A DNA stretch of 64,000 nucleotides. It comes from Friedmanniella luteola (GTDB taxonomy: Bacteria; Actinomycetota; Actinomycetes; Propionibacteriales; Propionibacteriaceae). The stretch lies in NCBI RefSeq assembly GCF_900105065.1, contig NZ_LT629749.1:3658001-3722000 (forward strand), written 5' to 3'. The notes under the pieces are model-generated. The model was not told the DNA's origin. It worked only from the letters and a program-made list of their open reading frames with translations, and made no database searches. Positions 1 through 64,000 of the stretch are shown here, in pieces. Numbering within the stretch: the stretch's first letter is position 1; the number at the start of each line of letters is the position of its first letter. The translations under genes were made by a program, and so were the position numbers.

Positions 1-633
1 GTCCTTGAGGGTGATGAGGCCCTTGAGCCGGCCGCGCTCGTCGACGAGCGGCAGCTTCTCGATCTTGTGGGCGGCGAGCAGCGCCATCGCGTCCTCGCCG
101 CTGATGCCGACCGGACCCGTGACCAGCGGCATCTTCGTCATGACGTCCCCGACGAGCCGGGCCGGGTCGTTCTCGAAGCGCATGTCGCGGTTGGTGACGA
201 TGCCCAGCAGGGTCTGGTCGCGGTCGACGACCGGGACGCCGGAGATCCGGAAGCGGCCGCACATCGCGTCGGCCTCGCCGATGGTGGCGTCGGGGCTGAT
301 GGTGATCGGCTCGTCGACCATGCCGGCCTCGGAGCGCTTGACCACGTCGACCTGGTGGGCCTGGTCCTCGATGGAGAGGTTGCGGTGGATGATGCCCAGC
401 CCGCCCTGGCGCGCGATGGCGACGGCCATCCGGGCCTCGGTCACGGTGTCCATCGGGGAGGAGACCAGGGGGACCTTGACGCTGATCCGCTTGGACACGC
501 GCGACTCGGTGCGCACCTGGGACGGGATGACGTCGCTCTCGGAGGGCTGCAGCAGGACGTCGTCGAACGTCAGACCGAGGGTCGCGAAGGGTTCGGGCAC
601 ACCAGCGGCACTGAGACCGGGAGACGAGGACAC
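1..633 (-). CDS. guaB: IMP dehydrogenase, N-terminal part (cut by window start)
   Basis: IMP dehydrogenase oxidises IMP to XMP, the committed step of guanine nucleotide synthesis, in the cytosol. The 211 codons present start at a GTG and read into LTFDDVLLQP, the typical IMPDH opening, then VPLVSSPMDTVTEARMAIA and GGLGIIHRN of the barrel. The two CBS domains follow: the first includes SGVPVVD and GIVTNRDMRF, the second includes KLPLVDERGRLKGLITLKD. The catalytic cysteine loop lies beyond the window. It sits directly downstream of shbA, an order known in actinomycetes (sigD-guaB2 in Mycobacterium). A TAGCAT hexamer at 667-672 on the same strand could be a -10 box giving a leader of under 30 bases; no good -35 was seen. 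Confidence 0.95.
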   Translation of the reverse strand, partial: MSSSPGLSAAGVPEPFATLGLTFDDVLLQPSESDVIPSQVRTESRVSKRISVKVPLVSSPMDTVTEARMAVAIARQGGLGIIHRNLSIEDQAHQVDVVKRSEAGMVDEPITISPDATIGEADAMCGRFRISGVPVVDRDQTLLGIVTNRDMRFENDPARLVGDVMTKMPLVTGPVGISGEDAMALLAAHKIEKLPLVDERGRLKGLITLKD

Positions 634-743
634 GGGCCTGGGCCTTTCACGCGGAACGGAGTGCCCATGCTAGCCGAGCAGGCCCCCCCAGCCCGCCGTG
701 CCCAGGGGCGGCCCCGGCCTCCCGACGGGCCCCGGCGGCGGGC

Positions 744-1379
744 TCAGAACCCGGCGGCCAGCCCCAGCTCGACCGGTGCCACCGCCGGCCGGAGGAAGCC
801 GGCGAGCAGCTCGCGGTGCTCGTCGGAGCCCTCGATGAGGTGCCGCAGCTTGGCCACCCCGCGGTGCTGGGCGACGCGCACGGCGTTGGCGGTCATGCCC
901 AGCCGCTCCCCGACGGCGTCGGCGCTGAGGCCGCCGGCGCGGAGCAGCAGCACCTGCTGGGTCCGTGGCGGCAGCCGGGCCAGCAGGTCGTTGGTGGCCC
1001 GGACGACGGCCGCCGAGACGGCCTGCTCCTCCGGCGTCGGTGAGGGCTCGGTCTGGTCGGGCATCTCCTCGACCAGCACGGCCGCCCGGCGGAAGCCGCG
1101 CTGGGCGTCGGCGACCTTGTGCGCGGCGATGCCGTAGACGAAGGCGGCGAACGGCGCACCCTGCTGCTGGTAGCGGGGCAGCACGTCGAGCACGGCGACG
1201 CAGGTCTCCTGGGCGACGTCGTCGGCCGCCTCGGCACCGCCGGCGTAGCTGCGGAGCCGCGACCGGCAGTAGCGCAGCACCACCGGCCGCACCGCCGCGA
1301 GGAGCGCGTGCAGCGCCACCTCGTCCCCGGTCTGGGCCCGGGCCACGATCGCCGGGTCGAACTGGTCGTGATCGGTCAC
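744..1379 (-). CDS. shbA: ECF-like sigma factor ShbA/SigD
   Basis: A 211-residue sigma-70 family factor. Region 2 shows the helix RPVVLRYCRSRL and the acidic DDVAQETCVAVLDVLPRY segment. Region 4 shows LPPRTQQVLLLRAGGLSADAVGERLG followed by the DNA-recognition helix TANAVRVAQHRGVAKLR. The GTG at 1379 was preferred over longer in-frame starts because AGGGGG precedes it at good spacing and the protein then begins VTDHDQFDPAIVARA, right before region 2. In Streptomyces griseus ShbA drives transcription of the principal sigma factor gene hrdB, and Mycobacterium SigD occupies the same place next to guaB; the same role here is inferred from family and synteny. Confidence 0.85.
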   Translation of the reverse strand: MTDHDQFDPAIVARAQTGDEVALHALLAAVRPVVLRYCRSRLRSYAGGAEAADDVAQETCVAVLDVLPRYQQQGAPFAAFVYGIAAHKVADAQRGFRRAAVLVEEMPDQTEPSPTPEEQAVSAAVVRATNDLLARLPPRTQQVLLLRAGGLSADAVGERLGMTANAVRVAQHRGVAKLRHLIEGSDEHRELLAGFLRPAVAPVELGLAAGF

Positions 1380-1545
1380 CCTACGTACCCCCTGTCGTCC
1401 CCGAGAGAAGGCCACCTGCTGCGCGCCACTGTTCCAGACGCCTGCGGGCGCCACAACCGGATCGGGCGCGCCGCTGGGCGGGCCGGGGTAACGAAGGGGC
1501 AACGATCACCGTGCCCCCTGGCTGCCGGGGGGTCCCGGCACGCCA

Positions 1546-1577
1546 CGAGGGCCCTCCCCTGCCGGGAAGGGCCCTCG
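1546..1577 (-). terminator. Hairpin downstream of groL
   Basis: A perfect 10-bp stem (CGAGGGCCCT and its complement) with a 12-base loop lies about 35 bases after the groL stop and before shbA. There is no T tract, as is usual in high-GC actinomycetes. It is a candidate groSL terminator. Confidence 0.5.
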
Positions 1578-1609
1578 CGGGTCGTACGGGTCGTGCGGGT
1601 GGAGCAGCC

Positions 1610-3549
<1,940 letters not shown>

Positions 3550-3623
3550 GTCCAAACCCCTTTCACGAGTGTGGGATGTTCGGGAGGAGTGGTCGAGACG
3601 TCGTCGCGGTGCCGTCCCGTCCG

Positions 3624-3650
3624 TTGGCACACTCCAGGGGAGAGTGCCAA
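3624..3650 (-). promoter_or_regulatory. CIRCE operator, groS-proximal copy
   Basis: TTGGCACAC-N9-GAGTGCCAA has the 9-9-9 architecture of the HrcA operator (consensus TTAGCACTC-N9-GAGTGCTAA). Eight of the nine positions pair between the arms. Confidence 0.85.
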
Positions 3651-3658
3651 TGGCGAGG

Positions 3659-3685
3659 TTAGCACTCGGCCTGGTGGAGTGCCAG
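3659..3685 (-). promoter_or_regulatory. CIRCE operator, distal copy
   Basis: TTAGCACTC-N9-GAGTGCCAG, read on the plus strand, keeps a perfect left consensus arm. Its centre is 35 bp from the first copy. Two CIRCE copies upstream of groES are known in other bacteria and indicate heat-shock repression by HrcA. Confidence 0.88.
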
Positions 3686-3692
3686 CAGCGGG

Positions 3693-3737
3693 GACGACGA
3701 ACGGGCCGGCCCCCGGGGGGCCGACCCGTCGGTCGTC
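3693..3737 (-). terminator. Hairpin downstream of the metallophosphoesterase gene
   Basis: Nested arms: an outer GACGAC/GTCGTC pair around an inner stem at 3701-3729 (ACGGG and CGGCCCCC pairing with GGGGGCCG and CCCGT, one C-A mismatch). It lies about 25 bases after the stop codon and next to the groS control region. Confidence 0.5.
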
Positions 3738-3762
3738 ACGGCGCCGCAGCAGCGGCGCGGGG

Positions 3763-5274
3763 TCAGCGGACGAACTGCACGCCCGTCAGGGTCTGGGTGT
3801 AGGCACCCCAGGTGGTGCCCGTGAGCGGGGCGTAGATGCGGGTCGACACGGTGCCGTCGGCCGGGTCGACGTCGAACATCCGGACCGGGTTGGTCACGCC
3901 GTCGTGCATCGTGGTCAGGAACGAGTAGATCTTGTTCCCGTTCTTGCCGGTGTCGACGCGGGCCCGCTGGGCCAGCCCGACGTGGCCGGAGAAGACCATC
4001 TTGATGTTCGGGTACTGGCTGACGAGCTGGTCGAACAGCTGCTGGCCGCTCGTGTCGCCGTAGCCCTGGTTGCTGCCGTCGAGCCCGCCGCCGCCGTTCT
4101 GGTAGCTGTGGGTGCTGATCAGCACGTTGTGGTCCGGGTGCGAGGCCACGACCTTCTTGGCCCAGGCGACCACGCCGGGGCGCGGGCAGAACTCCAGGCT
4201 CAGCACCATCCACTGCAGCCCGCCGGCGGAGTAGGTGGAGTAGACGTTGTCGACCTTGCCCGACTCGTACGTCCCCGCCACGGCGCCGAAGTCGCTCGCC
4301 TTGAAGTAGCTGTTGAACGTCGACGTGTCGCGCTGCAGGGCGCGGGTGTTCTGCGGGTCGCGGGCCGAGCCGCCGACGCCCGTGGCCATCGTGTCGTGGT
4401 TCCCGACCGAGACCGTGTAGGGGATGTCGGCGTCCTCGAGGACGTCCATGCTGTTCTTCGCCATCGCCATCTGCCGGTGGTCCGGGGTGTCCCAGTTGAC
4501 CAGGTCGCCGGTCTGGGCCACGAAGGCGAGGTCCTTCTGGCGCGCCAGCCACTGGTTCCGGTTCGTCAGCCGGCGGTCCCCGCTGGCCAGGACCTCGTTC
4601 TGGGTGTCCGGGATGATCGCGAAGCTGAACGCTCCGGCCGTTCCCGGCGTCGTGGTGGGCGGCGGCGTCGGGGTGGTCGGCGTCGCCGGCTCCTCCGCGC
4701 CGCTGGCGGACGCGGCGTAGAAGGCGACGTTCTCGTACTCCCAGCCGTCCGCCTCGAGCGCGGCCTGCCGCGCCGCGCTGGCGGCGAGCCGGTGGAGGGT
4801 GCCCTTGCGGAAGCGCTCGACGGGCTTGAGGCAGTCCGAGCCGACCTTGGACACGTAGAAGGTGACGCCCTGGTCGTCGTAGTCGAACCGCTGGGCCGCC
4901 GAGACCAGCTCGGTGGTGGACCGGGTGAAGATGTAGTCCTGCGGGTCGGACCGGTACATCCGGTGCACCGGCACCAGCCCGGGTCCGGGAACGGTCGACG
5001 CCCGGAACGCGACACCCTGGTCCTCGGTGTAGCCCGCGGCCGCGGCCTTGTCGGCCTCGCCGGTCCACGGGGTGGTGAGGCTGGCGCCGTTGCTCGGCTT
5101 GACCACGGTGTACACCGGGTCGTTGAACGCAGAGCAGCTCGGGGCCGGCGTGGCAGCGGTGGCGGTGGCCGGGACGAGTGCGGCGGTGGTCAGGGCCAGC
5201 AGCCCGGCGACGCCGACGGCGACGGCCGGACGGACCCTGGCAGGTCTGGTCGATGGTGCGTGCTGCGTGTTCAT
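3763..5274 (-). CDS. Exported metallophosphoesterase with DUF5648-like modules
   Basis: A 503-residue protein. Residues 1 to about 41 form a Sec signal peptide: an Arg-rich N-region, a hydrophobic stretch with VAGLLALTTAALV, and an ATATAA cleavage region. Residues about 48-195 hold two or three DUF5648-like units (PVHRMYRSDPQDYIFT...GVTFYV and PVERFRKGTLHRL...NVAFYA), a small domain of secreted enzymes thought to bind surfaces or sugars. A Thr/Pro linker follows. The calcineurin-like phosphoesterase domain carries IIPDTQN, TGDLVNWD, VGNHD, STHSYQNGGG and SGHVG as metal ligands. The ATG is preceded by AGGAG. The substrate cannot be read from sequence. Confidence 0.85.
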   Translation of the reverse strand: MNTQHAPSTRPARVRPAVAVGVAGLLALTTAALVPATATAATPAPSCSAFNDPVYTVVKPSNGASLTTPWTGEADKAAAAGYTEDQGVAFRASTVPGPGLVPVHRMYRSDPQDYIFTRSTTELVSAAQRFDYDDQGVTFYVSKVGSDCLKPVERFRKGTLHRLAASAARQAALEADGWEYENVAFYAASASGAEEPATPTTPTPPPTTTPGTAGAFSFAIIPDTQNEVLASGDRRLTNRNQWLARQKDLAFVAQTGDLVNWDTPDHRQMAMAKNSMDVLEDADIPYTVSVGNHDTMATGVGGSARDPQNTRALQRDTSTFNSYFKASDFGAVAGTYESGKVDNVYSTYSAGGLQWMVLSLEFCPRPGVVAWAKKVVASHPDHNVLISTHSYQNGGGGLDGSNQGYGDTSGQQLFDQLVSQYPNIKMVFSGHVGLAQRARVDTGKNGNKIYSFLTTMHDGVTNPVRMFDVDPADGTVSTRIYAPLTGTTWGAYTQTLTGVQFVR

Positions 5275-5513
5275 CGGGCTCCTAGTCGAGGTTGCCCCCC
5301 CGTACGATTCGCCCGAAGCATAACGAGAAAGTCACGAATCGATGCACCTGTGATAACGGCCCAGCCGGCTGGAGGGCGGCTCCCCCTGTCGTCGCCCCTG
5401 ACCGCGCGCCTGGCGGGGCGGCCCGTCCAGCTCGGGGTGTGGTCAACCTCACGTGCCGGAGGGGCACCTCCGGACGCCCGGCCCGGCCCGGGACGCTCCC
5501 CGGCCGCCCGGCG
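5275..5513. other. Intergenic region upstream of the phosphoesterase
   Basis: 239 bp without a convincing gene. An AT-richer patch at about 5305-5350 is the probable promoter zone of the phosphoesterase. A short hairpin (CCGGAGG-GGCA-CCTCCGG, 5456-5473) lies downstream of the methyltransferase gene and may terminate it. Confidence 0.4.
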
Positions 5514-6692
5514 TCAGCCGTGGCCGAGCCGGCGCACGACCAGGGCGACGGCCCCGGACGGCGTCCGGGAGAGCACCAGCGTCGCCCGTCCCGGGCCGCG
5601 CGGCGCGAGCCGTCGCCGCAGCACCGCCGGGTCGACGTCGACGCCGCGCTTCTTGATCTCGAGGGTGCCGACCTCGTGCTCGCGGACCCAGCGGCGCAGC
5701 GTCTTCTCCCCGGCGCCCAGCACGTCGAGCACCTCGAAGGCGGTGGCGAACGGGGTCTCCTCGGCGGTGTCGCCGCTGAGGTAGGCGATCTCGGGGTTCA
5801 GCAGGTGGGCGCCGAGTCGGCGGCCCAGCGGGCCCACCCCCCGCGCCCGGATCACCGCCCCGTCCGGCTCGAACAGGTAGCGCCCGACCGGGCCGACCGG
5901 CAGCGGCTCGGCCGGCCGGCCGGGCCCGGGGCGCGGCACCTCGAGCCGGGCGCCCGGGAGCAGCGTGGCCACGTCGAGGTCCGGCCGGGCGCCGGGCCCG
6001 GCCCAGAGCCCGACCTCGACGGTGTCGCCGTCGTGGGTCACCCACTCGGCCTCGGCCGTCGTCGGCACCAGGGTGTGCGGCAGGGCGGGTCCGAGCTTGA
6101 CCCCGGCCACCCGGTCGCCGGCGAGCAGTGTGGTGACGAGGTCCCACGAGGGGGTGAAGTCGGTGACCCGCCAGAGCCGACCGCTGCCGCTGCGCCGGGC
6201 GGGGTCGCAGAAGGCGGCGGTGCCGGGCGTCAGGAGCTCGGCCGCCACCGCCTCGGCGTCGGCGCACAGCACCTGCCCCCGCTCCCCCAGGTTGGCCGCG
6301 GCGACCGCGGCCGTCCCGGGGTCGCGCTCGACGGCGACGACCTCCAGCCCCGCGTCCGCGAAGGCGAGGGCGTCGGTCCCGATCCCGCAGCCCAGGTCCA
6401 CCACGCGGGCCGCGCCTGCGGCGACCAGCCGGGCCGCGTGGTGGGCGGCGACGGCCGGCCGCGTCGCCTGCTCGAGGCCGTCCCGGGTGAAGAACAGGGT
6501 CGCCGCCCGATCGCCGAACTTCTGCCGCGCCCGCCGGCGCAGCGAGGCCTGGTGCAGGGCGGCGGCCCCGACGGCGGACCCGTGCGCCGCCCGCAGCCGG
6601 GTGGCGGCGGCCAGCCCGTCGGGGTCCGGCTCGGCCACCGCGTCGGCCAGCGCCTCGGCGGTCAGCCCGGGGGGCAGCGCGGGTGCGGTCAC
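5514..6692 (-). CDS. SAM-dependent methyltransferase with THUMP-like C-terminal domain
   Basis: A 392-residue protein. The N-terminal helical part (residues 1-90) precedes a Rossmann methyltransferase domain with the SAM-binding motif VVDLGCGIGTDALAFADAG and an acidic loop VVAVERDP. The motif FCDPARR takes the place of the catalytic D/NPPY loop. The C-terminal region (IAYLSGDTAEETPFATAFEVLD, then GTLEIKKRGVDVDP) matches the THUMP-like domain found in this actinobacterial family, suggesting an RNA substrate. The target nucleotide is unknown. GTG start at 6692 with GGGAG about 10 bases upstream. Confidence 0.8.
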   Translation of the reverse strand: MTAPALPPGLTAEALADAVAEPDPDGLAAATRLRAAHGSAVGAAALHQASLRRRARQKFGDRAATLFFTRDGLEQATRPAVAAHHAARLVAAGAARVVDLGCGIGTDALAFADAGLEVVAVERDPGTAAVAAANLGERGQVLCADAEAVAAELLTPGTAAFCDPARRSGSGRLWRVTDFTPSWDLVTTLLAGDRVAGVKLGPALPHTLVPTTAEAEWVTHDGDTVEVGLWAGPGARPDLDVATLLPGARLEVPRPGPGRPAEPLPVGPVGRYLFEPDGAVIRARGVGPLGRRLGAHLLNPEIAYLSGDTAEETPFATAFEVLDVLGAGEKTLRRWVREHEVGTLEIKKRGVDVDPAVLRRRLAPRGPGRATLVLSRTPSGAVALVVRRLGHG

Positions 6693-6753
6693 CCGCGCAT
6701 CATCTCCCGGACGGGCGCGCGGCCGGTCGGCCGAGGCGGTGGGGACGCGGACC

Positions 6754-7794
6754 TCAGAGCAGGATGGTCTGGACCGGGAGCGAGGAGTCGGCGCCGATGT
6801 CGAGCCCGGAGGGCCGGCCGCCGGCCGTGACGATCTCCGAGCCGAGCACGGCGATCATCGCCCCGTTGTCGGTGCACAGCGCCGGCCGCGGCGTGCGCAG
6901 CTCGATGCCGTGCGCGGCGGTGCGCTCCTCGAGGAGCGCCCGCAGCCGGCTGTTGGCGGCGACCCCGCCGCCGATGAGCAGGGCGGGGGTGTCCGTGGCG
7001 AGGCAGGCGTCGACGGCCTTGGCGCTGAGCACGTCGCAGACGGCCTCCTGGAAGCTGGCGGCGACGTCGGCGAGCGGTACGTCCTCCCCGTGACGCTGCC
7101 GGGTCTCCACCCAGCGGGCGACCGCGGTCTTGACGCCGGAGAACGAGAAGTTGAAGCGGTGCCGCTCCTGGTCCTTGCTCGCGGTCAGCCCGCGGGGGAA
7201 GGCGATGGCCCGCGGGTCGCCCGTGGCGGCGCGGTCGATGACCGGCCCGCCCGGGTAGGGCAGCCCGAGCACCCGGGCGACCTTGTCGTAGGCCTCCCCG
7301 GCGGCGTCGTCGACGGTGGAGCCGAGCTCGGTGATGGAGCTGGCCATGTCCTCCACCCAGAGCAGCGAGGTGTGCCCTCCGGAGACCAGCAGCGCGATGC
7401 AGGGCTGCGGCAGCGAGCCGTGGTCCAGCAGGTCGACCGCCACGTGGCCGGCCAGGTGGTTGACGCCGTAGAGCGGCTTGTCCAGGGCGAGCGCCAGCGC
7501 CTTGGCACTGGCCAGGCCGACGACGAGGGCTCCCATCAGGCCCGGGCCGGCGGTCACGGCGATGCCGTCGATCTCGGCCAGGTCGACGTCGGCCGTCGCG
7601 CAGGCGCGCTCCAGGGTCGGCACCATGGCCTCCAGGTGCGCCCGGCTGGCCACCTCCGGCACCACCCCGCCGAAACGGACGTGCTCCTCGACGCTGGAGG
7701 CCACCTCGTTGGCCAGCAGCTGGTGGCCGCGGACGAGTCCGACGCCGGTCTCGTCGCAGGAGGACTCCAGGCCCAGGATCAGGGGTCCGCTCAC
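6754..7794 (-). CDS. tsaD: tRNA N6-threonylcarbamoyladenosine transferase TsaD
   Basis: The 346-residue Kae1/TsaD ASKHA-fold protein that transfers the threonylcarbamoyl group to A37 of ANN-decoding tRNAs together with TsaB and TsaE. It starts with [12 protein letters not shown]. The metal-binding histidines lie in [11 protein letters not shown] (the HxxxH motif), and VSGGHTSL and [10 protein letters not shown] complete the nucleotide site. The GTG start overlaps the rimI stop in a GTGA tetranucleotide, so the two are translationally coupled. Length and motifs are complete. Confidence 0.96.
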
Positions 7795-8378
7795 GGCTGC
7801 TCCTCGGTGTCGGCGGGGACGGCTGGTGGCGGCGGGACGACGGGAGCCGGCCGGGAGCCCTGCTGCGCCCGCTCCGCGGCCTCCTCCCCGAGCTGGGCGG
7901 CGTACCGCGCCGGCCAGGTGTCGAGGTCGTAGAGCTTGAGGATCAGCGCGTCCTGGCCCGGGCCGTAGTAGTCGCGGCGGGCAGTCAGCTGCTCGAACCC
8001 GAGGTGCTGGTAGAGCGCGATGGCCGGCTCGTTGTCGTAGTCCACCTCGAGCAGGACCGCGCGGGCGCCCAGGTGGCGGACGGCGTCCAGCCCGGCCAGG
8101 ACGAGCGCGGTGCCGAGCCCCTCGCGCCGGTGGCCGGGGGCGACGACCAGCCGGTGCAGGTCGGCGTGCTCGCCGGTGGTGCGGAAGGCGACGACCCCGA
8201 CGACCTGCCCGGCGCGGGCCAGCAGCACGGTCCGGCCCTCCCCCAGCAGCTCACCGGCCCAGCTGCGCTCGCTCCACTGCTCCGGCTCGGGGAAGCCGAC
8301 GCGCTCCAGCGCCAGCACGGCCGGCAGGTCGTCGCGGCGGGCCGGGGTGATGCTGACCGCGGCGGCGCCGCCGGTCAC
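7791..8378 (-). CDS. rimI: Ribosomal protein alanine N-acetyltransferase RimI-like
   Basis: A GNAT-fold acetyltransferase of about 195 residues. Motif A is visible as [27 protein letters not shown], the acetyl-CoA pyrophosphate loop, followed by [18 protein letters not shown], the RimI-typical end of motif B. A Pro/Ala-rich tail of about 40 residues follows. RimI acetylates the N-terminus of S18 in E. coli; in actinomycetes the physiological target is less certain. The GTG at 8378 overlaps the tsaB stop as GTGA, which decides the start over longer in-frame reading. Confidence 0.88.
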
Positions 8379-9043
8379 CGGGGTCCCTGGGGCGCCAGCA
8401 CGGACTTGCGTCGGGTGGGCTCCGCCGCGTCGGGCCGGCGGAGGTAGAGCGGCTCCCGGCCGGCGTCGGGCAGGTCGGGCCCGTGCGCGGCCAGCACGCC
8501 CGCGTCGAGGGTCCTGGGTCCGATCACGGCGTCGAGGACGTCGGGGTAGACGTCGGCGGCGGGTCCGACGACGGGCAGCTTCGGGACCTCGCCCGGTGCG
8601 CTGACCCGCGGTCCGTCCACGCGCACGCCCTCGGCGTCGTAGCGCGCCCAGTAGACCTCGCGACGCCGGGCGTCGGTGGCGACCACGAAGGCCCGGCCCA
8701 CCTGCTCGCGGTCGCGGTGCTCGAGGACGTGCTGGCGGGCGAGGACGTCCAGGCTGCACACCCCGCGCCACGGGCGGCGGAGCGCCGAGGCGAGCACCTG
8801 GGCGGTGACGATGCCCACCCGGAGCCCGGTGAACGGCCCGGGTCCGAGGCCGACGACCAGCTGGTCGAGCTCGCCCGCCCGTACGCCGGCGTCGGCGAGG
8901 CAGCGCTGGACCAGGGGGGTGAGCTGCTCGACGTGGGCCCGGCGGTCCGCGACGCCGGCCACCGCGAGGACCTCCGCCCCCCGGGCGAGCCCGACGGCGA
9001 CGGTGGTGGAGGTGTCGAGCGCCAGGACCAGCGGCTCAGCCAC
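8375..9043 (-). CDS. tsaB: t6A biosynthesis protein TsaB
   Basis: The 222-residue partner of TsaD that scaffolds the t6A enzyme. It opens with LVLALDTSTTVAVGLA and contains the conserved LVVGLGPGPFTGLRVGI segment, hallmarks of the TsaB (YeaZ) family. The GTG start overlaps the end of tsaE by 8 bases, and the stop overlaps rimI, so tsaE-tsaB-rimI-tsaD is one coupled operon. Confidence 0.95.
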   Translation of the reverse strand: MAEPLVLALDTSTTVAVGLARGAEVLAVAGVADRRAHVEQLTPLVQRCLADAGVRAGELDQLVVGLGPGPFTGLRVGIVTAQVLASALRRPWRGVCSLDVLARQHVLEHRDREQVGRAFVVATDARRREVYWARYDAEGVRVDGPRVSAPGEVPKLPVVGPAADVYPDVLDAVIGPRTLDAGVLAAHGPDLPDAGREPLYLRRPDAAEPTRRKSVLAPQGPR

Positions 9044-9983
9044 GGGGACCCCGCAGCGCGTGCAGGTCGACGTCGGCCCAGCGGGGCCCCACCCCGTGCA
9101 GCGCGACCAGCCGGACGTCGTCGTCGGCGTCGGGGGCGGGCCGGACGGCGATCTCGATCTCCAGAAGGTCCGGCGCCAGCCCCTCGGCGAGCCCGGCGCC
9201 CCACTCGACGACGGTGACGGCGTCGGCGAGGGTGGCGTCGAGGTCGAGGTCGTCGAGCTCCTCCGCGCTCTGCAGCCGGTACGCGTCGACGTGCACCAGG
9301 GCGGGGCCGCTGCCCCGCGGCGGGTGGATCCGGGACAGCACGAAGGTGGGGGAGATGACGGGGCCGCTGGTGTCGAGACCGCGGCCGAGGCCCTGGGTCA
9401 GGGTGGTCTTGCCGGCGCCGAGACCACCGGTGGCGATCAGCAGGTCCCCGGGCCGCAGCAGGGACGCCAGCCGCTCGCCCAGGTCCTGCATGGCCGCCCC
9501 GCTGGGCACCACCACGACCACGGGCAGGTCCTTGGCCAGCACGACGCCGTGGGGCGCGGGCCGGTCGACGCGGTAGCCGCGGTGCTCCCAGAAGGTGATC
9601 AGCTGCCCGAACTCGGAGCGGGCGAACAGCTCGACGCGGCGGTGACCCGCCCGCGCGGCCAGCTCCTCGGCGACGTGCACCAGGGCGGAGGCGATGCCGT
9701 GCCGCTGGAAGTCGGGGTGCACCGAGACCCGCTGGAAGCTGGCGACGCCGGGAGCGGTCGGGACGACCAGCAGCACGCCGGCCGGGCGTCCACCGACCTC
9801 GGCGTAGACGCCGGTGCCACGGGCCAGCGTGGCGGTGAGCGAGTCGGCCGTCTCCGCGCTCGCCGTCGACGGCGGGTCGAGGGGCGGCCGGGCACCGAAG
9901 GCGGCGTGGATGACCTCGACCATCCCGGTGGCATCGTCCTGCTCCGCCACCGAGACCACGAGATCAGATACCGAGGTGCTCAC
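9036..9983 (-). CDS. tsaE: GNAT acetyltransferase-TsaE fusion
   Basis: About 315 residues in two domains. Residues 1 to about 155 are a GNAT acetyltransferase: VSVHPDFQRHGIASALVHVAEELA is the acetyl-CoA motif, and ITFWEHRGYRVDR closes the domain. Residues about 160-315 are the TsaE ATPase, with Walker A GGLGAGKTTL, VISPTFVLSRIH, HVDAYRL and VVEWGAGL. TsaE drives the TsaBD cycle in t6A synthesis. The GTG at 9983 sits 8 bases after a TAGCAT hexamer, so a leaderless message is likely. TsaE is usually a single-domain protein of about 150 residues; the fusion partner is unexplained. Confidence 0.92.
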   Translation of the reverse strand: MSTSVSDLVVSVAEQDDATGMVEVIHAAFGARPPLDPPSTASAETADSLTATLARGTGVYAEVGGRPAGVLLVVPTAPGVASFQRVSVHPDFQRHGIASALVHVAEELAARAGHRRVELFARSEFGQLITFWEHRGYRVDRPAPHGVVLAKDLPVVVVVPSGAAMQDLGERLASLLRPGDLLIATGGLGAGKTTLTQGLGRGLDTSGPVISPTFVLSRIHPPRGSGPALVHVDAYRLQSAEELDDLDLDATLADAVTVVEWGAGLAEGLAPDLLEIEIAVRPAPDADDDVRLVALHGVGPRWADVDLHALRGPRG

Positions 9984-9991
9984 CGGCGGAC

Positions 9992-9997
9992 ATGCTA
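9992..9997 (-). promoter_or_regulatory. -10 box of the tsaE operon (leaderless)
   Basis: TAGCAT ends 8 bases before the GTG of the GNAT-tsaE gene. This spacing would place transcription start at or near the start codon. The -35 region is covered by the hairpin at 9998-10041, and no TTGACA-like box was seen. Confidence 0.5.
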
Positions 9998-10041
9998 GTG
10001 CCCCGGCCCCGACGTGATCTCTCACGTCCGAGCCGGGGCAC
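9998..10041 (-). terminator. Hairpin between the helicase gene and tsaE
   Basis: Outer arms GTGCCCCGGC/GCCGGGGCAC (10 bp), a 3-base internal mismatch, then inner arms GACGTGA/TCACGTC with a TCTC loop. It is about 32 bases downstream of the helicase stop, so a terminator for that gene is likely. It also abuts the tsaE -10 box. Confidence 0.6.
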
Positions 10042-10073
10042 GGGTGCAGCAGAGCGCCCGGGTGGGCGCCGGG

Positions 10074-12629
10074 TCAGCGGTCGAAGCTGCGACGCTGCGG
10101 GCGACGGCCCTCGGGGCCACCGGAGCGCGAGCGCGGGCCACGTGAACCGCGGTCGCCCGACGGGCGGCGGTTGCTGCGCGGCGGGGCGATCAGCCGCTCG
10201 TAGTCGGCGGAGCTGACGGCCACGCCGGTCGGCCGGACGGCGCCGGTGACGTCGGCCACGGCCGCGTCCCCGGGAGCTCCGGTGAGCGACTCGGGCTTGA
10301 CGCCGGCCTGCGAGGTGAGCCGCGTCATCTCGCGACGCTGGTGCGGCAGCGCCAGCGTGACGACGACGCCGGTGCCCCCGGCGCGCGCGGTGCGGCCGGC
10401 GCGGTGCAGGTACTCCTTCGGGCCGGCGGGCGGGTCGACCTGGAGGACCAGACCGACCTCGTCGACGTGGATGCCGCGGGCGGCGACGTCGGTGGCGACC
10501 AGGACGGGCAGGTCGCCCTCCTTGAAGACGGAGAGGATCCGGGTGCGGGCACCCTGGGTCAGGCCGCCGTGCAGGGCCCCGGCCATGACGCCGGCGTCGC
10601 GCAGCTGCTCGGCGACGCGGTCCGCGCCCCGCTGGGTGCGGACGAAGACGACGGTGCGGCCCGGGCGGCCGGCGATCTCGGCGGTCAGGGTGGCCTTGTC
10701 GTGCGGGGCCACGTAGACGAGATGGTGGGCCATGGTGGTGACGCTGGCCTGGCCGGAGTCGACCTCGTGGGTGACCGGGTTGCTCAGGTAGCGCTTGACC
10801 AGCCGGTCGATCGCCCCGTCGAGCGTGGCGGAGAACAGCATCCGCTGGCCACCGGCCGGGATGGTGTCGAGGATCTGGGTGACGGCCGGCATGAAGCCGA
10901 GGTCGGCCATGTGGTCGGCCTCGTCGAGCACGATCGTCTCGATGCGCGTCAGGTCGACGGCGTTCTGGTCCATCAGGTCGATGAGCCGGCCCGGGGTGGC
11001 GACGACGACGTCGACGCCGCGCTGGAAGGCCCGCAGCTGCGGGGTGTACGACATGCCGCCGGCGATCAGCACGGTCGACAGCCCGAGGGTCCGCGCCAGC
11101 GGGTTCAGCACGTCGGTGACCTGCATGGCCAGCTCGCGGGTCGGCACGAGGACGAGGCCGCGCGGGTGCTTGCTGGTGCCGCCAGCGAGCCGGGCGAGCA
11201 TCGACAGGCCGAAGGCGAGCGTCTTGCCCGAGCCGGTCTGGCCGCGGCCGAGGACGTCACGACCCTTCAGCGCGTCCGGGATGGTCGCGGTCTGGATCGG
11301 GAAGGGGGCGGTGATGCCGCCGGCGGTCAGCGCGCTGACCAGCGAGGGCGGGAGGCCGAGGCTGGCGAAGTCGCCGCCGGTGGTCGGCTGGGTGGTGGTG
11401 GGCTCGGTGACAGTCACGTGCTGGTGCTCCTGCGGGGTGTCGCTCTGGTCGAGCGGACGGATGTCGGGCTGAGGGGTGGTGTCGGGCGCCTCGTGGGCGG
11501 TCACGACGGGTGCGCGGTCCTCGCGGTGCGCGGCGGTGCGGGGCCGGTCGTCACGGCGGGCCGGACGCTCGGTGCGGTCGTCGGCGGGGCGCTCGCTGCG
11601 CTCGCCGTACGAGGGACGGCGGTCGTCCCGGTCGGAGGCCGGGCGCTCGGTCCGGTCCCGGTTGTAGGCCGGACGCTCGCCGCGGTCCCCGGACGAGGGC
11701 CGCCGGTCGTCACGGTTGTACGCCGGACGCTCAGTCCGGTCCCCGTACGAGGGCCGCCGGTCGTCACGGTTGTACGCGGGACGCTCGCCGCGGTCCCCGT
11801 AGGACGGGCGCCGGTCGTCACGGTTGTACGCCGGACGCTCGCCGCGGTCCCCGTAGGACGGGCGCCGGTCGTCACGGTTGTACGCCGGACGCTCGCCGCG
11901 GTCCCCGGACGAGGGGCGCCGGTCGTCACGGCTGTACGCCGGACGCTCGCCGCGGTCCCCGTAGGACGGGCGCCGGTCGTCACGGTTGTACGCCGGACGC
12001 TCGCCGCGGTCCCCGTAGGACGGGCGCCGGTCGTCACGGTTGTACGCCGGACGCTCACCCCGGTCCCCGGACGAGGGCCGCCGGTCGTCACGGCTGTACG
12101 CCGGACGCTCACCCCGGTCCCCGTACGAGGGCCGCCGGTCGTCACGGTTGTACGCGGGACGTTCCGTCCGATCCCCGTACGACGGGCGCCGGTCGTCACG
12201 GTTGTACGCGGGACGCTCAGTCCGGTCCCCGGACGACGGGCGCCGGTCGTCTCGGCTGTACGCCGGACGGTCCCTGCGGTCCCCGGACGACGGGCGCCGG
12301 TCGTCGCGGTCGTACGCCGGACGCTCGACCCGGTCCCGGTTGAACGCCGGACGCTCGACCCGGTCCCGGTTGAACGCCGGACGCTCGACCCGGTCCCGGT
12401 TGAACGCCGGACGCTCGGGCCGGTCGGTGGTGGAGGCCGGACGCCCGCTGCGGTCACCCGCGGAGGGGCGACGCTCGTCGCGGTCGTCCCGGCGCCCGCT
12501 GGCGCTGGTCTGGCCACCGCGGCGACGCGGGTCGTGGCCGCGCTCCTTGCGCTCGGACGAGCTCCAGCGCTTCTTCTCCGTGCCGTCCGCCTTCCGGGAC
12601 TTGGGCGCGGAGTTGCTCTTGGCAGGCAT
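10074..12629 (-). CDS. DEAD-box RNA helicase with long Arg-rich repeat domain
   Basis: An 851-residue ATP-dependent RNA helicase. Residues 1-72 are basic. Residues 73-102 are three copies of RPAFNRDRVE, and residues 103-318 are twelve tandem 18-residue units of type RPAYNRDDRRPSYGDRGE. Degenerate copies and an acidic/Thr linker run to about 418. The helicase core shows a Q-motif (FPIQ), GQTGSGKT, PTRELAMQV, TPGRLIDLM, LDEADHMADLGF, FSATLDG, TDVAARGIHVDEV and HRAGRTARAG; a basic Gly/Arg tail ends it. Such disordered Arg/Tyr tracts bind RNA and can phase-separate in other DEAD-box proteins (inference here). The ATG at 12629 was preferred because it opens MPAKSNSAPK; an extension upstream lacks coding character. 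The gene lies inside the usual alr-hydrolase-tsaE neighbourhood. Confidence 0.93.
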   Translation of the reverse strand: MPAKSNSAPKSRKADGTEKKRWSSSERKERGHDPRRRGGQTSASGRRDDRDERRPSAGDRSGRPASTTDRPERPAFNRDRVERPAFNRDRVERPAFNRDRVERPAYDRDDRRPSSGDRRDRPAYSRDDRRPSSGDRTERPAYNRDDRRPSYGDRTERPAYNRDDRRPSYGDRGERPAYSRDDRRPSSGDRGERPAYNRDDRRPSYGDRGERPAYNRDDRRPSYGDRGERPAYSRDDRRPSSGDRGERPAYNRDDRRPSYGDRGERPAYNRDDRRPSYGDRGERPAYNRDDRRPSYGDRTERPAYNRDDRRPSSGDRGERPAYNRDRTERPASDRDDRRPSYGERSERPADDRTERPARRDDRPRTAAHREDRAPVVTAHEAPDTTPQPDIRPLDQSDTPQEHQHVTVTEPTTTQPTTGGDFASLGLPPSLVSALTAGGITAPFPIQTATIPDALKGRDVLGRGQTGSGKTLAFGLSMLARLAGGTSKHPRGLVLVPTRELAMQVTDVLNPLARTLGLSTVLIAGGMSYTPQLRAFQRGVDVVVATPGRLIDLMDQNAVDLTRIETIVLDEADHMADLGFMPAVTQILDTIPAGGQRMLFSATLDGAIDRLVKRYLSNPVTHEVDSGQASVTTMAHHLVYVAPHDKATLTAEIAGRPGRTVVFVRTQRGADRVAEQLRDAGVMAGALHGGLTQGARTRILSVFKEGDLPVLVATDVAARGIHVDEVGLVLQVDPPAGPKEYLHRAGRTARAGGTGVVVTLALPHQRREMTRLTSQAGVKPESLTGAPGDAAVADVTGAVRPTGVAVSSADYERLIAPPRSNRRPSGDRGSRGPRSRSGGPEGRRPQRRSFDR
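11676..12413 (-). repeat. In-frame 54-bp tandem repeat array in the helicase gene
   Basis: Twelve 54-bp units (11676-12323) preceded by three 30-bp units (12324-12413), all in frame. Unit variants alternate Ser-Ser and Asn-Tyr types. The order S, N, N occurs twice in succession (units 5-7 and 8-10), giving a 162-bp higher-order period: the GCTGTAC variant recurs at 11931 and 12093. This points to recent unequal exchange or slippage. Confidence 0.92.
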
Positions 12630-12853
12630 GCATCTCACTTCTGTCCGGCGGTGCGGACCTTGGTACAGGCACGTCAACGCCCGAACCATCGCAAGATGTG
12701 GTGGGAAGACGAGCCTCGGTGCGCTGCTCCGTCATGGAGCGCGCGATGGGCGTGGCCGCTGGGAGCAGCCAGAAGGGCAAGACTACCATCTCGGCAGCAG
12801 GCCCCTGACCACCAGACTCCCGCCACGCTCTCCGGCCCTCCCAGGCCGGATCC

Positions 12854-13975
12854 TCAGCCGTAGCGCCGGTGGACCCGCTCGACGAGGTCGTCGAGCACCT
12901 GGTTGAACACGGTGTGGTGCTCGAGAATTCCCATGTGCCCGCAGCGGGCGAGCCGGCGGGTGTCGGCGTCCGGCAGCAGGGCGACGATCGCGTCGGTGTG
13001 GGTGACCGGCGTGATCACGTCGTCCTCACCGCCGACGACCGCCGTCTCCACGGTGCTCAGCACCGCGAAGGCCTCGTACTCGTCGAGCTCCGCGAACCCG
13101 GGGTAGAAGTCGGCGACGACCCCCACGGAGGTCTGGGCCAGCATGTCGGACATGAACGCGACGTAGCGGGAGGGGACGTCGGAGCCGAAGGACATCCGCC
13201 GGGTGACGACGTGGCTGAGGTCGGAGCCCGCGCGGCGGTCGCGCTCCACCAGCTGGGGAAACCGGTTCAGCGCGGCCAGCAGGGGCGGCGCCGCGCGGGA
13301 GAAGACCCGGCCGGGCAGCCCGCGGATCGGGGAGTAGTCGGCCAGCTCCCCGGCGGCCGTCGAGAACAGCGCGACGCCGCGGACCCGGTCGCCGAAGAGC
13401 TCCGGCCGATCCTGGGCCAGGTGCATGATCGTCATGCCGCCCATCGAGTGCCCGACCAGCACCAGCGGTCCCGGGCCGGCCACCTCCTCGAGCACCTGCG
13501 CGAGGTCCTCGGCCAGCTGCGGCACCCGGCAGTGCGCGACATCGGAGCGGCCGGACCGGCCGTGCGAGCGCTGGTCGTAGAGCACGAGCCGGTACCGGCC
13601 GCGCAGGTGCAGCCGCTGGAAGTGCCAGCAGTCCAGGCTCAGGGCGTAGCCGTGCACCAGGACGACCGTGAGGTCCGCCGGCCCCGGGCCGGCCGGCAGC
13701 TCGTCCACCTCCGTGTGGAGCCGGACCCCGTCGGGGGTGACCACGACGGGCCCCGGCGCCCGCAGCGAGAAGAAGGGCACGGCCTCGTGCTCACCGCGCT
13801 CCCCCTCCTGCCGCTCCTCGAGGGTGCGGGTGACGAGCCGGCGCTCGAGCTGCAGGCCCGCCGCGATCCCGCCGGCCGCCAGGGCGGCGACGCCCGCGAC
13901 CAGGACCCCCGCCTCCCGCGGCGGGGACACGGCTCCGCCGGCCCGGGTCCGCGGGAGGAGGGCGGGCCGAGCCAT
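12854..13975 (-). CDS. Alpha/beta-hydrolase, membrane-anchored
   Basis: A 373-residue protein. A hydrophobic segment (about residues 21-40, VLVAGVAALAAGGIAAGLQL) follows a short basic N-terminus and is probably an anchor. The hydrolase domain has the oxyanion stretch VVLVHGYALSLDCW, the nucleophile elbow LVGHSMGGM, an acidic residue in VVGGEDDVITP and the histidine in CGHMGILEHH, so a catalytic triad is complete. The ATG overlaps the alr stop by one base (TGATG). This hydrolase next to alr is a common actinobacterial arrangement, but the substrate is not known. Confidence 0.85.
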   Translation of the reverse strand: MARPALLPRTRAGGAVSPPREAGVLVAGVAALAAGGIAAGLQLERRLVTRTLEERQEGERGEHEAVPFFSLRAPGPVVVTPDGVRLHTEVDELPAGPGPADLTVVLVHGYALSLDCWHFQRLHLRGRYRLVLYDQRSHGRSGRSDVAHCRVPQLAEDLAQVLEEVAGPGPLVLVGHSMGGMTIMHLAQDRPELFGDRVRGVALFSTAAGELADYSPIRGLPGRVFSRAAPPLLAALNRFPQLVERDRRAGSDLSHVVTRRMSFGSDVPSRYVAFMSDMLAQTSVGVVADFYPGFAELDEYEAFAVLSTVETAVVGGEDDVITPVTHTDAIVALLPDADTRRLARCGHMGILEHHTVFNQVLDDLVERVHRRYG

Positions 13976-15126
13976 CAGGGCCCGGGCTCGAGGCCGGAGT
14001 AGCGGCGCGGTACCCGCTCCCCCACCCGGGTGACGATCTCGTAGCCGATGGTCCCGCACCAGGCGGCCCACGTGGCGGCGGTGGGCTCGCCCCCGGTCCC
14101 GGGCCCGAACAGCACGACCTCGTCGCCGACCGCGGCCGGCCCGGGCAGCTCGACCACCAGCTGGTCCATGCACACGCGCCCCCGCACCGGTGCACGGCCA
14201 CCACCCGCCTGCACCTCGGCGACGTCGCTCGCGTGCCGGGGGACGCCGTCGGCGTAGCCCAGGGGCACCAGGCCGACGGTCACCGGGCGGTCCGCGACCC
14301 AGGTCCAGCCGTAGGAGACCCCGGAGCCCGCCGCCAGGTCCTTGACCAGGGCCAGCTGGGCGCGCAGCGTCATCGCCGGGCGCAGCGTGACGCCGGCCCG
14401 GGCGGCGAGGCCGGGAGCAGGGTCGACGCCGTAGCTGGCGATGCCGACCCGGACCAGGTCGTAACGGGCCCGGGGCACCACGAGGGCGGCGGCCGAGTTG
14501 GCCAGGTGCCGCAGGCCCGGCTCGAGCCCGGCGACCCGGGCCCGGGCGTAGGCGTCGTCGAAGGCCACGACCTGCAGGTCGACGGAGGGGTGCCCGGGCT
14601 CGTCGGCGGCGGCCAGGTGCGACCAGATGGCCACCACCTCCAGGGCCCCGGCCGCCTCGGCCTCCGCGGCCGCCGCGCAGAGCGCGTCCCACTCCGACGC
14701 CGGTGCGCCGTTGCGGGACAGTCCCGTGTCGATCTTGAGGTGCACCCGGGCCGGCTGCTCGGCCGTGGCGGCGGCGCCCACCAGCCGGCTGACCTGCTCG
14801 GCGGTCGCGACGGAGACGTCGACGCCGGCGGCGACCAGCGGGGTCAGGTCCTCGTCCACGCCGTACAGCCAGGCGAGCACGGGGCCGGTGTCCCCCGACT
14901 CCCGGAGCTCGAGGGCCTCCGCCGGCGTGGCGACCCCGAGCCAGGCCGCTCCGGCCGCCCGGGCCGCCCGCGCGCACGGCACCATCCCGTGCCCGTAGCC
15001 GTCGGCCTTGACCACGACCATCACCGCGGCCGGGGCCACCAGGGCGGCGATCGCCCCGACGTTGGCCCGGACCGCGGCCAGGTCCACGTCCGCGCTGGCG
15101 GTCAGCGGGTCGATGCGGGCGGTCAC
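13975..15126 (-). CDS. alr: Alanine racemase
   Basis: A 383-residue PLP enzyme that converts L-alanine to D-alanine for peptidoglycan. K40 in VVVKADGYGHG is the Schiff-base lysine. Other signatures are HLKIDTGLSRNG, SHLAAADEP, HLANSAAAL, RVGIASYG and GRVCMDQ. The GTG at 15126 overlaps the nnrD stop in GTGA; the much longer in-frame reading upstream is low-complexity and unsupported. Coupling to nnrD and acpS upstream is conserved in actinomycetes. Confidence 0.95.
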   Translation of the reverse strand: MTARIDPLTASADVDLAAVRANVGAIAALVAPAAVMVVVKADGYGHGMVPCARAARAAGAAWLGVATPAEALELRESGDTGPVLAWLYGVDEDLTPLVAAGVDVSVATAEQVSRLVGAAATAEQPARVHLKIDTGLSRNGAPASEWDALCAAAAEAEAAGALEVVAIWSHLAAADEPGHPSVDLQVVAFDDAYARARVAGLEPGLRHLANSAAALVVPRARYDLVRVGIASYGVDPAPGLAARAGVTLRPAMTLRAQLALVKDLAAGSGVSYGWTWVADRPVTVGLVPLGYADGVPRHASDVAEVQAGGGRAPVRGRVCMDQLVVELPGPAAVGDEVVLFGPGTGGEPTAATWAAWCGTIGYEIVTRVGERVPRRYSGLEPGP

Positions 15127-16577
15127 CGCGTCGCCCCGAGCGCCCGGGAGCGGGCCTCGAGCCGGCCGAGCGTCTCGGGCAAGCGCTCGGCGAGCGCGTG
15201 CGGCGGCAGCGGTCCGGGGTGGTGGCGGGCCGTGACGGCCTGGACCGAGGCCCCGAGGAGAGCGGCCTGCCAGGCCGGCAGGCCCGCGGCCAGCAGGGTG
15301 GCGCAGATGCCACCGAGGACGTCGCCGGAGCCGGCCTGGGCGGTCCACGCCGGGCCCGGGACGGCCACGCCCACCCAGCCGTGCTCCGGCGTCGCCACCA
15401 GCTGGCTGGCGCCCTTCAGCAGCACCGTCGCGCCGGTCCGGGCCGCCGCCTCCCGGACGGCGCGGAGCGGGTCGGCGGTGACCCAGCCGCGGTCGCGGTC
15501 GAGGAGGCGGGCGAGCTCGCCGGCGTGCGGGGTCAGCAGCCAGCCGGCGGGCAGGTGGTCGGGCAGGAAGCGCAGCCCGTCGGCGTCGACGACGGCCGGC
15601 AGGCCGGTGTCGAGAGCTGCCGCCACCGCGTCCGCGCCGTCGGGCCGGTCACCCCAGCCGGAGCCGAGCAGGTGGGCCTGCACCCGGCCCGGGGAGAAGA
15701 CGACGTTGGGCAGCAGGCCGCGGACCAGGTCGGCGGGCCGGTCGGCGCCGAGGAAGCGCACCATGCCGGCACCGGCGTGCACCGCGCCGTAGGTGGCCAG
15801 CACCCCGGCCCCCGGGTACTCGTCGGAGCCGGCGTCGAGGCCGACGACCCCGCGCGCGTACTTGTCGCTGGCCGGGCCCGGGTACGGCCACGCGCGGGCC
15901 AGGTCGTCCTCCTCCAGCCCGTGCAGCCAACCGCCGTCCTCGTCGGACGTCACCTGGAGGCCGATGTCGACCAGGTCGACGGCGCCGCAGCGACCTCGCG
16001 CCGGCTCCAGCAGGTGGCCGGGCTTGTGCACCCCGAAGGTGACCGTGCGGTCGGCGCGGAAGGCTGCGCCGGGCGCGGCGCCGGTGTCCGCGTCGATCCC
16101 GGAGGGCAGGTCGACGGCGACGACCGGCCACCCGGCGTCGTCCACCGCGGCGGCCAGCCGGGCGACGGCCTCGGGGAGCCCTGGCCGGCCCCCGATGCCG
16201 AGCACGCCGTCGACGACGAGGGTCACGGGTCCGCGCAGCCGGCCGTCGTCGGGCAGGTCCTCGAGACGGCCCCCCGCCGCGAGGAGCGCGGCGAGGCCGG
16301 CGGCGTGCGGCCTGCCCAGGCAGGCGACGGCGCGCACGGCCACCCCGCGGGCCGCGAGCCGGGCCCCGGCGAACAGGGCGTCACCCCCGTTGTCACCCGG
16401 CCCCACCAGGACCGTGACGGCCGTGCCGTGGAGCCGCCCGGCGCAGCGCCGGAGCTCGGCCGCCACGGCGGCAGCCAGCCCGGCGGCCGCCCGCTGCATC
16501 AGGACCTCGTCGCCGACGTCGAGCATGGTCCGGCGCTCGAGCTCCCGCACGGTGTCCGCGGTCGCGGCCGTGATCAC
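15123..16577 (-). CDS. nnrD: Bifunctional NAD(P)H-hydrate epimerase/dehydratase
   Basis: A 484-residue repair enzyme for hydrated NAD(P)H. The N-terminal half is the YjeF_N epimerase ([44 protein letters not shown]). The C-terminal half is the ADP-dependent dehydratase of ribokinase fold ([72 protein letters not shown]). Both active sites look intact. The GTG start is overlapped by the stop of a short upstream repeat ORF (16574-16648), so expression may be coupled to it. Confidence 0.93.
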
Positions 16578-16648
16578 GTCGGCCTGCCGATCATGGACGC
16601 ACTCCTGATCATGGACGCACTCCTGATCATGGTCGAGCTCCTGATCAT
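16574..16648 (-). CDS. Possible 24-residue leader ORF upstream of nnrD
   Basis: An ATG preceded by GGGGGAG opens [24 protein letters not shown], then stops at a TGA that overlaps the nnrD GTG. Each 18-bp unit brings its own ATG and its own AGGAG, so several ribosome entry points are stacked in one frame. It could act as a translationally coupled leader or be only a by-product of the tandem repeat. No homolog is known to me. Confidence 0.3.
16589..16648 (-). repeat. 18-bp tandem repeat between acpS and nnrD
   Basis: Three units at 16589, 16607 and 16625 (unit GATCATGGACGCACTCCT on the plus strand; the third differs at two internal positions) and a partial fourth. A TGATCA palindrome recurs every 18 bp. 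On the transcribed strand each unit contains AGGAG followed by ATGATC. Confidence 0.85.
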
Positions 16649-16671
16649 CGCGCTCCCCCCGGCGATCACGG

Positions 16672-17022
16672 TCAGCCCTCGCAGACGACGACCGCCGAGG
16701 CGATCCCCGCGTCGTGGGAGAGCGAGACGTGGATGCTGGCGATGCCCAGCTCGGCGGCGCGGGCCGCGACCGTCCCGGTGACCAGGAAGGAGGGGCGCCC
16801 GCTGGGGTCGGTGACCACCTCGGCGTCCAGCCAGGACATCCCCGACGGCGCGCCGAGGGCCTTGGCCAGCGCCTCCTTCGCGGCGAAGCGGGCGGCCTGC
16901 GAGGCGACGGGCCGCTCGGCCTCGGCCTGGGTGAACAGCCGCCGCACCATCCCGGGACGTCGTTCCACGGCGGCCGCGAAGCGGCTCACGTCGCACACGT
17001 CGATGCCCACGCCCACGATCAT
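16672..17022 (-). CDS. acpS: Holo-[acyl-carrier-protein] synthase
   Basis: A 116-residue enzyme that transfers 4'-phosphopantetheine from CoA to acyl carrier protein. The Mg-binding aspartate lies in [15 protein letters not shown] and the glutamate in [30 protein letters not shown] is the conserved end. It lies between glmS and nnrD in the same direction, the normal actinomycete arrangement. Confidence 0.95.
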
Positions 17023-17068
17023 GCCGCGCCCGCCGGCCCCGCACCCCGGTCACCCGGACGCCCGGGGC

Positions 17069-18913
17069 TCACTCGACGGTGACCGACTTGGCGAGGTTGC
17101 GCGGCTGGTCGACGTCGTGGCCCTTGCGGGTGGCCAGCTCGCAGGCGAAGACCTGCAGCGGCACGGTCGCCACCAGCGGCTGGAGCAGGGTGGACACCCG
17201 GGGCAGCCGGATCAGCACGTCGGCGTAGGGGACGACGTCGGTGTCGTCGTGCTCGGCGAGCACGATGGTCCGGGCACCCCGCGCCCGCACCTCCTGCAGG
17301 TTGGACAGCACCTTGGCATGCAGCTGGTCGCGGCCCTTGGGCGGCACCACGGCGAAGACCGGCAGCGCCTCCTCGAGGAGGGCGATCGGCCCGTGCTTCA
17401 GCTCGCCCGCCGCGAAGCCCTCGGCGTGGATGTAGGCCAGCTCCTTGAGCTTGAGGGCCCCCTCGAGCGCCACCGGGTACCCCACGTGGCGGCCGAGGAA
17501 CAGCACCGACGGCGCGTCGGCGAACTCCCCGGCCAGGTCCAGCACCGGCTCGATGGCCTCGAGCACCTCGGTGATGGCTGCCGGCATGGCCTGCAGCTCG
17601 GCCATGGTGGCGGCGATCTCGTCGCCGAACTTCGTGCCGCGCACCTGGGCCAGGTAGAGCCCGAGCAGGTAGCAGGCCACCAGCTGGGTGAGGAAGCCCT
17701 TGGTGGAGGCGACGCCGATCTCCGGGCCGGCGTGGGTGTAGATGACGGCGTCGGCCTCCCGCGGGATGGTCGAGCCGTTGGTGTTGCAGACGGCGAGCAC
17801 CCGGGCCTTCTGCTCCTGGGCGTGCCGGATGGCCATCAACGTGTCGGCGGTCTCCCCGGACTGGCTGATCGCCACCACCAGCGTCGTCGGGCCGACGATC
17901 GGGTCGCGGTAGCGGAACTCGCTGGCCAGCTCCACCTCGCAGGGGATCCGCGTCCAGTGCTCGATCGCGTACTTGGCCACCATGCCGGCGTAGAAGGCGG
18001 TGCCGCAGGCGATGATCACGATCTTGTCGATGCTGCGCAGCTCGTTCTCGCTGATCCGTATCTCGTCCAGCACCAGCCGGGAGTTCTCGTCGTAGCGGCC
18101 GAGCAGCGTGTCGGCCACCGCGCGCGGCTGCTCGTAGATCTCCTTGCGCATGAACCAGTCGTAACCGCCCTTCTCGGCGGCCGACAGGTCCCAGTCGACG
18201 TGGAAGGGCCGCACCGGGGCGGGCTGCCCGTCGAAGCCGGTCACCTCGACGGTGTCGGCGGTGATCCGGACGACCTGGTCCTGGCCCAGCTCGACGGCCT
18301 CGCGGGTGTGCTCGATGAACGCCGCGACGTCGGAGGCCACGAAGTTCTCGCCCTCCCCCACCCCGACCACCAGCGGGGAGTTGCGGCGGGCGGCCACGAC
18401 GGCCGTCTCGTCCTGGCTGTCCACGGCCACGAGGGTGAAGGTGCCCTCCAGCCGGGCGCAGACGGCCCGCATGGCGTCGTCGAGCGGGGCCCCGGCGGCC
18501 ACGGCACGGCCGAGCAGGTGCCCCACCACCTCGGTGTCGGTCTCGGAGCGCATCACCACGCCGTCGGCCTCCAGCTCGGCCCGCAGCGACACGTAGTTCT
18601 CGATGATGCCGTTGTGCACCACCGCGACGCGCTCGGCGCCGTCCAGGTGCGGGTGGGCGTTGACGTCGTTGGGGGCACCGTGGGTGGCCCAGCGGGTGTG
18701 CCCCACCCCGACCCCGTCCGCGGGCATCGGGTGCTCCGCCAGCTCCTTCTCCAGGTTGGCGAGCTTGCCCGCCTTCTTGGCCATCCGCAGCCGCCCCTCG
18801 GCCACGACGGCCACCCCCGCGGAGTCGTAACCGCGGTACTCCAGGCGCCGGAGGCCGTGCACCACGACCTCCACGGCGGGCTGCGGGCCCACGTAACCGA
18901 CGATTCCACACAT
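17069..18913 (-). CDS. glmS: Glutamine-fructose-6-phosphate aminotransferase
   Basis: A 614-residue enzyme making glucosamine-6-phosphate, the first step to UDP-GlcNAc. The nucleophile is Cys2 in MCGIVGYVG. The glutaminase domain has [23 protein letters not shown] and HNGIIENY. Two SIS isomerase domains follow ([19 protein letters not shown]; the end [13 protein letters not shown] is the conserved C-terminus). The ATG at 18913 is required by the N-terminal cysteine. A TAGGGT box ends 7 bases upstream, so the message is probably leaderless. Confidence 0.97.
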
Positions 18914-18920
18914 GGCCCGC

Positions 18921-18926
18921 ACCCTA
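18921..18926 (-). promoter_or_regulatory. -10 box of glmS (leaderless)
   Basis: TAGGGT, then 7 bases, then ATG. The promoter is divergent from that of coaA. Confidence 0.5.
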
Positions 18927-18987
18927 CCGGCCGGGCCGCCGCCGCTGCCGGTCTTGACACGGGCGGGGCGGCCGCGCGCCGTGCCAC

Positions 18988-18993
18988 TAGATT
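18988..18993 (+). promoter_or_regulatory. -10 box of coaA (leaderless)
   Basis: TAGATT followed by CCCTCCC and the ATG at 19001, a 7-base gap that fits transcription starting at the ATG. The pyrimidine stretch rules out a Shine-Dalgarno. Confidence 0.6.
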
Positions 18994-19000
18994 CCCTCCC

Positions 19001-19951
19001 ATGCCCGTGGACGCCCAGGTGTGGGGACCCTACGTCGAGCGCAGCCGGGACGACTGGGCGGCGCTGGCCGAGTCGACGGCGATGGGGCTGGACGCCGAGG
19101 CCCTCGAGCGGGTCCGCGGTCTCGGTGACCCCACCAGCCTGCTCGACGTGCGCGAGGTCTACCTGCCGCTGAGCCGGCTGCTGACCCGCTACGTGCTGCA
19201 CACCGGCGAGCTGCACCGCTCCTCCAACGAGTTCCTCGGGTTGTCGGTGGACCGGACGCCGTTCGTCATCGGCATCGCCGGCTCGGTGGCGGTCGGCAAG
19301 TCGACGACGGCCCGGCTGCTGCGGGAGCTGCTGGCAGCGTGGCCGGAGCACCCGCGGGTCAGCCTGGTCACCACCGACGGGTTCCTGCTGCCGAACGCCG
19401 AGCTGGAGCGGCGCGGGCTGATGCACCGCAAGGGCTTCCCGGAGTCCTACGACCGCCGCGCCCTGCTCCGCTTCGTGATGGAGGTGAAGTCGGGGCGGGA
19501 GGAGGTCACCGCCCCGGTCTACAGCCACCTCGTCTACGACATCGTGCCCGGAGAGCAGGTGGTCGTGCGCCGCCCCGACATCGTCATCATCGAGGGCCTG
19601 AACGTGCTGCAGCCCGCGCGGGTCCGGGGTGACGGGACCACCGGGCTGGCGGTCAGCGACTTCTTCGACTTCTCGGTCTACGTCGACGCCGACCCCGACG
19701 ACGTCCGCTCCTGGTACGTGCAGCGGTTCCTGTCCCTGCGCGAGACGGCCTTCCGCGACCCGCGCTCGTACTTCACCCGGTACGGCGAGATGAGCGTGGA
19801 GCAGGCCGTGCGGCAGGCCGAGCACGTCTGGGACACCATCAACGGGCCCAACCTGGTGCAGAACATCCGCCCGACGCGGGGCCGGGCGACGGCCATCCTG
19901 CGCAAGGACCCCGACCACCACGTGCAGTGGGTGCGGATCCGCAAGGTCTGA
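19001..19951 (+). CDS. coaA: Pantothenate kinase, type I
   Basis: A 316-residue P-loop kinase catalysing the first step of CoA synthesis. The nucleotide loop GSVAVGKS lies at residues 94-101. [28 protein letters not shown] is the family signature, and [13 protein letters not shown] and [11 protein letters not shown] follow. Length and ends match the bacterial CoaA family. It is transcribed away from glmS and ends facing glmM, with a shared hairpin between. Confidence 0.97.
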
Positions 19952-20259
19952 GGCCGCCGCGGCCTGCGCCACCCGCACCGGCGCTGACCGCGTATCAGGG
20001 GCGGCCGCGGCCGCTCCTGGTCACCGGGTCCGCTCACCCGCGGCCGAGGAACGGCGCACCTGGTCGACGACGCGGGGCGGGCCCGCGCACCTCGACGGCC
20101 GGGCCCGGGGCGCAGGGGGACGTCCTGCGCGCGTTCTGGGGGCGTCCCGGACCGGCCGTCGACGGCCCGCGGGGAGGGCCGGCGCGCGTGGGTGCGCCCG
20201 TGAGGGGGGAGCGGGCGCACCCGCGCAGGGCCACGGGCCCCGACGGTCGGGGTGCGGCG
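19952..20259. other. Intergenic region between convergent coaA and glmM
   Basis: 308 bp without a supportable gene; the open frames here look like GC-driven shadows. The only clear structure is the hairpin at 20186-20226. Confidence 0.6.
20186..20226. terminator. Bidirectional hairpin between coaA and glmM
   Basis: A stem of 15 pairs (one G-T) with an 11-base G-rich loop. The core GGGTGCGCCCG/CGGGCGCACCC is perfect. It lies 34 bases past the glmM stop and about 235 bases past coaA, so it suits glmM best. Confidence 0.65.
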
Positions 20260-21612
20260 TCAGAGCGCGAGCGAGGACCTGACCACGTCGGCCAGCCGGT
20301 GGGCCACGGCGTCGGCCTGGTCGTAGCTCTCCGCCTCGACCATCACCCGGACCAGCGACTCGGTGCCCGAGGGCCGCAGCAGGACGCGGCCGGAGTCGCC
20401 GAGCTCGGCGGAGGCCTGCGCCACGGCGGCCGTCAGCGTCGGGTCGGTGTCTGCCCGGGCCTTGTCCACGCCCGGCACGTTCACCAGCACCTGGGGCAGC
20501 CGGGTCATCACCGAGGCCAGCTCGGCCAGGCTCTGCCCCGAGGTGGCCATCCGGCTCATCAGGTGCAGGCCGGTCAGGACGCCGTCACCGGTGGTCGCGT
20601 GCTCCATCATCACCACGTGGCCGGACTGCTCGCCGCCCAGGAAGAAGCCGCCGTTGCGCATCGACTCCAGCACGTAGCGGTCGCCGACCCGGGTCTGGTC
20701 GACGGTGATGCCGTGCGCGCGCATGGCCTGCACGAAGCCGAGGTTGCTCATCACCGTCGCGACGACGGTGTCGTGCTTGAGCCGGCCGTCCTCCCGCAGC
20801 GCCAGGGCGAGGATGGCGAGGATCTGGTCCCCGTCGACCATCCGGCCCGCCGCGTCGACGGCCAGGCAGCGGTCGGCGTCACCGTCGAGGGCGATGCCGA
20901 GGTCGGCGCCGGTGGCCACCACGGTCTCCCGCAGGGAGTCCATGTGGGTGGAGCCGCAGTTCTCGTTGATGTTGAGGCCGTCGGGCGTCGCGTGGATGCG
21001 GACGACGTCGGCGCCCTGCGCCTCGAACGCCGCCGGCCCGGCCACGGAGGCGGCACCGTTGGCGCAATCGACGACGACCTTGATGCCCTCCAGGCTGACC
21101 GGCCCGCCCACGCTGTTCACCACGTGGGCGACGTAGGTCTCGACGAGCCCGAGGTCCTCGGTGACCCGGCCGACCCCGCCGCCGGTGGGCCGGGGCCAGG
21201 CCTCGCCGAGACGCTGCTCGATGGCGTCCTCGAGCCTGTCGTCCAGCTTGGAGCCACCGCGGGCGAAGAACTTGATGCCGTTGTCGGGCATCGGGTTGTG
21301 GCTGGCCGACAGCATGACGCCGAAGTCGACGCCGAGCACCCCGGTCAGGTAGGCCACCCCCGGGGTCGGCACGACGCCGACGCGGACGACGTCCACGCCG
21401 GCGCTGGCCAGGCCCGCGACCACCGCGGCCTCCAGGAACTCCCCGGAGGCGCGCGGGTCACGGCCGACGACGGCCCGGGGCTTGTGCCCGGCGAACTCGC
21501 CGGTCTCGGCGAGCACGTGGGCAGCGGCGACCGAGAGCTGCAGGGCCAGCTCCGCGGTCAACGCGTCGTTGGCCCGGCCCCGGACACCGTCGGTACCGAA
21601 CAGGCGACCCAT
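20260..21612 (-). CDS. glmM: Phosphoglucosamine mutase
   Basis: A 450-residue enzyme that converts GlcN-6-P to GlcN-1-P. The phosphoserine is S104 in [15 protein letters not shown]. The metal loop is [13 protein letters not shown], sugar-binding is GGEQSGHVV, and [16 protein letters not shown] binds phosphate. It starts 15 bases after the rpsI stop, the classic actinomycete rplM-rpsI-glmM operon. Confidence 0.97.
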
Positions 21613-21627
21613 CCAGGGACCGCCGGG

Positions 21628-22146
21628 TCAGCGCTTGCTGTACTGCGGAGCCTTGCGGGCCTTCTTCAGACCGGCCTTCTTGCGCTCCTTGATGCGGGAG
21701 TCGCGGGTCAGCATCCCGGCCTTCTTGAGCGACGGACGGCTGGCCTCCTCGTCCACGGAGTTGAGGCAGCGCGCGATGCCGAGCCGGAGAGCGCCGGCCT
21801 GGCCGGTGACGCCGCCGCCGTGGATGCGGGCGACCACGTCGTAGGAGCCGGGGACCGCCGCGGTCGAGAAGGGCTCGGCGACGATCTGCTGGTGCACCTT
21901 GTTCGGGAAGTAGTCCTCGAGGGTGCGGCCGTTGATGACCCACTGGCCGCTGCCCGGCACGATGCGGACGCGCGCGATGGCCTCCTTGCGGCGGCCGGTG
22001 GCGCCGGCGGGCGCCACGACGGCCGGACGGCCCGAGGGGCCGAAGGACGTCTGCGCGGCGGCCTCCGAACGGTAGGCGATCTCGCGGTCCTCCTCGACGA
22101 AGGGCGCGACCTCGTCGGGCGTGGTCTCGGTGACGGTGTCAGACAC
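21628..22146 (-). CDS. rpsI: 30S ribosomal protein S9 (uS9)
   Basis: A 172-residue protein. The conserved part begins at [18 protein letters not shown] and ends in [12 protein letters not shown], the tail that reaches the P-site tRNA. An N-terminal extension of about 45 residues (acidic, then Ala/Pro-rich) precedes the core, as seen in some actinomycetes. The GTG start has AAGGGA upstream. It follows rplM by 32 bases. Confidence 0.96.
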
Positions 22147-22178
22147 TGGTGATTCCCTTGGCTCTTCTGTCGCTACTA

Positions 22179-22622
22179 CTACTGGGCGATCTGGGTGATC
22201 TGGTACGGCTGCGGCTGCTGCGCCGAGTGCGGGTGCTCCGGGCCGGAGTAGACCTTCAGCTTCTTGATGAGCTGGCGGCTGAGCCGGTTCTTCGGCAGCA
22301 TGCCCCACACCGCGAGCTCCACGACCTGGCGGGCGTCCTTGGCGAGCAGGTCGCCGGCCGCGATCGACGTCAGACCGCCCGGGCGACCGGAGTGCCGGTG
22401 GTAGAACTTGTCGGTCTTCTTGGCGCCGCCGAGGGCGATCTTCGAAGCGTTGACCACGACGACGAAGTCCCCGCCGTCGACGTGCGGAGCGAACGTCGCC
22501 TTGTGCTTGCCACGCAGCAGCGTCGCGGCCGTGACCGCGAGCCGGCCCAGGACGATGTCCTCGGCGTCGATGACATGCCAAGACCTGGTGATCTCGCCCG
22601 GCTTGGGACTGTACGTAGACAC
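22179..22622 (-). CDS. rplM: 50S ribosomal protein L13 (uL13)
   Basis: A 147-residue early-assembly protein of the large subunit. Signatures are [40 protein letters not shown] and [19 protein letters not shown]. The start is GTG at 22622. It leads the rplM-rpsI-glmM operon, with a promoter at 22736-22764 and a leader of about 107 bases. Confidence 0.97.
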
Positions 22623-22735
22623 GGTCGTGACCAGCTTCCGTTGTTCGTGAGGTGGATCAAGGTTCGAGAGTTCGGACGACTTGCGCGCTACCCCTCGGCA
22701 CGGTCAGACAGCACGTGCGCGGGCAACAGCGAACC

Positions 22736-22764
22736 AGACTACCGCCGCGTCCTGGACGGGTCAA
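22736..22764 (-). promoter_or_regulatory. Promoter of rplM-rpsI-glmM
   Basis: TTGACC (22764-22759), a 17-base spacer and TAGTCT (22741-22736). This is a near-consensus principal-sigma promoter. The transcript would start near 22729. Confidence 0.7.
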
Positions 22765-22852
22765 AACAGGCGGCTCGGCGGGGCGGCCGGACCGGCCCCG
22801 CAGGTGTCCTGGATCATAGTCCCCCGGCTCGCTGAGGCGGCGGAGCCCCGGC

Positions 22853-22858
22853 TAGGTT
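22853..22858 (+). promoter_or_regulatory. -10 box of the citrate synthase gene (leaderless)
   Basis: TAGGTT, then GTCGCC, then ATG. The 6-base gap suggests a leaderless message; no purine-rich ribosome site is present. Confidence 0.55.
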
Positions 22859-22864
22859 GTCGCC

Positions 22865-24141
<1,277 letters not shown>

Positions 24142-24145
<4 letters not shown>

Positions 24146-24262
24146 GCTCGCGCGGGGGCGCTCAGGACCCCGGCTGACGGAGCCCTGGGAAGACGACGAC
24201 GGACGTGTCGCCTTCCCGGGGCTGCGTCAGTCAGGCCCGCCCCCACCTCGACGCTCGCTCAC
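24142..24262 (-). repeat. ~120-bp hairpin repeat, left copy (inverted)
   Basis: Read on the minus strand it begins GTGAGCGAGCGTCGAGG and ends TGAGCGCCCCC-GCGCGAGCTCAC, with an internal imperfect 19-bp hairpin (24173-24229) of 19-base loop. It matches the right copy at 25364-25482 over most of its length; the first 17 and last 23 bases are identical. The two ends share an imperfect inverted repeat starting GTGAGC. It provides the TGA of citrate synthase and probably its terminator. Confidence 0.85.
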
Positions 24263-24297
24263 CGTGCTGGGCAATCCAGGGAAGGACTCTCGCTCCG

Positions 24298-25395
24298 GTG
24301 AAGGTGGTCTACAACAGCTTCAACGGCCGCTACGCCGACAACCCGCGCGCCGTCTTCGAGGGGCTGCGCCGGCTGCGTCCGGGGCTGGAGCACGTCTGGC
24401 TGGCCGACCCGCGGCACGCCGGCGGCTTCCCCGACGACGTGGCGACGGTGCCGATCCGCAGCCGGCGGGCGGTGGCGGCCCTGGAGCAGGCCGACGTGCT
24501 GGTGGCCAACTGCCACACCGACCTGGACCGCTGGACGAAGCGGCCCGAGCAGGTCTACCTGCAGACCTGGCACGGCACGCCGCTCAAGCGCATCCACCGC
24601 TCGGCCCTGCAGCAGCCCGACGCGGCGCTGATGGACGCGCTCGACGACGAGATCGAGCGGTGGGACCACCTGATCTCGCCCAGCCCGGCCGCCACCGACC
24701 TGCTGCGCTCCGCCTTCGGGTACCGCGGCGCGGTCCTGGAGACCGGCTACCCGCGCAACGACCTGCTGACCGGTCCGGGGGCGGCGGACCGCCGGGCCCG
24801 GGCCCGGGCCCGGCTCGGCCTGGCCGACGGCGTCACCGTGGTGCTCTGGGCCCCGACCTACCGCGACGACGACGTCGACGACGCCGACGTGCCGGACGGC
24901 CTCGACGCGGCGGCGCTCGCCGACCGGCTCGGCCCCGACGTCGTGGTGCTGCTGCGCCGCCACTACTACCTCGGCCACCGGTCCCCCGCCGTCGGCCACC
25001 CGCGGGTGCGGGACCTGAGCGACCACCCCGACATCGGCGAGCTGCACCTGGCCGCGGACGTGCTCGTCACCGACTACTCGTCCTCGATCTTCGACTTCGT
25101 CGTCACCGGTCGCCCCGTGGTCGTCTACGCCTACGACCTCGAGCACTTCCGCGACCGGCTGCGCGGCTTCACCCTCGACCTCGAGACGGAGCTGCCGGGT
25201 CCGGTGGTGCAGGACCAGGACGTGCTCGCCGACGTGCTGGCCGGGCTGCCGGACGTCCGGGCGGCCTGGTCCGAGCGCTACGCCGCCTTCCGCGAGCGCT
25301 TCTGCGCCCTGGAGGACGGCCGCGCCACCGAACGCGTCGTCGAGGCCCTCTGGCCCCACCCCCGTGAGCGAGCGTCGAGGGAGGCGCGGCCCTGA
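24298..25395 (+). CDS. CDP-glycerol:polyglycerophosphate glycerophosphotransferase-like protein
   Basis: About 365 residues. The GT-B fold typical of TagB/TagF enzymes is recognisable: LQTWHGTPLKRIH (HGT motif), SPSPAATDLLRSAFGY, ETGYPRNDLL, VLWAPTYRDD and the C-terminal VLVTDYSSSIFDFVVTGRPVVVYAYDLEHFRDRLRGF. Such enzymes add glycerol- or ribitol-phosphate units to teichoic-type surface polymers. The GTG at 24298 precedes KVVYNSFNGRY, the family opening; GGAAGGA lies upstream. The last ten residues (RERASREARP) are encoded by the right hairpin repeat, so the natural C-terminus seems to have been replaced. Acceptor unknown. Confidence 0.85.
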   Translation: MKVVYNSFNGRYADNPRAVFEGLRRLRPGLEHVWLADPRHAGGFPDDVATVPIRSRRAVAALEQADVLVANCHTDLDRWTKRPEQVYLQTWHGTPLKRIHRSALQQPDAALMDALDDEIERWDHLISPSPAATDLLRSAFGYRGAVLETGYPRNDLLTGPGAADRRARARARLGLADGVTVVLWAPTYRDDDVDDADVPDGLDAAALADRLGPDVVVLLRRHYYLGHRSPAVGHPRVRDLSDHPDIGELHLAADVLVTDYSSSIFDFVVTGRPVVVYAYDLEHFRDRLRGFTLDLETELPGPVVQDQDVLADVLAGLPDVRAAWSERYAAFRERFCALEDGRATERVVEALWPHPRERASREARP

Positions 25396-25482
25396 CTGAG
25401 GAGCCCCGGGGAGTCGACACGTTCTCCGTCGGCTCCCCGGGGCTCCTCAGTCAGGGTCATGAGCGCCCCCGCGCGAGCTCAC
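25364..25482 (+). repeat. ~120-bp hairpin repeat, right copy
   Basis: Begins GTGAGCGAGCGTCGAGG inside the preceding gene and ends GAGCTCAC. Its core is a perfect 24-bp inverted repeat (25390-25413 and 25433-25456) with a 19-base loop. It is inverted relative to the copy at 24142-24262. The strong hairpin probably terminates transcription from both sides. Confidence 0.88.
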
Positions 25483-25494
25483 CCAGATCAAGGG

Positions 25495-25517
25495 AGCGCG
25501 CCCCCGCGCGAGCTCAC
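25495..25517 (+). repeat. Partial third copy of the repeat terminus
   Basis: The GCGCCCCCGCGCGAGCTCAC end of the element recurs 35 bp after the right copy, just before the ABC-F stop codon. It looks like a duplicated terminus. Confidence 0.7.
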
Positions 25518-25522
25518 CCGGG

Positions 25523-27223
25523 TCAGGAGCGCACCCGCTCGACCCTCTTCTCGTCCCAGACGGGCTGGTCGGACTCGTAGACGCTGCCGTCGGCACCGAA
25601 GACGAGGAAGCGGTCGAACCCGCGGGCGAACCAGCGGTCGTGGGTGACGGCGACGACCGTGCCCTCGAACGCCGCCATGCCCTGCTCCAGCGCCTCGGCC
25701 GACTCGAGGTCGAGGTTGTCGGTCGGCTCGTCGAGCAGCAGCAGCGTCGCCCCGGACAGCTCCAGCAGCAGCACCTGGAAGCGGGCCTGCTGCCCGCCCG
25801 ACAGGGAGTCGAACCGCTGCTCGGCCGCCCCGGCCAGCTCGTAGCGGTCGAGCTTGCGCGAGGCGAGCTCGCGGCCCATCCCCTGCCGGCCCATCCCGTG
25901 GGGGGCGTCGTCGCCGCGGTGCAGGATCTCCAGCAGGGTCTTGCCGAGGAGCTCGGGGTGGTGGTGGGTCTGGGCGAACCAGCCGGGCCGGACGCGGGCG
26001 CCCAGCCGGGCGGTGCCGGTGTGGGCGACCGGCGCGATGTCCAGACCGCCGACCGGCTGGTGCTCCACGTCGGGGTCCGAGCCGCCGCGGGCCAGCAGCC
26101 GCAGGAAGTGCGACTTGCCGGAGCCGTTGGAGCCCAGCACCCCCACCCGGTCGCCGAACCAGATCTCGGCGCTGAACGGCTTCATCAGCCCGGTCAGCTC
26201 GAGGTCCTCCACGACGACGGCCCGCTTGCCGGTCCGGCCCCCGCTGAGCCGCATCGACAGCTTCTGCTCCAGCGGCACGGCCTCGGGCGGGCCGGCCTCC
26301 TCGAACTTGGCGAGCCGCGTCTGGGCCGCCTTGTAGCGGGACGCGAGGCCGTCGTTGAACTTGGCCTTGACCTTGTACATCTGCACCAGGTCGATGATCT
26401 TCTGGTGCTCCTCGTCCCAGCGCCGCCGGAGCTCCTCGAAGCGGGCGAACCGGGCCGTCCGGGCCGCGGCCAGGCCGGCGAAGCCCGAGCCGTGCACCCA
26501 GACGCTGTTGCCGGCGGCGCCCAGCTCGAGGACGGCGATCGTCGTCGCCGCCTGGGCCAGCAGCTCGCGGTCGTGGCTCACCAGCAGCACCGACTTCTGG
26601 GTGCTGGCCAGCTGGGCCTCGAGCCAGCGCTTGCCCGGCACGTCGAGGTAGTTGTCCGGCTCGTCGAGCAGGAGCACCTCGTCCGGGCCCCGCAGCAGCG
26701 CCTCCAGGGCGAGCCGCTTCTGCTCCCCGCCCGACAGGGTGCTGACCTCGCGCCAGCGGACCCGGTCGTAGGACGTGCCCAGCGCCGCGGTGCAGCAGGC
26801 GTCGAAGGTGACCTCGGCGTCGTAGCCGCCGGCGTCGGCGTAGTCCGCCAGCGCCTGGGCGTAGGCCATCTGGGTCGGCTCGCTGTCGTCCTCCATCAGC
26901 GCCAGCTCGAGGGTGTCGACGGCGGCGGCCGCCGCGCGCAGCCGCGGTGGCGAGAGGGAGATGAGGAGGTCGCGGACGGTGCTCTCGTCGCGGATCGAGC
27001 CGATGAACTGGCGCATGACGCCGAGGCCACCGCTGCGCGACACCGTGCCGCTGGTCGGCTGCAGGTCGCCGGCGATGATCCGCAGCAGCGTCGTCTTGCC
27101 CGAGCCGTTTGGTCCGACGAGCGCGACGACGGCGCCCTCCGCCACCCGGAACGAGACGTCGTCCAGCAGCACGCGGCCGTCCGGCAGGTGGTAGCCGACG
27201 GCCGACAGGTCGACGTGCCCCAT
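25523..27223 (-). CDS. ABC-F family ATPase (ribosome-associated type)
   Basis: A 566-residue protein with two ABC domains and no membrane segments. Domain 1: VGPNGSGKTTLLRIIAGD, STLSGGEQKRLALEALL, LLDEPDNYLD and VSHDRELL. Domain 2: LGSNGSGKSHFLRLLARG, DSLSGGQQARFQVLLLE, LLDEPTDNLD and VTHDRWFA. The linker between them (FARFEELRRRWDEEHQKIIDLVQMYKVKAKFN) has the charged helical P-site-tRNA-interaction character of ABC-F factors, which act on stalled or antibiotic-bound ribosomes. The exact subfamily cannot be set by eye. Upstream is a 15-bp palindrome overlapping a possible promoter. Confidence 0.9.
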   Translation of the reverse strand: MGHVDLSAVGYHLPDGRVLLDDVSFRVAEGAVVALVGPNGSGKTTLLRIIAGDLQPTSGTVSRSGGLGVMRQFIGSIRDESTVRDLLISLSPPRLRAAAAAVDTLELALMEDDSEPTQMAYAQALADYADAGGYDAEVTFDACCTAALGTSYDRVRWREVSTLSGGEQKRLALEALLRGPDEVLLLDEPDNYLDVPGKRWLEAQLASTQKSVLLVSHDRELLAQAATTIAVLELGAAGNSVWVHGSGFAGLAAARTARFARFEELRRRWDEEHQKIIDLVQMYKVKAKFNDGLASRYKAAQTRLAKFEEAGPPEAVPLEQKLSMRLSGGRTGKRAVVVEDLELTGLMKPFSAEIWFGDRVGVLGSNGSGKSHFLRLLARGGSDPDVEHQPVGGLDIAPVAHTGTARLGARVRPGWFAQTHHHPELLGKTLLEILHRGDDAPHGMGRQGMGRELASRKLDRYELAGAAEQRFDSLSGGQQARFQVLLLELSGATLLLLDEPTDNLDLESAEALEQGMAAFEGTVVAVTHDRWFARGFDRFLVFGADGSVYESDQPVWDEKRVERVRS

Positions 27224-27254
27224 GGCGGCCGCCTCCGATCCTCGAGTGGTCAGG

Positions 27255-27300
27255 ACCCTAGGGTGCTACGAACCCGCCCCCGTCTGACAACTGAGTTGTC
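27255..27300 (-). promoter_or_regulatory. Palindromic operator and possible promoter of the ABC-F gene
   Basis: GACAACTCAGTTGTC (27300-27286) is a perfect 7+1+7 palindrome. TTGTCA (27290-27285) inside it is spaced 16 bases from TAGCAC (27268-27263), with TAGGGT further down (27260-27255). A repressor bound here would block the -35. Regulator unknown. Confidence 0.4.
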
Positions 27301-27308
27301 GGCGAGGG

Positions 27309-27836
27309 TCAGGCGGCGAGCAGCATGGCCAGCGCCGCGGTGTCGGCGTTGCTCTGCGGGTTGATGCCGTTGCGGCTCACCAGCTGGGTGATCGTGCCGT
27401 CGACGTCGGCCTCCACCCAGGCGGCGCGGTGGTCCAGGCCGAGGTGCGGCAGGCCCGGGAGGAACACGCAGCCCGAGGCCACGTCGTACTCCGGCACCGA
27501 GCCCAGGGTGCTGGACGGCGGGTGCAGCACCAGCAGCCCGGGTGGCTGGGCGGCGGCGAACAGCCCCGGCCGCAGCGGGTGGTCCCCGATCAGCTGCCCC
27601 TCGGCGACGACGAGCCCGACGGCCCCCGCCTGCGGCTGCTCGGGCAGCTCCTCGCGGACCCGGAAGACGGTGCTGACCGGCACCAGCCCCGGCACGGCCG
27701 CCATCTGCACCGCGAGGACCAGGAACTTGGCCCACTCCACGGTGTCCTGCGGCCAGCGGCCGCTCAGCAGGAACCCGTAGAGGACCCCGTCCGACTGCAG
27801 CGGTGCGACCTCGATCGAGGACGGGCGACCCTCCAT
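27309..27836 (-). CDS. Conserved protein of unknown function
   Basis: 175 residues with GGAGG six bases before the ATG and consistent GC3 coding bias, so probably real. There are no clear motifs, no signal peptide and no transmembrane segment. Central parts look like a mixed beta fold (VSTVFRVREELPEQPQAGAVGLVVAEG; LGLDHRAAWVEADVDG). It follows the ABC-F gene region in the same direction but is transcribed first. I do not recognise the family. Confidence 0.6.
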   Translation of the reverse strand: MEGRPSSIEVAPLQSDGVLYGFLLSGRWPQDTVEWAKFLVLAVQMAAVPGLVPVSTVFRVREELPEQPQAGAVGLVVAEGQLIGDHPLRPGLFAAAQPPGLLVLHPPSSTLGSVPEYDVASGCVFLPGLPHLGLDHRAAWVEADVDGTITQLVSRNGINPQSNADTAALAMLLAA

Positions 27837-28001
27837 GACGACCTCCAGCTCAGCGCAGCGGCTCGCCTCCCCGGAGGTTGCGTCGGCGCAGCGCCCGAGC
27901 GGGCTGGCTCCATCGTCAGCAGTCCGGGGCTGGCAGACAAGAGGGGTCGAGTGCCAGCAGCCCTGAGGTCGCTGGTGCGGATGGGGCGGCTGTGACGCAG
28001 A

Positions 28002-29387
28002 TCACGGGCTGGCGGCGACCAGCGGCAGCTCGACGACCGCTTGGAGCGCCCACGGCGGCGGGGCGTCCTCCAGCCGGACGGTGCCGCCGGCCCGGGCGGC
28101 CAGCTCGCGGGCGATCGGCAGCCCCAGCCCGGTGCCGCCGACGTCGCGGCTGCGGGCGTCGTCGCGGCGGGTGAAGCGCTCGAACACCCGCTCGCGCTCC
28201 TCGGGGGGCAGGCCGGGGCCGTCGTCGCGGACGAGGAGGCGGGCCTGCCCGGCCTCGGCGCGGGCGCTGAGCTCGACGGCAGAGCCCGCGTGCCGCACCG
28301 CGTTGTCCACCAGGTTCTGGACGGCTCTGCGGAGCTCCTCGGGGTCGGCCAGCACGGTCACGGGCGGCCCGGGCCGGACGGTGACCGGGACCCGGGCCGG
28401 CGTGCGCGCCGCCACCTGCGCCAGCAGGACGTCCGCCTCGACCCGGACGGTCCGTGCCGGGCTGCGGCTGTCGGCGTCGGCACGGGCGAGCAGCAGGAGG
28501 TCCTCCACCAGCCGGCTCAGCCGGTCGACGTCGACGAGGAGCTCGGCGGGCAGCTGGCCGCCCTCCCCCAGCCGCTCGGCGACCTCCAGCTGGGTGCGGA
28601 TGCTGGTCAGCGGGCTGCGCAGCTCGTGGGCGGCGTCGGCGACGAACGAGCGCTGCCGCGCCCGCCCCGCAGCCAGCCGGTCGAGCATCTGGTTGAGCGT
28701 CACGGCCAGCGCGTGCACCTCGTCGTTCGCGGCCGGCACCCGGAGCCGCTCGGCCCGCGCGGTACCGCTGATCTGCTCCGCCTGGGCCCGCAGCTCCTCC
28801 ACCGGCCGGAGCGTCGACCCGACCACCCGCCAGGCCACCACACCCAGCGCCACCAGCACGAGCGGGAACAGCACGAGCAGACCGGTGCGGAGCGCCGCCC
28901 GGACGGCCAGCACGTCGCCCACCGGCAGGGCCACCAGCACGCTGACGGGCCCGTCGGCGGCCTCGGCCCGGACCGCCCGGACGCGCAGCGGGACGGCGAG
29001 CGCGGCCCGGGCGCCGGGCACCTGCACCGCCTCCCCGGCCAGGGCCCGGGCCAGCTCGTCGGGTCGCAGCAGCGGGGTGAGGCGGTCGGCGGTGGCCGAG
29101 CCGGCGACCACCCGCTGCTGGGCGTCGACGACCTGCACCACCTGGGCGCCGGACACGGGGACCGGGCTGGGCAGCCGGTCCGCCTCGACGAGGGTCGCCA
29201 CCTCGTCGGCTGCGGCCAGCGCCCCGTCGTCCAGGGTGCGGTCGACGGCGAAGGTGAGGGCGCCGTAGAAGGCGAAGCCGCCCGCCAGCAGGGCCAGGCC
29301 CACCCCGGTGAGCCCGATGATGATCAGCCGGGCCCGCAGGCTCAGCCGGGCGGACCAGCCACGCCACGGCGGCCGCTGGTCGCTCAC
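28002..29387 (-). CDS. Sensor histidine kinase (HAMP type)
   Basis: A 461-residue membrane kinase. TM1 spans about 20-42, an extracytoplasmic sensor region runs to about 165, TM2 is about 167-188, and HAMP about 190-240. The phospho-acceptor is H254 in DAAHELRSPLTSIR; the N box is QNLVDNAVRHAG, G1 is VRDDGPGLPPEERERVFERF, and G2 is GGTGLGLPIARELAARAGG. The GTG overlaps the response regulator stop (GTGA), fixing the start and the partner. Signal unknown. Confidence 0.93.
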   Translation of the reverse strand: MSDQRPPWRGWSARLSLRARLIIIGLTGVGLALLAGGFAFYGALTFAVDRTLDDGALAAADEVATLVEADRLPSPVPVSGAQVVQVVDAQQRVVAGSATADRLTPLLRPDELARALAGEAVQVPGARAALAVPLRVRAVRAEAADGPVSVLVALPVGDVLAVRAALRTGLLVLFPLVLVALGVVAWRVVGSTLRPVEELRAQAEQISGTARAERLRVPAANDEVHALAVTLNQMLDRLAAGRARQRSFVADAAHELRSPLTSIRTQLEVAERLGEGGQLPAELLVDVDRLSRLVEDLLLLARADADSRSPARTVRVEADVLLAQVAARTPARVPVTVRPGPPVTVLADPEELRRAVQNLVDNAVRHAGSAVELSARAEAGQARLLVRDDGPGLPPEERERVFERFTRRDDARSRDVGGTGLGLPIARELAARAGGTVRLEDAPPPWALQAVVELPLVAASP

Positions 29388-30040
29388 GCCACCAGCCGGT
29401 AGCCGACCCCGCGGACGGTGACGAGTCGTCCGGCGCCGATCTTGCGCCGGACGTAGCCGACGTAGACCTCGACCGCGTTCGGCGCCACCTCGGCGGCGCT
29501 GTCCCAGACGTGCTCGAGCAGCTCGCCCTTCGCCACCACCCGGTCGCCCTGGCGCATCAGGTACTCCAGCAGCACGAACTCCCGCGGCGTCAGCTCGACG
29601 GGGGTACCGGCGACCCCGACCTCGCGGGTGGCGGGGTCCAGGGTGAGGTCGCCGACGGCCAGCACGGCCGGCCGCGCCACCACGCCGCGGCGCAGCAGCG
29701 CACGGAGCCGGGCCAGCAGGATGACGAAGGAGAAGGGCTTGGTCAGGTAGTCGTCGGCGCCGTCGTCCAGCGCGTCGGCCTGGTCGTGCTCGCCGTCCTT
29801 GGCCGACAGCATGAGCACCGGCACCCAGTTGTCCTCGGCCCGGAGCCGGCGGACGACCTCGTAGCCCGACAGGCCGGGCAGCATCACGTCGAGGACGACG
29901 GCGTCGAAGTCGCCGCTGCGGGCGGCGCGCAGGCCCTCGGGCCCCGTCGCGGCGCTGTCCACGGCGAAACCCTCGGCGGCCAGCCCCCGGCGCAGGGCCG
30001 CGACCAGCCGCTCCTCGTCGTCCACCAGCAGCACCCGCAC
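29384..30040 (-). CDS. OmpR-family response regulator
   Basis: 218 residues. The receiver has the acidic pocket D7/D8, phospho-acceptor D51 in VVLDVMLPGLSG and K101 in DDYLTKPF. The C-terminal winged helix shows ELTPREFVLLEYLMRQGDRVV and VEVYVGYVRRKIG...VRGVGYRLVA. It is coupled to the downstream kinase. A LolA-like exported protein gene is divergently oriented 99 bp away and could be a target (inference). Confidence 0.95.
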   Translation of the reverse strand: MRVLLVDDEERLVAALRRGLAAEGFAVDSAATGPEGLRAARSGDFDAVVLDVMLPGLSGYEVVRRLRAEDNWVPVLMLSAKDGEHDQADALDDGADDYLTKPFSFVILLARLRALLRRGVVARPAVLAVGDLTLDPATREVGVAGTPVELTPREFVLLEYLMRQGDRVVAKGELLEHVWDSAAEVAPNAVEVYVGYVRRKIGAGRLVTVRGVGYRLVA

Positions 30041-30139
30041 GGGTCCCAGCGTGGCACGCCGGCCGCGCCGGGGAGGACCTCACCGCTCCCGTGCGGCCGG
30101 CTCAGCGTCCTCTCAGCACCTCCGGACCAGAATGGCGCC

Positions 30140-31240
30140 ATGCAGATCCTCACCCGTCGTCCGGCCCTGCGCTGGATCGCCCCGGTGGCCCTCGCGCTCG
30201 CCGTGGGCGGCACCGGCGTCGTCGCCGTCAACGCCGACGCCGACCCGAAGCTGGCCCCCCGGACCGCCGAGCAGCTGCTCGTCGACCTGCAGGGCTCCGA
30301 CGTCGCCGGGCTGTCCGGCACCGTCGTGCAGGAGGCCCAGCTGGGTCTGCCCGCGCTGCCCTCGATGGGCGGCGGCGCGGACGCCTCGCAGCTCACCTCG
30401 CTGCTCACGGGCAGCCACACGCTGCGGGTCTGGTACGACGGCCCCGACAAGGCCCGCTTCGCGCTGCTGGACGACGACCTGGGTGAGACCGACGTCATCG
30501 TCAACGGCTCCGACCTGTGGACCTGGTCCTACCAGGACCGGAAGGCCACCCACGCCACCCTCCCCGAGGACTCCGGCCCGGGTGAGCGCCGGACCGCCGC
30601 CCCGGGGGTGCCGACCACGCCGCAGGAGGCCGCCCGCACCGCGCTCGACGCGATCGGGGACTCCACCGTGGTGAGCACCGACTCGGCCGTCGAGGTCGCG
30701 AACCGTCCGGCCCGCGAGCTGGTGCTCGCGCCCACCGACCAGCGCTCGCTGATCACCCAGGTCCGGATCGCCGTCGACGACGAGACGTCCGCCCCGTTGC
30801 GGGTCCAGGTGCTCGGCCAGGACGCGCAGACCGTCGCCGAGATCGGCTTCACCGCCGTCGACTTCAGCGCCCCCGACGACGGGCAGTTCGCGTTCAACCC
30901 CCCGAGCGGCACCGAGGTGACCGAGAAGGGCGCCCTCGAGGCCCCGGAGCGGAAGGCGCCCAGCGCGGCCGACCGTGAGGCCGCCGAGGCCGCCAAGGCC
31001 GCGACCGAGGTCGTCGGCGAGGGCTGGACGACGGTCGTCGTGACCGAGCTGCCGGCCGACGCCGCCGCGGCCGACGGCCAGCTGGGTGCGGTGCTCGCCA
31101 CCCTGCCGACCGTCTCCGGCACCTGGGGCAGCGGCAAGCTGCTGGCCGGCACCGCCTTCTCCGCGGTGCTCACCGACGACGGCCGGGTCGCCGTGGGCGC
31201 CGTGCAGCCGCAGCTGCTCTACGACGCCCTGGCGAAGTAG
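30140..31240 (+). CDS. Exported LolA/RseB-like protein
   Basis: A 366-residue protein. It starts MQILTRRPALRWIAPVALALAVGGTGVVAVNA, a signal peptide or N-terminal anchor. The body resembles actinobacterial proteins of the LolA/LppX lipoprotein-carrier fold: LLVDLQGSDVAGLSGTVVQEAQLGLP, then HTLRVWYDGPDKARFALLD, VNGSDLWTWSY, and RPARELVLAPTDQRSLITQV. A helical Ala/Glu segment separates a C-terminal domain. CAGAAT lies 6 bases before the ATG, suggesting a leaderless message. It stands just before an ABC exporter pair and divergent from a two-component system, a common envelope-stress layout. Confidence 0.75.
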   Translation: MQILTRRPALRWIAPVALALAVGGTGVVAVNADADPKLAPRTAEQLLVDLQGSDVAGLSGTVVQEAQLGLPALPSMGGGADASQLTSLLTGSHTLRVWYDGPDKARFALLDDDLGETDVIVNGSDLWTWSYQDRKATHATLPEDSGPGERRTAAPGVPTTPQEAARTALDAIGDSTVVSTDSAVEVANRPARELVLAPTDQRSLITQVRIAVDDETSAPLRVQVLGQDAQTVAEIGFTAVDFSAPDDGQFAFNPPSGTEVTEKGALEAPERKAPSAADREAAEAAKAATEVVGEGWTTVVVTELPADAAAADGQLGAVLATLPTVSGTWGSGKLLAGTAFSAVLTDDGRVAVGAVQPQLLYDALAK

Positions 31241-31289
31241 TCCGACCCGCGTGGGTCAGCCAGACGACGCCCCGGGGGGCACCGGCGCC

Positions 31290-32213
31290 ATGCCGGTGCT
31301 CACCCGCGGGCTGACCAAGCAGTTCCGCCGCCAGACCGCCGTCAAGGCCGTGGACCTGGCCGTCCCCGCGGGCGCGGTGTACGGCTTCCTCGGTCCCAAC
31401 GGGTCGGGGAAGACGACGACCATCCGGATGCTGCTGGGCCTGGTCCGGCCCACCGCCGGCTCGATCGAGATGCTCGGGCTGCCGATGCCGGAGCGGGCCG
31501 GTGAGACGCTCCGCCGGATCGGCGCCCTCGTCGAGGGCCCCGCCTTCCACCCCTACCTGTCCGGACGGGCCAACCTGGCCCGGCTGGACGCCGCCGACGG
31601 GCACAGCGACGCCCGCACCTCCGCGCACCGGATCGACGCCGCCCTCGACCGGGTGGGCCTGCTCGCCGCCGCCACCAAGCGCTACCGGGCCTACTCCCTC
31701 GGCATGCGGCAGCGGCTCGCCATCGCGAACGCCCTGCTCATGCCGCGCGACCTGCTGATCCTCGACGAGCCGACCAACGGGCTCGACCCGCAGGGCACCC
31801 GCGAGGTGCGGCACCTGGTGGGCGACCTGGCCGCCGACGGGGCGACCGTGCTGGTCTCCAGCCACCTGCTGGCCGAGGTCGAGCAGATGTGCAGCCACGT
31901 CGGGGTGATGTTCGAGGGCGAGCTGGTCTCCCAGGGCTCGATGGCCGACCTCGCGGCCGGCACCACCAAGACCGTGCGCGTCGACACCGACCGGACGGCG
32001 GACGCCGCCCGGGTGCTGGCCGAGCTGGGGCTGACCGAGGTGACCAGCACGCCGACCCGGGTGAGCGCGGTGCTCGGCCCGGTCGAGGCCGCCAAGATCG
32101 TCCCCGAGCTGGTGCACGCCGACGTCCCCGTGCTGGGCTTCAGCGTGCAGAGCCCCAGCCTGGAGGACGTCTTCGTCTCGCTCACCGGGGAGGGTTTCGA
32201 TGTCAGCGGCTGA
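31290..32213 (+). CDS. ABC transporter ATP-binding protein
   Basis: 307 residues, ABC-2 exporter type. Walker A is FLGPNGSGKTTTIRML, signature YSLGMRQRLAIANALL, Walker B LLILDEPTNGLDPQG, and the switch histidine is in VSSHLLAEVEQM. A C-terminal extension (about 215-307) is the DUF4162-like regulatory part of this class. The ATG at 31290 is used; an in-frame GTG at 31251 is possible. It overlaps the permease by 14 bases. Confidence 0.92.
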   Translation: MPVLTRGLTKQFRRQTAVKAVDLAVPAGAVYGFLGPNGSGKTTTIRMLLGLVRPTAGSIEMLGLPMPERAGETLRRIGALVEGPAFHPYLSGRANLARLDAADGHSDARTSAHRIDAALDRVGLLAAATKRYRAYSLGMRQRLAIANALLMPRDLLILDEPTNGLDPQGTREVRHLVGDLAADGATVLVSSHLLAEVEQMCSHVGVMFEGELVSQGSMADLAAGTTKTVRVDTDRTADAARVLAELGLTEVTSTPTRVSAVLGPVEAAKIVPELVHADVPVLGFSVQSPSLEDVFVSLTGEGFDVSG

Positions 32214-33069
32214 GGCGCTGCCCGCGACGCGGGCGGACCGGGCGACGGCGTCGCCGCTGGGCTGGCTGCGCTTCCTGCGCTCCGAGCTGGGCATCATCTT
32301 CGGCCGCCGCCGCAACCTCGCCGGGATCGGCGTGCTGGCCGTGGTGCCGATCGTGCTCGCCATCGCCGTCAAGGTCTCCTCCCCCCGGGGCGGGGGCGGG
32401 CCGGACTTCGTCAGCGCGATCACCGGCAACGGGCTCTTCGTCGCCTTCGCCGCGCTGACGCTGGAGATCCCGATCTTCCTGCCGCTGGCCGTCGGCGTCA
32501 TCGCCGGCGACTCGGTGGCCGGCGAGGCCAACATCGGCACGCTGCGCTACCTGCTGACCATCCCGGCCGGGCGCACCCGGCTGCTGGCCGTCAAGTTCGC
32601 CGCCATCGTCATCTCCGCCCTCGTCGCCACGCTGGTGGTGGCCGCGGTGGGCACCGTCATGGGGCTCGCGCTGTTCGGCGGGGGCGAGATGACGCTGCTG
32701 TCCGGCAGCCAGACGTCGATGGCGGACGGCCTGGGCCGGCTGCTGCTGACCTGCCTCTACCTGACGGTGCAGCTGTCCGCGCTCGGCGCGATCGGGCTCT
32801 TCATCTCCACGCTCACCGAGCAGCCGATCGGCGCCACGGTCGCCGTCGTGCTGGTCAACGTGATGATGTTCGTGCTCGACCAGATCTCCCAGCTCGCCTG
32901 GCTGCACCCCTGGCTGCTCACCCACTGGTGGACCGCCTTCGGGAACCTGCTGCGCGACCCGGTCGCCGGCGAGGACATCACCCGCGGGCTGCTGACCGCC
33001 GTCGTCTACGCCGGCGTGTTCTGGCTGGCGGCCTGGGCCCGGTTCTCCGGCAAGGACGTCACCAGCTGA
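32200..33069 (+). CDS. ABC-2 type permease
   Basis: 289 residues with six predicted membrane helices, including IGVLAVVPIVLAIAVKV, FLPLAVGVIAGDSVAGEA, FAAIVISALVATLVVAAVGTV and LLTAVVYAGVFWLAAWARF. The motif GDSVAGEANIGTLRYLLTIPAGR is typical of ABC-2 permeases. It forms the exporter with the upstream ATPase. Substrate unknown. Confidence 0.9.
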   Translation: MSAAEALPATRADRATASPLGWLRFLRSELGIIFGRRRNLAGIGVLAVVPIVLAIAVKVSSPRGGGGPDFVSAITGNGLFVAFAALTLEIPIFLPLAVGVIAGDSVAGEANIGTLRYLLTIPAGRTRLLAVKFAAIVISALVATLVVAAVGTVMGLALFGGGEMTLLSGSQTSMADGLGRLLLTCLYLTVQLSALGAIGLFISTLTEQPIGATVAVVLVNVMMFVLDQISQLAWLHPWLLTHWWTAFGNLLRDPVAGEDITRGLLTAVVYAGVFWLAAWARFSGKDVTS

Positions 33070-34709
33070 CGCCAGCCCGCCCCGGCCGGCGCTCGCGGCC
33101 CTCGCGACCGCCCGACCGGGACCCGGACGACGGGGTCCCGGCCCGGCCGCGCACCCGGCTGCTGGCGGGAGTCGTCGTGGCGGCCGTCGCGCTCGCCCTG
33201 GCCGGCTCGGCCCCGCGCCCGGTCCCGCCCGTCCCGGCGCCTCCGCCGCCGGGCGCACCGGCGGAGGACGGGCTGCCGACCCGGCTCGTCGACCGCGTCT
33301 CCGCGGCCGGCGCCGAGCCGCACCTCGCGGCCCTGCAGCGAGCGGCCGACCGCAACGGCGGCCACCGGGCGGACGGCTCCCCCGGGCACGCCGCGAGCGT
33401 CGACCTCGTCGTCGACCACCTGCGGGCCACCGGCTTCGCCGTCGCGACCCCCGAGTTCCGCTACCCCGTCGAGGTGCTGCTGGCCCGGCACGTCGTCCTG
33501 GACGGACGCGAGCTGCGGGCCGACCGGCTGGCGGGCAGCCCCGCGACCCCGGACGGCGGTGTGACCGGTCCGCTGGTGCTCGTGCCCGACGGCGACGAGC
33601 CGGGCTGCCAGGCGCGGGACCTCGACGGCCTGCCCGCCGGCGGGGCCGTGCTCGTCGTCCGCCGGGGCGGCTGCCCGTTCGCCACGAAGGCCGACCGGGC
33701 GGCCGGCGCCGGCGCGGCGGCGCTGCTGGTGGTCAACGACGAGCCGGGTCCGCTGACCGGTGGCACGCTGCGCGGGACCGGTCCGCTGCCCGTGGCCGGG
33801 GTCAGCACCGAGGACGGCGCCCGGCTGGCCGCCCGGGCGGGCGCCCGGGTCGCGCTCGACCTGCGGTCCCGGACCGAGACCCGGACCAGCCGCAACGTCG
33901 TCGCGCAGACCCGCACGGGCCGCACCGACGACGTGGTCGTGGTCGGCGGGCACCTCGACAGCGTCGAGGAGGGGCCGGGGATCAACGACAACGGCAGCGG
34001 CGCGGCCGCGCTGCTGGAGCTGGCGGACGCACTGGGCCCCGAGCCCGCCGTCGACCGGGCGGTCCGGTTCGCGTGGTGGGGCGGTGAGGAGGTCGGCCTG
34101 CTCGGCTCGGCGGCCTACGTCGCCGGGCTGGACGCCGGCGCCCGGCGCGACCTGGGGCTGTACCTCAACGTCGACATGATCGCCTCCCCCAACCCCGGCT
34201 ACTTCGTCTACGACGGCGACGACTCCGCCGACGAGGGGGCCGGGCGCGGGCCGGCCGGCTCCGCGGCCCTCGAGCGCACCCTCGCCGACTTCCTCGCGGC
34301 GCACGGCACGGCGCCCGAGCCGACGGACTTCGACGGCCGCTCCGACTACGGGCCCTTCATCCGGATCGGCGTCCCGGCCGGCGGGCTGTTCAGCGGCGCG
34401 GAGGCCACCCAGACCCCGCAGCAGGCGGCGCGCTGGGGCGGCACCCCGGGGCTGCCCTTCGACCCCTGCTACCACCGGGCCTGCGACGACCTGGGCAACG
34501 TCGACCTGACCGCCCTGGGCCGCCACCTGGACGCGTTGGCCTGGACCGTGGGCCGCTACGCCGGCTCGACGCCGCCCGCGCCCGTCCCCGAGCCCAGCCC
34601 CGTCCGGTCCGTCGTCCCGGCGCTCGCACCGCCCACCCGCCGCCGGGTGGTGAGGGGTCGCCGCCCACCGAGCGGCGCACCGCGGCCGCCCTGCGGTGCG
34701 CCCCGGTAG
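33066..34709 (+). CDS. M28-family aminopeptidase with PA domain
   Basis: About 547 residues if translation begins at a CTG overlapping the permease stop (CTGA); there is no ATG, GTG or TTG before the signal sequence, and the first in-frame GTG (33177) would leave almost no charged N-region. TRLLAGVVVAAVALALAGSAP is a signal peptide. A protease-associated domain follows (about 150-260, GAVLVVRRGGCPFATKADRA). The zinc peptidase domain shows VVVGGHLDSVEEGPGINDNGSG, WWGGEEVGLLGSAAYV, NVDMIAS and a histidine in CYHRACDD. A Pro/Arg-rich tail ends it. Secreted or wall-linked aminopeptidase is inferred. Confidence 0.85.
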   Translation: MTPARPGRRSRPSRPPDRDPDDGVPARPRTRLLAGVVVAAVALALAGSAPRPVPPVPAPPPPGAPAEDGLPTRLVDRVSAAGAEPHLAALQRAADRNGGHRADGSPGHAASVDLVVDHLRATGFAVATPEFRYPVEVLLARHVVLDGRELRADRLAGSPATPDGGVTGPLVLVPDGDEPGCQARDLDGLPAGGAVLVVRRGGCPFATKADRAAGAGAAALLVVNDEPGPLTGGTLRGTGPLPVAGVSTEDGARLAARAGARVALDLRSRTETRTSRNVVAQTRTGRTDDVVVVGGHLDSVEEGPGINDNGSGAAALLELADALGPEPAVDRAVRFAWWGGEEVGLLGSAAYVAGLDAGARRDLGLYLNVDMIASPNPGYFVYDGDDSADEGAGRGPAGSAALERTLADFLAAHGTAPEPTDFDGRSDYGPFIRIGVPAGGLFSGAEATQTPQQAARWGGTPGLPFDPCYHRACDDLGNVDLTALGRHLDALAWTVGRYAGSTPPAPVPEPSPVRSVVPALAPPTRRRVVRGRRPPSGAPRPPCGAPR

Positions 34710-34712
34710 GTT
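34707..34712 (+). promoter_or_regulatory. -10 box of the small membrane protein-trmB-truA operon
   Basis: TAGGTT followed by 7 bases and the GTG at 34720, the same leaderless spacing as coaA and glmS. Confidence 0.5.
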
Positions 34713-34719
34713 CGTCGCT

Positions 34720-34917
34720 GTGGAGAGCGACCCCGAGCTGCGTGCCAAGCTCGCCAAGGAGGGCCGCCTGTGGGCCCTGGCGCTGGTCTGCGCGGTCGTC
34801 GGCGCCACGACCGTCGCCCTCACCGACGCCGTCCCGCCGGGCGTGCTGGCCTTCCTGGCGACGCTGGTCGTGCTCGGACCGCTGCTGCGGCTGTACGAGA
34901 AGCGGCGACGGCCGTGA
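34720..34917 (+). CDS. Small two-helix membrane protein
   Basis: 65 residues. A charged N-terminus (VESDPELRAKLAKEGRLW) is followed by two hydrophobic helices (LALVCAVVGATTVALT and LAFLATLVVLGPLLRLY) and a basic end. The GTG matches the leaderless box upstream, and the stop overlaps the trmB GTG. Function unknown; it may be a partner or simply an operon leader. Confidence 0.65.
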   Translation: MESDPELRAKLAKEGRLWALALVCAVVGATTVALTDAVPPGVLAFLATLVVLGPLLRLYEKRRRP

Positions 34918-35750
34918 CCGGCACCCCGACCGACGGCCCCCGCGCCGAGACCCCCCGCACCGAGACCCCCCGCACCGAGACCCCCCGCAGCGAGACCTCC
35001 CGCCCTGACGCGCCCCGCACCGACCGGGGACCCCGGGTGCACCGGGAGGTCGTGTCCTTCGTGCGCCGGAGCGCCCGGATGCGGCCCAACCAGCGCCGCG
35101 CCTGGGAGGCGCACGCGGACCGCTTCGTGCTCCGGGTGCCGCAGCGCGAGACCAGCACGTCGATCGACCCGGACGCACGGCTGGACCTGCCGGCCGCCTT
35201 CGGCCGCCGTGCGCCGCTGGTCGTGGAGATCGGCCCCGGACCGGGCGACTCGCTGGTGGCCATGGCGGCGGCCCGGCCCGACGTCGACGTGCTGGCCTTC
35301 GAGGTCTACGAGCCGGCGGCCGCCCAGCTGGTCAGCGCGCTGCACCGTGCAGGTCTGGACAACGTGCGGATCGTCGTCGGCAACGCGGCCGAGGGCCTGC
35401 AGCACCTGGTCCCCGCCGGCGGGCTCGAGGAGCTGTGGACCTTCTTCCCCGACCCGTGGCCCAAGGCGAGGCACCACAAGCGGCGCCTGGTCAGCCCGGC
35501 CCTGGCCGCGCTCGTCGTCGAGCGGCTGCGGCCGGGCGGCCACTGGCGGCTGGCCACGGACTGGGAGGACTACGCCGAGGCGATGCGGACCGTGCTGGAC
35601 GCGCAGCCGGGGCTGGAGAACCTGCACCCGGGTGGCTGGGCCCCGCGCTGGGACGCGCGGCCGGTCACCCGGTTCGAGCAGCGCGGGCTGGACGCGGGCC
35701 GCTCGGTGCACGACCTCGTCCACCGGCGGGCCGGGGCGGGGGCGGGGTGA
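34914..35750 (+). CDS. trmB: tRNA (guanine-N7-)-methyltransferase
   Basis: 278 residues. The enzyme forms m7G46 in tRNA. Core motifs are VVEIGPGPGDSLVAMA, VLAFEVYEPAA, FFPDPWPKARHHKRRLV and WRLATDWEDYA. Before the core lies an N-terminal extension of about 50 residues with three ETPRT/ETPRS units. The GTG overlaps the previous stop (GTGA). The core length is normal; the extension is unusual. Confidence 0.93.
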   Translation: MTGTPTDGPRAETPRTETPRTETPRSETSRPDAPRTDRGPRVHREVVSFVRRSARMRPNQRRAWEAHADRFVLRVPQRETSTSIDPDARLDLPAAFGRRAPLVVEIGPGPGDSLVAMAAARPDVDVLAFEVYEPAAAQLVSALHRAGLDNVRIVVGNAAEGLQHLVPAGGLEELWTFFPDPWPKARHHKRRLVSPALAALVVERLRPGGHWRLATDWEDYAEAMRTVLDAQPGLENLHPGGWAPRWDARPVTRFEQRGLDAGRSVHDLVHRRAGAGAG

Positions 35751-36601
35751 GCGCGCCGACGCGGCGCTGGCGGCTGGACCTCGCCTACGACGGCACGGGC
35801 TTCTCCGGCTGGGCGCGCCAGCCCGACCTGCGCACGGTCCAGGGCGAGCTGGAGACGTGGGTGACCCAGGTGCTGCGGCTGCCCGCGCCGGCGTCGCTCG
35901 TCTGCGCCGGCCGCACCGACACCGGCGTGCACGCCCGCGGCCAGGTGGCCCACGTCGACCTGCCCGCCGACGCCCTCGAGGACGGCGCCCTGCTGGTCCG
36001 CCGGCTGCACCGGGTGCTGCCGGGTGACGTCGTCGTCCGGTCCGTCCGACCCGCCCCCGCGGGGTTCGACGCCCGCTTCGGCGCCGTCTGGCGGCGCTAC
36101 GTCTACCGGCTCAGCGACGGTGGCGCCCCGCTTGACCCGCTGCACCGCGGCTGGGTGGTCGCCGCGCCGGCCCCGCTGGACCTCGCCGTGCTGGCCGCGG
36201 CCGCCCCGGTGCTGCTGGGACTGCGGGACTTCGGCGCCTTCTGCCGGCGGCGGGAGGGCGCCACCTCGATCCGCACCCTGCTGGAGCTGTCGGCCACCCG
36301 GGTGCCCGACGGCCCGCTGGCCGGGGTCCTGGAGCTGACGGTCCGGGCCGACGCCTTCTGCCACTCGATGGTCCGCTCGCTGGTCGGCGCGCTGGTCGAC
36401 GTCGGGTCCGGCCGGCGCGACCTCGACTGGCTGCGCCGGGTGACCACCGCGGCCGCCCGCTCCCCCGACGTCCAGGTCATGCCCGCCAAGGGGCTGACCC
36501 TGGAGGAGGTCGGCTACCCGCCCGACGAGCAGCTGGTGGCCCGCGGCCAGGAGGCCCGCAGCGTCCGCCGGCCCGAGCCCGCGCGGGAGGCCCGGACGTG
36601 A
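35747..36601 (+). CDS. truA: tRNA pseudouridine(38-40) synthase
   Basis: 284 residues. The catalytic aspartate is D58 in CAGRTDTGVHARGQ. Family signatures RRYVYRL, DFGAFCRR, ADAFCHSMVRSLVGALVDVG and MPAKGLTLEEVGYP are present. GTGA overlaps both trmB upstream and the methyltransferase downstream, so three RNA-related enzymes are translated in a chain. In many actinomycetes truA follows rplQ; here they are separated by 22 kb. Confidence 0.95.
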   Translation: MSAPTRRWRLDLAYDGTGFSGWARQPDLRTVQGELETWVTQVLRLPAPASLVCAGRTDTGVHARGQVAHVDLPADALEDGALLVRRLHRVLPGDVVVRSVRPAPAGFDARFGAVWRRYVYRLSDGGAPLDPLHRGWVVAAPAPLDLAVLAAAAPVLLGLRDFGAFCRRREGATSIRTLLELSATRVPDGPLAGVLELTVRADAFCHSMVRSLVGALVDVGSGRRDLDWLRRVTTAAARSPDVQVMPAKGLTLEEVGYPPDEQLVARGQEARSVRRPEPAREART

Positions 36602-37206
36602 CCGAGCCGTCGCACTACTTCGACGCCACCCCGACCGGCCCGGAGCGCCGCCGGACGGTGACGGCCTCCGTCTGGGGCCGGGACCTGGAGCTGACGACGG
36701 CCAACGGCGTGTTCGCCGGCGACGGCCTCGACCGCGGCACGGCCGTGCTGCTCCGGGCGTCGACCCCGCCGACGGGCCGTCCCCGGGTGCTCGACCTCGG
36801 CTGCGGCTGGGGCCCGATCGCCGTCGGGATCGCCGTGCACACCCCCGGCGCGCAGGTGGACGCCGTCGACGTCAACGACCGGGCGCTGGCCCTCTGCCGC
36901 GACAACGCCCTGGCCCTCGGCGTGGCCGACCGGGTGCGGGCGCTGCGGCCCGAGCAGGTGGAGGACGACCGGCGCTACGACCAGATCTGGTCCAACCCGC
37001 CCATCCGCGTCGGCAAGGAGGCCCTGCACACCCTGCTGCTCCGGTGGTTGCCGCGCCTGGCGCCCGACGGCGAGGCGCGGCTGGTGGTCGGCCGCAACCT
37101 GGGCGCCGACACGCTGCAGCGCTGGCTGGTCGAGCAGGGCCACCCCACCGAGCGGGTCGCCTCCGCCAAGGGCTTCCGGGTCCTCCTCGTCCGGCCGGCC
37201 GGCTGA
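36598..37206 (+). CDS. RsmC-like class I methyltransferase
   Basis: 202 residues. The SAM loop is VLDLGCGWGPIAVGIAVH, the acidic residue DAVDVND, and the catalytic loop SNPPIRVGKE (NPPI instead of NPPF), which marks the 16S rRNA m2G methyltransferase group (RsmC/RlmG-like). It corresponds to the C-terminal half of E. coli RsmC, as usual in actinomycetes. The GTG is coupled to the truA stop. Confidence 0.88.
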   Translation: MTEPSHYFDATPTGPERRRTVTASVWGRDLELTTANGVFAGDGLDRGTAVLLRASTPPTGRPRVLDLGCGWGPIAVGIAVHTPGAQVDAVDVNDRALALCRDNALALGVADRVRALRPEQVEDDRRYDQIWSNPPIRVGKEALHTLLLRWLPRLAPDGEARLVVGRNLGADTLQRWLVEQGHPTERVASAKGFRVLLVRPAG

Positions 37207-37383
37207 GGGCTGCCCCGACACCTCGGGCCGCGTGCTGGACCGGGGTCGTGAGGGGGGCGCCGGAGCTGCCCGCGCTCAGCCCTCGGTGCGGCGGGTGGCG
37301 GTGGTGCCGGTCTGAGAACATAGGGGCGCTAGACGTCGACGCGCCGGTGGGTCGACCCCGCACCACCAGCCGAGGAGACCACC

Positions 37384-38412
37384 GTGAGGACAGCACCCGG
37401 GACGGTCGCACCCGGGGCGACGGGCGCCCCGCCGCCCGCGCCCGACGCCCGGCCGGCCCCCCGCTGGCTGCTCACCCTCCCGCTGATGCTGGGCAGCGGC
37501 GCGCTGATCGCCCTGCAGTCCCAGGTCAACGGGGCGCTGACCCTGCGGCTGGGGACCGGCGTGCGGGCGTCGGCGCTGGCCGCGCTGGTGAGCTTCGGCT
37601 CGGGACTGCTCGTGCTGAGCCTGCTCGCCCTCCTGCACCGGCCCACGGGACGCGGGGTGGCGCAGCTCGGCCGCGACGTCCACCGGCGACGGCTGCCGCT
37701 GTGGCTGGTGCTCGGCGGGCTGGGCGGGGCGTTCTTCGTCGCCTCCCAGGGGCTGGCGGCGCCGACCCTCGGCATCACCTTCTTCATCCTCTGCTTCGTC
37801 GCCGGGCAGGCCGTGATGGCCCTCGTCGTCGACCACCGGGGCTGGGGACCCAACGGGGTGACGGCCCTCAGCCGCTCCCGGCTGGCGGGGGCGCTGCTGG
37901 CCGTGCTCGCCGTCGCCGTCTCGGGCGCGGGTCTGCTCAGCGCCGTACCGGTGACCGCGGCCCTGCTCGGGCTGGCCGCGCTGCCCCTGCTGGCCGGCGC
38001 GGTCAACAGCGCCCAGCAGGGCGTCAACGGACGGCTCGCGGCCCGCGTGGGTCCCTGGCCCACCACCTGGAACAACTTCTGGGTCGGCACCCTCGGGCTC
38101 GTCGTCTTCCTGGGCCTGACCCTGCTCCGACCCGGCGACCTGACCGGGCTGCCGTCGGAGCCCTGGCTCTACCTGGGCGGGCTCTGCGGCATCGGCTTCA
38201 TCTGGGCCTCGACGCTCACCGTGCGCATCCACGGCGTGCTGGTCGTCGGCGTCTTCTCGGTCGCGGGCCAGGTGCTCACGGCCGCCCTGCTGGCCCTGCT
38301 GACCGGCAGCGGCCGGCCCGGGCCGGCCACCTGGGTGGCCGTCCTGGTCAGCCTGGCCGGAGCCGCGGTCGTCGGGCTGGCGCAGCGCCGCCGCAGCCGG
38401 CGGGTCGGCTAG
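37384..38412 (+). CDS. DMT-family transporter (YdcZ/DUF606 type)
   Basis: 342 residues with ten predicted helices in two homologous halves: LPLMLGSGALIALQSQVNGAL and LLAGAVNSAQQGVNGRLAARVG carry the paired QxxVNG motif of the family. Both halves end in helix-rich segments (FFILCFVAGQAVMALVVDHRG; GVFSVAGQVLTAALLALL). Substrate unknown. Its TAG shares the palindrome CTAG with the stop codon of the convergent permease gene. Confidence 0.85.
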   Translation: MRTAPGTVAPGATGAPPPAPDARPAPRWLLTLPLMLGSGALIALQSQVNGALTLRLGTGVRASALAALVSFGSGLLVLSLLALLHRPTGRGVAQLGRDVHRRRLPLWLVLGGLGGAFFVASQGLAAPTLGITFFILCFVAGQAVMALVVDHRGWGPNGVTALSRSRLAGALLAVLAVAVSGAGLLSAVPVTAALLGLAALPLLAGAVNSAQQGVNGRLAARVGPWPTTWNNFWVGTLGLVVFLGLTLLRPGDLTGLPSEPWLYLGGLCGIGFIWASTLTVRIHGVLVVGVFSVAGQVLTAALLALLTGSGRPGPATWVAVLVSLAGAAVVGLAQRRRSRRVG

Positions 38413-39995
38413 CGGTTCTCCGAGACCGCCGCCATCACCTCGGGCCAGCGCCGCTCGAGCAACCGTCCGCCCTGCGCCACCCCCACCCGGAGCGCCACGA
38501 CCCCGGTGACCAGCCCGACCGGCACGGCCAGCCAGCCCAGCCACGGCGTGAAGAACGACCCGACGACGAGCGCCGCGGTCGGCAGGGCGACCAGCACGGT
38601 CCCGGACGTCGCCACGGAGAAGGACAGCAGCGCCGGCAGACCGCCGCTGCTGCCCTTCTGGAACGGGTTGGCCCCGGGCGGCGGCGCGGGCCACTGCCAC
38701 AGGGCACCGACGAAGGCGCCGACGCCCAGCCCCCCGAGCAGGAAGGCGACGGTCAGCGCCAGCACGGCGGGCAGCAGGTCCCACCGGCCGGTCAGCAGCA
38801 CGGCGGCGGCGAGCAGGACCACCAGCATCGGCCCGAAGATCGTCAGGCTGGACAGGACCCGACCCCAGCGGTCGGCGGCGCCCGGGATCCCGGTCGTGAT
38901 GTGGGCCCAGAGCGCGGTGCCGTCGTAGGAGAGGTCCTGGGCGACGCTCGCGCCGACCAGCAGACCGAGCAGGCTCGGCGCGAACACCGCGACCAGCGGG
39001 CTGCCGTCGGGGTTGAGCAGCGAGGTGGCGATGAGGATCACGGGCGCGATGAGGAAGCCGGCGACGCCGGCCAGGTAGCGGGGGTCGCGGCGCCAGTAGC
39101 GCAGGGTGCGGGCCGCCACCCCGCCGGCCGGCGTGGCCGGGTAGAGCCGCTCGACCCAGCCGCTGCGGCCGGCGCGGGCCGTCTCGCCGCCGCCCTCGAC
39201 CGGCTCGACGAGCCGGGCGGCCAGGAAGTGCTCCCAGGCCTTCCACAAGAGCGCGACGAGCGCCAGGGCCAGCACCAGGTGCACGGCCGCCTGACCCCAG
39301 GACCCGCGGGCGACGTCGGCCGGCAGCGCCCAGGCCCACCCGAACGGGCTCCAGCCCGCGACCTGCGCGGCGCCGGCCAGCGCGCCCCGCAGCCGCTCGG
39401 GTCCGGCGTCGGCGAGCCGGCCCAGCAGGTTGCCGCCGACGGCCAGCGTGGCGCCGACGAGGGCCAGCAGCACGAAGGCGAGGTCGCGGAAGCGGCGCGA
39501 GGAGAGGAAGGGGGCGAACGCCGAGGTGGCCGCCCGGGCCAGCAGCAGGCAGGTGAGCACGCCCAGCGGCACCGCGACCAGCGCGGCCAGCGTGAGTGGC
39601 AGCGAACGGGTCCAGGCCAGCAGCAGGCCCAGCCCGACGACGACGGTGGCGACACCCGGCACGCCGATCGCACCGGCGACCAGGAGGCCGGGCAGCATGG
39701 CCCGGGCCCGCACCGGGAGCAGCGCGAACTTGGCCGGGTCGACGGTCTCGTCGACGCCGAAGACCAGCAGGGAGAGCAGCAGCCAGCCGGCGCTGAGCAG
39801 CGCGTAGGTCAGCACGGTCACGTCGGCGGTCATCTCCAGCGACGTCCAGCGCAGGGCCACCAGCCCCGCCAGCACGCCGGCCACGAGGCCGAGCCCGTAC
39901 AACCCGCCCAGCACCAGCCCGACGGTGCGCCAGACGCTGCGCCGCAGGCCGTTGCGGAGCAGGGTCAGCTTGAGGCGGACGAGGAGCGCAACCAC
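38409..39995 (-). CDS. ABC-2 type multi-helix permease
   Basis: 528 residues with around twelve hydrophobic helices. It resembles large exporter permeases paired with CcmA-like ATPases; TLRYWRRDPRYLAGVAGFLIAP and LSYDGTALWAHITTGIPGAADRWGRVL are typical of actinobacterial members. The start overlaps the ATPase gene by 31 bases, so the two form an exporter. Substrate unknown. Confidence 0.85.
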   Translation of the reverse strand: MVALLVRLKLTLLRNGLRRSVWRTVGLVLGGLYGLGLVAGVLAGLVALRWTSLEMTADVTVLTYALLSAGWLLLSLLVFGVDETVDPAKFALLPVRARAMLPGLLVAGAIGVPGVATVVVGLGLLLAWTRSLPLTLAALVAVPLGVLTCLLLARAATSAFAPFLSSRRFRDLAFVLLALVGATLAVGGNLLGRLADAGPERLRGALAGAAQVAGWSPFGWAWALPADVARGSWGQAAVHLVLALALVALLWKAWEHFLAARLVEPVEGGGETARAGRSGWVERLYPATPAGGVAARTLRYWRRDPRYLAGVAGFLIAPVILIATSLLNPDGSPLVAVFAPSLLGLLVGASVAQDLSYDGTALWAHITTGIPGAADRWGRVLSSLTIFGPMLVVLLAAAVLLTGRWDLLPAVLALTVAFLLGGLGVGAFVGALWQWPAPPPGANPFQKGSSGGLPALLSFSVATSGTVLVALPTAALVVGSFFTPWLGWLAVPVGLVTGVVALRVGVAQGGRLLERRWPEVMAAVSENR

Positions 39996-40735
39996 GCGAG
40001 GGACTCCTCTCCGCTGGCCTGGAACCCGACCAGGTCGAGGAACCGCTGCTGCAGGCTGCTGCCCGCCCGGACGTCGTCGACCGTGCCCGCGGCCAGCACC
40101 CGCCCCTGGGCGACCACGGCGAGCTCGTCGCAGAGGCTCTCCACCAGCTCCATCACGTGGCTGGACAGCACGACGGTGCCGCCGCTCGCGGTGTAGCCCC
40201 GCAGGATGGAGCGGACGCCCTCGCCCGACACCGGGTCGACCGCCTCGAACGGCTCGTCGAGCACCAGCAGCCGCGGGGCGTGGATGAGCGCGCAGGCGAG
40301 GCCGATCTTCTTCGTCATGCCGGCGGAGTACTCGACGACGAGGGTGTCGCGGTCGGCCGTGAGACCCAGCGCCTCGAGGAGGTCGCCGGAGCGGCTGGCG
40401 ATGTCGGCGGGGGGCACCCGGCGGAGCAGACCGACGTAGTGCAGCAGCTCACCCCCGCTCAGCCGGTCGAACAACCGGACGCCGTCGGGCAGCACGCCCA
40501 TCAGCGCCTTGGCGCCCGCCGGGTCGGACCAGACGTCGTGGTCGAGCACCCGGGCCGTGCCCGCGTCGGGCCGGAGCAGCCCCGTGGCCATCGAGAGAGT
40601 CGTCGTCTTGCCCGCCCCGTTCGGGCCGACGAGGCCGAACATGCAGCCCCGGCGCACCTCCAGGTCGAGGCCGTCGACCGCCCGTTTCGCGCCGAAGCTC
40701 TTGGTCAGGCCCTGCAGGGCCAACGCCGGTGACAT
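39965..40735 (-). CDS. ABC transporter ATP-binding protein
   Basis: 256 residues. Walker A GLVGPNGAGKTTTLSMATG, signature YSAGMTKKIGLACALIHAPRLLVLDEPFEAVDP with Walker B, and VLSSHVMELVESLCDEL. The signature is SAGM rather than LSGGQ, a common form in ABC-2 exporters. The ATG at 40735 opens MSPALALQGLTKSFG. It is transcribed divergently from the GH81 gene. Confidence 0.93.
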   Translation of the reverse strand: MSPALALQGLTKSFGAKRAVDGLDLEVRRGCMFGLVGPNGAGKTTTLSMATGLLRPDAGTARVLDHDVWSDPAGAKALMGVLPDGVRLFDRLSGGELLHYVGLLRRVPPADIASRSGDLLEALGLTADRDTLVVEYSAGMTKKIGLACALIHAPRLLVLDEPFEAVDPVSGEGVRSILRGYTASGGTVVLSSHVMELVESLCDELAVVAQGRVLAAGTVDDVRAGSSLQQRFLDLVGFQASGEESLAWLRSSSASS

Positions 40736-40814
40736 GCGTCCAGTCAAACACCTGTCGCCCGCCGGCGCCCGCCACGCGCACCGGCCGGGCGGTGCGGCCG
40801 GGCCCGGGGTGGCG

Positions 40815-40843
40815 TTGACGCCCGGGCGAGGGGTGGTTAGCGT
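40815..40843 (+). promoter_or_regulatory. Promoter of the GH81 glucanase gene
   Basis: TTGACG (40815-40820), 17 bases, TAGCGT (40838-40843). Transcription would start near 40850, directly before the operator. Confidence 0.7.
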
Positions 40844-40853
40844 GGACACACGG

Positions 40854-40873
40854 GTGTGAGAGCGCTCTCACAC
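40854..40873 (+). promoter_or_regulatory. LacI-family type operator before the GH81 gene
   Basis: GTGTGAGAGCGCTCTCACAC is a perfect 20-bp palindrome. Its centre GAGCGCTC equals that of known sugar-responsive LacI operators such as CebR sites (TGGGAGCGCTCCCA). Position just after the expected transcription start suits repression. No LacI gene is in the window. Confidence 0.75.
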
Positions 40874-40917
40874 CGTTCGGGGGCACCAGCGAACTCCGCC
40901 CAGAGGAGCACCGAACC

Positions 40918-43900
40918 GTGTCCCACACCCCCGCCCCCACCGCCTCTCCTCCGAGCAGCCCCCCGCGTGCCCGACCCCTCGTCCCGGCCGGCCGGCGGTG
41001 GCAGGGTGTCGCCGCCTGCGCGGTCGCCGCCCTGGTCGTCGGCGGGATGAGCGGCACCGTCGTCCCCGACCGGGCGAGCGCCGCCACCACGAAGGTCGGC
41101 GCCGGCTCCTACACCACCACCCTGCCCGCCGGGGCCGCCCTGCCGTCGGGCTGCGGCGACCTGTCGACCAACCCGCGCGCCTTCGTCACCGCGAACGCCC
41201 CCCAGGGCGCCGTGCCCACCAACGACTGGTGGAGCTCGCTGCTCTTCAAGCGCTCCGACTGCTCCTTCGGTGAGCCGCTGATGGCGCACCCCGCCTCCTA
41301 CGACACCGACCGGGGCGGGCTGGGCGTCTCCTACACCACCACCCCGGTCATCACGGGCGGGGCCACCGGCGTCGGGGAGTACAAGTTCCCCTACACCCGT
41401 GACCTGCAGGTGGGCGTGGCCGGGCTCGACGCGCCGCAGGTCAGGGTGGACGGCTGGACCGACTGGACGGTCACCCCGGTCTGGTCCGACGGCACCCGGA
41501 CCCTCCGGGCGACGATCGGCCACGGCCTGCCGCTGTCCTACTACCAGGTCGCCGGCGGCCGGGCCCAGGTCCGCACCGACGGCGCACCCCGCGTCTGGTC
41601 GCGCAGCGGCGCCACCGTCGGCTTCTCCGTCCGGGGCCACGACTACGTGGCCTATGCGCCGACGGGGGCCTCCTGGACCCAGAGCGGCTCGACCTTCAGC
41701 TCGACGCTGGCCGGCAAGGGCTACTTCAGCGTGGCCGTGCTGCCGACCACCACGGCGAGCACGGACGCCACCCGCAAGGCCCTCGCCACCTCCTACGGCC
41801 GGTACGCGCACGCCGTCGTCACCGGGACGAAGCTGACCTACAGCTACAACCCGGGCACCGCCGCCGCCCGGGCCCGGTACACCTTCACCACCACGCGCCG
41901 CGAGGGGTCGGGGGCGGGCACGGTCGTCGCGCTCTACCCGCACCAGTGGAAGGCGCTGAAGGAGGCCACGCCGATCGGCCAGACCTACGTCTCCCCCCGC
42001 GGGGCGATGAAGACCCTCGTCGGGGCCACCAGCTTCCTGACCTCCCAGCCCTTCCGCGGCGTGCTGCCCGAGGTGCCCGCCGTGGCCACCAGCAGGGGCG
42101 CCGACCGGGCGACGCTCGCCGCCCTGCTGGCCGAGGAGGCGGCCGACCCCGCCCGGGAGCGTGCGTCCGACACCTACTGGGCCGGCAAGGGCCTGGGCCG
42201 GGCCGCGCGGATCGCCGAGATCGCGGACCAGGTCGGCAGCACCACCGTCCGGGACAAGGCGCTGGGCACCCTCCGCCGCACGCTCACCGACTGGCTGACC
42301 GCCTCCGCCGGTGAGCAGGACCACCTCTTCCACTACGACCGGGCCTGGGGCACGCTGATCGGCTACGACGCCAGCTACGGCTCCGACGCCGAGCTCAACG
42401 ACCACCACTTCCACTACGGCTACTTCGTCGCCGCCGCAGCCACCCTCGCCAAGTTCGACCCGGCCTGGGCCGCGACCGGGAGGTACGGCGGCATGGTCGA
42501 CCTGCTGGTCCGCGACGCCAACAACTACGACCGCTCCGACGCCCGGTTCCCCTACCTGCGCGACTTCGACATCTACGCCGGTCACGACTGGGCCTCCGGC
42601 CACGGCGCCTTCGGCTCCGGCAACAACCAGGAGTCCTCCTCGGAGGGGATGAACTTCGCGGGCGCCCTGGTCCAGTGGGGGCAGGCGACCGGGAACACCA
42701 AGGTCCGCAACGCCGGCATCCACCTCTACACGACCCAGGCCGCGGCCATCCGCGAGTACTGGTTCGACGTCGGCGGGACGAACTTCCCGAAGGCGTTCCC
42801 CCACGGGACCGTCGGCATGGTCTGGGGTGACGGCGGCGCCTACAGCACCTGGTTCACCGCCGAGCCCGAGAAGATCCAGGGCATCAACCAGCTGCCGATC
42901 ACCGGCAGCCACTTCTACCTCGGCCACTCCCCGTCCTACGTCCGGGCCAACTACGCCGAGGTGGTGCGCAACCGCGGCTCCGAGCCGACCGTCTGGCAGG
43001 ACATCCTGTGGGAGTACCTCGCCCTCGGCGACCCCGCCGCCGCCCTCGCGAAGTACCGCGCCGACCCGGGCTTCACCTCCGAGGAGGGCGAGAGCAGGGC
43101 CCACACCTTCCACTGGATCCGCAACCTCGCCGCGCTCGGCACCGTCGACACCGCGGTGACGGCGAACCACCCGATGGCGATGGCGTTCCGCAAGGCCGGC
43201 AAGCGCACCTACGTCGTGGCCAACGTCTCCACGCAGGCGCTGACCGTGACCTTCTCCGACGGCCGCCGGGTGAAGGCCCCGGCCGGGCGCACCGTGGCGG
43301 CGGGCGCCCAGAGCTGGAGCGGCGGGAAGGCCGGCGGGGTCCCGACCCCGCCGCCGACCGCGCCGAGCAGCCCGCCGCCGCCCGCCGCGAGCGCGTCCCC
43401 CACCGTGACGCCGACAGCCCCGCCGACCGGCCCGCCGACGGCCACGGCACCGCCGAGCAGCGGGGCGACCCGCTACCTGCGGACCGACGGCACCCTGGGC
43501 GCCGCCGGCAGCGCCGGCACGGTGAGCGTCGCGGCGGCGCGCGGGACCTTCGACGGCACCCCGCACGCGGGCCGGACCTTCACCGCCACGGGGGTGACGG
43601 GTCGTTGGACCGGGACCACCGCCTTCGACCTGGCGGTCGACGCGGGGACCGGCGTCGGGAACGCCACCCAGGTCCGGATCTCCTACGACCGGACCGGCGA
43701 CGGCTCGGCCGACCGGGTGGAGACCTACCGGTACTTCGCCACCGACCCGGTGCCGGGCTACGAGCACCACACCCAGGGCGTCCGGCTGCTCAGCAGCTCC
43801 GGCACCGGCACCGGCGGCGACCTGACCGGCGGCACGGTGACCGTGCAAGTCTGGAGCGCCATCGGCAACGGGCCGACGACCCTCGGGCTCGGCAGCGCGT

Positions 43901-43926
43901 CCCGCGTGGTGCTGCCGCTGCGCTGA
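40918..43926 (+). CDS. Secreted GH81 endo-beta-1,3-glucanase with C-terminal binding module
   Basis: 1002 residues. Signal peptide about 1-56 (Arg stretch, then VAACAVAALVVGGMSGTVV, ASA). The GH81 domain covers about 65-780: VPTNDWWSSLLF at the start, YPHQWKALKEA, HLFHYDRAWGTLIGYDASYGSD, NDHHFHYGYFVAAAATLA with the catalytic aspartate, and NNQESSSEGMNFAGALV with the glutamates. A Pro/Thr linker precedes a beta-rich module of about 150 residues with ETYRYFATDPVPGYEHHTQ, resembling a CBM56-like beta-1,3-glucan module (moderate confidence). It degrades fungal or algal glucan outside the cell. A GTG start is used. Confidence 0.93.
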   Translation: MSHTPAPTASPPSSPPRARPLVPAGRRWQGVAACAVAALVVGGMSGTVVPDRASAATTKVGAGSYTTTLPAGAALPSGCGDLSTNPRAFVTANAPQGAVPTNDWWSSLLFKRSDCSFGEPLMAHPASYDTDRGGLGVSYTTTPVITGGATGVGEYKFPYTRDLQVGVAGLDAPQVRVDGWTDWTVTPVWSDGTRTLRATIGHGLPLSYYQVAGGRAQVRTDGAPRVWSRSGATVGFSVRGHDYVAYAPTGASWTQSGSTFSSTLAGKGYFSVAVLPTTTASTDATRKALATSYGRYAHAVVTGTKLTYSYNPGTAAARARYTFTTTRREGSGAGTVVALYPHQWKALKEATPIGQTYVSPRGAMKTLVGATSFLTSQPFRGVLPEVPAVATSRGADRATLAALLAEEAADPARERASDTYWAGKGLGRAARIAEIADQVGSTTVRDKALGTLRRTLTDWLTASAGEQDHLFHYDRAWGTLIGYDASYGSDAELNDHHFHYGYFVAAAATLAKFDPAWAATGRYGGMVDLLVRDANNYDRSDARFPYLRDFDIYAGHDWASGHGAFGSGNNQESSSEGMNFAGALVQWGQATGNTKVRNAGIHLYTTQAAAIREYWFDVGGTNFPKAFPHGTVGMVWGDGGAYSTWFTAEPEKIQGINQLPITGSHFYLGHSPSYVRANYAEVVRNRGSEPTVWQDILWEYLALGDPAAALAKYRADPGFTSEEGESRAHTFHWIRNLAALGTVDTAVTANHPMAMAFRKAGKRTYVVANVSTQALTVTFSDGRRVKAPAGRTVAAGAQSWSGGKAGGVPTPPPTAPSSPPPPAASASPTVTPTAPPTGPPTATAPPSSGATRYLRTDGTLGAAGSAGTVSVAAARGTFDGTPHAGRTFTATGVTGRWTGTTAFDLAVDAGTGVGNATQVRISYDRTGDGSADRVETYRYFATDPVPGYEHHTQGVRLLSSSGTGTGGDLTGGTVTVQVWSAIGNGPTTLGLGSASRVVLPLR

Positions 43927-43944
43927 GCCCGCCACGGCTCCGGC

Positions 43945-43976
43945 CGGGCCGCCCTCCCCGGTGGGAGGGCGGCCCG
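43945..43976 (+). terminator. Terminator of the GH81 gene
   Basis: A perfect 14-bp GC stem with a CGGT tetraloop, 18 bases after the stop codon. Confidence 0.8.
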
Positions 43977-44024
43977 CGCCGTCCGGGGGCGGACCGCGCC
44001 TGTCCCCGTCCGGAGGCTCCGCCG

Positions 44025-44064
44025 TACGATGCCCAGAGGTCATGTCACCGGCCCGCGACATGAC
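44025..44064 (+). promoter_or_regulatory. sodA -10 box and dyad in the leader
   Basis: TACGAT (44025-44030) would start transcription near 44037. It is followed by GTCATGTC-N10-GACATGAC (44039-44064), a perfect dyad with half-sites 18 bp apart. This may be a repressor site for a metal or redox regulator, or an mRNA hairpin. Confidence 0.45.
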
Positions 44065-44088
44065 GACTCGCCACTCGAAGGGACACCC

Positions 44089-44715
44089 ATGGCCGACTAC
44101 ACCCTGCCGGACCTGCCGTACGACTACAGCGCGCTCGCGCCCCACATCTCGCCCGAGATCATGGAGCTGCACCACTCCAAGCACCACGCGACCTACGTCA
44201 AGGGCGTGAACACCGCGCTGGAGCAGCTGGCCGAGGCGCGCGCGGGCGGCTCCTTCGGCACCATCAACAAGCTGGAGAAGGACCTGGCCTTCCACCTCGG
44301 CGGCCACGTCAACCACTCGGTCTTCTGGCCGAACATGTCCCCCGACGGCGGCGACAAGCCCGACGGCGAGCTGGGTGCCGCGATCGACGAGTTCTTCGGC
44401 AGCTTCGACGCCTTCCGCGGCCAGTTCGAGGCCAACGCCAACGCGATCCAGGGCTCCGGCTGGTCGGTGCTGGTCTACGACATCCTCGGTCAGCGCCTCA
44501 ACATCGTGCAGCTCTTCGACCAGCAGGGGAACGTGCCGCTCGGCCAGATCCCGGTGCTGCTGCTCGACATGTGGGAGCACGCCTTCTACCTGCAGTACAA
44601 GAACGTCAAGGCCGACTACGCCAAGGCGTGGTGGAACGTCGTGAACTGGGCCGACGCCCAGCAGCGCTTCGCCGCCGCCAAGGCGCAGACCGCCGGGCTC
44701 ATCGCCCCCTTCTGA
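44089..44715 (+). CDS. sodA: Superoxide dismutase (Fe/Mn family)
   Basis: 208 residues; detoxifies superoxide in the cytosol. Metal ligands are H28 (ELHHSKHH), H76 (HVNHSVFW), D160 and H164 ([12 protein letters not shown]). [10 protein letters not shown] is conserved. The preferred metal cannot be settled by eye. The ATG has AAGGGA upstream. Confidence 0.97.
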
Positions 44716-44748
44716 GCACGCCCCGGCCCGCCGGGCAGCTGACCTGCC

Positions 44749-44780
44749 GACGGCGTCCACCCTCCCGGGTGGGCGCCGTC
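44749..44780. terminator. Bidirectional terminator between sodA and the S51-like gene
   Basis: A 14-pair stem (one G-T) built of GACGGCG and CCACCC with partners, and a 4-base loop. It lies 34 bases past sodA and 17 bases past the convergent gene. Confidence 0.75.
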
Positions 44781-44796
44781 GTCGCGCCGGCGACGC

Positions 44797-45534
44797 TCAG
44801 CCGGCGGCGTCCTGCAGCCTGACCCGGACGGCCCCCTCCCGCGCGGGCTCGACCCACCAGACCCGACCCGCGCCGCCCACCCGCGGCGGCCGGTCCGCGC
44901 CCAGCACCAGCACGGTGCCCTCGTCGACCGCCACGCCGCCCGCCACCAGCCCCGCTGCCGCGGCCGCCACCAGCCGCGTCACGGTCCCCCAGGAGGCGGC
45001 GTGCACGTCGACGGCGAGATCGGTCAGGCCCAGCCCGTCGACGACCGTCAGCTCGTCGCACTCCTCGCCGTTGTCCTCGGCGGTCACCAGCCGGCCGGCC
45101 AGCCGGTACCCGCCCACCAGGGCCCGCCCGGGCGCCACCGCCGCGCCGGCGGAGAAGCCCAGGTAGGGCGCTCCCCCGGCCACCAGGGCCCGCACGCCCG
45201 GTGCCGCCGCCTGCAGCGCCGCGGCGTAGGCGGGCGTCAGGCCGCCCGCCACCAGCAGGCCGTCCACCCCGGCGAGCGCCGCGAGCTCCAGCCGGTCCCC
45301 CTCGGCCACGGGCAGGGGTCGACAGCGCACCGACCCGGACGCGGCCAGCGCCGCCTCGAACCAGGCCAGGTCGTCGCGGCCGTCGTCGTCGGCCTCGTGC
45401 ACGACGACGACGCCGACCTCGGGAACCGTCCCGCCCCGGCCGGAGGCGACCTCCGCCGCCTCGTCCCAGAAGCGTCCGTAGACGGCCCGGTGCAGGTCCT
45501 GGTCGCGGCCGCCACCCACCAGATGCGTGCTCAC
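44797..45534 (-). CDS. Peptidase S51/cyanophycinase-like protein
   Basis: 245 residues of the class I glutamine-amidotransferase-like fold. The nucleophile elbow is YLGFSAGAAVAPG (serine instead of cysteine), as in peptidase E and cyanophycinase. HEADDDGRDDLAWFEAAL and VDGLLVAGGLTPAYAAAL are the upstream strands and substrate loop, and LAVDVHAASWGTVTRL provides a candidate histidine. Specificity for Asp-dipeptides or cyanophycin-like polymer is unknown. The GTG at 45534 begins STHLVGGG. Confidence 0.75.
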   Translation of the reverse strand: MSTHLVGGGRDQDLHRAVYGRFWDEAAEVASGRGGTVPEVGVVVVHEADDDGRDDLAWFEAALAASGSVRCRPLPVAEGDRLELAALAGVDGLLVAGGLTPAYAAALQAAAPGVRALVAGGAPYLGFSAGAAVAPGRALVGGYRLAGRLVTAEDNGEECDELTVVDGLGLTDLAVDVHAASWGTVTRLVAAAAAGLVAGGVAVDEGTVLVLGADRPPRVGGAGRVWWVEPAREGAVRVRLQDAAG

Positions 45535-45601
45535 GGCGGCAGACTAGGGCCTGGTGCACCTCCCCGGAGGGCACGACCGCCACCGGCCCGAGGAGGAGAC
45601 C

Positions 45602-46972
45602 GTGATCCTGGAGAGCACCGGGCGGCCGCCGCGCTCGACGGTGGTGGTGGGCGCGAGCTTCGCGGGGCTGCTGGCCGCTGCCGCCGCGGCCCGCGGAGGC
45701 GGCCAGGTCACCGTGCTGGAGCGCGACGAGCTCCCGGACACCGCGGGCCCGCGGCGCGGCGTCGCCCAGGGCCGTCAGCCGCACGTCCTGCTGCACCGCG
45801 GGCTGCTGGAGGCCTCGGGCCTGCTGCCCGGGTTGCCCGAGGACCTGGTCGCGGCCGGGGCCGTGCGCGTCGACTGCGGCACCCTGCCCTGGTGCGGGCC
45901 GCTGGGCTGGCAGCCCACCTCGACCCGTTCCTACGACGTGCTCTCGCTGACCCGGCCACTGCTGGAGCACGTCGTCCGCGCCCGGGTGGCGGCCCTGCCC
46001 GGGGTGGCGCTGCGGCGCGGATCCCGGGTGCGCGGTCTGGAGGGCGACGGCGACCGCGGTTGGCGGGTGCTCCTCGGGTCCGGGGACGCGGTCCCGGGCG
46101 AGCTGGTCGTGGACGCCTCCGGTCGGGGTTCCCGGATGCCGGTCTGGCTGGCAGCCGCGGGTCACCCGGTCGAGGAGCCGGAGACGGTCGACGCCGCGCT
46201 GGGCTACGCCAGCCGGCTGTACCGCACCCCGGACCGGCGTCCGCTGCCGACCGGCGTGGTCGTCCAGCCGACTCCCGACGTCCCCCGTGGGGGCCTCGGC
46301 CTGCCCGTGGAGAACGGCGGGTGGGTCGTGCTGGCGAACGGCTACGGCGCCCACCGGCCGGACCGCGGCACCGACCTCGTCGACTTCTTCGGCACGCTCC
46401 GGGACCCGGTGCTCGCCGAGCTGGTGGTCGGGCTCGAGCCCGCCGGGGAGCTGACCGTGCACCGGCAGACGGGCAACCGCCGGCACGGGTACGGGCGCCG
46501 CCGGGACTGGCCGGACGGGCTGCTCGTGGTCGGCGACGCGTTGTGCGCCTTCAACCCGCTGTACGGCCAGGGCATCACCGTGGCGGCCATCCAGGCGGGC
46601 CTGCTGGCGGACGCCTGGACGCGACGCCGCTGGACCGCCCGCCGGGTGCAGTCACGGCTCCGGGACGTGACCGACCTGCCCTGGGCGGTGGCCACCAGCG
46701 AGGACCGGCGCCACCTCGGCCCGACGGGTCCGGCGCCGCTGCCCCAGCGGGTCGTCGACGCCTGGACCGCCGAGGTGGGCCACCTGCTGATGGCCGGTGA
46801 CCGCCACGCCACCACGGCCTTCAACCGGATCTACCACCTGATGGGATCACCGCGCGAGCTGCTCCACCCGGCCCTGTTCGTCGCCGCCGCCCGCCGCCCC
46901 CGGGGCGTCGCCACCCCACCGCCACCCCGGCCGCCGCAGCTCCTCGCCCTGCTGGCGGCGACCCGGCGCTGA
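45602..46972 (+). CDS. FAD-dependent monooxygenase-like oxidoreductase
   Basis: 456 residues. The dinucleotide site is VVVGASFAGLLAAAAAARGG with TVLERDELP; the second FAD motif is GLLVVGDALCAFNPLYGQGITVAAIQAG (GD motif). RGVAQGRQPHVLLHRGL is typical of a group of actinobacterial FAD monooxygenases related to geranylgeranyl reductases. The GTG at 45602 follows a strong AGGAGGAG and was preferred to the ATG-like extension. Substrate unknown. Confidence 0.8.
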   Translation: MILESTGRPPRSTVVVGASFAGLLAAAAAARGGGQVTVLERDELPDTAGPRRGVAQGRQPHVLLHRGLLEASGLLPGLPEDLVAAGAVRVDCGTLPWCGPLGWQPTSTRSYDVLSLTRPLLEHVVRARVAALPGVALRRGSRVRGLEGDGDRGWRVLLGSGDAVPGELVVDASGRGSRMPVWLAAAGHPVEEPETVDAALGYASRLYRTPDRRPLPTGVVVQPTPDVPRGGLGLPVENGGWVVLANGYGAHRPDRGTDLVDFFGTLRDPVLAELVVGLEPAGELTVHRQTGNRRHGYGRRRDWPDGLLVVGDALCAFNPLYGQGITVAAIQAGLLADAWTRRRWTARRVQSRLRDVTDLPWAVATSEDRRHLGPTGPAPLPQRVVDAWTAEVGHLLMAGDRHATTAFNRIYHLMGSPRELLHPALFVAAARRPRGVATPPPPRPPQLLALLAATRR

Positions 46973-46977
46973 CCCGC

Positions 46978-48516
46978 TCACTCCTCCGGCGCCCGCAGGG
47001 GACCGCCGAGGGCCCGGACCGTCGCCAGGGTGTCCACCTCGTCGGGGGTCTTGTCGTCCCGGTAGCGCAGCACCCGTGCGAACCGCAGGGCGACGCCGCC
47101 CGGGTAGCGCGTCGAGGCCTGCAGCCCGTCGACGGCGATCTCGGCCACCAGCGGCGGGTCGACGTGCACGGTGCCCGGGCTGCGCCGCACCTCCCGGGCC
47201 AGCAGCTGCTCGGTCTGCCAGCCCAGCAGCGCGTCGGTCAACCCCTTGAAGGTCTTGCCCAGCATGACCAGCTCCCCGGTCCCGGGGTCGCGGGCGGCCA
47301 GGTGGAGGTTCGACAGCCAGCCCTGCCGCCGGCCGTGCCCCCACTCGGCGGCGACCACCGCGAGGTCGAACGTGTGCCGGGGCTTAACCTTGACCCAGGC
47401 CGCGTCCCGCCGGCCGGCGGCGTAGGGGGCCTGCAGGTTCTTGACCACGACCCCCTCGTAGCCCTGCCCCACCGCCTCGGTGAAGGCGTCGGCGACGGCC
47501 GCCGCGTCGGTGCAGGTCCGCCGGGGGACCAGCAGCGCGGCGGGCACGACCTGCTCCATCACGGCGAGCCGCTCGTGCAGCGGCTCGTCCAGCAGGTCGC
47601 GGCCGTCGACGTGCAGCAGGTCGAAGAAGAACACCCGGAGCGGGCTGCCCCCGGGGTCGGGGTCGGTCCCGCTCATCGTCCGCGACGCCACCACCTGGAA
47701 CGCCTCCGGCGTGCCGTCCGGTCGGAGCGCCAGCACCTCGCCGTCCAGGACCAGCTGCCGGTGCGGGAGCGCGCGGGCGACCGCGACGACGTCGGGCAGG
47801 CGGGCGGTGATGTCGTCGAGGCTGCGGGTGAAGACCGTCACCGCCTCCCCGTCCCGGTGCACCTGGACGCGGACCCCGTCGAGCTTCGCGTCCACGACGG
47901 CGGGCAGCCCGCTGCGCTCGACGGCGGCCTCCGGCCCGGGGGCGGCGGCCGCGAGCATCGGCTGCACGGCCGTGCCGACGCGCAGCCCGACGGCCTCGAG
48001 CGCGGGCAGGCCGCCGCCCACCAGGAGGACGGCGGCGGTGGTCGTGGACGAGGTCAGCATGGCCGCCCGCCGGACGGCGGCGACGGGCACCCCGAAGGCG
48101 GCGGCGAGGCCCTCCTGGACCTGGGACTCCAGGGCGCCCTGCCGCAGCTCCCCCGAGACCAGTCCGGCGACGAGGCGCTGCTCGGCCGCCGTGGCCCGCG
48201 CCAGCAGCTCCCGGACCGCGGCCGTCCGCGCCGACGCGGAGCCGGCCCCCGCGAGCTCGGCCACCGCGGCGAAGGTGGCGTCGACCTCGGCCACCGTGAG
48301 CGTCGGCTCCGCCGCCGGGGGCGGGGCGTCCTGCAGCGTCCGCCAGCCCACGCCGGTGCGCCGCTGGCGCAGCCCTCCGCTGAGGTAGGCCACGACCACC
48401 TCGACGTCCCGGGGCGCCGTCTCCCGCAGGAGACCGGCGATGAGGTCGCGCTTGGCCAGCCGCGACCGGGTCGCCGCCAGCGCCGTCGAGGTCTCCGCCA
48501 ACCGGCTCAACAACAT
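46978..48516 (-). CDS. lig: ATP-dependent DNA ligase, LigB type
   Basis: 512 residues. The N-terminal DNA-binding region (1-190) includes LVSGELRQGALESQVQEGLAAAFG. The adenylation lysine is K211 in VVDAKLDGVRVQVHRDG. LVLDGEVLAL, FFFDLLHVDG, YEGVVVKNLQAPYAAGRRDAAWVKVKP (motifs IV-V) and an OB-fold end (TFKGLTDALLGWQ...VALRFARVLRYRDDK) complete the enzyme. Such ligases accompany the NAD ligase in actinomycetes and act in repair. The ATG at 48516 is chosen as the family start; CATGAT 6 bases upstream hints at a leaderless message. Confidence 0.92.
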   Translation of the reverse strand: MLLSRLAETSTALAATRSRLAKRDLIAGLLRETAPRDVEVVVAYLSGGLRQRRTGVGWRTLQDAPPPAAEPTLTVAEVDATFAAVAELAGAGSASARTAAVRELLARATAAEQRLVAGLVSGELRQGALESQVQEGLAAAFGVPVAAVRRAAMLTSSTTTAAVLLVGGGLPALEAVGLRVGTAVQPMLAAAAPGPEAAVERSGLPAVVDAKLDGVRVQVHRDGEAVTVFTRSLDDITARLPDVVAVARALPHRQLVLDGEVLALRPDGTPEAFQVVASRTMSGTDPDPGGSPLRVFFFDLLHVDGRDLLDEPLHERLAVMEQVVPAALLVPRRTCTDAAAVADAFTEAVGQGYEGVVVKNLQAPYAAGRRDAAWVKVKPRHTFDLAVVAAEWGHGRRQGWLSNLHLAARDPGTGELVMLGKTFKGLTDALLGWQTEQLLAREVRRSPGTVHVDPPLVAEIAVDGLQASTRYPGGVALRFARVLRYRDDKTPDEVDTLATVRALGGPLRAPEE

Positions 48517-49077
48517 GGAGGCATCATGCCGCGCACCGCCGACAGGCCGGTCGGCGCGGCGGGAGGGCGCCCCGCCCGGCACCGGTGTGCTAGGAAGACG
48601 GGGCTGCTCGGCGGGTCACCCTTGCGTGAAGAATGCGGGACCGGGCCGCCCGGCCCATTGACACCGAACCGGTTAAGTGATGGGTTGACCCCCAGACGTT
48701 CGACGGAGAGCGAGGACTGACGACGATGTTGCCTGCCGGGGGCCGGCTCTGCCCTGCCGCCTGCCCAGGGGGGCGCGCAGCCTGCCCTGGTGCCGCACCG
48801 GCGCCACGAACCACCTCCAGGTCTGACCCCACCGCCCCGGACCCATCCCCCGCGGCGTCGTGGTGAGGTCTGCGGACCCCCGGGTCCCGGACCGCGGGCA
48901 CCGGGCTCCCCGGTGCCGCCCGGTCGACGGCGCAGCCAGCGTCGCCACCACCGCAGCTCCACCCCGCCTGCCCACGGGCTGACCGCTGCCCACGCGGCTG
49001 CTCATCACCCCTCCACCCGCTCCGACCGCTCGACTCATCGACCACAGCAACGACGCGAATCCTTCGAAAGGACCTCG
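48517..49077. other. Long intergenic region before the ABC importer operon
   Basis: 561 bp with no supportable gene. It holds a promoter/operator candidate at 48658-48686, and a 9-bp GGCACCGGG/CCCGGTGCC hairpin at 48897-48917. If the promoter is right, the transcript has a leader of almost 400 bases. No riboswitch class was recognised. Confidence 0.5.
48658..48686 (+). promoter_or_regulatory. Possible promoter with LacI-like operator upstream of the importer operon
   Basis: TTGACA (48658-48663) is followed 17 bases later by a weak TGGGTT. Between them lies CCGAACCGGTTAAG (48664-48677), whose AACCGGTT core with central CG resembles LacI-family operators. The -10 is poor, so the promoter assignment is tentative. 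Confidence 0.4.
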
Positions 49078-50904
49078 ATGACCCACCCCCAGATCGACCC
49101 GGCCAGCCCCGCCCTCGGCGGCGGCACCCCGGCCCAGCCGTGGGGCACCAGCCGCCGCCGCTTCCTCTCCCTGTCCGGCCTCGCCGTCGGCGGGGCGCTC
49201 GTCGGCGTCGGCGCCACGGGCTGCGGCACGGCGCAGACGGGCAACAGCACCGACGGCGGGACCGCCAAGGGGCGTCCCGGCGCCTCCGGCGACACCTTCT
49301 TCGTCGCCGGCTTCCAGTGGGGCCCGCCCACCAACTTCAACCCGGTCGGCGCCACCCCGCAGTGGCCCACGGCGGGTCGCCAGAGCCAGCTCATCTACGA
49401 GTCGCTGGTCCGGTTCAACCTGATCGACGGCTCGTTCGCCCCGGGCCTGGGCAAGGAGATCCAGGACACCGACGACACGACGCTCACCGTGCCGCTGCAG
49501 GACGGCACCAAGTTCTCCGACGGCACCGAGCTGACCGCCGACGACGTCGTCTTCACCTTCGAACTGGCGAACAAGGTGAGCACGCCGAACTCCAGCGTGT
49601 GGACCTACCTCGACTCGGTCACCGCCTCGGACCCGCGGACCGTCGTGTTCAAGATCAAGACCAAGCCGTACAACCCGGGCTCGGTCAAGGACGCCATCGC
49701 GAACGTCTACATCCTGCCGAAGGCGATCTGGAGCCAGTTCAGCGAGGACAAGGTCACCGCCGAGACCAACCTCCAGCCCATCGGCAGCGGCCCCTACCTG
49801 ATGGACAAGGCCGACCAGACCCAGGTGGCCCTCAAGCGCAACGACGACTACTGGGGCAAGGAGGTCTTCGGCACCCCGGCGCCGCTGGCCATCGTGCACC
49901 CGATCTTCAAGAGCAACAACGACGGTGACCTCAAGCTGGCCAGCGGCGAGATCGACGCCAGCCAGCAGTTCACCGCGCAGATCTGGAAGATGTGGGAGGA
50001 CCAGAAGAAGCCGGTCAAGACCTGGCTCAAGGACAAGCCCTACTACCTCCCCGGCAACCTGCCGCTGCTGATCATGAACCTCGACCGCAAGGGCCTGGAC
50101 AACCCGAAGGTGCGGCGGGCGATCGCCTACGCGATCGACTACCCGAACATCGCGGCCACGGCCATGTCGAGCTACTCCGACCCGGCGAAGGCCAGCCTCA
50201 TCGTCCCCGTCGGCTACGAGTCGAAGTACTTCGACCAGGCGGGCGTCGACTCCGAGGGCTGGTCCTTCAACAAGGAGAAGGCCATCGAGATCCTCGAGGG
50301 CGAGCTCAACTGCACCAAGGGCTCCGACGGCATCTACTCCCTGCCGGACGGCACCAAGCTGGGCGGCTGGGAGCTGATCACCCCGACGGGTTGGACCGAC
50401 TGGAACACCGCCTGCGAGATCGTCGCCAAGTCCGCCAAGGCGGTCGGCATCGGCATCGAGACGAAGTTCCCGCAGGCCCCGACCATGCAGAAGGCCATGC
50501 AGAACCAGGACTTCGACCTCTGCATGTACTCCTACACCGGCGTCACCGCGGCCAGCCCGTGGGTGCGCTTCCGCGACGCGATGGACGACCGCGGCGTGGC
50601 TGCGGCGGGCAAGTCGGCCTTCTTCAACTACAACCGGTTCTCCCACCCCGACGTGCCGGGCCTGCTCGACGCGGCGGCCGGGGCGAAGACCGACGACGAG
50701 GCGAAGACGGCCTACACCGCGCTCGACAAGATCTACCGCGAGCAGATCCCCGTCGTGCCGCTGATGTACCGCCCGCTGGAGTTCTACGAGGTGAACGAGA
50801 CGAACTGGACGGGTTTCCCGACCGAGGACAACCCGTACGCCCCGCCGATGTGGCAGGGAGCCGGCATCGACTGGCTGTTCAAGATCAAGAAGGTCGGCAG
50901 CTAG
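49078..50904 (+). CDS. Family-5 ABC substrate-binding lipoprotein
   Basis: 608 residues. The N-terminus SRRRFLSLSGLAVGGALVGVGATGCG combines a Tat-like twin-arginine motif and a lipobox, so it is an exported lipoprotein. The body is an SBP family 5 protein: QLIYESLVRFNLIDGSFAPGLGKEI, DGTELTADDVVFTFELA, GSGPYLMDKADQTQVALKRNDDYWG, NLDRKGLDNPKVRRAIAYAIDY. This group binds peptides or, in several cases, oligosaccharides. GAAAGGA precedes the ATG. It leads a five-gene importer operon. Confidence 0.92.
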   Translation: MTHPQIDPASPALGGGTPAQPWGTSRRRFLSLSGLAVGGALVGVGATGCGTAQTGNSTDGGTAKGRPGASGDTFFVAGFQWGPPTNFNPVGATPQWPTAGRQSQLIYESLVRFNLIDGSFAPGLGKEIQDTDDTTLTVPLQDGTKFSDGTELTADDVVFTFELANKVSTPNSSVWTYLDSVTASDPRTVVFKIKTKPYNPGSVKDAIANVYILPKAIWSQFSEDKVTAETNLQPIGSGPYLMDKADQTQVALKRNDDYWGKEVFGTPAPLAIVHPIFKSNNDGDLKLASGEIDASQQFTAQIWKMWEDQKKPVKTWLKDKPYYLPGNLPLLIMNLDRKGLDNPKVRRAIAYAIDYPNIAATAMSSYSDPAKASLIVPVGYESKYFDQAGVDSEGWSFNKEKAIEILEGELNCTKGSDGIYSLPDGTKLGGWELITPTGWTDWNTACEIVAKSAKAVGIGIETKFPQAPTMQKAMQNQDFDLCMYSYTGVTAASPWVRFRDAMDDRGVAAAGKSAFFNYNRFSHPDVPGLLDAAAGAKTDDEAKTAYTALDKIYREQIPVVPLMYRPLEFYEVNETNWTGFPTEDNPYAPPMWQGAGIDWLFKIKKVGS

Positions 50905-50937
50905 AGGACCACGAGAGAGCGAGAGGACTAGCCGACC

Positions 50938-51948
50938 ATGGGCTTGACCCGTTACCTCGGACGAAGACTGCTGTGGTTCTTCGGCACCCTCGTGGTGGCG
51001 TTGCTGCTCAACTTCTTCCTGCCACGCCTGATCCCGGGGAACCCGGTGGACTCCATCGTCAGCAACCTGGCCCGAGGTGGCGGGGTCGGCGGCGAGGACC
51101 TGAGGATCATCTACGAGAACTACAACCGCGAGTTCGGCCTCGACAAGCCGATCTGGCAGCAGTTCTTCATCTACCTGGGCCAGCTGGCCCAGGGTGACCT
51201 CGGGACCTCGTTCGCCCAGTACCCCGCCTCGGTCAACACCCTGGTCGCGCAGTCCCTGCCCTGGAGCATCGTGCTCCAGGTGCCGGCCATCCTCATCGGC
51301 TGGGTCGTCGGGAACATCCTCGGCGCGATGGCCGCCTTCCGCGGCGGGTGGTTCGACCGCGGCGCCTTCGTGACGTCGCTGTTCGCCACCTCCGTCCCCT
51401 ACTACTGCCTGGCGATCCTGCTGCTGTTCATCTGCGGGGTCCAGCTGGGCGTCCTGCCGATCGGCGGCGCCTACTCCTTCGGGCTCACGCCCGAGTTCAG
51501 CGCCGCGTTCTTCGGTGACGCGATCACCTACTTCTGGCTGCCGTTCTGGTCGCTGGTGGTCGTGTTCATCGGGGGTCAGGCCGTCGGCATGCGCTCGATG
51601 GCCATCTACGAGCTGGGTGCCGACTACGTCAACTACGGCCGGGGTCTGGGGCTCACCGACAACCGGATCACGGGCTACGTGTTCCGCAACGCGATGCTGC
51701 CCCAGATCACCGGCCTGGCCCTGTCGATCAGCGGCCTGGTCGGCGGCGCCCTGGTGACGGAGCTCGTCTTCTCCTACCCAGGCGTGGGCACCTTGTTGTT
51801 CAATGCGATCAGCACGGTCGACTACCCGGTCATCCAGGCGGTCACCCTGATCATCACGTTGGCCGTGCTGCTGGCCAACTTCGCCGTCGACATCGTCAAC
51901 GGACTGATCGACCCCCGGATCCGGGCTGCACAGAGTGGAGAGCGCTGA
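50938..51948 (+). CDS. ABC importer permease (DppB type)
   Basis: 336 residues and six helices. It has the family-5 N-terminal anchor (FGTLVVALLLNFFLPRLIPGNPVDS) and the EAA-like loop MRSMAIYELGADYVNYGRGLGLTDNRITGYVFRNAMLP. It forms the channel with the next gene, whose ATG overlaps its stop (TGATG). Confidence 0.93.
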   Translation: MGLTRYLGRRLLWFFGTLVVALLLNFFLPRLIPGNPVDSIVSNLARGGGVGGEDLRIIYENYNREFGLDKPIWQQFFIYLGQLAQGDLGTSFAQYPASVNTLVAQSLPWSIVLQVPAILIGWVVGNILGAMAAFRGGWFDRGAFVTSLFATSVPYYCLAILLLFICGVQLGVLPIGGAYSFGLTPEFSAAFFGDAITYFWLPFWSLVVVFIGGQAVGMRSMAIYELGADYVNYGRGLGLTDNRITGYVFRNAMLPQITGLALSISGLVGGALVTELVFSYPGVGTLLFNAISTVDYPVIQAVTLIITLAVLLANFAVDIVNGLIDPRIRAAQSGER

Positions 51949-52910
51949 TGAAGGCGATCAACCTGACGCCCCGGTTCTGGGTCGCGGCCAGCCTGGTGAT
52001 CTTCACCCTGGTGGTGGGGCTGATCGGCCCCTTCGTGGTCGGGACCGACCCCGACGCGGTCATCGGCGGGCTCTACGACAAGCCCGCCGGCGGCCTGCCG
52101 ATGCTGCTCGGCACCGACAACGAGGGCCAGAGCGTGATGGCCAACCTCGTCTACGGCACCCGCACGTCGCTGCTGGTGGGCCTGGTCGCCGGCCTCATCG
52201 CCAGCGTCATCGGCCTGGTCCTCGGCCTGGTGGCCGGCTACCAGGGCGGCTGGCTGGACGACGTCATCTCCGGCCTGACCAACGTGGCGCTGGCCATCCC
52301 CTCCATCGTGCTGGTGATCCTGCTCGGCATCGCGCTCAACGACCGGAGCTCGCTGGCCCTGGCCTTCATCATCGGCATCACGTCGTGGCCCTGGATGGCC
52401 CGCGCGGTGCGCGCGCAGTCCACCAGCATCCGCTCGCGCGAGCACATCGACGTCGCCCGGCTCTCGGGGGCGTCCTGGTTCTCCATCCTCAGCCGCGACG
52501 TGCTGCCCTACCTGCTGAGCTACGTGGTGATGGCCTTCGTCCTCCAGGTCTCGGGCGCGATCCTGGCCGAGGCCGCCCTCAGCCTGCTGGGCCTCGGCCC
52601 GTCCGGGACCACCAGCCTCGGCGTGATGCTCTACTGGGCGCTGGCCTGGGGCTCCATCCGCACCGGCGCCTGGTGGGCCTTCCTGCCCCCCACGGTGATG
52701 CTCACCCTGATCGCCTTCTCGCTGCTGCTGCTGCAGTCCAGCCTCGACGAGGTCTTCAACCCGCGGCTGCGCCGCGGCAAGCTGGCCAAGCGCAAGACCA
52801 AGGGGGGCCAGAGCCTGCCGGCACCGGCCAGCTCGCAGGTCCCCACCCCGATCGGGGCGGCCGGCATCGTCGAGTCCCCCGTCCCCGCCTCGACCGGAGG
52901 AACCCGATGA
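51948..52910 (+). CDS. ABC importer permease (DppC type)
   Basis: 320 residues. Conserved parts are LLGTDNEGQSVMANLVYGTRTSLLVGLVAG and the EAA loop ARAVRAQSTSIRSREHIDVARLSGASW, with AEAALSLLGLGPSG. A basic, Pro-rich C-terminal tail of about 45 residues is longer than usual. Its stop overlaps the next ATG (ATGA). Confidence 0.93.
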   Translation: MKAINLTPRFWVAASLVIFTLVVGLIGPFVVGTDPDAVIGGLYDKPAGGLPMLLGTDNEGQSVMANLVYGTRTSLLVGLVAGLIASVIGLVLGLVAGYQGGWLDDVISGLTNVALAIPSIVLVILLGIALNDRSSLALAFIIGITSWPWMARAVRAQSTSIRSREHIDVARLSGASWFSILSRDVLPYLLSYVVMAFVLQVSGAILAEAALSLLGLGPSGTTSLGVMLYWALAWGSIRTGAWWAFLPPTVMLTLIAFSLLLLQSSLDEVFNPRLRRGKLAKRKTKGGQSLPAPASSQVPTPIGAAGIVESPVPASTGGTR

Positions 52911-54073
52911 CCACCCGGCTGCTCAACGCCGAGAACCTGCGCGCGGCCTACCGCACGCCCGACGGCCGGCAGGTCTTCGCCGTCGACGACGTCAGCGTCT
53001 ACATCAACGAGGGCGAGGTCCTCGGGGTCGCCGGCGAGTCCGGCTGCGGCAAGTCCACCCTCGGGGCCATCCTGTCCCTGACGACCCGTCCCCCGCTCTA
53101 CGTCGAGAGCGGGACGCTGGAGATCGACGGCAAACGGCAGGAGCTGGGCGAGCGGAGCAAGATCCCGCGCACCTGGCGCGGGTCGGTCGTCTCGCTGCTG
53201 CCGCAGGGGGCGATGAACTCCATCAGCCCCACCCAGCGGGTCCGTGACCTGGTGTTCGACGTGGTGCGCGCCCACGACCGCACCGTCAAGCGCGACGAGG
53301 CGCTGGACCGGGCCCGGGACCGCCTCAAGTCCCTGGACCTGCCGGTCCGGGTGCTCGACTCCTACCCGCACCAGCTGTCGGGGGGCATGAAGCAGCGCAC
53401 GGTGACGATCATCTCCACGCTGCTCAACCCGCGGCTGCTGATCGCCGACGAGCCCACGTCCGCGCTGGACGTGTCCTCGCAGAAGGCGCTGATCGACATG
53501 CTGCTGCAGATGCTGGAGCAGAAGATCATGTCCGGCGTCGTCTTCGTCACCCACGACCTGCCCGTGCTGCGCACCGTCTCGGACCGGATCGCGATCATGT
53601 ACGCGGGCAAGATCGTCGAGGTGGGGGACGCCGACGAGATCACCGAGCGTCCCCGGCACCCCTACGCGGCGGCCCTGCTCAGCGCCGTCCTGGTGCCCGA
53701 GCCGCGCTACCGCGAGATGCGGGTCTTCGGCATCCCGGGCTCGCCGCCCAACCTGCTGAACCCGCCCTCGGGCTGCCGGTTCCACCCGCGCTGCGGGGTG
53801 GCCTACGAGGAGTGCTCGCACGACGAGCCGCCGCACGTCGGCGACGAGCTGCGGTTCTCGAAGTGCTTCTGGGCCAAGAAGCACCCGGGCGAGTCGGTGC
53901 CCCTCAAGGCGGTGACCTCGGAGTCGCTGGCGGACGCCGACCCGGTCGTCGGCTCGGGCGTCACGGCGCAGTCCGACCACCACGACGACGAGGACGGGGC
54001 CGCACCGGCGGCGATGGCGGAGAGCCGCGCCGACACCTCCCGCGAGGTCCCGACCGGAGGGGTGTCCGCATGA
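52907..54073 (+). CDS. ABC importer ATPase (DppD/OppD type)
   Basis: 388 residues. Walker A GESGCGKSTLGAIL, signature QLSGGMKQRTVTII, Walker B LLIADEPTSALDV, and THDLPVL. The C-terminal oligopeptide-transporter domain has the CxxHPRC-type cluster (GCRFHPRCGVAYEEC), with cysteines that hold an iron-sulfur cluster in some DppD/F proteins. An acidic tail of about 60 residues follows. Confidence 0.93.
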   Translation: MTTRLLNAENLRAAYRTPDGRQVFAVDDVSVYINEGEVLGVAGESGCGKSTLGAILSLTTRPPLYVESGTLEIDGKRQELGERSKIPRTWRGSVVSLLPQGAMNSISPTQRVRDLVFDVVRAHDRTVKRDEALDRARDRLKSLDLPVRVLDSYPHQLSGGMKQRTVTIISTLLNPRLLIADEPTSALDVSSQKALIDMLLQMLEQKIMSGVVFVTHDLPVLRTVSDRIAIMYAGKIVEVGDADEITERPRHPYAAALLSAVLVPEPRYREMRVFGIPGSPPNLLNPPSGCRFHPRCGVAYEECSHDEPPHVGDELRFSKCFWAKKHPGESVPLKAVTSESLADADPVVGSGVTAQSDHHDDEDGAAPAAMAESRADTSREVPTGGVSA

Positions 54074-54912
54074 GCGAGGACGTGCTGGTCGCCCGAGGGG
54101 TCGGCAAGACCTTCGGCCACGGCAAGAACGCCGTCGAGGCCGTCAAGGACGTCTCCTTCGCCCTGGCGGAGAACGAGGTCGTCACCGTGGTCGGCGAGAG
54201 CGGCTCCGGCAAGTCGACGCTGGCGCGGATGGTGCTGGGCCTGATGCCGATCACCACCGGCTCGCTGACCTTCCGCGGTCACGACGTGAGCAAGATGAAC
54301 GCGAAGGCCCGGACCGACTACTGGAAGGACGTCCAGGCGGTCTTCCAGGACCCGTTCTCGGCCTTCAACCAGTTCTTCACGGTGCGCCGCCTGCTGGCGC
54401 GCTCCAGCCGGCTGCTCGACGACAAGGTGGGCCAGGAGCGGCTCGAGGAGTCGCTGGGCTACGTCGGGCTGCACGCGAAGGACGTGCTGGACCGCTTCCC
54501 GCACGAGCTCTCCGGCGGCCAGCGCCAGCGGGTGATGATCGCCCGGGCGCTGATGATGCGGCCGAAGCTGCTGGTCGCCGACGAGGCCACCTCGATGCTC
54601 GACGCGTCGCTGCGGGTCAACGTGCTCAACGTGCTCACCGACCTGCGGGACCAGCTGGGCATGACCGTGCTCTTCATCACCCACGACATCGGGCAGGCCT
54701 GCTACGTGGCCGACCGGGTGCTCGTCATGGAGCACGGGGTGATGGTGGAGCAGGGCAGGGCCGAGGACGTCATCTTCAACCCGCAGCACGAGTACACCCA
54801 GCGCCTGCTGGCCGACGTGCCGAAGCTGCACCAGGGTGCCGAGGAGCCCGACGGGCTCATCGAGGGCGGCGCGCCCGACGCCCCCACCGGGGCGCACGCC
54901 CAACGGGTCTAG
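54070..54912 (+). CDS. ABC importer ATPase (DppF/OppF type)
   Basis: 280 residues. Walker A GESGSGKSTLARMVLG, QDPFSAFNQFFTVRR, signature ELSGGQRQRVMIARALM, Walker B LLVADEATSMLDAS, THDIGQA. It lacks the Cys-rich C-terminal cluster of its partner. The ATG overlaps the previous stop; it is the last gene of the operon. Confidence 0.93.
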   Translation: MSEDVLVARGVGKTFGHGKNAVEAVKDVSFALAENEVVTVVGESGSGKSTLARMVLGLMPITTGSLTFRGHDVSKMNAKARTDYWKDVQAVFQDPFSAFNQFFTVRRLLARSSRLLDDKVGQERLEESLGYVGLHAKDVLDRFPHELSGGQRQRVMIARALMMRPKLLVADEATSMLDASLRVNVLNVLTDLRDQLGMTVLFITHDIGQACYVADRVLVMEHGVMVEQGRAEDVIFNPQHEYTQRLLADVPKLHQGAEEPDGLIEGGAPDAPTGAHAQRV

Positions 54913-54994
54913 GACCCATCCCCCGACTGCGAGGTCGGCCGCGGAACAGGCCCCGCGGCTGGCCTCGCGCTCCCCTGGCCGGCGTGCCCGCGGG

Positions 54995-56281
54995 TCAGCC
55001 GGCCGCGGCGCCCAGCGGGACCAGGACCGGGCTCGACCCCCGTGGGCGGCCCGGTCCCAGCCGCTGCACCAGGACTACGCTCGCGGTGATGGCCGCGCCG
55101 GCCGCCAGCATCGACCCGAAGCGCAACGGCACGAGTGGGTCGTCGGCCAGGTAGGACAGGTAGGTCGAGGTCGAGGCGACCTGCAGCAGCACGGCCACGG
55201 CGGCGAAGCGCCGGTCGACCGCCACCGCCGTGACGACGGCCAGCACCTCCGCCACGGAGAAGTACCGCTCGTGCATGTCGGGCAGCAGCAGCGGCACCAC
55301 GAGGGTGGCGGTGGCCGCCACCAGCAGCACCTCGGAGCCGTCCAGCCGGCGGCGACGGCGCAGCAGCCAGATCCCGAAGCCGAGGGCCACCAGACCGGCC
55401 AGCACGAGCCCGGCGACCTTCCACCCCTCCCCCGCCCCCGAGGGCAGCCAGGCGTAGGGCGTCGGGGCGTTGTAGGTGAAGCTCGACGCCCCGGTACCGC
55501 CACCGCCTCCGCCGAAGCCCCCGCGCCCGGACGGGGCGCCGCCGGCCCCGGCGCGACCCGCCGCGGCGCCGACGGCTCCCGAGCTGTTCGTCACCTGGGC
55601 GGGGTAGACGGCGAGCTGGCTCAGCAGCCCCCGGCCCGCGACCCTGGCCGGCACCAGGGCCGCGAGGAACGCGGCCGGTGCCGCGAGCAGGCTGGTCAGC
55701 CGGTGCCGGTTGAGGACCAGGACCACGACCAGCACGGGCAGGAAGAAGACGGCCTGCAGCTTGACGGCGAAGGCCAGCCCGAACAGGGCCGAGGCCAGCC
55801 AGGGCCGCCGACGCAGCAGGGCCAGCAGGCTGGCCGCGCAGCCGGCGGTGTAGACGGCGTCGCACTGCCCCCAGGCCGCGCTGTTGAGGACCACCGTCGG
55901 CAGCAGCAGCACCACCCCGGCGGCCAGCACGGGCAGCCACCGGGAACCCGGCCGCAGCACCGCGGTGATCCGGTGCACCAGCGCCGCCAGCAGCAGGTCG
56001 AAGGCCACCGAGAGCGCCTTGACCGCGACCAGCGGGCCGACCGGCAGCAGCGTGGTCAGCCACAGCAGGACGAGGTAGGGGGTGTTGTAGTTCGAGAACG
56101 GCTCGGCGAGGGCCGCGAAGCCGCCCTCGTCCAGCACCGTCCACCAGGGCAGCAGGAAGGCCCGGTAGTCGGCGGAGACGACGTCGACGACCCGCCAGCG
56201 CACGACGAGCGCGACGGCGACGAGGACGGCCAGCACCAGGGGCGGCAGCAGCCGGCGGGACGGGGTCGGGGCAGGGGTCAT
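54995..56281 (-). CDS. Polytopic membrane glycosyltransferase (mannosyltransferase-like)
   Basis: 428 residues with about ten helices. The acidic first loop (SADYRAFLLPWWTVLDEGGFAAL) and SNYNTPYLVLLWL are typical of GT-C type, polyprenyl-phosphate-sugar dependent transferases; WGQCDAVYTAGCAASLLALLRRRPWLA is the segment conserved in actinobacterial mannosyltransferase-like proteins. A Gly-rich loop (about 250-285) is unusual. DMHERYFSVAEVLAVV is a conserved late loop. The ATG at 56281 was chosen; the acceptor is unknown. Confidence 0.75.
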   Translation of the reverse strand: MTPAPTPSRRLLPPLVLAVLVAVALVVRWRVVDVVSADYRAFLLPWWTVLDEGGFAALAEPFSNYNTPYLVLLWLTTLLPVGPLVAVKALSVAFDLLLAALVHRITAVLRPGSRWLPVLAAGVVLLLPTVVLNSAAWGQCDAVYTAGCAASLLALLRRRPWLASALFGLAFAVKLQAVFFLPVLVVVLVLNRHRLTSLLAAPAAFLAALVPARVAGRGLLSQLAVYPAQVTNSSGAVGAAAGRAGAGGAPSGRGGFGGGGGGTGASSFTYNAPTPYAWLPSGAGEGWKVAGLVLAGLVALGFGIWLLRRRRRLDGSEVLLVAATATLVVPLLLPDMHERYFSVAEVLAVVTAVAVDRRFAAVAVLLQVASTSTYLSYLADDPLVPLRFGSMLAAGAAITASVVLVQRLGPGRPRGSSPVLVPLGAAAG

Positions 56282-56398
56282 GGCAGGTCCTCGGACGACG
56301 GGGGCGCCGCCCGGTCCGGGTGGCCCCCTCACCGTGGCGGGGCCGGCTGTCCCGCCCCTGTGCCCGCCCTGTGCCAGCCCTGCGGGTGGGTGCCGCGG

Positions 56399-57139
56399 TC
56401 AGCGGGGGAAGTACTCGACCCGGGGGGTGAAGATGAGGTTCTGGCCCAGCACCCCGCGCGGGCGGCCCAGCGCGTGGACGATCTCGGCGGCCACCTCCGA
56501 CGGATCCATCATCCGCTCGGCGGGGATCTTCCACTGCTCCATCATCGGGGTGTCCATCGCGGCCGGCATGATGCCCTGGATGCGACACGGGTGGGAGAAC
56601 TCGCGGACCTCGGTCTGGAAGATCTCCGTCGCCTTGGCGAAGGCGGCCTTCGAGCTGTTGTAGGCGACGGCCCCGCTGCCCACGGTGACCGCGGAGATGG
56701 AGATGACGTTGAAGATCTCGGCCTCGGTGTCCTCCGTGCGCACGCCGAGGTAGCCGTTGAGGAACGCCTGCATGAGGAAGACCGGCCCGTGGCAGTTGAC
56801 GGCGAACACCTGGCTGTAGGCGCTCTCGTCGACGTCGGTGAGGTAGCCCGGGCGGTCGATGCCGGCCACGTTCACGAGGATGTCGAAGCGGGCACCGTGG
56901 CGCTCGAACAGCGACCCGACCACGCCCGTGCGGTCGTCGGCGACCGTGACGTCCAGCCGGACGGCCTCGGCGGACCCGCCGGCGCTCGTGACGGCCTCCA
57001 CCGTCACCTGGGCCCCCGCCTCGTCGATGTCGCCCGCCACCACGTGCACGCCCTGGGCGGCGAGGGCGACACAGGTGGCCCGTCCCAGGCCGCTCGCCCC
57101 GCCGGTGACCAGCGCCACCCGCCCGTCCAGTCCTGCCAC
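56399..57139 (-). CDS. Short-chain dehydrogenase/reductase
   Basis: 246 residues. Nucleotide motif VTGGASGLGRA (about 11-21), DID acidic residue selecting NAD, NVAGIDRPG, and the catalytic Ser147/Tyr160/Lys164 in SISAVTVGSGAVAYNSSKAA. The C-terminus has no membrane segment. The GTG at 57139 has an ideal AGGAGG upstream and was preferred over the ATG six codons earlier. Substrate unknown. Confidence 0.88.
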   Translation of the reverse strand: MAGLDGRVALVTGGASGLGRATCVALAAQGVHVVAGDIDEAGAQVTVEAVTSAGGSAEAVRLDVTVADDRTGVVGSLFERHGARFDILVNVAGIDRPGYLTDVDESAYSQVFAVNCHGPVFLMQAFLNGYLGVRTEDTEAEIFNVISISAVTVGSGAVAYNSSKAAFAKATEIFQTEVREFSHPCRIQGIMPAAMDTPMMEQWKIPAERMMDPSEVAAEIVHALGRPRGVLGQNLIFTPRVEYFPR

Positions 57140-57267
57140 GTGCACCTCCTCGTCCACCGACCGGCCTGCCCGGTCGCCGCCACCGTACGGTACCCACCCG
57201 GTACCGACCGGAGGTGGCGGGTAGGAGAGGCTGGGCCTCTCCTGCCCCTCCGACCGATCGGCACCGC

Positions 57268-58233
57268 GTGCGCATCCTGCTCTGGAACGTCCACGGCGGC
57301 TACAGCGACTCCCTGACCAGCGGCGGCCACACCTACCTCTACCTGCCGGCCGACCAGCACGGCAGCGGTGGGCTGCCCCGGCTCGACCGCCCCGACGGCG
57401 TCGACGTGCGGTTGACCAGCGCCGAGGAGCTGCGGGACGACCCGCCGGACGTCGTGGTCCTGCAGAGGCTGGAGGAGCTGGACCTGGCGGCGGCCGCCGG
57501 CATCCGCCCCGGCGCTGACGTGCCGGCCGTGTTCTGCGAGCACAACACGCCCCGGGTCGACGTCCCCGACAGCCGGCACCCGCTGGCCGACCGCGACGAC
57601 GTGACCATCGTGCACGTCACCCACTTCAACGCCTTGTTCTGGGACTGCGGGAGCACCCGCACGGCGGTCGTCGAGCACGGCATCGCCGACCCCGGACCGC
57701 TCTACACCGGGGTGCTCCCGCACCTGGCCTTCGTCGTCAACGAGCCGGTGCGCCGCTGGCGCGGCACCGGCACCGACCTGCTCGCCCGGTTCGCCGAGCA
57801 CCCCGTCGACGCCTTCGGCATCGACGCCGAGCGGCTGCCGGCCGCCCTGCCCGGGTCGCCGCGGCTCGCCTACGCCGGGAACCTCACGCCCACCGAGCTC
57901 TACGCCGAGCTCGCCCAGCGGCGGGCCTACCTGCACCTCAACCGCTGGACCTCGCTGGGGCTCTCGCTGATCCAGGCGATGCTCCTGGGCCTGCCCGTCC
58001 TCGTGCTGGAGACCACCGAGGCGTCCCGCGCCGTCCCGGCCGGCGCCGGCGCCCTCTCGACGGACGTCGAGGTGCTGCGCCGCGAGGCCGCACGCCTGCT
58101 GACCGACCCCGACGAGGCTGCGGCGCGCGGTCAGGTCGCGCGGGCCGCGGCGCTGGAGCGCTACGGCCTGGAGCGCTTCTGCCGCGCCTGGGACACGGTG
58201 CTCGAACGCGCGGTCGAGCAGCACGGCCCCTGA
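57268..58233 (+). CDS. Glycosyltransferase, GT-B fold (GT4-like)
   Basis: About 321 residues. It starts VRILLWNVHGGYSDSL. A donor-domain is recognisable in the C-terminal half: RLAYAGNLTPTELYAELAQRRAYLHLNRWTSLGLSLIQAMLLGLPVLVLETTEASRAV and the helical tail. The catalytic loop of classical GT4 enzymes is not obvious, so the assignment is to the fold. An in-frame GTG at 57214 is an alternative start. Confidence 0.75.
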   Translation: MRILLWNVHGGYSDSLTSGGHTYLYLPADQHGSGGLPRLDRPDGVDVRLTSAEELRDDPPDVVVLQRLEELDLAAAAGIRPGADVPAVFCEHNTPRVDVPDSRHPLADRDDVTIVHVTHFNALFWDCGSTRTAVVEHGIADPGPLYTGVLPHLAFVVNEPVRRWRGTGTDLLARFAEHPVDAFGIDAERLPAALPGSPRLAYAGNLTPTELYAELAQRRAYLHLNRWTSLGLSLIQAMLLGLPVLVLETTEASRAVPAGAGALSTDVEVLRREAARLLTDPDEAAARGQVARAAALERYGLERFCRAWDTVLERAVEQHGP

Positions 58234-58252
58234 GCCGCCCCCCTCGGACGCA

Positions 58253-58289
58253 GGACGGCGCCCACCCCCGGAGGGGATGGGCGCCGTCC
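58253..58289. terminator. Bidirectional terminator between the glycosyltransferase and rplQ
   Basis: A perfect 12-bp stem GGACGGCGCCCA/TGGGCGCCGTCC with an inner CCCC/GGGG extension and one bulge. It lies 19 bases after each convergent stop codon. Confidence 0.85.
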
Positions 58290-58306
58290 GGCTGCTCGGG
58301 ACGAGC

Positions 58307-58954
58307 TCAGGCCTGGGTGGGCCTGTCGGTGGTCTCGTCCACGGTCGCGTCGACCGCAGCCTCCTCCACCTCGACGTCGTCGCTCGGCGCCTGCTCGGTG
58401 TCGGTGGCGGCGTCGCGCTCCTCGGTGCCCGTCACCAGCTCCTCGGCCGGGGTGGCCTCGGTGCTGCCCTCGGACTGCACCGCGTCGTCGGGCGCGTCGG
58501 TGCCGGCGGGGGCTCCGGCAGCCGTGGCGGTCGGGGCAGCGGCGCGCCGCGGGGCCGACGCGGACGCCGGCCGGTTGGCCTTCTTGCTGTCCTCGACCGA
58601 CTCGGTCACGAGCTCGATCATCGCCATCGGCGCGTTGTCACCCTTGCGCGGGCCGACCTTGGTGATGCGCAGGTAGCCACCCTCGCGGTCGGCCATCGTC
58701 GGGGCGATCTCGGTGAAGAGCGTGTGCACCACACCCTTGTCCTTGACGGTGGTCAGGACGAGACGACGAGCGTGGATGTCACCCCGCTTCGCCTTCGTGA
58801 TCAGCTTCTCGGCCAGCGGCCGCAGCCGCTTGGCCTTCGCCTCGGTGGTCACGATCCGCCCGTGCTCGAACAGCTGGGTGGCGAGGTTGGACAGGATGAT
58901 CTTCTCGTGCGACGGGCTGCCGCCCAGACGATTGCCCTTGGTAGGTGCAGGCAT
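58307..58954 (-). CDS. rplQ: 50S ribosomal protein L17 (bL17)
   Basis: 215 residues. The core is [28 protein letters not shown] through [24 protein letters not shown] (about residue 115). A tail of about 95 residues follows, first Ala-rich, then strongly acidic with Thr/Glu/Asp, absent from most L17 proteins. Last gene of the alpha operon. Confidence 0.96.
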
Positions 58955-59061
58955 GCTCAGTTCTCCAGGTCTCGAGCCGCAAGCGCTAGCGGGCTTCCGG
59001 CTCTTCGGTTGTGGTCAGACTGCGCGAGCGGAGCGAGCCCCGACCCCCGCGGCCAGCGGGA

Positions 59062-60084
59062 TCAGTACTGCTCGGTCTCGCTGAAGTCGGCGTCTTCCTC
59101 TTCGAGGTCGTCGTAGCGGCCGATGGCGGCCAGCGGGTCGAAGCCCGGAGCGCTGTCCTTGAGGGACAGGCCCATCTCGTGGAGCTTCAGCTTGACCTCG
59201 TCGATGGACTTGGAGCCGAAGTTCCGGATGTCGAGCAGGTCCTGCTCGCTGCGGGACACCAGCTCGGACACCGTGTGGATGCCCTCGCGCTTCAGGCAGT
59301 TGTAGGACCGGACGGTGAGGTTCAGGTCCTCGACCGGCAGGGCCAGGTCGGCGGCGAGCTGCTCGTCGATCGGCGAGGGGCCGATCTCGATGCCCTCGGC
59401 CTCGACGTTGAGCTCACGGGCCAGGCCGAACAGCTCGACGAGCGTGCGACCGGCGGACGCGACGGCGTCGCGCGGCCGGATGGCCGGCTTGGTCTCGACG
59501 TCCAGGATCAGCTTGTCGAAGTCGGTCCGCTGCTCGACGCGGGTGGCCTCCACCTTGTAGGTGACCTTGAGGACCGGGGAGTAGATCGAGTCGACCGGGA
59601 TGCGGCCGATCTCGGCGTCGGCCATCTTGTTCTGCACCGAGGAGACGTAGCCGCGGCCGCGCTCGACGACCAGCTCCATCTCGATCTTGCCGGTCTCGTT
59701 GAGGGTGGCGATGTGCAGGTCGGGGTTGTGCACCTCGACGCCCGCCGGCGGGGCGATGTCGGCCGCGGTGACCGCACCCGGGCCCGCCTTGCGCAGGTAC
59801 ATGGTGACCGGCTCGTCCTCCTCGGAGGAGACGACCAGGCCCTTGAGGTTCAGGATGATCTCGGTGACGTCCTCGACGACGCCCTCGATGGTCGAGAACT
59901 CGTGGAGGTTGCCGTCGATCTTGAGGCTGGTCACGGCCGCGCCCGGGATGGACGACAGCAGGGTGCGACGCAGCGAGTTGCCGAGGGTGTAGCCGAAGCC
60001 CGGCTCGAGCGGCTCGATGACGAACCGCGAGCGGTGCTCGGAGACGACCTCTTCGGCCAGGGTCGGACGCTGGGCGATGAGCAT
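59062..60084 (-). CDS. rpoA: DNA-directed RNA polymerase subunit alpha
   Basis: 340 residues. The N-terminal dimerisation domain shows [39 protein letters not shown]; the C-terminal domain (about 245-320) has [45 protein letters not shown], which contacts UP elements and activators. Length is normal. It lies between rpsD and rplQ. Confidence 0.98.
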
Positions 60085-60163
60085 GAGTGGTTCCTTCTTC
60101 CTCCGCGCTTCCCGCTATTTGAAGGCGCGGTGCCCCGGCGCATCGGGCGCCGGGGGTGGTGCT

Positions 60164-60240
60164 GCCCTTCGACGGGCTCAGGGGGCGGGACCGCTCCCCC
60201 TCGGCAGGACGGGGACCGCTCCCTGAGCCCGTCGAAGGGC
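60164..60240 (-). repeat. Perfect 20-bp inverted repeat between rpsD and rpoA
   Basis: GCCCTTCGACGGGCTCAGGG (60164-60183) and its exact complement (60221-60240) enclose a 37-base GC-rich loop with two GGGACCGCTCC-type segments. The arm is of a palindromic type (CCTTCGAC...CTCAGG) that I have seen dispersed in many high-GC genomes. It may be a mobile palindromic element or an attenuator inside the operon. Confidence 0.8.
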
Positions 60241-60248
60241 GTGAGGCC

Positions 60249-60854
60249 CTACTTGGAGTAGAGCTCGACGATCAGCTGCTCCTGGACGTCGATCACGATC
60301 TGGGCGCGGGTCGGGAGCTGGTGCACGAAGACGCGCCCCCGCTCCGGGACGGCCTGCAGCCAGGCCGGGACGTCGCGCTCACCGTGGGTCTCGCGGGCCA
60401 CCACGTGCGGGGTGGTCTCGCGCAGCTTCGGCGCCAGGTCGATGATGTCGTGCGCGGAGACGCGGTAGGACGGGATGTCCACCTTGTGGCCGTTGACCAG
60501 GAAGTGGCCGTGCACGACGAACTGGCGCGCCTGCCGCCGGGTCCGGGCGAACCCGGAGCGGTAGATCACGTTGTCGAGGCGGGACTCCAGGATCTGCAGC
60601 AGGTTGTCACCCGTCTTGCCCTGGAGCCGGTTCGCCTCCTCGTAGTAGCGGCGGAACTGCTTCTCGAGCACGCCGTAGGAGAAGCGGGCCTTCTGCTTCT
60701 CACGGAGCTGGAGGAGGTACTCCGACTCCTTCGTGCGCCCCTTGCCGTGCACGCCGGGCGGGTACGGGCGGCGCTCGAAAGCCTTGTCCCCACCGACCAG
60801 GTCAACACCCAGTCGACGGGACTTCTTGGTCATGGGACCGGTGTAGCGAGCCAT
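60249..60854 (-). CDS. rpsD: 30S ribosomal protein S4 (uS4)
   Basis: 201 residues. It starts MARYTGPMTKKSRRLGVDLVGG and contains the S4 RNA-binding domain SRLDNVIYRSGFARTRRQARQFVVHGHFLVNG. No zinc-binding cysteines are present at the N-terminus, so this is the C- form. Its 5' neighbour is rpsK. Confidence 0.97.
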   Translation of the reverse strand: MARYTGPMTKKSRRLGVDLVGGDKAFERRPYPPGVHGKGRTKESEYLLQLREKQKARFSYGVLEKQFRRYYEEANRLQGKTGDNLLQILESRLDNVIYRSGFARTRRQARQFVVHGHFLVNGHKVDIPSYRVSAHDIIDLAPKLRETTPHVVARETHGERDVPAWLQAVPERGRVFVHQLPTRAQIVIDVQEQLIVELYSK

Positions 60855-60882
60855 GTTCTCTTCGTCCTGTTCGTTTCTCGGG

Positions 60883-61287
60883 TCAGACGCGGCGGCGCTT
60901 GGGAGGGCGGCAGCCGTTGTGGGGCACGGGGGTGACGTCGGCGATCGCGCCGACCTCGAGGCCGACGGCCCCGAGCGAGCGGATCGCGGTCTCCCGGCCC
61001 GAGCCCGGACCCTTGACGAACACGTCGACGCGCTTCATGCCGTGCTCCATGGCGCGGCGGCCCGCGGCCTCGGCAGCCATCTGGGCGGCGTACGGGGTCG
61101 ACTTGCGCGAGCCCTTGAAGCCCACGGTCCCGGCCGAGGCCCACGCGATGACCGCGCCGGTCGGGTCGGTGATGGAGATGACCGTGTTGTTGAACGTGCT
61201 CTTGATGTGGGCGTGGCCCGAGACGACGTTCTTCTTTTCCTTCTTCCGCACCTTGGTGGAGCGGGTGTTGCGGCCTGCAGTAGCCAT
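60883..61287 (-). CDS. rpsK: 30S ribosomal protein S11 (uS11)
   Basis: 134 residues, with [30 protein letters not shown], and the end [21 protein letters not shown] ([17 protein letters not shown]). Complete length. Confidence 0.97.
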
Positions 61288-61334
61288 GTGTTCTCAGATT
61301 CTCCTGGAGTCTCGCCCAAGTAGGCCCGGGGGGC

Positions 61335-61709
61335 TTACTTGGCCTTCTTCTTGCCGGCGACGGGCTTGCGGGCGCCCTTGCGACCACGGGCGTTGGTGCG
61401 GGTGCGCTGACCGCGGACCGGCAGGCCTGCGCGGTGACGCCGGCCCTGGTAGGAGCCGATCTCGACCTTGCGACGGATGTCGGCGGCCACCTCGCGACGG
61501 AGGTCACCCTCGGTCTGGTAGTTCGCCTCGATCCAGTCACGGAGCTGGACCAGGTGCTCGTCGTTCAGCTGGTGGACCCGGAGGTCACCGCTGATCTGGG
61601 TGGCTTCCAGGGTCTCCAGGGCGCGGGTGCGACCGACGCCGAAGATGTAGGTGAGGGCGATCTCGAGGCGCTTGTCGCGCGGGAGGTCGACACCGATGAG
61701 ACGTGCCAT
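61335..61709 (-). CDS. rpsM: 30S ribosomal protein S13 (uS13)
   Basis: 124 residues. [30 protein letters not shown] and the tail [21 protein letters not shown] with a Lys-rich end are typical. First of the closely spaced rpsM-rpsK-rpsD group. Confidence 0.97.
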
Positions 61710-61970
61710 CAGGCGGTACTGCCTTTCGGGTGGTCGATGCTGGTCCCGTCGGGGACCCCGGCCCAGAGCCGGAGCATCGCGGAGGTGTCTGGCGTGATGC
61801 GTCCCTGGTTGCCTTGCGGGCGAGATCTGCTCGTCCGACCAGGGCCCCGGCCTCCGACCGGGGGTGGCTCCACCGGCGAGCCGGTGGAGGTGCGATCACA
61901 CGTTCTGGGTGGTGCTGGTGGTGCTGGTGACCGGCCGGGGCCGGTCACCGGTTCGAGCGGAGCGGGAAGC
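61710..61970 (-). other. Spacer between rpmJ and rpsM with two hairpins
   Basis: 261 bp without a gene. CTCCACCGG-CGAG-CCGGTGGAG (61868-61889) and an 11-bp palindrome at 61926-61949 (GGTGACCGGCC and complement) lie close to rpmJ. They could attenuate read-through to rpsM or mark RNA processing. No protein-binding site could be named. Confidence 0.5.
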
Positions 61971-62084
61971 TCAGCCCTGCCGCTGCTTGTGGCGCGGGTT
62001 GTCGCAGATGACCATCACGCGACCGTGCCGGCGGATGACCTTGCACTTGTCGCAGATCCGCTTGACGCTCGGCTGGACCTTCAT
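61971..62084 (-). CDS. rpmJ: 50S ribosomal protein L36 (bL36)
   Basis: 37 residues: [19 protein letters not shown] and [13 protein letters not shown]. The zinc ligands C11, C14, C27 and H32 are present, so it is the zinc-binding form. AGGAG precedes the ATG. Confidence 0.97.
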
Positions 62085-62357
62085 GGAGCTCACTCCTGGT
62101 TCTGCTCCGCGCGCACCCGCTCGCGAGAGCGGCCGAGCCCGGAGGGGGGTGGTGTGGACAACGGCCAGGCGGCTCCGGGAGAACCCGGCACCACACCCTG
62201 CGCGTCGGGCCCGCACGGCGTCCGTCACCGGACACGCCTGCAGGCACCACCGACAGGCGGCCAAGGGGTTACTGTACGCGCGCCGCAGTCCGGACTCAAG
62301 TCAGCCCGGAGGGTACGACGACGAGGGCGTCCGCGGCGGGAGCGCCGCGGGCGCGCC

Positions 62358-62579
62358 TCACTTGTGGCGGTAGACGATCCGCCCGCGGGTGAGGTCGTAG
62401 GCCGAGAGCTCGACGACGACGCGGTCGGCGGGGAGGATGCGGATGTAGTGCTGCCGCATCTTGCCGCTGATCGTCGCCAGCACCTTGTGCCCGTTGGTCA
62501 GCTCGACCCGGAACATCGCGTTCGGCAGGGCCTCGACGATCGTTCCCTCGAGCTCGAGTGCGCCCTCTTTCTTGGCCAT
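62358..62579 (-). CDS. infA: Translation initiation factor IF-1
   Basis: 73 residues, one OB fold: [48 protein letters not shown] and GRIVYRHK. The ATG at 62579 gives the standard length. It heads the alpha operon, with a promoter at 62654-62682. Confidence 0.98.
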
Positions 62580-62653
62580 GGATCCCAATCTGTTGCGGTA
62601 CGGGGTGGGGGTCGACCCACCAGGCGCGCCTGGCGACGGGTGACCGACGTTGT

Positions 62654-62682
62654 AGTCTACGCGCCGCCCGGGCGGGGCTCAA
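62654..62682 (-). promoter_or_regulatory. Promoter of infA and the alpha operon
   Basis: TTGAGC (62682-62677), 17 bases, TAGACT (62659-62654). The predicted leader to infA is about 68 bases. Confidence 0.65.
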
Positions 62683-62738
62683 ACCGCTCAGCGCACCGGG
62701 CTGGGCCGCACCGGCTCCCGGTGAGGACCGGCCCGCGC

Positions 62739-63629
62739 TCAGCGGGCCGGCAGCCCGCGGTCCAGCCGCTCCCGGTAGAGCTCGACGCTCTCCCGCAGCG
62801 CCGCGAGGATGTAGGGCGGGAAGTCCATCCCCTGCCGGTCGGCCCACAGCAGCCGGTGCTCGACGCGGCCGATCTCGCGGGCGTAGCCGGCGAGGTCAGC
62901 GGCAATCCCGAGGTCGGTGGCGACCTGCCCCATGTCGGCCTTGTAGGCGGGACGGGCGTTCGTGCCGACGAGGTTGTAGCTGCGCTCCCGCAGCACGCGG
63001 GCCAGGAACAGCTGCCACGGCCTGAGCACCTTGTCCTGCACCATCGCCGTCGCCGACATCTGGTAGAACGCGAAGTGACCCGGCTCCTGCTGCTTGATGG
63101 GACGGATGATCGTCTCGGCGATGGCCTGCTCCCCCATCTCCGCGAGCCCGCTGCTGAGCTGGTTGTAAGCCAGCACCGCCTGCCGCTCGGTGCTCGCCCC
63201 GGTGAGGAAGTAGAGCAGCTTCGCGATGTCTTGGACCGGCTTGAGGTGGGCCAGCGCGCCGAGGACCTTGATCCGGAAGGACACGTCGAGCTGGGGCTGC
63301 GCCGGTGGGCGGCCGAGGTCGGTCTGCAGCCGGTCGAGGATCAGGCCGTGCTGGATCTCCTGCGGCTGCCAGACGTCGGAGTAGAAGGTCTTGTTGGTGT
63401 CGTCGACGTCGGGCAGCAGGACCAGCAGCTCGAGGACGTTGCGGTCCACCTCCAGCTCGACGCGGGCCAGGTAGTCGATGACGTGCCCGAAGCGCGCAGC
63501 CACCCGGCGGGGGTCGAGGATCGTCCGGTCGACCGAGTCGAGGGGGATCGGCGGGTAGAGCTCACCGAGCCGCTGGACGTGCTCGGCGATCTTGCGCTGG
63601 GTGACGGGTTGCCGTGGCACGCCGGTCAT
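62739..63629 (-). CDS. Ferritin-like di-iron protein (acyl-ACP desaturase-like)
   Basis: About 296 residues, helical, no signal peptide. Two EXXH motifs stand in helices: QPQEIQHGLILDRL (about 90-103) and KQQEPGHFAFYQ (about 180-191), the arrangement of carboxylate-bridged di-iron proteins. An ASTERQAVLAYNQLSSGL helix lies between. Such proteins occur beside infA or elsewhere in actinomycetes, sometimes mislabelled as GTP-binding. The function is unknown. The ATG at 63629 overlaps a TAGGAT box that lies exactly 7 bases before a GTG at 63620, so the latter may be a leaderless start. Confidence 0.7.
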   Translation of the reverse strand: MTGVPRQPVTQRKIAEHVQRLGELYPPIPLDSVDRTILDPRRVAARFGHVIDYLARVELEVDRNVLELLVLLPDVDDTNKTFYSDVWQPQEIQHGLILDRLQTDLGRPPAQPQLDVSFRIKVLGALAHLKPVQDIAKLLYFLTGASTERQAVLAYNQLSSGLAEMGEQAIAETIIRPIKQQEPGHFAFYQMSATAMVQDKVLRPWQLFLARVLRERSYNLVGTNARPAYKADMGQVATDLGIAADLAGYAREIGRVEHRLLWADRQGMDFPPYILAALRESVELYRERLDRGLPAR

Positions 63630-63761
63630 CCTACGGACGCGCTGCCGTCTCCTCCTCCGCAAGGGGCTGTGTCGCTACCCACAGGCCGCGGGGGCAAACC
63701 TTCACCCCGGCGGTGACGAAGGGGTGGGGCCCCCAGCGCCCGCGCCGCCCGCCGGCGGCCC

Positions 63762-64000
63762 TCAGAGCAGCACGAGCAGCAGGAGCACGACCAGCAGCAC
63801 GGCGCCGGCGATGCCCGCGACGGCGACGACGGTGAGCCCGTTGCCGCTGCGCGCCGGGGCGAGCTCACCGGGTCGGCCGCCCGCGCTCGCGACGGCGGCG
63901 GGGTCGGTGTAGGTGGCCAGCGGCGGCAGCCCCTGCACCACGGGGACCAGCTCCCCGAGCGTCTGCGCCGCGAACAGCCGGTCCAGCCGGGCCTGGTAGT
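63762..64000 (-). CDS. C-terminal part of a DUF1707-like membrane protein (cut by window end)
   Basis: The last 78 residues: YQARLDRLFAAQTLGELVPVVQGLPPL resembles the end of the DUF1707 domain (RLxxAxxAxTxxELxxLxxDLP). A polar linker and one C-terminal helix (LTVVAVAGIAGAVLLVVLLLLVLL) follow. The start lies outside the window. Function unknown. Confidence 0.65.
   Translation of the reverse strand, partial: YQARLDRLFAAQTLGELVPVVQGLPPLATYTDPAAVASAGGRPGELAPARSGNGLTVVAVAGIAGAVLLVVLLLLVLL

Follow-up and report, generated by a model that had tools for sequence, protein, structure and literature searches.

Two inverted hairpin elements around a transferase gene belong to a genus-restricted family of dispersed, structured repeats at gene ends

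EFAR of Enterococcus and bcr1 of Bacillus cereus are dispersed, hairpin-forming repeats similar in size to the family described here; their hosts are unrelated to ours, and the likeness is one of general description. ERIC (RU-1, 127 bp) and YPAL (RU-2, ~168 bp) are known from Enterobacteriaceae and Yersinia, and an RU-1 repeat has been reported fused to the 3' end of a gene, where the normal stop codon is removed and residues and a new stop are added (PMC2759123, accessible sections). REPs of the GTAG and CGTC superfamilies are palindromes that follow coding regions and lie between genes of unidirectional or convergent orientation, and are plausibly transcribed RNA elements; the accessible part of the same text names EFAR and mentions untagged REP-like families in M. 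tuberculosis, and the word Actinobacteria does not occur in it (PMC3733652). Stem-loop repeats in 40 bacterial genomes have been grouped into 92 families, with 31 of the 41 intergenic ones predicted to be structured; Mycobacterium and Corynebacterium were among the genomes scanned, and Propionibacterium and Streptomyces do not appear in the accessible part of that text (PMC2267715).

The two elements of the locus studied here, termed L and R, belong to a family that resembles ERIC and YPAL in size, long hairpin fold and intergenic dispersal, and the gene-end fusion of RU-1 resembles the position of R. By contrast, the TA termini and TA target duplications of ERIC and YPAL are not seen in this family, and its shared loop, internal-loop motif and 3' hairpin are not mentioned for them in the accessible sections of PMC2759123. 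Dispersed hairpin repeats of ~100-170 bp at intergenic 3' ends, as in ERIC and YPAL, were found, a resemblance in kind. Like REPs, the family is placed downstream of genes, including in convergent gaps, yet its members span ~120 bp with up to four helices, whereas REPs measure 20-40 bp and carry a GTAG or CGTC tag (PMC3733652, accessible part). By eye, CGTC occurs inside the GAGCGTCG termini of one element subtype. The family also shares with those of PMC2267715, as far as its accessible text describes them, the character of structured intergenic repeats, a comparison by description rather than by sequence.

The features of the locus, with genes assigned from open reading frames and Pfam, are given below in coordinates of the window, that is, the whole 64-kb stretch of DNA that was analysed. 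G000 denotes the genome it comes from, G022 the closest relative of that genome among those compared, and R1 a covariance model introduced further on.

22865-24145, (+) strand: citrate synthase gene (PF00285), the upstream neighbour, with a TGA stop overlapping the outer end of L
24142-24262, (-) strand, the strand of the ACACG loop: element L, a long hairpin; R1 score 39.7 bits
24196-24208, (-) strand: apical loop of L, ACACGTCCGTCGT, a variant of ACACGYTCTTCGT
24298-25395, (+) strand: CDP-glycerol:glycerophosphotransferase-like gene (PF04464), with its C-terminus and stop inside R
25364-25482, (+) strand: element R, a 119-bp hairpin; R1 score 44.9 bits; in G000, not in G022
25417-25429, (+) strand: apical loop of R, ACACGTTCTCCGT
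25498-25518, (-) strand: solo third terminus, matching the outer end of the elements at 21/21 bases
25523-27223, (-) strand: ATPase gene with two ABC_tran stretches (PF00005), convergent downstream neighbour

A first-pass annotation of this DNA had described two inverted ~120-bp elements on either side of the transferase gene, and the inverted-repeat arms are indeed found (24141-24190 with 25434-25483, and 24214-24271 with 25355-25412), L and R being identical at 103 of 121 positions (85%) in a global alignment. The 23 outer and 17 inner identical bases that it listed, together with the GTGAGC...GCTCAC ends, are all in the sequence; this 6-bp GTGAGC/GCTCAC pair stands at the ends of L and R, and other family members have other ends. 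Its hairpin is borne out by folding: both elements fold far better than dinucleotide shuffles, R on the + strand at -105.7 kcal/mol (z -11.7; opposite strand z -10.2) and L on the + strand at -83.3 kcal/mol (z -6.4; opposite strand z -6.1). Both represent a simple long-stem subtype that does not contain the GACGAC/GGAGGA internal loop of other members. The 21-base outer terminus has three exact copies in the window (24141, 25463 and 25498) and one with 3 mismatches, against 0.10 matches at <=3 mismatches expected from shuffles. The partial third terminus that had been suspected beyond R is real and lies in a 35-nt tandem repeat (25463-25497 / 25498-25532, 86%), in the latter of its two units; this unit extends to the stop of the ABC gene, and the tandem repeat as a whole (25463-25532) is perhaps the remnant of an older element.

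The two elements meet the adjoining coding sequences in different ways. The final ~10 residues of the transferase and its stop (ORF end 25395) are encoded within R, as had been proposed; the start of this gene is GTG according to the codon-usage script. The parallel statement that L provides the citrate synthase stop is correct in that L overlaps the stop at 24145, but it is overstated: citrate synthase is present in 19 of the 20 genus genomes, own included, and its alignment reaches residue 425 or 426 of 426 in 18 relatives, so L abuts a stop codon at its native place. The downstream ATPase gene, which we take to be of the ABC-F type, directly follows citrate synthase in five genus relatives, with no transferase and, by eye, no element between them. 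Among the 19 genomes with citrate synthase, only G000 and G022 have the transferase between it and the ABC gene, and in the remaining 12 neither the transferase nor the ABC gene was matched within the ~1.5 kb fetched beyond citrate synthase.

Beyond the locus, blastn of R against its own genome returned L, a tandem pair of copies near 414.7 kb and, at 1.636 Mb, weak fragments. The tips inspected share an apical loop, ACACGTTCTTCGT and close variants, set in stems of differing sequence. The covariance model R1 of this tip was derived from nine tips aligned ungapped, which were picked partly because they fold. It gave 39 matches at E<=10 in the own genome, of which 30 were inspected and 23 kept as members (L106 and L108-L113 were judged chance by eye), and the whole-genome comparison that had been recommended thereby reveals a dispersed element rather than a single-locus one. 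In G022, 42 of 45 matches were examined, and 18 of 24 loci from other genomes were used, L122 lying at a contig end and L124-L127 and L139 being chance by eye. The resulting set comprises 81 elements, from 83 after one variant loop and one identical sequence were left out.

The distribution of the family is narrow and uneven. Across the genus, R1 matched at E<=0.1 in 15 of 20 genomes, with 0 to 45 matches per genome; at least one real-looking element (by eye) is present in 12 of the 20, the matches in G004, G007 and G011 looking like chance. Under stricter filters, 13 of 147 genomes were positive at the family level (10 of them from the own genus) and 12 of 293 at the order level (8 from the own genus). 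Matches outside the genus were rejected where inspection by eye found the element architecture absent, namely L149-L151 at the family level and, among the four at the order level, L251 and L252; of the other two, G094 is L150 again and G560 is the fourth. An exact pattern scan of one genome per species (84,980 genomes) recovered eight stretches, three in Microlunatus flavus and five in Propionibacteriaceae MAGs, for which reason the genus can be termed Microlunatus-like; the exact family pattern had 0 matches in viral contigs. L and R are members of a genus-restricted, patchily distributed family in one Propionibacteriaceae genus. No description of this hairpin-repeat family was found in Rfam or the literature searched. 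At the gathering score, Rfam gave 0 matches in the window and four loci, and permissive matching over five loci gave 16 matches, all under gathering scores. Among known RNAs, F6 TB sRNA (RF01791) has a gathering score of 46; R reached 42.4 bits on one strand and 41.6 bits on the other, is not a member, and has only a general hairpin in common with this RNA.

Many members display a common architecture, built from an outer stem, a middle stem with a 3'-side bulge, an internal loop and an apical stem that carries the shared loop, as well as a small 3' hairpin. The 13-nt apical loop near ACACGYTCTTCGT is common to members, along with covarying stems. The small hairpin has the loop GAGCGGAGCGA, and its motif occurs within 2 mismatches in 55 of the 81 elements, where the stems include GTCC/GGAC (18), GCCC/GGGC (9) and GACC/GGTC (8). 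At <=1 mismatch, the internal loop places GACGAC opposite GGAGGA in 59 of 81 elements, 25 one way and 34 with the sides swapped, and is ambiguous or absent in 22; judging from the letters, this arrangement can form G.A/A.G mismatches alternating with C-G pairs. As a phylum-wide marker, the 3' hairpin was rejected: GNCCGAGCGGAGCGAGGNC occurred in 10 of 396 genomes (own included), and the 15 outside loci inspected had no ACACG loop by eye. Another actinobacterium (G256, locus L224) has clusters of GACC-GAGCGGAGCGA-GGTC repeats but lacks the remaining parts of the element.

In the nine tips, 88% of cells are paired, both partners vary in 10 of 12 apical pairs, and the covariation score is attained by 0 of 500 shuffles. 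A second alignment, of 14 full elements (out of the 81) that share one length class and need no gaps, has 97.1% of cells paired and two-sided changes in 13 of 30 pairs, with a score again attained by 0 of 500 shuffles; in the outer helix of the same 14 elements, which lies outside model R1, 6 of 9 pairs change on both sides. Template-switch repair can yield compensated stems in palindromes without selection, and it could be the source of part of the compensated changes in this family. The evidence on which strand is the functional one conflicts, since the apical and outer helices give opposite G.U answers: in the apical helix, G.U exceeds A.C by 31:5, favouring the ACACG strand, although model R1 may itself favour such counts, whereas in the outer stems the other strand is richer in G.U (88/1909 pairs vs 63/1996; 33 elements vs 20). 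Folding energy favours the ACACG strand in 72 of 80 elements, a preference that is not independent because members share loop motifs.

The position of the elements relative to genes was assessed for 65 elements of the own genome and G022, collapsed to 59 loci; gene calls came from a simple codon-usage script, so that single neighbour-gene orientations may be wrong. Convergent neighbours occur at 28 of 59 loci and divergent ones at 1 of 59. Of the 29 gene gaps in the window that measure 80 bp or more, 4 are convergent (Fisher p 0.002 against the loci) and 5 divergent (Fisher p 0.014). With the ACACG strand as plus, the neighbour orientations are -- 10, +- 7, ++ 6 and -+ 0 for the 23 own-genome elements, and +- 21, -- 14, ++ 5 and -+ 2 for the 42 G022 elements. 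In G022, the right-hand gene opposes the element in 35 of 42 cases, and its end lies 40-70 nt from the tip in 28 of these 35. This distance holds for only 8 of 17 elements in the own genome, where the elements further from a stop comprise the tandem array of five at 3.298 Mb and some single elements. At 6 of 18 own-genome loci, all of the -- type, the ACACG strand is antisense to both neighbours. There is no marked AT-rich stretch upstream of the elements that would indicate a promoter of their own; within 23900-25700, consensus searches found no promoter and 0 terminator-like sites or U-tracts, none at L or R.

Comparison with G022 separates the elements from the gene that they enclose. The G022 locus contains the transferase and a counterpart of L and is devoid of R, and its transferase frame continues towards the ABC gene, giving a different C-terminus; this answers two checks proposed in the first-pass annotation, on the presence of the block in relatives (five further relatives have no transferase in the interval) and on the native end of the transferase. 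The L counterpart in G022 has similar ends but a different, near-perfect stem and a different loop. L is 69% identical to it (interior 59%) and R 75% (interior 67%), while 19% of third codon positions differ between the two genomes in citrate synthase and 26% of them in the transferase; element interiors thus change fast. Local copying or homogenisation may account for the likeness of L and R. That R is closer to the G022 element than L is speaks against a simple recent copy of L, and, on the alignments, homogenisation or a fast-changing L would fit this pattern at least as well.

At the genome scale, G022 has an element at the matching place for 12 of the 18 own-genome loci (L itself, 9 loci where both flanking genes match and 2 where one does), indicating that most are older than the split between the two genomes. 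At 2 of the 9 both-flank loci, the element is turned around with respect to the genes. Conversely, two mutually inverted G022 elements, 1.4 kb apart, are both missing from a collinear stretch of G000; the 1.25 kb that they enclose, with two script gene calls, is present in G000 at 91% identity without any element, so an inverted pair can arise without carrying genes. No target duplication is visible at three present/absent sites between G000 and G022, where divergence would hide short ones. At site 1, the element-free G000 allele has 24 other nucleotides instead of a clean join. Near G000:C1:4244260 and 4245540 (L246), small GC hairpins follow the stop codon by eye where G022 has full elements.

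The reading that we consider probable is that L and R are members of a dispersed class of ~120-bp structured palindromic repeats of the REP/ERIC/YPAL kind, positioned at gene ends, often right after the stop codon, and probably serving as RNA hairpins, with the transferase as a bystander. What the computation shows is the family itself, its architecture and covariation, its position at 3' gene ends, its patchy occurrence, and the presence or absence of elements between related genomes. The gene-end position, the convergent enrichment and the covarying fold fit 3'-end hairpins that limit read-through or protect ends. To act, such a hairpin would need its strand in single form, for which RNA at the ends of transcripts is the likeliest case; there it may stop or insulate read-through between neighbouring, often convergent, genes and may shield 3' ends; the shared loop and the G.A-rich internal loop would suggest a binding partner. 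L and R would then have been made alike by local copying or homogenisation, next to a transferase that both G000 and G022 have between citrate synthase and the ABC gene and that would be a bystander. Weighing against this reading are the missing U-tract and AT-rich upstream stretch, the loose stop distance in the own genome, the own-genome -- loci with the ACACG strand antisense to both neighbours, and the conflicting strand evidence. A more far-reaching version seems doubtful to us: a mobile, stop-codon-abutting class of structured elements with an RNA or single-stranded DNA fold, a nearly fixed 13-nt loop and a side-exchangeable tandem G.A internal loop, putatively protein-bound, spreading without a Y1 transposase and replacing host terminators.

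Several other explanations can be weighed against the same observations. The first-pass annotation favoured a MITE or composite non-autonomous transposon, with L and R as its ends, that brought the surface-polymer gene into the locus. Inverted copies of 85% identity around a gene that five relatives lack between citrate synthase and the ABC gene, the 6-bp GTGAGC/GCTCAC termini and the presence or absence of elements between relatives would all suit it, but G022 has the gene with L only, and the second inverted pair in G022 surrounds a stretch that G000 possesses without either element. Since the gene and R are independent, the composite reading fails, and a composite transposon with the gene as cargo was rejected on the G022 locus. 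Nor is a target duplication visible at the three present/absent sites, and a Y1 (HUH) RAYT transposase (PF01797), the sole transposase family searched, was found in 0 of 20 genus genomes, with 5 of 14 control genomes positive, on which ground a REP/RAYT system was rejected as well; we regard a gene-carrying transposon as highly improbable. Movement of single elements, one by one and without gene cargo, by a putative enzyme favouring stop codons or terminator hairpins would be a different matter. It is a possible explanation, though one that we tend to disbelieve: the patchy counts of 0 to 45 matches per genome, the present/absent sites at collinear loci in both directions, the close abutment to stop codons in G022 and the tandem arrays with 135- and 164-bp spacing speak for it, whereas the 12 of 18 loci held in common with G022 and hence mostly older than the split, the unseen target duplication, the 24 other nucleotides at site 1 in place of a clean join, and the 0 exact family-pattern matches in viral contigs speak against it.

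Duplicated terminators, the alternative offered alongside the transposon in the earlier annotation, come closer as regards position, but leave the common loop and internal-loop motifs unexplained. In favour of ordinary intrinsic bidirectional terminators that resemble each other by chance are the strong hairpins at the ends of genes, with enrichment in convergent gaps, and the small GC hairpins that, by eye, element-free G000 alleles carry at the same spots. However, there is no T-run at L or R; a common 13-nt loop, an internal loop that can swap sides and a further covarying hairpin are not shared by ordinary terminators; and five of the 20 genus genomes are without a match, with three more having only chance-like matches. 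This explanation therefore appears unlikely. Chance GC-rich palindromes, for which one can say that hairpins are common in a GC-rich genome, are negligible in probability given the z scores of -6.4 for L and -11.7 for R, the 21-mer found three times exactly, and a covariation score that 0 of 500 shuffles reach.

REP/ERIC-like placement, a multi-helix architecture with covariation and an internal-loop motif found on either side come together in this family, a combination that makes it a test case for bacterial dispersed palindromes kept as RNA or DNA structures. R, in turn, is a case of a dispersed element altering a protein C-terminus between related species. Elsewhere in the own genome, five full elements, several of them near-identical, stand in tandem with 135-bp spacing at G000:C1:3298511-3299083 (L100, L101 and L103-L105). 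At positions 1150-1490 of L051 (G000:C1:414.6-415.0 kb), two near-identical tandem units carry elements 164 bp apart between same-direction genes, and the matching place in G022 yielded one element, turned around with respect to the genes. L238 and L243 (G000:C1:1202247 and 2454416) retain the outer stem and the 3' hairpin around a shrunken interior, and are apparently deletion derivatives of the element.
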